A DNA stretch of 12,027 nt. It comes from Candidatus Margulisiibacteriota bacterium. GTDB lineage: Bacteria; Margulisbacteria; WOR-1; O2-12-FULL-45-9. The DNA lies in the NCBI GenBank assembly GCA_018814265.1, contig JAHIZU010000184.1, positions 1 to 12,027 on the forward strand, given 5' to 3'. The notes beneath the pieces were generated by a model. It searched no databases, was not told the origin of the DNA, and saw only the letters and a list, made by a program, of their open reading frames with translations. Position 1 is the stretch's first letter, and each line of letters starts with the position of its first letter. Shown piece after piece: positions 1 through 12,027 of this stretch. Both the position numbers and the translations under genes were made by a program.

Positions 1-187
1 GGCAGGTGATATGTTGAGCTTCAAAGATCGAACGGCCGCGGAGCATGCCTTCAAAGAAGCGCGGCGCTTCAACAATCTGCAGTTCGCAGGTCTTTAATTC
101 CCCGTTCTTAACGTCAACCACGATATTGCCGTGGCCTTCTACCCGGGTCAAATATTCGACATTAACACTAACGTTTCTTTTGCTCAC
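1..187 (-). CDS. hydA: [NiFe] hydrogenase large (alpha) subunit, group 3b type, N-terminal part
   Basis: The first 62 codons of the catalytic large subunit, which carries the Ni-Fe(CN)2CO centre and performs H2 oxidation or proton reduction in the cytoplasm. It is cut by the window edge. The visible protein has the family's N-terminal TRVEGHGNI motif (residues 14-22; its Glu lies near the proton path of the family). It continues with the EAPRFFEGMLRGR block (residues 40-52) and stops at ITC, just where the first metal-binding motif RxCGxC is expected. The start is GTG at 187: no in-frame ATG lies nearby, and an AGGGAG ribosome site (198-203) sits 10 nt upstream. It overlaps the end of the delta gene by 20 bp, consistent with translational coupling and 1:1 subunit synthesis. 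Maturation (hyp) genes and the endopeptidase are not in the window. Group 3b is inferred from the β-γ-δ-α gene order. Confidence 0.93.
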   Translation of the reverse strand, partial: MSKRNVSVNVEYLTRVEGHGNIVVDVKNGELKTCELQIVEAPRFFEGMLRGRSIFEAQHITC

Positions 188-929
188 GTTGATCGATCTC
201 CCTGCATTTGTTGTACATGTTCATCTTATTGACGATTAAGTCCATAGGGATGTTGTATTTCTCAAGCACGTCCTTGGCGCCTTTTTCATTCGGGTTGCTG
301 ACCATGCCGCGGCAGCCATAACAGATATTGCCATTATTGATGCACCAGGAATTGCAGCCGGCCTTGGTCACCGGGCCTAAGCAGGTAACGCCTTTTTGGT
401 ACATACAAACATTCTCGTTCAATTTACATTCAACACAAACAGAATAATCCGGGACTTGGTAGGGCAGGCCGGCTAGCGCGGCTTTCAAGACCTTAACGAA
501 TTCCGGCAAATATACCGGGCAGCCGTTAACCAGGTAGTCGACCTTGACAACCTGAGGCACGGACATGGTCTCAATGGTTTCAAAATATTTGGCGTCTTTG
601 CCGTAGACTTCTTTGCGGATATCATCCAGCTTGAAGTTATTCTTCATGCCGTTGACCCCGCCGATGGTGGCGCAGGAACCATACGCGATCAGGACAGAGG
701 CCCTTTCGCGGATCTTTTTTATTTTTTCAACAGCGTGCGGAGTGGTGATGCTGCCTTCAACAATGGCCACGTCGATCTTGTCCGGTCCTTTTTCTGACAT
801 GACCTCGCGGAACTCAACCACATCAATAGCGCCCAGCACGTCAAACAGCAGCTCGCCCATATTGGCGACCTGCAGCTGGCAGCCTTCACAACACGCGAAA
901 TCAAAAAACGCTACTTTTGGTTTTGCCAT
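168..929 (-). CDS. hydD: [NiFe] hydrogenase small (delta) subunit, sulfhydrogenase type
   Basis: A 253-residue small subunit of a cytoplasmic NAD(P)-linked [NiFe] hydrogenase. It passes electrons between the large-subunit active site and the β/γ subunits. The proximal [4Fe-4S] ligands are visible as C14 and C17 (CCEGC), C86 (GSC) and C137 (NGCP). A Cys-rich C-terminal half (C165, C168, C175, C183, C192, C196, C203, C206) fits two further [4Fe-4S] clusters, as in the F420/NAD-linked group 3 small subunits. There is no twin-arginine signal or membrane anchor, which argues for a soluble enzyme. The start ATG lies one base after the γ-gene stop, and the 3' end overlaps the α gene by 20 bp, so this is one operon. 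The small subunits of Mvh/Frh-type enzymes are the alternative family. The neighbouring diaphorase-type γ subunit makes NAD(P) the likelier partner. Confidence 0.93.
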   Translation of the reverse strand: MAKPKVAFFDFACCEGCQLQVANMGELLFDVLGAIDVVEFREVMSEKGPDKIDVAIVEGSITTPHAVEKIKKIRERASVLIAYGSCATIGGVNGMKNNFKLDDIRKEVYGKDAKYFETIETMSVPQVVKVDYLVNGCPVYLPEFVKVLKAALAGLPYQVPDYSVCVECKLNENVCMYQKGVTCLGPVTKAGCNSWCINNGNICYGCRGMVSNPNEKGAKDVLEKYNIPMDLIVNKMNMYNKCREIDQREQKKR

Positions 930-930
930 T

Positions 931-1767
931 TTATAATGCCTCGGGAATACTTTTTATTCGGTCGTAGGAAAGAACAGGCCCTTCCTGGCAGCAATAGATG
1001 CCGTTGATCTGACAGTGGCCGCATTTACCTAAACCGCACTTCATATGACGTTCAAGTGAGACGAGGATCTGACGATCAGGTATTTCTTTCTTGAGCAACT
1101 CTTGAATAACAAATTTATACATGATTGGTGGTCCAACGACAACAGCAAAGGTGCGCTTAGGCTTAAGGGTGACCCCAGGGATCAGGGAAGTTATCAAGCC
1201 AACGTTGCCTTTCCATTCGGGATCAGCTTTATCAACGGTACAGTTAAGGTTAACATCGAGGCGTTTACGCCAACTTTCAAGTTCATCGCCGAAAAGCATG
1301 TTGTCGGGAGTTTTGCAGCCGAGCAGAACGGTCACTTTGCCAAAGTCACGTCGGTTATCAATGACAAAATTGATCAAGGAACGTAACGGTACCAGCCCTA
1401 GTCCAGCGGCGACAAAGAGCAGGTCATTGCCTTCCAGGATCCTGACCGGGAACCCTTTGCCAAATGGCCCGCGGATACCGACCTCATCGCCGGTCTCAAG
1501 TTTATGCAAGGCCCCGGTGACCCTGCCAACATTCCTGACCACAAGTTCAAAAGAGTCGCGCTTGGTGGGTGAAGAGGCGATGGAAATGGGCGCTTCGCCA
1601 GCCCCGAGGATCGAGACCTCGACGAATTGGCCCGGGTCATGATCAAGGTTGTCGCCGCCGGGTAGAACGATCTCGAATAATTTTTCCTGCTCGGTCATCA
1701 TTTTTGTGCGGACGATCTTGCCTCTTTTTATTTCATATTCTGAATCTTTCAGTATCAGTTCTTTCAT
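931..1767 (-). CDS. hydG: Sulfhydrogenase gamma subunit: FAD/NAD(P)H-binding diaphorase with [2Fe-2S] site
   Basis: A 278-residue ferredoxin-NADP reductase-like subunit that exchanges electrons with NAD(P)H in group 3b hydrogenases; it is homologous to anaerobic sulfite reductase subunit B. The FAD domain comes first, with PGQFVEVS (residues 45-52) and GEAPISIAS (57-65). The NAD(P) domain follows, with FVAAGLGLVPLRS (118-130) and VGPPIMYKF (211-219). A C-terminal Cys motif, C244-x4-C249-x2-C252-x7-C260, should bind [2Fe-2S]. ATG at 1767 begins one base after the β stop. No strong SD is evident, so translation is probably coupled. It is clearly paralogous to the protein at 10067-10924: the flavin motif and the HMKCGxGKCGHC block are shared. 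NADPH versus NADH preference cannot be read from the sequence. Confidence 0.93.
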   Translation of the reverse strand: MKELILKDSEYEIKRGKIVRTKMMTEQEKLFEIVLPGGDNLDHDPGQFVEVSILGAGEAPISIASSPTKRDSFELVVRNVGRVTGALHKLETGDEVGIRGPFGKGFPVRILEGNDLLFVAAGLGLVPLRSLINFVIDNRRDFGKVTVLLGCKTPDNMLFGDELESWRKRLDVNLNCTVDKADPEWKGNVGLITSLIPGVTLKPKRTFAVVVGPPIMYKFVIQELLKKEIPDRQILVSLERHMKCGLGKCGHCQINGIYCCQEGPVLSYDRIKSIPEAL

Positions 1768-1768
1768 A

Positions 1769-2839
1769 TTATTGGTTACCGGCTTTTAGATCGGTCATTG
1801 CCTGTTCTTTGACCAGTTGAGTCAAGGTCTCTTTTAGGTTGATCTTTGCCATGCAGGTGCGGCTGCAGCGGCCGCAGCCGGTACAAAAAAGCCTGGAAAA
1901 TTTGTTCATTGGATACTTGAACTTGCGGTAAAAACGATGCCGCTGGCGCGCGCCGCGTTCCTCGCGAAAGCTTTCGCCGCCCGCGACCTGGGCAAAAGTC
2001 TCGCTCTGACAAGAGTCCCAACGGCGGTAGCGTTTGCCGGTCTTTAGATCCAGGTTTGGCTCATCGATCACGTCAAAACAATAACAGGTCGGGCAAACGT
2101 TGGTGCAGTTGCCGCAGGCCAGGCATTTCTTGCCCAGATCCTCCCAGACCTTGCTATTAAAGCTCTTGGCAAAAACCTCAGGAATGTTCTCATGAACGAC
2201 CGGTACTTCGTTAGCAAAGAGCTTTCTTTTATCGCTCCTTAGCTGCTCAAGCGCTTTCAGATCAGCCGCCTGAGCCGGCTCAAATAGGCCGGCGCTCTCG
2301 ATTATATCGTCGCCGGCCTGGGTGTTAATGTGGATGATGAATTTATCGCCAAGGTTAGTGAAGAACAGGTCGTAGCCGCCATTGGGTGTGTGGTTGTGAA
2401 CCAGCCGGCAACTGGCGTACTCATCACAGTAATCGTTGCATTCATAGCCGATGATCGTAATGGCGCTTTTACGGATCAAATAGTTCACGTCTTTTGGTCG
2501 TTCAGAAAAGATCATGTTCAGGCTTTGGATGCCGGCCAGGTCGCAGGTGTGCACGCCGAAGATCACCATTTTTTCATATGCCACGACAGGCTCCATCTGC
2601 TGGCCCTTGGTGGTGTCAAAGGTGGCCAGGGTCTCGTGCTGGGGCAGGAAATATTTTTTTGGCGGAAGGATCGTGGGGATATAATCAAGCGCGATCTCGT
2701 TGCCGGATACGACCGGCTCAAAAGCAAATTGGCCGTTGCCTCGAGCGACCGGAGCAACAACTTTTTGCAAGCGCGCTAGGGCTGAAATAAAATCATCGAA
2801 GCGCTCTTTCTTTAACGTGGCAATATGTGTTTTCTTCAT
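1769..2839 (-). CDS. hydB: Sulfhydrogenase beta subunit: two-[4Fe-4S] electron-transfer protein
   Basis: A 356-residue iron-sulfur subunit linking the γ flavoprotein to the δ/α hydrogenase core; it belongs to the sulfhydrogenase-β / anaerobic sulfite reductase A family. The N-terminal ~220 residues form the family domain, including the conserved FGVHTCDLAGIQ stretch (94-105). The C-terminal part has two ferredoxin-like clusters: C239, C242, C245, C249 (then C252, C254) and C319, C322, C325, C329. It is the first gene of the hydrogenase operon. A 44-bp gap separates it from mogA, and a promoter-like sequence ends about 20 bases before its ATG. The only SD-like element is GACGG (2846-2850), 6 nt before ATG, so the leader would be very short. 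A paralogue with the same fold and cluster layout lies at 10957-11991. Confidence 0.92.
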   Translation of the reverse strand: MKKTHIATLKKERFDDFISALARLQKVVAPVARGNGQFAFEPVVSGNEIALDYIPTILPPKKYFLPQHETLATFDTTKGQQMEPVVAYEKMVIFGVHTCDLAGIQSLNMIFSERPKDVNYLIRKSAITIIGYECNDYCDEYASCRLVHNHTPNGGYDLFFTNLGDKFIIHINTQAGDDIIESAGLFEPAQAADLKALEQLRSDKRKLFANEVPVVHENIPEVFAKSFNSKVWEDLGKKCLACGNCTNVCPTCYCFDVIDEPNLDLKTGKRYRRWDSCQSETFAQVAGGESFREERGARQRHRFYRKFKYPMNKFSRLFCTGCGRCSRTCMAKINLKETLTQLVKEQAMTDLKAGNQ

Positions 2840-2858
2840 TATTTACCGTCGATAAACT

Positions 2859-2887
2859 ATCATACTACACTGATCTGGTCAGGTCAA
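2859..2887 (-). promoter_or_regulatory. Predicted σ70-type promoter of the hydrogenase operon
   Basis: On the minus strand, TTGACC (2887-2882) is followed by exactly 17 nt and then TATGAT (2864-2859). Each hexamer differs from the bacterial consensus at one base. The -35 box contains the mogA stop codon TGA. Transcription would start near 2852, giving a leader of only about 12 nt before the hydB ATG at 2839. No operator half-sites were recognised. This suggests the hydrogenase genes can be transcribed independently of the upstream cofactor operon. Read-through from upstream is also possible, since no terminator is visible in the gap. Confidence 0.7.
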
Positions 2888-3363
2888 TTCCCGCCACATT
2901 CCGCGCTGCCTTTGGTCAGCACTTCCAGGGCATGGGGGATGACAGGCAGGATGATCTCCAGACATTCTTTGACCGCTTTGGGGCTGCCGGGAAGGTTGAT
3001 TACCAGGCTTTTGCCTCTGTGTCCGGCAACTGCCCGTGAGAGCAGGGCGGCTTTCTTGATCTTATAACTTTCCAGCCTCATGGCTTCTGTGATCCCAGGA
3101 ATTTCACGGTCAATGACTTGCCTGGTTGCTTCTGGGGTAACATCGCGGGGCGATAGACCTGTTCCGCCTGTCGTGAAGACAACGTTACAGCCCCTTTTAT
3201 CTATAAATTCAATAATTGTATTAGAAATGTCCCCAATTTCATCCGGAACGATCACATATTCATAGGAATCAGCTTTGACAGTTTCTTTTATTGTTTTTCC
3301 GCTGAGATCTTCCCGCTGTCCTTTTGAACCTTTATCTGAAACAGTTATTATCCCGACTTTCAT
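2884..3363 (-). CDS. mogA: Molybdopterin adenylyltransferase MogA (MogA/MoaB family)
   Basis: A 159-residue protein of the MogA/MoaB fold, which adenylylates molybdopterin (MPT + ATP to MPT-AMP) so that MoeA can insert Mo or W. The substrate-binding core is visible as TTGGTGLSPRDVTPEAT (64-80), followed by the PGITEAMR region (89-96) and the NLPGSPKAVKE motif (123-133). The length is typical of stand-alone bacterial enzymes. Its ATG overlaps the MOSC stop in an ATGA arrangement, with a good GGAGG 7 nt upstream inside the MOSC gene, so it is co-translated with its neighbour. It closes the cofactor operon, and its stop codon sits inside the -35 element of the hydrogenase promoter. MogA versus MoaB naming cannot be settled by sequence alone; the role is the same here. 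Confidence 0.92.
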   Translation of the reverse strand: MKVGIITVSDKGSKGQREDLSGKTIKETVKADSYEYVIVPDEIGDISNTIIEFIDKRGCNVVFTTGGTGLSPRDVTPEATRQVIDREIPGITEAMRLESYKIKKAALLSRAVAGHRGKSLVINLPGSPKAVKECLEIILPVIPHALEVLTKGSAECGGN

Positions 3364-3815
3364 GTGATAACCTCCAAGGCATCGCCGGCCTTTACCTTGC
3401 CGCTCTTTAATACTTTGGCAAATATTCCCTCACGAGGCATGATGCAATCACCAGCCGCATAATAGATCGCGCAGCGTTCAGGGCATTCCTTGCCGATCTT
3501 GCTGATTTCAAGTTCTGTCTGACCCAGCTTGATCTTTTGCCCGATCTTCAGAGAAAGAAGATCAATGCCCTCGGTCACTATATTCTCGCCAAATGCCCCA
3601 GGCTCAAGTTTTAAGCCTTTGTCTTTCATCTTTTGAATGCTTTCAGCTGCCAGCAAGCTTACCTGGCGTTCGCCGCCCTTAGCGTGATAATCACCTTCAA
3701 CACCAAGATCTTTGATCAAAGCAATATCCTTGACCGCTGTTTTTTGGCCTTTGTCTTGACTTATACAGGTTGCTTTGATGCCTCGACGTTGCTCGGCATC
3801 TTCGACTTGTGACAT
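3360..3815 (-). CDS. MOSC-domain protein in the Mo/W cofactor operon
   Basis: A 151-residue stand-alone MOSC domain (Moco sulfurase C-terminal). This family is thought to handle sulfur or the cofactor late in Moco metabolism; the exact function of the small bacterial members is not established. Visible family blocks are GVEGDYHAKGGERQVSLL (38-55), PGAFGENI (72-79) and the GKECPERC segment with C111 and C115, with C124 after it. The basis for a cofactor role is its position between moaC and mogA; MOSC domains are also found fused to MogA-type proteins. ATG at 3815 is supported by GGAGG 9 nt upstream, which makes the gene overlap moaC by 55 bp. Residues 1-12 encoded in that overlap look non-conserved, and the recognisable domain starts near GIKATCIS. 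Confidence 0.85.
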   Translation of the reverse strand: MSQVEDAEQRRGIKATCISQDKGQKTAVKDIALIKDLGVEGDYHAKGGERQVSLLAAESIQKMKDKGLKLEPGAFGENIVTEGIDLLSLKIGQKIKLGQTELEISKIGKECPERCAIYYAAGDCIMPREGIFAKVLKSGKVKAGDALEVIT

Positions 3816-4243
3816 AGATAAATTCCTCCAATATTCATGTTTTTGTCAACTGCTTTGCACATATCGTAAATGGTCAGGGCGGCGACTGAAACAGCTGTTA
3901 AAGCTTCCATCTCAACGCCAGTTTTTCCGATGCACTCAACTTTAGATTCGATACTAACCTTATCTTCTTTGACCTCAAATGAGAGATCGATATTGGTCAA
4001 TGAAAGAGGGTGACAAAGCGGGATCAGCTCATGGGTCTTTTTTGCAGCCTGGATGCCGGCGATCTTGGCAACAGAAAGGACATCACCTTTTTTCATTTGG
4101 TTGTCTTTGATCTTATTAACGGTTTCTGCCGCTAAAGAGATCGAGCCTCTGGCAACGGCCTTCCTCTTTAAGTCCGGCTTGCCGCCAACATCGACCATTT
4201 TCGCCTTGCCTGATTCGTCCGTGTGACTGAATTTATCCGCCAA
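3761..4243 (-). CDS. moaC: Cyclic pyranopterin monophosphate synthase MoaC
   Basis: A 160-residue enzyme that converts the MoaA product (3',8-cH2GTP) to cyclic pyranopterin monophosphate, the first stable molybdopterin precursor. Conserved blocks are HTDESGKAKMVDV (7-19), KKTHELIPLCHPL (68-80), and GKTGVEMEALTAVSVAALTI (106-125) leading into YDMCKAVDK, whose Asp127 and Lys130 fall in the family's active-site segment. The start is TTG at 4243: it gives the normal family N-terminus, and GGGAG (4254-4258) lies 10 nt upstream; the nearby ATG at 4253 is out of frame. It overlaps moaA by 11 bp and the MOSC gene by 55 bp. The usual KSGGKSG-like C-terminus is replaced by KSKMPSNVEASKQPV, in the stretch that also encodes the start of the next gene. 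Confidence 0.94.
   Translation of the reverse strand: MADKFSHTDESGKAKMVDVGGKPDLKRKAVARGSISLAAETVNKIKDNQMKKGDVLSVAKIAGIQAAKKTHELIPLCHPLSLTNIDLSFEVKEDKVSIESKVECIGKTGVEMEALTAVSVAALTIYDMCKAVDKNMNIGGIYLCHKSKMPSNVEASKQPV
3825..3829 (-). promoter_or_regulatory. Internal SD site for the MOSC gene, inside moaC codons
   Basis: GGAGG, 9 nt before the MOSC ATG at 3815. It is read within the consecutive Gly codons GGA GGA of moaC (residues 139-140, the NIGGI motif). The site fixes the MOSC start and explains the unusually long 55-bp gene overlap. Confidence 0.75.
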
Positions 4244-5033
4244 TTTGGATCATCTCCCTTTTTAAAGATTTATGCCCCTTTTCGGGTTTACATAAGATTG
4301 CTTTTTTAAGACCGGTTTCAATACCTTCTTTCCTTAGGTCAATTTCGTTGTCAGAAAATAGACAGGAACGGATCTTGCTGTCAGCTGTTACTCTCAAACG
4401 GTTACAGATAGAACAATTACCGCCTTCGCCGCCTTCAACCTCATAATAATCACCGCTCTTGAGGTCCATTTTTTTGATAAATCTGACTTTCATCTCATTT
4501 TTTTGAGCAAATTTTTTAAAATTATCTTTTTCATCATCATTAAAGCTATCAACAATCACAGCATTGAGCTTTGTTTTAGTGAAACCAGCTTCTTGGGCCG
4601 CTTTTATCCCGGCTAAAGCGTCAGCCAGGATACCGCCCCGAGTGATTTCCTTATATCTTTCCGGTTGAAGTGTGTCCAAGCTGATGTTTAAACGAGATAA
4701 GCCGGCAGACTTGAGTTCTTTAGCATATTTTGAGAGCAATAGGCCATTGGTAGTCATGGCTAAGGTTTTAACCCCTTCGATCTTTGCTAATCTTTCGACA
4801 AGACCAACTATACCTTTTCGGATCAAAGGTTCACCGCCAGTTAAACGGAATTTGGAAAAACCGAGTTTGACTGCGGTTCTAACGATATCCTCAATTTCTT
4901 CATAGCTCAAAATATCGTCGTGAGATTTTAAACAAATGCCTTTCTCGGGCATGCAATAGGTGCAGCGCAAATTGCACCTGTCAGTTACGGATATCCTTAA
5001 ATAGTAGATATCCCGGTTAAATCGATCTAACAT
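4233..5033 (-). CDS. moaA: GTP 3',8-cyclase MoaA, compact variant
   Basis: A radical-SAM enzyme that starts molybdopterin synthesis by cyclising GTP. The SAM-cluster motif is C20-x3-C24-x2-C27 and the SAM-binding GGEP is at 66-69. The C-terminal cluster ligands C207, C210 and C224 surround the NRLRVTAD stretch (211-218), whose arginines bind GTP in the family. The protein ends in the double glycine (265-266) required for MoaA activity. Anomaly: it is only 266 residues, against about 320-340 for usual bacterial MoaA. The missing part lies between RFIKKMD (184-190) and the second cluster, where about 45-60 residues including the usual G-x-I-G-F-I-S-P-type segment are absent. The frame is open, so this looks like an evolved in-frame reduction and not a broken gene. 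It overlaps moeA by 17 bp and moaC by 11 bp. Confidence 0.9.
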   Translation of the reverse strand: MLDRFNRDIYYLRISVTDRCNLRCTYCMPEKGICLKSHDDILSYEEIEDIVRTAVKLGFSKFRLTGGEPLIRKGIVGLVERLAKIEGVKTLAMTTNGLLLSKYAKELKSAGLSRLNISLDTLQPERYKEITRGGILADALAGIKAAQEAGFTKTKLNAVIVDSFNDDEKDNFKKFAQKNEMKVRFIKKMDLKSGDYYEVEGGEGGNCSICNRLRVTADSKIRSCLFSDNEIDLRKEGIETGLKKAILCKPEKGHKSLKREMIQIGG

Positions 5034-6219
5034 TGATAATAGTTCCTTCCTTTAATTTTTTTATGCCTCTTTTGATCAGCATCACGCCGTCAGCTTGCGT
5101 CAGGGCCTGCATGTGGGCTGAGCCATGGAATTCCAGGGGCAGGGCTGAGGAAACCTGCGACTGAACGTCGCGGTTTCCTGACATCATTATCTTAACAGGA
5201 AAATATTGTTCTCTTTTTGAATCTCTTCGTTGAAAATCTTTTAATAATTTCATGGGAACTAGCTTTTCTTTGGTCTTTCTCCCGACCATCTGGTCAATTG
5301 CCGGGACAACAAAGAGTTCAAAGATAACTAGAACTGAAACAGGATTTCCCGGTAGACCGAAAATTAATTTCTTGCCTTTTGTGCCAAAAACAGTTGGTTT
5401 TCCTGGTTTGATGGCAATTTTGTTGAAATGGATTTTAACACCACAGCTTTTTAACACTTCACGGACAAAATCATAATCGCCGACTGAAACCCCGCCGGAT
5501 AAAAGCAAGATATCGGCTTGAGCCAGGCCCTTTTTGATTAATTTCTTGGTTACAGCAAAATTATCTCTGGCAATCCCTAAATATTTGGCGTCGATATCGC
5601 GCTTTTTAAGCTGAACCAGCAGCATAGAGCTGTTACTGTTCCTGATCTTGCCGGATCCAGGTTTCTTTGATGGCTCAACCAGCTCAGAACCGGTTGAAAG
5701 AACCACAACTTTGGGCTTTCGGGTGACTCTCACCAGAGTTTTACCGACTGTGGCCAGCATAGCAGCTTCCTGCGGCCTGAGTTTTGTGCCTTTCTTCAGG
5801 ATCAGCTGGCCTTTTTTAACGTCTTCGCCGCGTTTGGAGACATTGGATTTTTGAGATTTGTTTGTAACTTGTATCTTGTTACTTGTGATTTGCAGGGTAT
5901 GTTCGACCATGATTACTTGATCTGCACCCTTGGGCAGCATGGCTCCGGTCATGATGCGGGAGCACTGACCGATCTTGATGCTTTTCTTCGGAACTTTTCC
6001 GGCAGGAATGTCTTCAACGATCAAGAAAGTTTTGGAGCCGTCTTTTGAATTAACTGCAAAGCCGTCCATGGCTGAGCGGTCAAAAGGCGGCAGATTAACG
6101 TCAGAATAGATGTTTTCAGCCAGGACGCGGCCCAGGGTATTTGGAAGCTCGACCAGCTCTGTTCCAAGTGGGTTGGCTTTTTTCAGGATCATATTCAGGG
6201 CCTTTTTTGGTTTTATCAT
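5017..6219 (-). CDS. moeA: Molybdopterin molybdenumtransferase MoeA
   Basis: A 400-residue enzyme that uses adenylyl-MPT from MogA and inserts molybdate, or tungstate in W-users, to give the mature cofactor. Family features in order: LPPFDRSAMDGFAV (43-56), the IMTGAMLPKGADQVIM segment (89-104), the MPT-binding TGSELV (176-181), SGGVSVGDYDFV (241-252), KPGKPTVFG (271-279) and the FGLPGNPVSV loop (287-296), then a C-terminal β domain. Residues about 110-126 form an odd polar stretch rich in K, N, S, T and Q, encoded by a repetitive ACAAGT/AACAAG tract (see repeat). The ATG directly follows the tupC stop with no spacing, and AAAGGTG lies just upstream. The position directly after tupABC suggests direct coupling of tungstate import to metal insertion. 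Confidence 0.93.
   Translation of the reverse strand: MIKPKKALNMILKKANPLGTELVELPNTLGRVLAENIYSDVNLPPFDRSAMDGFAVNSKDGSKTFLIVEDIPAGKVPKKSIKIGQCSRIMTGAMLPKGADQVIMVEHTLQITSNKIQVTNKSQKSNVSKRGEDVKKGQLILKKGTKLRPQEAAMLATVGKTLVRVTRKPKVVVLSTGSELVEPSKKPGSGKIRNSNSSMLLVQLKKRDIDAKYLGIARDNFAVTKKLIKKGLAQADILLLSGGVSVGDYDFVREVLKSCGVKIHFNKIAIKPGKPTVFGTKGKKLIFGLPGNPVSVLVIFELFVVPAIDQMVGRKTKEKLVPMKLLKDFQRRDSKREQYFPVKIMMSGNRDVQSQVSSALPLEFHGSAHMQALTQADGVMLIKRGIKKLKEGTIINVRSI
5847..5892 (-). repeat. Repetitive tract inserted in frame into moeA
   Basis: The minus strand reads as alternating ACAAGTAACAAG / ACAAGTTACAAA units, encoding ITSNKIQVTNKSQK-like sequence (MoeA residues ~110-126). The tract differs sharply in composition from the flanks and sits in a loop between conserved MoeA blocks. 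Similar short tracts, giving xVTSxK-type peptides, occur as dispersed repeats in some bacterial genomes, to my recollection. Only one copy is present here. Confidence 0.55.
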
Positions 6220-7203
6220 TTAATACACCTTTATTGATGAAGTTTTAAAGGTCAAGTAGACCTGCTGACCGACGTTTATCCCGAGCTCTTCAAGCGATCT
6301 GTGGGTGATCTGACTGACCAGTTTAATGCCGCAATCCGCGGTCAATTTTGCGATCTTTCCCTCATCGGTTATGCTCCTGACCTTGCCAAGCAGGCAGTTA
6401 CGGGCGCTGGACTGGAACTTTTCTTTGGAAACAATGATCTCTTTTGGATCTATGGAAACCTTAACATTTCCTTGCTTTTCAGTTGCCAGAATGAACGACA
6501 CCTGCTCGTTTATTTTTAGAGTTTTCAGACTATTCTCCCGGATTATCTGGCCGGAAAAGAAGTTTTGATGACTTTGAGGAAAAGCCTGACTGTCTTCCAG
6601 TGTGATGACCTCGTCTGCCAGCTTGAAAGCGTTATTCAAGCGATGGCTAGCGAGAATAACAGTTGTGCCTCTGTTCTTGACCTCAGATAATAGCTGGTTC
6701 AACTGCTCAATGCTGGTCTCATCTAAATTAGCGGTCGGTTCATCTAGCAGAATAACCGGGGTTTCCAGAACAAAAGTTCTGGCCAGGGCGACTTTTTGCG
6801 CTTCACCGCCCGAAAGAGCTGTTGCTTTTTTGTTTAATAACTCAGCCAGACCAAAGATCCGGCTGATCCTGGCAACCTTTTCTTCTTTGCTCGTCTTTAA
6901 TCCAAAAGCAATGTTATTAAAGACAGATGTCCTAAAGATATATGGTTGTTGCAGGCAAAAAGCGATCTGTTGGCGCAGGTTCAACAAACTAGCGTTGAAA
7001 TTGACTTGATCGTCCTGGAACAGGAGCGTTCCAGCTTGCGGTGGTTCAAGCAGGGCCAGGGTTTCAAGCAAAGTTGTCTTGCCCGAGCCGTTCTCGCCGA
7101 CCAGGGCGTATATTTTTCCCTGCTCAAAGGTCATATCAACCGCTTTAAGAACAGGCTGGTCGTTGTAACTTCTGTTTATTTTATTCAATTGGTATGTGCT
7201 CAT
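6220..7203 (-). CDS. tupC: Tungstate/molybdate ABC transporter ATP-binding protein with TOBE-like domain
   Basis: A 327-residue ATPase energising tungstate import through TupB. The nucleotide-binding domain has Walker A GENGSGKTT (36-44), a Q-loop around QQP (85-87), signature LSGGE (130-134), Walker B VILLDEP (150-156) and the switch His187 (SHR). Residues ~259-326 form a TOBE/Mop-like C-terminal domain (KVRSITDEGKIAKL...), which in ModC/WtpC-type ATPases binds the oxyanion and feeds back on uptake. The ATG overlaps the tupB stop in ATGA fashion, and the stop abuts the moeA ATG. Specificity for W over Mo is taken from TupA; the ATPase alone does not distinguish them. Stand-alone TupC proteins are often shorter and without a TOBE domain, so the extension is notable. 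Confidence 0.9.
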   Translation of the reverse strand: MSTYQLNKINRSYNDQPVLKAVDMTFEQGKIYALVGENGSGKTTLLETLALLEPPQAGTLLFQDDQVNFNASLLNLRQQIAFCLQQPYIFRTSVFNNIAFGLKTSKEEKVARISRIFGLAELLNKKATALSGGEAQKVALARTFVLETPVILLDEPTANLDETSIEQLNQLLSEVKNRGTTVILASHRLNNAFKLADEVITLEDSQAFPQSHQNFFSGQIIRENSLKTLKINEQVSFILATEKQGNVKVSIDPKEIIVSKEKFQSSARNCLLGKVRSITDEGKIAKLTADCGIKLVSQITHRSLEELGINVGQQVYLTFKTSSIKVY

Positions 7204-7901
7204 GCTTTTTCTGTCCGGTAATTCACATAAGTGACGAATGAATTCACTGCCAAAGCAACGATCAACAGGATGAGGCCGAGTGCCAGGCCCAAAGCGAATT
7301 CGCCTTTTGATGTTTCCAGCGCGATCGCCGTGGTCATTGTTCTGGTCAGGCCGTAAATATTGCCTCCGAGCATCATGGAAACACCGACTTCGCCGATAAC
7401 CCGGCCAAAACCAGCCATAACAGCAGCCAACAACGGGATCTTGATCTCCCAGAGGAAGATCTTCAGCGCTTCAGCCGGGGAAGCGCCCAGGCCATAAGCT
7501 GTTTTGAGTATTTTTTTCTCTTTGCCCTGAGTAATAGAGTAGACCATAGCTGTGATGATCGGACAGGCGAGGATAAATTGGCCGATTACGATGGCTGTTG
7601 GCGTGAACAAAAGGCCCAAAGAGCCGATAGGCGCGCGTCGGGTTATAAAAGAATAGACCAGCAGGCCGATCACAACAGTTGGTAGGGCCATCAGCGTGTT
7701 CAAGATCGTTGTAACCACTCTTTTCCCTTTAAACTTCCTTATTGCCAGGAACAAACCGAGCGGAACTCCCGCCAGAGTAGCCAGGATCGCTGAGGTGGTC
7801 GCGATCCGAACCGATGTCCAAACGATAAAATAGACATCCGGATCAAAACTAAATATTAGTTCCAATGATTTAAATATTGATTGGCTTAAATAGCTGTTCA
7901 C
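7200..7901 (-). CDS. tupB: Tungstate ABC transporter permease
   Basis: A 233-residue inner-membrane permease with about five hydrophobic segments (near 27-53, 64-86, 96-123, 155-180 and 201-225). The EAA coupling loop is clear at 135-157 (AYGLGASPAEALKIFLWEI...). The GRVIGEVGVSMMLGGNI...TRTMTTAIALETSKGEF block (166-202) is characteristic of TupB-type tungstate permeases and related oxyanion transporters. The start is GTG at 7901, chosen because no upstream start fits and AAGGTG precedes it. This gives a 32-bp overlap with tupA. The 3' end overlaps tupC by 4 bp. Confidence 0.92.
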   Translation of the reverse strand: MNSYLSQSIFKSLELIFSFDPDVYFIVWTSVRIATTSAILATLAGVPLGLFLAIRKFKGKRVVTTILNTLMALPTVVIGLLVYSFITRRAPIGSLGLLFTPTAIVIGQFILACPIITAMVYSITQGKEKKILKTAYGLGASPAEALKIFLWEIKIPLLAAVMAGFGRVIGEVGVSMMLGGNIYGLTRTMTTAIALETSKGEFALGLALGLILLIVALAVNSFVTYVNYRTEKA

Positions 7902-8667
7902 TGTTCACCTTATAGTTATTAATGATCTTTTGACCATCAACTGATGTTAGCCAGCCGATCAGCATCATGGCGCCAAGATAATTGCTTTTATTATGGACTG
8001 CAGGATTGACCGCGATAACTCCGTAGGGGTTATTAAGCACTTTGTCTCCTTCATAACTGATCTCGAGGTCAATTTTATCCATGTAAGCGAGGTATGTTCC
8101 TCTGTCGGCTAACACATAACCTTGTTTTTCGTCAGCTATCTGCAGGGCCGCGCCCATGCCTTGACCAGCGGCATTGTACCAGCTGCCTTTGGGTTCGATC
8201 TTGGCCAGCTGCCAGAGCTCTTGTTCCTTTTGGTGCGTTCCTGAATTGTCGCCGCGGGAAACAAAAGTTGCCTGGGCTTTGGCGATCTTTGTCAAAGCTT
8301 CAGCCGCGTCTTTAGAGCCTTTTACGCCGGCTGGGTCGGCCTTGGGACCGAGTATGATAAAATCATTGTACATCACATCGCGGCGGTTTACGCCAAAGCC
8401 GTTATTAACGAACTTGTCCTCGGCTGCCCTGGCATGGACCAGGACCACGTCCACGTCACCGTTCTCGCCTAATTTGATCGCTTTGCCGGTACCTACAGCG
8501 ATAATATCGACCCTCGCATCATACTGTTTTTCAAAAGGCGGGATCAGGGCTTTTAGCAGTCCAGAATTATCAGTTGAAGTAGTTGTGGCCAGTTTAATGA
8601 CATTTGTGGCCAGAACAGGGGAGATAAAAAGACACAGGGATAATAATAGTAAAATTAACCGTTTCAT
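7870..8667 (-). CDS. tupA: Tungstate-binding periplasmic protein TupA
   Basis: A 265-residue solute-binding protein delivering tungstate to TupBC. The N-terminal signal peptide (MKRL + hydrophobic stretch, likely cleaved after Ala20) sends it to the periplasm. The TupA oxyanion-binding hallmarks are both present: TTTS at 28-31 and SRGDNSGTH at 137-145. Family blocks VLVHARAAEDKFV (75-87) and WYNAAGQGMGAAL (163-175) are also present. The frame stays open to 8757, but the longer version adds 30 residues from repeat and leader DNA and hides the signal peptide. ATG 8667 has an AAAGGAGAAA ribosome site and is the right start. It is the first gene of the import/cofactor operon and follows a structured leader that may sense the cofactor. 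Confidence 0.95.
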   Translation of the reverse strand: MKRLILLLLSLCLFISPVLATNVIKLATTTSTDNSGLLKALIPPFEKQYDARVDIIAVGTGKAIKLGENGDVDVVLVHARAAEDKFVNNGFGVNRRDVMYNDFIILGPKADPAGVKGSKDAAEALTKIAKAQATFVSRGDNSGTHQKEQELWQLAKIEPKGSWYNAAGQGMGAALQIADEKQGYVLADRGTYLAYMDKIDLEISYEGDKVLNNPYGVIAVNPAVHNKSNYLGAMMLIGWLTSVDGQKIINNYKVNSEQLFKPINI

Positions 8668-8670
8668 TGT

Positions 8671-8680
8671 TTTCTCCTTT
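8671..8680 (-). promoter_or_regulatory. tupA: SD site of tupA
   Basis: AAAGGAGAAA ends 3 nt before the ATG at 8667; the GGAG core is 6 nt away. It fixes the tupA start. Its GGAGAA (8672-8677) is exactly complementary to UUCUCC at the 5' edge of the leader (8777-8782), so the leader fold could hide it. Confidence 0.8.
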
Positions 8681-8686
8681 CCAAAA

Positions 8687-8709
8687 TGTCCCTCGACAAG
8701 CTCGGGACA
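8687..8709 (-). repeat. Imperfect palindrome in the tupA leader, resembling a dispersed repeat
   Basis: TGTCCC and GGGACA arms (6 bp) flank an 11-nt centre in the tupA leader; in the minus-strand RNA the hairpin is followed by UUUU. The core GAGCTTGTCGA resembles a short palindromic repeat scattered in many bacterial genomes, which when translated gives CPELVEG or STSSGQ. Here it occupies the position expected for a riboswitch expression platform, as a weak terminator-like hairpin. Confidence 0.6.
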
Positions 8710-8710
8710 A

Positions 8711-8784
8711 GGGAGGTCAGGCCGTTTCCAGCCTGGCCCTGCCGCCCCGCAGACCATTTAACAGGTCTGCGGGGTCGGAGAACC
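8711..8784 (-). promoter_or_regulatory. Candidate Moco/Tuco-type riboswitch aptamer upstream of tupABC-moeA-moaAC
   Basis: The gap between the porin stop and tupA is unusually structured. In the minus-strand RNA, CUCCGA is followed by a perfect 11-bp stem (8745-8755 with 8764-8774, 8-nt loop). Next come GCAGGGCC (8742-8735), a hairpin AGGC-UGGAAACG-GCCU and ACCUCCC ending at 8711. From memory, CUCCGA, GCAGGGCC, GGAAAC and ACCUCCC in this order match the conserved features of the Moco RNA motif. Variants lacking one helix (Tuco) are linked to tungsten users. The genes downstream, tungstate uptake and cofactor synthesis, are exactly the known targets. The alternative is a simple intergenic hairpin or terminator after the porin gene. 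No covariance-model search could be run. Confidence 0.62.
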
Positions 8785-8790
8785 AATCAA

Positions 8791-9990
8791 TTACAGACTG
8801 ATTTGAGTTCTTAACGTTCCTACGAGAGAGGCGTTGCCAGTGCCAACGGTTGATGACATAAGATCGCCAACCAGCATGACATTGCTGTTCCAGTCATAAG
8901 TAACGCCTGCCCACAGGTTGGTTGTTTGGTCATCGCTGACACTGCGGTTTGGATCCCACTGGTCAACACGGCCAAATAATCCCACAACATCTGTGACATC
9001 ATAGAGTCCGGCAACGCTAATACCTAAACCACCCAGCCCATAAAGAGCTTCAAGGTAGGTTTTGTAGTTGTCGGCTTTGTAACCAACCAAGAGGTTGGCT
9101 TGTTTGCTGCCGGTGCCGTTCTGATCAATGTTGGCAGCATGAGCGCCAACGCCGACAGTTAAGCCGGGCATGACTTCAGAATCCAGCTTGATGCCAACGT
9201 CCTTGGCGGAGTTGGTTTCAGCAGCGGTGAATCCTGTGCCGTTCAAGCCAGTGACAACATAATTGGTTTTGAATCCAATAAGATCGAGTGAGCCCAAAAG
9301 ACCAACACCAAAGTCTGCGGTTGTCAATAAACCCCGGTCAGATTGTAAACTGGCAGCTACAACTCTTAAGCCTAGATAGCCATCAACCCAGCCTGACCAA
9401 TATGTTGGTTGTAAGCCGATTCGAGCGTTTACAGTGGTGCCAGGAATTATTCCTTTCTCAAGAACGTTGTTTAGATCAACATAAGCACATTTTAGAAATG
9501 TTTCTAGCATGCCAGTTGATCCGCCACGGGTAGAATCAAGGATGACCTTGCCGGAGGCGTTATCGCTGATCGAACCTTGCAAGGTTAGATAGGCGCGGGT
9601 GATATCAAAATTATTGATAATTGTGCTGTTGGATAGTCCCTTTTGATATCGGGCATAGATCAAGGCGGAAAGAGGAGCGCCAGTCCCAACCGGGCCGCTG
9701 CTGACTCCGCCAGCTTTGATCATCCGCTGGATTTCCTCTCTGGAAACGATTTTCTTGTCTATAGAATTAGCCATTTTTTGGAGGAAGACCGCGGTCTCAT
9801 AGCGGGTGATCTGTTGCGTTCCGCGGAAAGTGCCGTCCGGATAACCTTTGGTTATCCCGAGTTTAACTAAATCATATACCGCAGGGGCTGCCCAGTGATT
9901 ATCAGGCACATCCTTAAATTTGATTTGGGCAGAGGCAGCAAGCCCCATCACAAGAACTAATAAAACTAAAAGCGCAAGACTTTTTTTCAT
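8791..9990 (-). CDS. Outer-membrane porin-like protein with N-terminal SLH domain
   Basis: A 399-residue secreted protein. The signal peptide (KK, then a Leu/Val-rich core, cleavage probably after Ala21 in ASA) is followed by one SLH domain, residues ~25-77 (FKDVPDNHWAAPAVYDLV...ITKGYPDGTF...ITRYETAVFL), which anchors to peptidoglycan or associated polymer. Residues ~105-399 show alternating, Gly- and aromatic-containing strands typical of a β-barrel; the last residue is Leu, unlike the usual terminal Phe. SLH-porins of this design are known from Cyanobacteria and other diderms. The start was taken as ATG 9990, because AAAGGAG (9999-10005) precedes it and it yields a proper signal peptide. 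An in-frame ATG at 10032 would add 14 residues. The substrate is unknown; a role in passing formate or oxyanions is only a guess from context. Confidence 0.85.
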   Translation of the reverse strand: MKKSLALLVLLVLVMGLAASAQIKFKDVPDNHWAAPAVYDLVKLGITKGYPDGTFRGTQQITRYETAVFLQKMANSIDKKIVSREEIQRMIKAGGVSSGPVGTGAPLSALIYARYQKGLSNSTIINNFDITRAYLTLQGSISDNASGKVILDSTRGGSTGMLETFLKCAYVDLNNVLEKGIIPGTTVNARIGLQPTYWSGWVDGYLGLRVVAASLQSDRGLLTTADFGVGLLGSLDLIGFKTNYVVTGLNGTGFTAAETNSAKDVGIKLDSEVMPGLTVGVGAHAANIDQNGTGSKQANLLVGYKADNYKTYLEALYGLGGLGISVAGLYDVTDVVGLFGRVDQWDPNRSVSDDQTTNLWAGVTYDWNSNVMLVGDLMSSTVGTGNASLVGTLRTQISL

Positions 9991-9998
9991 TATTTTAT

Positions 9999-10005
9999 CT
10001 CCTTT
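9999..10005 (-). promoter_or_regulatory. SD site deciding the porin start
   Basis: AAAGGAG lies 8 nt before ATG 9990. A second, weaker G-rich element (GGGGGGTGAG, 10041-10050) could serve the in-frame ATG at 10032, but that start would put 14 polar residues before the signal peptide. Confidence 0.7.
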
Positions 10006-10066
10006 CTTTAATAAAGCGAACATTTTTGCCATAATTTTTTCTCACCCCCCTTTTTTGGCAATTTTA

Positions 10067-10924
10067 CTACTCTTCAGCGCCCAAAGTTTTTAACTGGGCG
10101 TAGGTGAAGACCGGTCCATCGGTGCAGCAATATTTATGTCCAATTAAACAATGCCCGCATTTGCCTATGCCGCACTTCATGTGCATTTCCATGGTAGTAA
10201 TTATATCATCCGGGCGCATCTTTTTTTCTTCTAATGTTAAGTTGGTGAATTTGATCATGATAGGAGGGCCGCAAAGGTAGGCAATGGTCTTGTCCGGATC
10301 AAATTCGATCTTGCTAAAAAGGGTAGTTACCACGCCAACATTTCCCTTCCAGCCGGAAGCAGGAGAATCAACTGTTTGTAATACGGAAACATCCTCAATT
10401 TTGCTCCAGCTTACAAGTTCATCAGAATAGACACAGTCGGTGGGGCACTTTGAGCCATAAAGGACCCAGATCTTCCCATAATCTTTTCGGTGATGAAAGA
10501 TAGCGTTCATGACCGAGCGCAGAGGTAATAGCCCAATTCCACCGGCTACAAAAAGGATGTCTTTGCCTTTGTATTCTTGCCAGGGGAATGAATTCCCGTA
10601 GGGGCCGCGGATAAAAAGCTCCTCGCCTTCTTTTAGTTCATGAATAGCATTGGTTAGGGACCCGGCCTTGCGAACAGCGATCTCCAGATCGTCGCCTCTT
10701 TCAAAAGTTGAAGTAATGGAAATAGGGGCTTCCCCTACGCCAAAGAGAGAAACCTGGACAAATTGGCCGGGTTTATACTCAAGGGCTTTTCCGTCTTTAA
10801 ACTTTAGGGTGTAGTGCTTTACTTCGGGGTTGAGATCGCGGATCTTGGTTATTTCTGCTGCGCGCGGCAGGTATTCGTTTTCAGCTCCTTTTTTTGTTTT
10901 GACTTTGGTTGAAAATTTTGGCAT
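10067..10924 (-). CDS. Sulfhydrogenase-gamma-like FAD/NAD(P)H oxidoreductase subunit, second copy
   Basis: A 285-residue diaphorase-type subunit, paralogous to the hydrogenase γ subunit at 931-1767. FAD motifs are PGQFVQVS (52-59) and GEAPISITS (64-72); NAD(P) motifs are FVAGGIGLLPLRS (125-137) and CGPPIMIKF (218-226). The C-terminal [2Fe-2S] ligands are C251, C256, C259 and C267. It follows the second β subunit by 32 bp, with a strong GGAGG at 10933-10937. No hydrogenase subunits accompany this copy; instead the gene upstream of the pair ends like a formate dehydrogenase catalytic subunit. The inferred role is to connect that enzyme to the NAD(P)H pool. Related proteins also act in sulfite reductase and Flox/Hdr complexes, so the partner is not proven. 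Confidence 0.9.
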   Translation of the reverse strand: MPKFSTKVKTKKGAENEYLPRAAEITKIRDLNPEVKHYTLKFKDGKALEYKPGQFVQVSLFGVGEAPISITSTFERGDDLEIAVRKAGSLTNAIHELKEGEELFIRGPYGNSFPWQEYKGKDILFVAGGIGLLPLRSVMNAIFHHRKDYGKIWVLYGSKCPTDCVYSDELVSWSKIEDVSVLQTVDSPASGWKGNVGVVTTLFSKIEFDPDKTIAYLCGPPIMIKFTNLTLEEKKMRPDDIITTMEMHMKCGIGKCGHCLIGHKYCCTDGPVFTYAQLKTLGAEE

Positions 10925-10939
10925 TGTTTTTTCCTCCTT

Positions 10940-10956
10940 GTCCGCCGAAGGCGGGC
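10940..10956 (-). other. Stem-loop in the gap between the second β and γ genes
   Basis: CCGCC (10942-10946) and GGCGG (10950-10954) pair around GAA (UUC in the minus-strand RNA). The stem extends to 7 bp through G10940-C10956 and one G·U pair. It begins at the β stop codon and ends 2 nt before the γ SD. There is no U-run, so it is not a plain terminator. It may tune relative expression or protect the mRNA, or be a small repeat. Confidence 0.6.
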
Positions 10957-11991
10957 TTAAGCTAATGAAGCCATTACTTCTTTAATATCGATCTTGACCG
11001 GGCAGGCGTCCAAACATCTGCCGCAGCCAACACAGCCGGAATCCCCGAATTTTTCCTTGTCCCACTCAAGTTTGCAAAAATAACGGTTGCGGGTGCGTTC
11101 ATCCCTTTTGCCCTTGGGATTGTGGCCGCCTGCCATGCGGAAGTAACCACCCAGGATACAGGAGTCAAGGATGCGCTTGCGCATGCCTTCGCCAGCCTTC
11201 TGGTGGTCAACCACGTTAAAGCAGGTGCAAGTCGGGCAGGTATAATTGCAGGCGCCGCAGGAGATACATCTGTCGGTAATCTCAAGCATCATTTTTTCAT
11301 TGAGCGCTTCGCGGCCCATATTTCCTAGAGCCTTGTCCTTATTAATATTTTTGCCAACAGGGAGTTTCTCGGCTTTCTTTTTAATTTCTTCGAATTTCTT
11401 TGAGTCAGCATCAGTTGCGTCTTCAAATAGGGCTTTGTTGTCAGCCACTATCTTTTCGCCTTTTTTGCTGCCGACGTTCACCAGGAAGGCTCCGTCGCCA
11501 AGATCAGTTAGCTGAAGGTCAAAACCTTCTTCGGCGATTGGGCCATGGCCCATGGTGGCGCAGAAGCAATTGTCATTAGGGGGTGTGACGCAAGCCAGGC
11601 TGATAATGGTCAGCTTTTCCCTGGCCTTAGTGTAATAGAAATCAGCAAATTCCCGCTGGCCAAAGAATACATCATTATATTGTATGCCTGCCACATCACA
11701 GGCCGGAATGCCAAACAGCACGGTTTCTTGCGATTCATCCACCGTTGAAAGTTTAGTATTGCCTTTGCTCTTCTTGAAATTTATCATGTTCTCGACCTGG
11801 CCAAAGAGCGCTTCGCGCACTGCCGGCATCAGGGGCTTAAAATGCTTTAAGATAACTTTTGATGGGTCAGAAACAGCTTTGAGGTAAACATCCTTGTACT
11901 CATCGGCTTGGGGAGCAAGTACTGTGGCCTTTTTCTTAAGAGCCTCAATAAGTTTGATTAAGTTTTGGGTTTTGATCTTTAAGTTTTGCAT
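10957..11991 (-). CDS. Sulfhydrogenase-beta-like two-[4Fe-4S] subunit, second copy
   Basis: A 344-residue iron-sulfur protein of the sulfhydrogenase-β / anaerobic sulfite reductase A family, paralogous to 1769-2839. The N-terminal domain carries the family's FGIPACDVAGIQ stretch (93-104), matching FGVHTCDLAGIQ in the other copy. Clusters are C242, C245, C248, C252 and C320, C323, C326, C330. Additional Cys residues (C134, C142, C144) lie in the middle. The ATG overlaps the stop of the preceding gene as TAATG, and the GGAGG SD lies inside that gene's last codons, so production is coupled to the putative formate dehydrogenase. The first 12 residues are low-complexity (Q, N, L, K) and come from a direct-repeat tract; the true domain starts near residue 13. 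The inferred function is electron transfer to the γ flavoprotein encoded next. Confidence 0.9.
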   Translation of the reverse strand: MQNLKIKTQNLIKLIEALKKKATVLAPQADEYKDVYLKAVSDPSKVILKHFKPLMPAVREALFGQVENMINFKKSKGNTKLSTVDESQETVLFGIPACDVAGIQYNDVFFGQREFADFYYTKAREKLTIISLACVTPPNDNCFCATMGHGPIAEEGFDLQLTDLGDGAFLVNVGSKKGEKIVADNKALFEDATDADSKKFEEIKKKAEKLPVGKNINKDKALGNMGREALNEKMMLEITDRCISCGACNYTCPTCTCFNVVDHQKAGEGMRKRILDSCILGGYFRMAGGHNPKGKRDERTRNRYFCKLEWDKEKFGDSGCVGCGRCLDACPVKIDIKEVMASLA

Positions 11992-12027
11992 TATTGTTTA
12001 CCTCCGATCTTTACTGCGCAGACCTTA
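11991..12027 (-). CDS. C-terminal end of upstream gene, probably molybdopterin formate dehydrogenase alpha subunit
   Basis: Only the last 11 codons and the stop are inside the window, encoding KVCAVKIGGKQ. The segment KVCAVKI resembles the conserved end of molybdopterin formate dehydrogenase α subunits (FdhA family), which typically finish with a PEYKVCAV(R/K)-type motif. That reading fits the window: a tungstate importer, metal-insertion genes and NAD(P)H-linked β/γ subunits all serve such an enzyme. The stop overlaps the next gene's start (TAATG) and the last codons contain its SD. Eleven residues are too few for certainty; HdrA-like or other oxidoreductase subunits remain possible. Confidence 0.6.
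   Translation of the reverse strand, partial: KVCAVKIGGKQ

Follow-up and report, generated by a model that had tools for sequence, protein, structure and literature searches.

The closest described systems to the element analyzed here are the Moco RNA motif (RF01055) and its P3-less Tuco subtype. In the original survey 58 of 176 Moco RNAs lacked P3 and were tied to tungsten use, and section 11 of that paper describes a near-perfect match between P3-less RNAs and tungsten genes (Regulski et al., 2008; PMC2408646); both the P3-less form and the suggested link to tungsten have therefore been in print since 2008. For the moaABCDE leader of E. coli, reporters were unaffected by tungstate (PMC2408646). 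In the class Candidatus Saganbacteria, FdhA and TtrA were reported by a 2019 study, which also suggests that the FdhA of Riflemargulisbacteria depends on molybdenum or tungsten; the word riboswitch is absent from its main text (PMC6349859).

We analyzed a stretch of 12,027 nucleotides (the window) from a genome of this class, here called G000. RF01055 matches the minus strand at positions 8792-8658 over the complete model (1-135) with 61.2 bits (gathering score 36; E 5.4e-13), and no other Rfam family matches anywhere in the window at the gathering thresholds. A preliminary description of the DNA had proposed a Moco RNA, and the covariance-model scan bears this identification out. The gap between the upstream stop codon (ending at 8791) and the tupA AUG (8667) is 123 nt, exactly as described there, and is indeed packed with paired elements: the minus strand folds at -65.1 kcal/mol against -43.6 ± 3.8 kcal/mol for shuffled sequences (z -5.66), with 0 of 200 shuffles as stable. 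All of the elements then listed were found on this strand, namely CUCCGA (8780-8775), the 11-bp stem, GCAGGGCC, the GGAAAC hairpin and ACCUCCC. The RNA is a new member of the described Moco riboswitch class, in Candidatus Saganbacteria.

The Rfam and class alignments give the architecture of the element (8658-8792, minus strand, as for all features below), in which P1, P2, P4 and P5 are present and the P3 stem is absent. P1 pairs UUCUCC (8777-8782) with GGAGAA (8672-8677), and within its 3' strand lies the Shine-Dalgarno core GGAG (8677-8674), which ends 6 nt ahead of the AUG of tupA. P2 (8745-8774) is a perfect 11-bp stem (8774-8764/8755-8745) with an 8-nt loop, and 10 consensus positions of its distal part are unmatched in the Rfam alignment. 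Comparison with P3-bearing relatives places a 5-nt junction (8740-8744) at the would-be P3 site. P4 (8714-8739) carries a GAAA tetraloop at 8728-8725, and the P2 receptor region is reduced to CCU..AUGG around the short loop. P5 (8681-8712) consists of a 2-bp CC/GG stem with a palindrome in its loop. The junction of the four stems contains the conserved CUCCGA, AGGG, CCUCCC and GGAAAGGAG. In the unconstrained minimum-energy fold, part of the P5 insert pairs with the flank of the P4 region and the consensus P5 is not formed.

Aligning the leaders of related genomes, as the preliminary description had proposed, revealed compensatory changes in P2 and P4. Across the 13 RNAs of the class, 88.7% of the cells in P1, P4 and P5 are paired, and 33 cells are changed on both sides compared with 12.7 ± 3.5 after shuffling (covariation 0.359 versus 0.174 shuffled). 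With P2 included, the eight P3-less RNAs of the class have 40 double-changed cells against 16.7 ± 3.1 shuffled. Double changes occur in 7 of 11 P4 pairs in the larger set, and in 8 of 11 P2 pairs and 5 of 11 P4 pairs in the smaller. Both double-change counts drop sharply when partners are slid by 1-3 columns, a control that favors the structure because this was derived from one of the sequences. The count of pairs with any double change is not clearly above shuffles (150 of 500 shuffles reach it for the 13 RNAs and 55 of 500 for the eight), so that it is the cell counts and the slid controls that carry the support. Among the class RNAs P1 has no double change and P5 is invariant, and neither adds covariation support. 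Thus, P2 and P4 covary among relatives. The RNA of genome G007 (L012:1501-1611) has a GCAA tetraloop and has lost the P2 receptor bulge; GCAA members without a receptor bulge were described in section 5 of the 2008 paper (PMC2408646).

Downstream of the RNA lies the eight-gene row tupABC-moeA-moaAC-MOSC-mogA that had been read from the letters; its content and order are upheld by Pfam and NCBIfam and are kept in relatives. It comprises tupA, of the tungstate-binding protein family (7870-8667; NF041772, 254 bits, cut-off 400), the permease gene tupB (7200-7901; NF041773, 201.5 bits, cut-off 320) and a tupC/wtpC-like ATPase gene with a TOBE domain (6220-7203; Pfam, with NCBIfam matches below cut-offs), followed by moeA (5017-6219), a short moaA (4233-5033), moaC (3761-4243), a gene for a MOSC-domain protein (3360-3815) and one for a mogA/moaB-like molybdopterin adenylyltransferase (2884-3363), all five assigned by Pfam and NCBIfam. 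Although no specific NCBIfam name fits the first two genes better than TupA and TupB, the scores lie under the curated cut-offs, so tungstate specificity is a family assignment rather than proof. In the list of open frames, with start codons as predicted, the eight frames overlap or abut. The tupA frame could begin as early as an AUG within the RNA (8757), but the Shine-Dalgarno core stands 6 nt from the start at 8667.

Two further features of the region were noted. MoaA has 266 aa and only a partial Mob_synth_C domain (34.7 bits, Pfam cut-off 37.4); by eye it retains both cysteine clusters and the C-terminal GG, and the MoaA proteins of relatives with tup operons align across 266-267 aa. Two paralogous sets of hydrogenase-type electron-transfer subunits (labeled hydB/hydG here; 168-2839 and 10067-11991) flank the operon, one on each side, and both are kept in G020 and G004.

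Because the 3' strand of P1 holds the Shine-Dalgarno core of tupA, cofactor binding should block translation of the eight-gene row, and we consider it very probable that this riboswitch is a translational OFF switch for the tupA operon that senses the molybdenum or tungsten pterin cofactor. This reading builds on what was observed: the RNA belongs to the family and has its architecture, P2 and P4 covary, P1 overlaps the ribosome site, and the gene order is conserved. The identity of the ligand and the sign of the response are inferred by analogy with E. coli moaA and the Moco family. When enough pterin cofactor with molybdenum or tungsten is available, the RNA would fold around it and P1 would close, hiding the tupA Shine-Dalgarno sequence and lowering tupA translation. 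As the frames abut or overlap, control of tupA translation could spread by coupling, and repression would then extend through tupB, tupC, moeA, moaA, moaC and the MOSC gene to mogA, so that metal import and cofactor synthesis would stop. With scarce cofactor, P1 would open and the operon would be translated. Co-transcription of the row, as also assumed in the preliminary description, and coupling along it are what we infer from this arrangement.

The RNA directly follows a co-directional gene for an SLH-domain porin-like protein (8791-10032; open-frame list and domain scans), the stop codon of which lies 10 nt before CUCCGA. At all 13 loci of the class the RNA starts 0-30 nt after a co-directional frame of at least 90 codons. 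The upstream gene is of porin type in the three cases scanned (PF07396 in G027 and G007, the SLH protein in the window); a similar C-terminal end of the upstream protein is found in eight relatives, and G020 has a hydG-like gene instead. In two of the relatives scanned (L183:167-1228 and L193:7254-8189) the gene just before the RNA encodes an outer-membrane porin of the phosphate-selective Porin_O_P type, possibly an outer-membrane route for tungstate or molybdate.

A -10-like hexamer (8790-8795, 5 of 6 positions) overlaps the upstream stop codon; it is weak alone and has no good -35 element. A perfect TATAAT begins 12-14 nt ahead of CUCCGA at four class loci. Over the whole set, the -10-like hexamers of the 22-nt stretch preceding CUCCGA sum to 67 against 57.9 ± 2.2 for composition shuffles (0 of 2000; offset 2 nt early in G024). 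A promoter and terminator scan of 8400-9100 on the strand of the RNA gave one promoter-like site, inside tupA and thus not at this hexamer, and no terminator, with counts not clearly above shuffles. A purely intercistronic model, prompted by the uniform spacing, was set aside since the class hexamers exceed shuffles, which makes a promoter of its own, overlapping the stop codon, at least as likely. The switch may thus have its own promoter over the stop codon, be reached by read-through from upstream, or both. A literature search on riboswitches inside operons gave nothing relevant by title.

Of the 31 genomes of Candidatus Saganbacteria, 13 carry RF01055, each time above the cut-off, and no further genome does when 57 genomes, including other classes of the phylum, are considered. 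According to tblastn, 11 of the 13 RNAs (10 relatives and the window) precede tupABC-moeA-moaA-moaC-MOSC-mogA; those of G015 and G017 precede moaA-moaC-MOSC-mogA and moeA, with no tup genes within the fetched stretch. The Tup type of the window is shared by G020 and G007 (TupA 71-74% identical). The other eight tup operons have a second type, the TupA of which is 46-51% identical to that of the window and, in the two tested, is likewise named TupA by NCBIfam under the cut-off (227 and 234 bits).

The RNA is present in 9 of 10 genomes with a PF00384 match at E < 1e-70 compared with 4 of 21 others (Fisher p 0.0003, uncorrected for kinship). In G007 and G010 the PF00384 protein is a formate dehydrogenase alpha subunit (TIGR01591, 894 and 864 bits, above cut-off), and the weaker match in G015 is to a TtrA-like protein, which scores 482 bits against a cut-off of 1750. 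The G000 assembly, 80.5% complete, has no PF00384 or PF01568 match, so the user of the cofactor is not seen there. Its contig ends just past hydB2, a gene that comes immediately after a frame of 681-705 aa matching PF00384 in G007, G020 and G004; by synteny, fdhA of G000 would sit just past the contig end, beside hydB2. These data place a Moco riboswitch in a candidate lineage near Cyanobacteria and tie it to formate dehydrogenase and probable tungstate uptake.

Two genomes deserve separate mention. G024 (L013, L059) has the lowest-scoring RNA of the class (42.1 bits), in which P1 pairs are broken, and PF00384 matches this genome only over a short stretch (E 0.001) that contains two stop codons; this switch may be decaying together with its enzyme. 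G030 is the only genome of the class with a strong PF00384 match and without a Moco RNA, and this match (G030:C100:3799-5073) contains one in-frame TGA, possibly a selenocysteine codon.

The preliminary description had overlooked a 23-nt palindrome (8688-8710) that is inserted in the P5 loop between CCUCCC and AUUUUGG. Its 17-nt core occurs at 20 places in the genome with at most one mismatch, the window's included, and a reversed control at none; a 23-nt pattern over the palindrome gives four matches with up to three mismatches, again including the window's. The core has matches in 22 of 30 genomes, counting that of the window. Eleven of the 20 places belong to a longer two-hairpin element, and the window copy is of the single-hairpin kind, nearest to a copy on contig C254. 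The dispersed two-hairpin palindromic element of G000 is about 75 nt long, with 13 matches to a 45-nt pattern, 10 of them exact (L202-L209, L211-L213), and no family name was found for it. P5 also carries a hairpin at this place in G028, of a related kind, and in G024, of a different kind.

What sets this RNA apart is that its P5 arm is one copy of a repeat dispersed through the same genome, and the simplest reading of the palindrome would be an insertion at a tolerated site; the repeat then points to P5 as the arm of the aptamer in which insertions are tolerated. Among the papers listed in literature searches, judged by their titles or the opening of their abstracts, none treats the letters of the palindrome as a dispersed repeat; none, by title, concerns an insert in a riboswitch, one of them being a general paper on palindromic repeats (PMC3733652). 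Long P5 loops as such are not exceptional: a pattern scan of genome contigs for P5 loops of about 12-42 nt gave at least 119 stretches. Among these, 59 of the 80 fetched have CUCCGA within 170 nt upstream, and RF01055 was found in 17 of 18 re-scanned stretches with CUCCGA, a subset of those listed. Several such long-P5 Moco RNAs (L075, L077, L098, L106 and others) lie before moeA-moaA-moaC-MOSC-mogA in Bacteroidetes-type records, with no tup genes.

The palindrome also invites other interpretations. Together with the U residues behind it, it could form an intrinsic terminator inside the aptamer, which would make the element a transcriptional attenuator: a GC-rich hairpin in the P5 loop is followed by AUUUU, and in G028 and G024 there is likewise a hairpin at this place, followed by a run of five U. 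However, the U run is native to P5, as G010, G015 and G017 have CCUCCC-AUUUU-GG without any insert, the P5 loop is only 5-6 nt long in 10 of the 13 class RNAs, and the terminator scan detected no such site on the strand of the RNA. We rejected this model on account of the scan and the native U run, and regard attenuation at P5 as very unlikely. Still less credible is that the repeat broke the aptamer and left a decayed, non-functional copy. The score of the window RNA is only the ninth among the 13 of the class, and the reduced tip of P2 adds to the insert in P5, but 26 alignment columns are invariant in all 13 RNAs including this one, the pairs of P1 are standard in all six cases, and many other Moco RNAs have P5 loops of 12-42 nt.

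A different question is whether the P3-less architecture makes the RNA respond to the tungsten form of the cofactor only. The preliminary description had suggested a Tuco variant; P3 is indeed absent, but the tungsten type was not established, and the state of P3 did not split tungstate from molybdate contexts. In favor of a tungsten-specific switch are, besides the lack of P3, the Tup-family transporter downstream, the absence of P3 in all three operons with the transporter type of the window (G000, G020, G007), and the association published in 2008 (PMC2408646). Against it, alignment and folds place P3 in five RNAs of the class (G027, G010, G012, G004 and G023; the other eight are P3-less), and all five precede the same tup row as six P3-less ones, so that 5 of 11 tup operons in Saganbacteria carry the stem. 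G015 and G017 combine a P3-less RNA with a fetched stretch devoid of tup genes, G015 encoding the TtrA-like protein. The AFOR family was found in none of the 31 genomes of the class, with the G000 assembly 80.5% complete, and formate dehydrogenase could use either metal. Of 90 RNAs sampled from Clostridia, 78 lack P3, nine have it and three are ambiguous, so that the P3-less state is the base rate there. By tblastn, P3 is absent from 23 of 26 RNAs upstream of tup genes and from three of four scorable RNAs upstream of mod genes (a fifth being ambiguous), which gives no association of P3 with the transporter (Fisher p 0.45 for tup versus mod and 1.0 for tup versus all others). P3-less RNAs precede ModA genes scoring above the curated NCBIfam cut-off (L296, L264), and P3-bearing ones precede TupB-like permeases (L222, L225 and L244; best named match TupB, under the cut-off), two of these three RNAs also being flanked by a formate transporter gene on their other side. 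As P3 does not sort by transporter, the window RNA cannot be called Tuco-specific from its architecture alone, and we consider tungsten specificity possible, if doubtful. The mod group is small and the sample skewed and non-independent, which leaves the 2008 rule weakened rather than disproved.

The Clostridia sample was drawn from 391 genomes, 54 of which had matches (130 in total); 90 of the 91 best-scoring matches were taken, one at a contig end being left out. The sample is therefore top-scoring and mostly P3-less, and RNAs sharing a genome are non-independent. P3 was called with a model built from the eight P3-less Saganbacteria RNAs, which replaced a regular expression catching 33 of the 90 loci; its 95 matches, minus three weak extras and two duplicates, correspond to the 90 RNAs. 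The nine P3-bearing calls comprise eight by script and L226, which had no script call, by eye. L273, L277 and L291, for which the script gave one stem, were kept as ambiguous owing to weak or oddly long matches, and L236, L290 (two stems by script) and L309 (none) were set as P3-less by eye, their junctions being 4-5 nt. Gene context covered up to about 1.5 kb at the 30 loci taken first and up to about 4 kb at the remaining ones. Moco RNA matches occur in closely spaced pairs on one strand at two loci: L242 (G147:C39:494-613 and 1190-1305) and L267 (33-171 and 232-342), the second match of the latter being weak (19 bits, E 0.0075).

Conceivably, P3 is no metal discriminator but a strut gained or lost within like operons, with the aptamer reading the shared pterin part; we offer this tentatively, as a rather unlikely alternative. 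If true, one riboswitch class would serve either metal, and the transporter and MoeA would make the choice. The tupABC-moeA-moaA-moaC-MOSC-mogA operons of Saganbacteria, with P3 in five genomes and without it in six, are a natural experiment, and such matched operons allow a direct test of P3 as a discriminator between molybdenum and tungsten. The operon tree, with backbone supports of 20-67, is not robust enough for counting how often P3 was gained or lost.

Compared with the described systems, the RNA of the window resembles the Moco RNA motif (Regulski et al., 2008; PMC2408646) in its P1-P2-P4-P5 architecture, conserved junction, GAAA tetraloop and ribosome-binding site in P1, and in its context of genes for molybdenum or tungsten transport and cofactor synthesis. 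It differs from the motif in the dispersed palindrome in its P5 loop, the missing distal part of P2 and its position directly behind an upstream gene, and its host, Candidatus Saganbacteria, lies outside the groups named in the 2008 abstract. With the Tuco subtype (PMC2408646) it shares the lack of P3 and a place before tungstate-transporter-family and MPT synthesis genes; in contrast to that subtype, P3 is found in sister operons with identical gene order, and its absence therefore does not mark a tungsten context here. The E. coli moaABCDE leader is alike in its translational repression, predicted for the window, with the ribosome site apparently within P1. Unlike the window RNA, it has P3, the deletion of which abolished regulation (PMC2408646), and it serves moa genes, whereas the RNA described here serves a tup operon.
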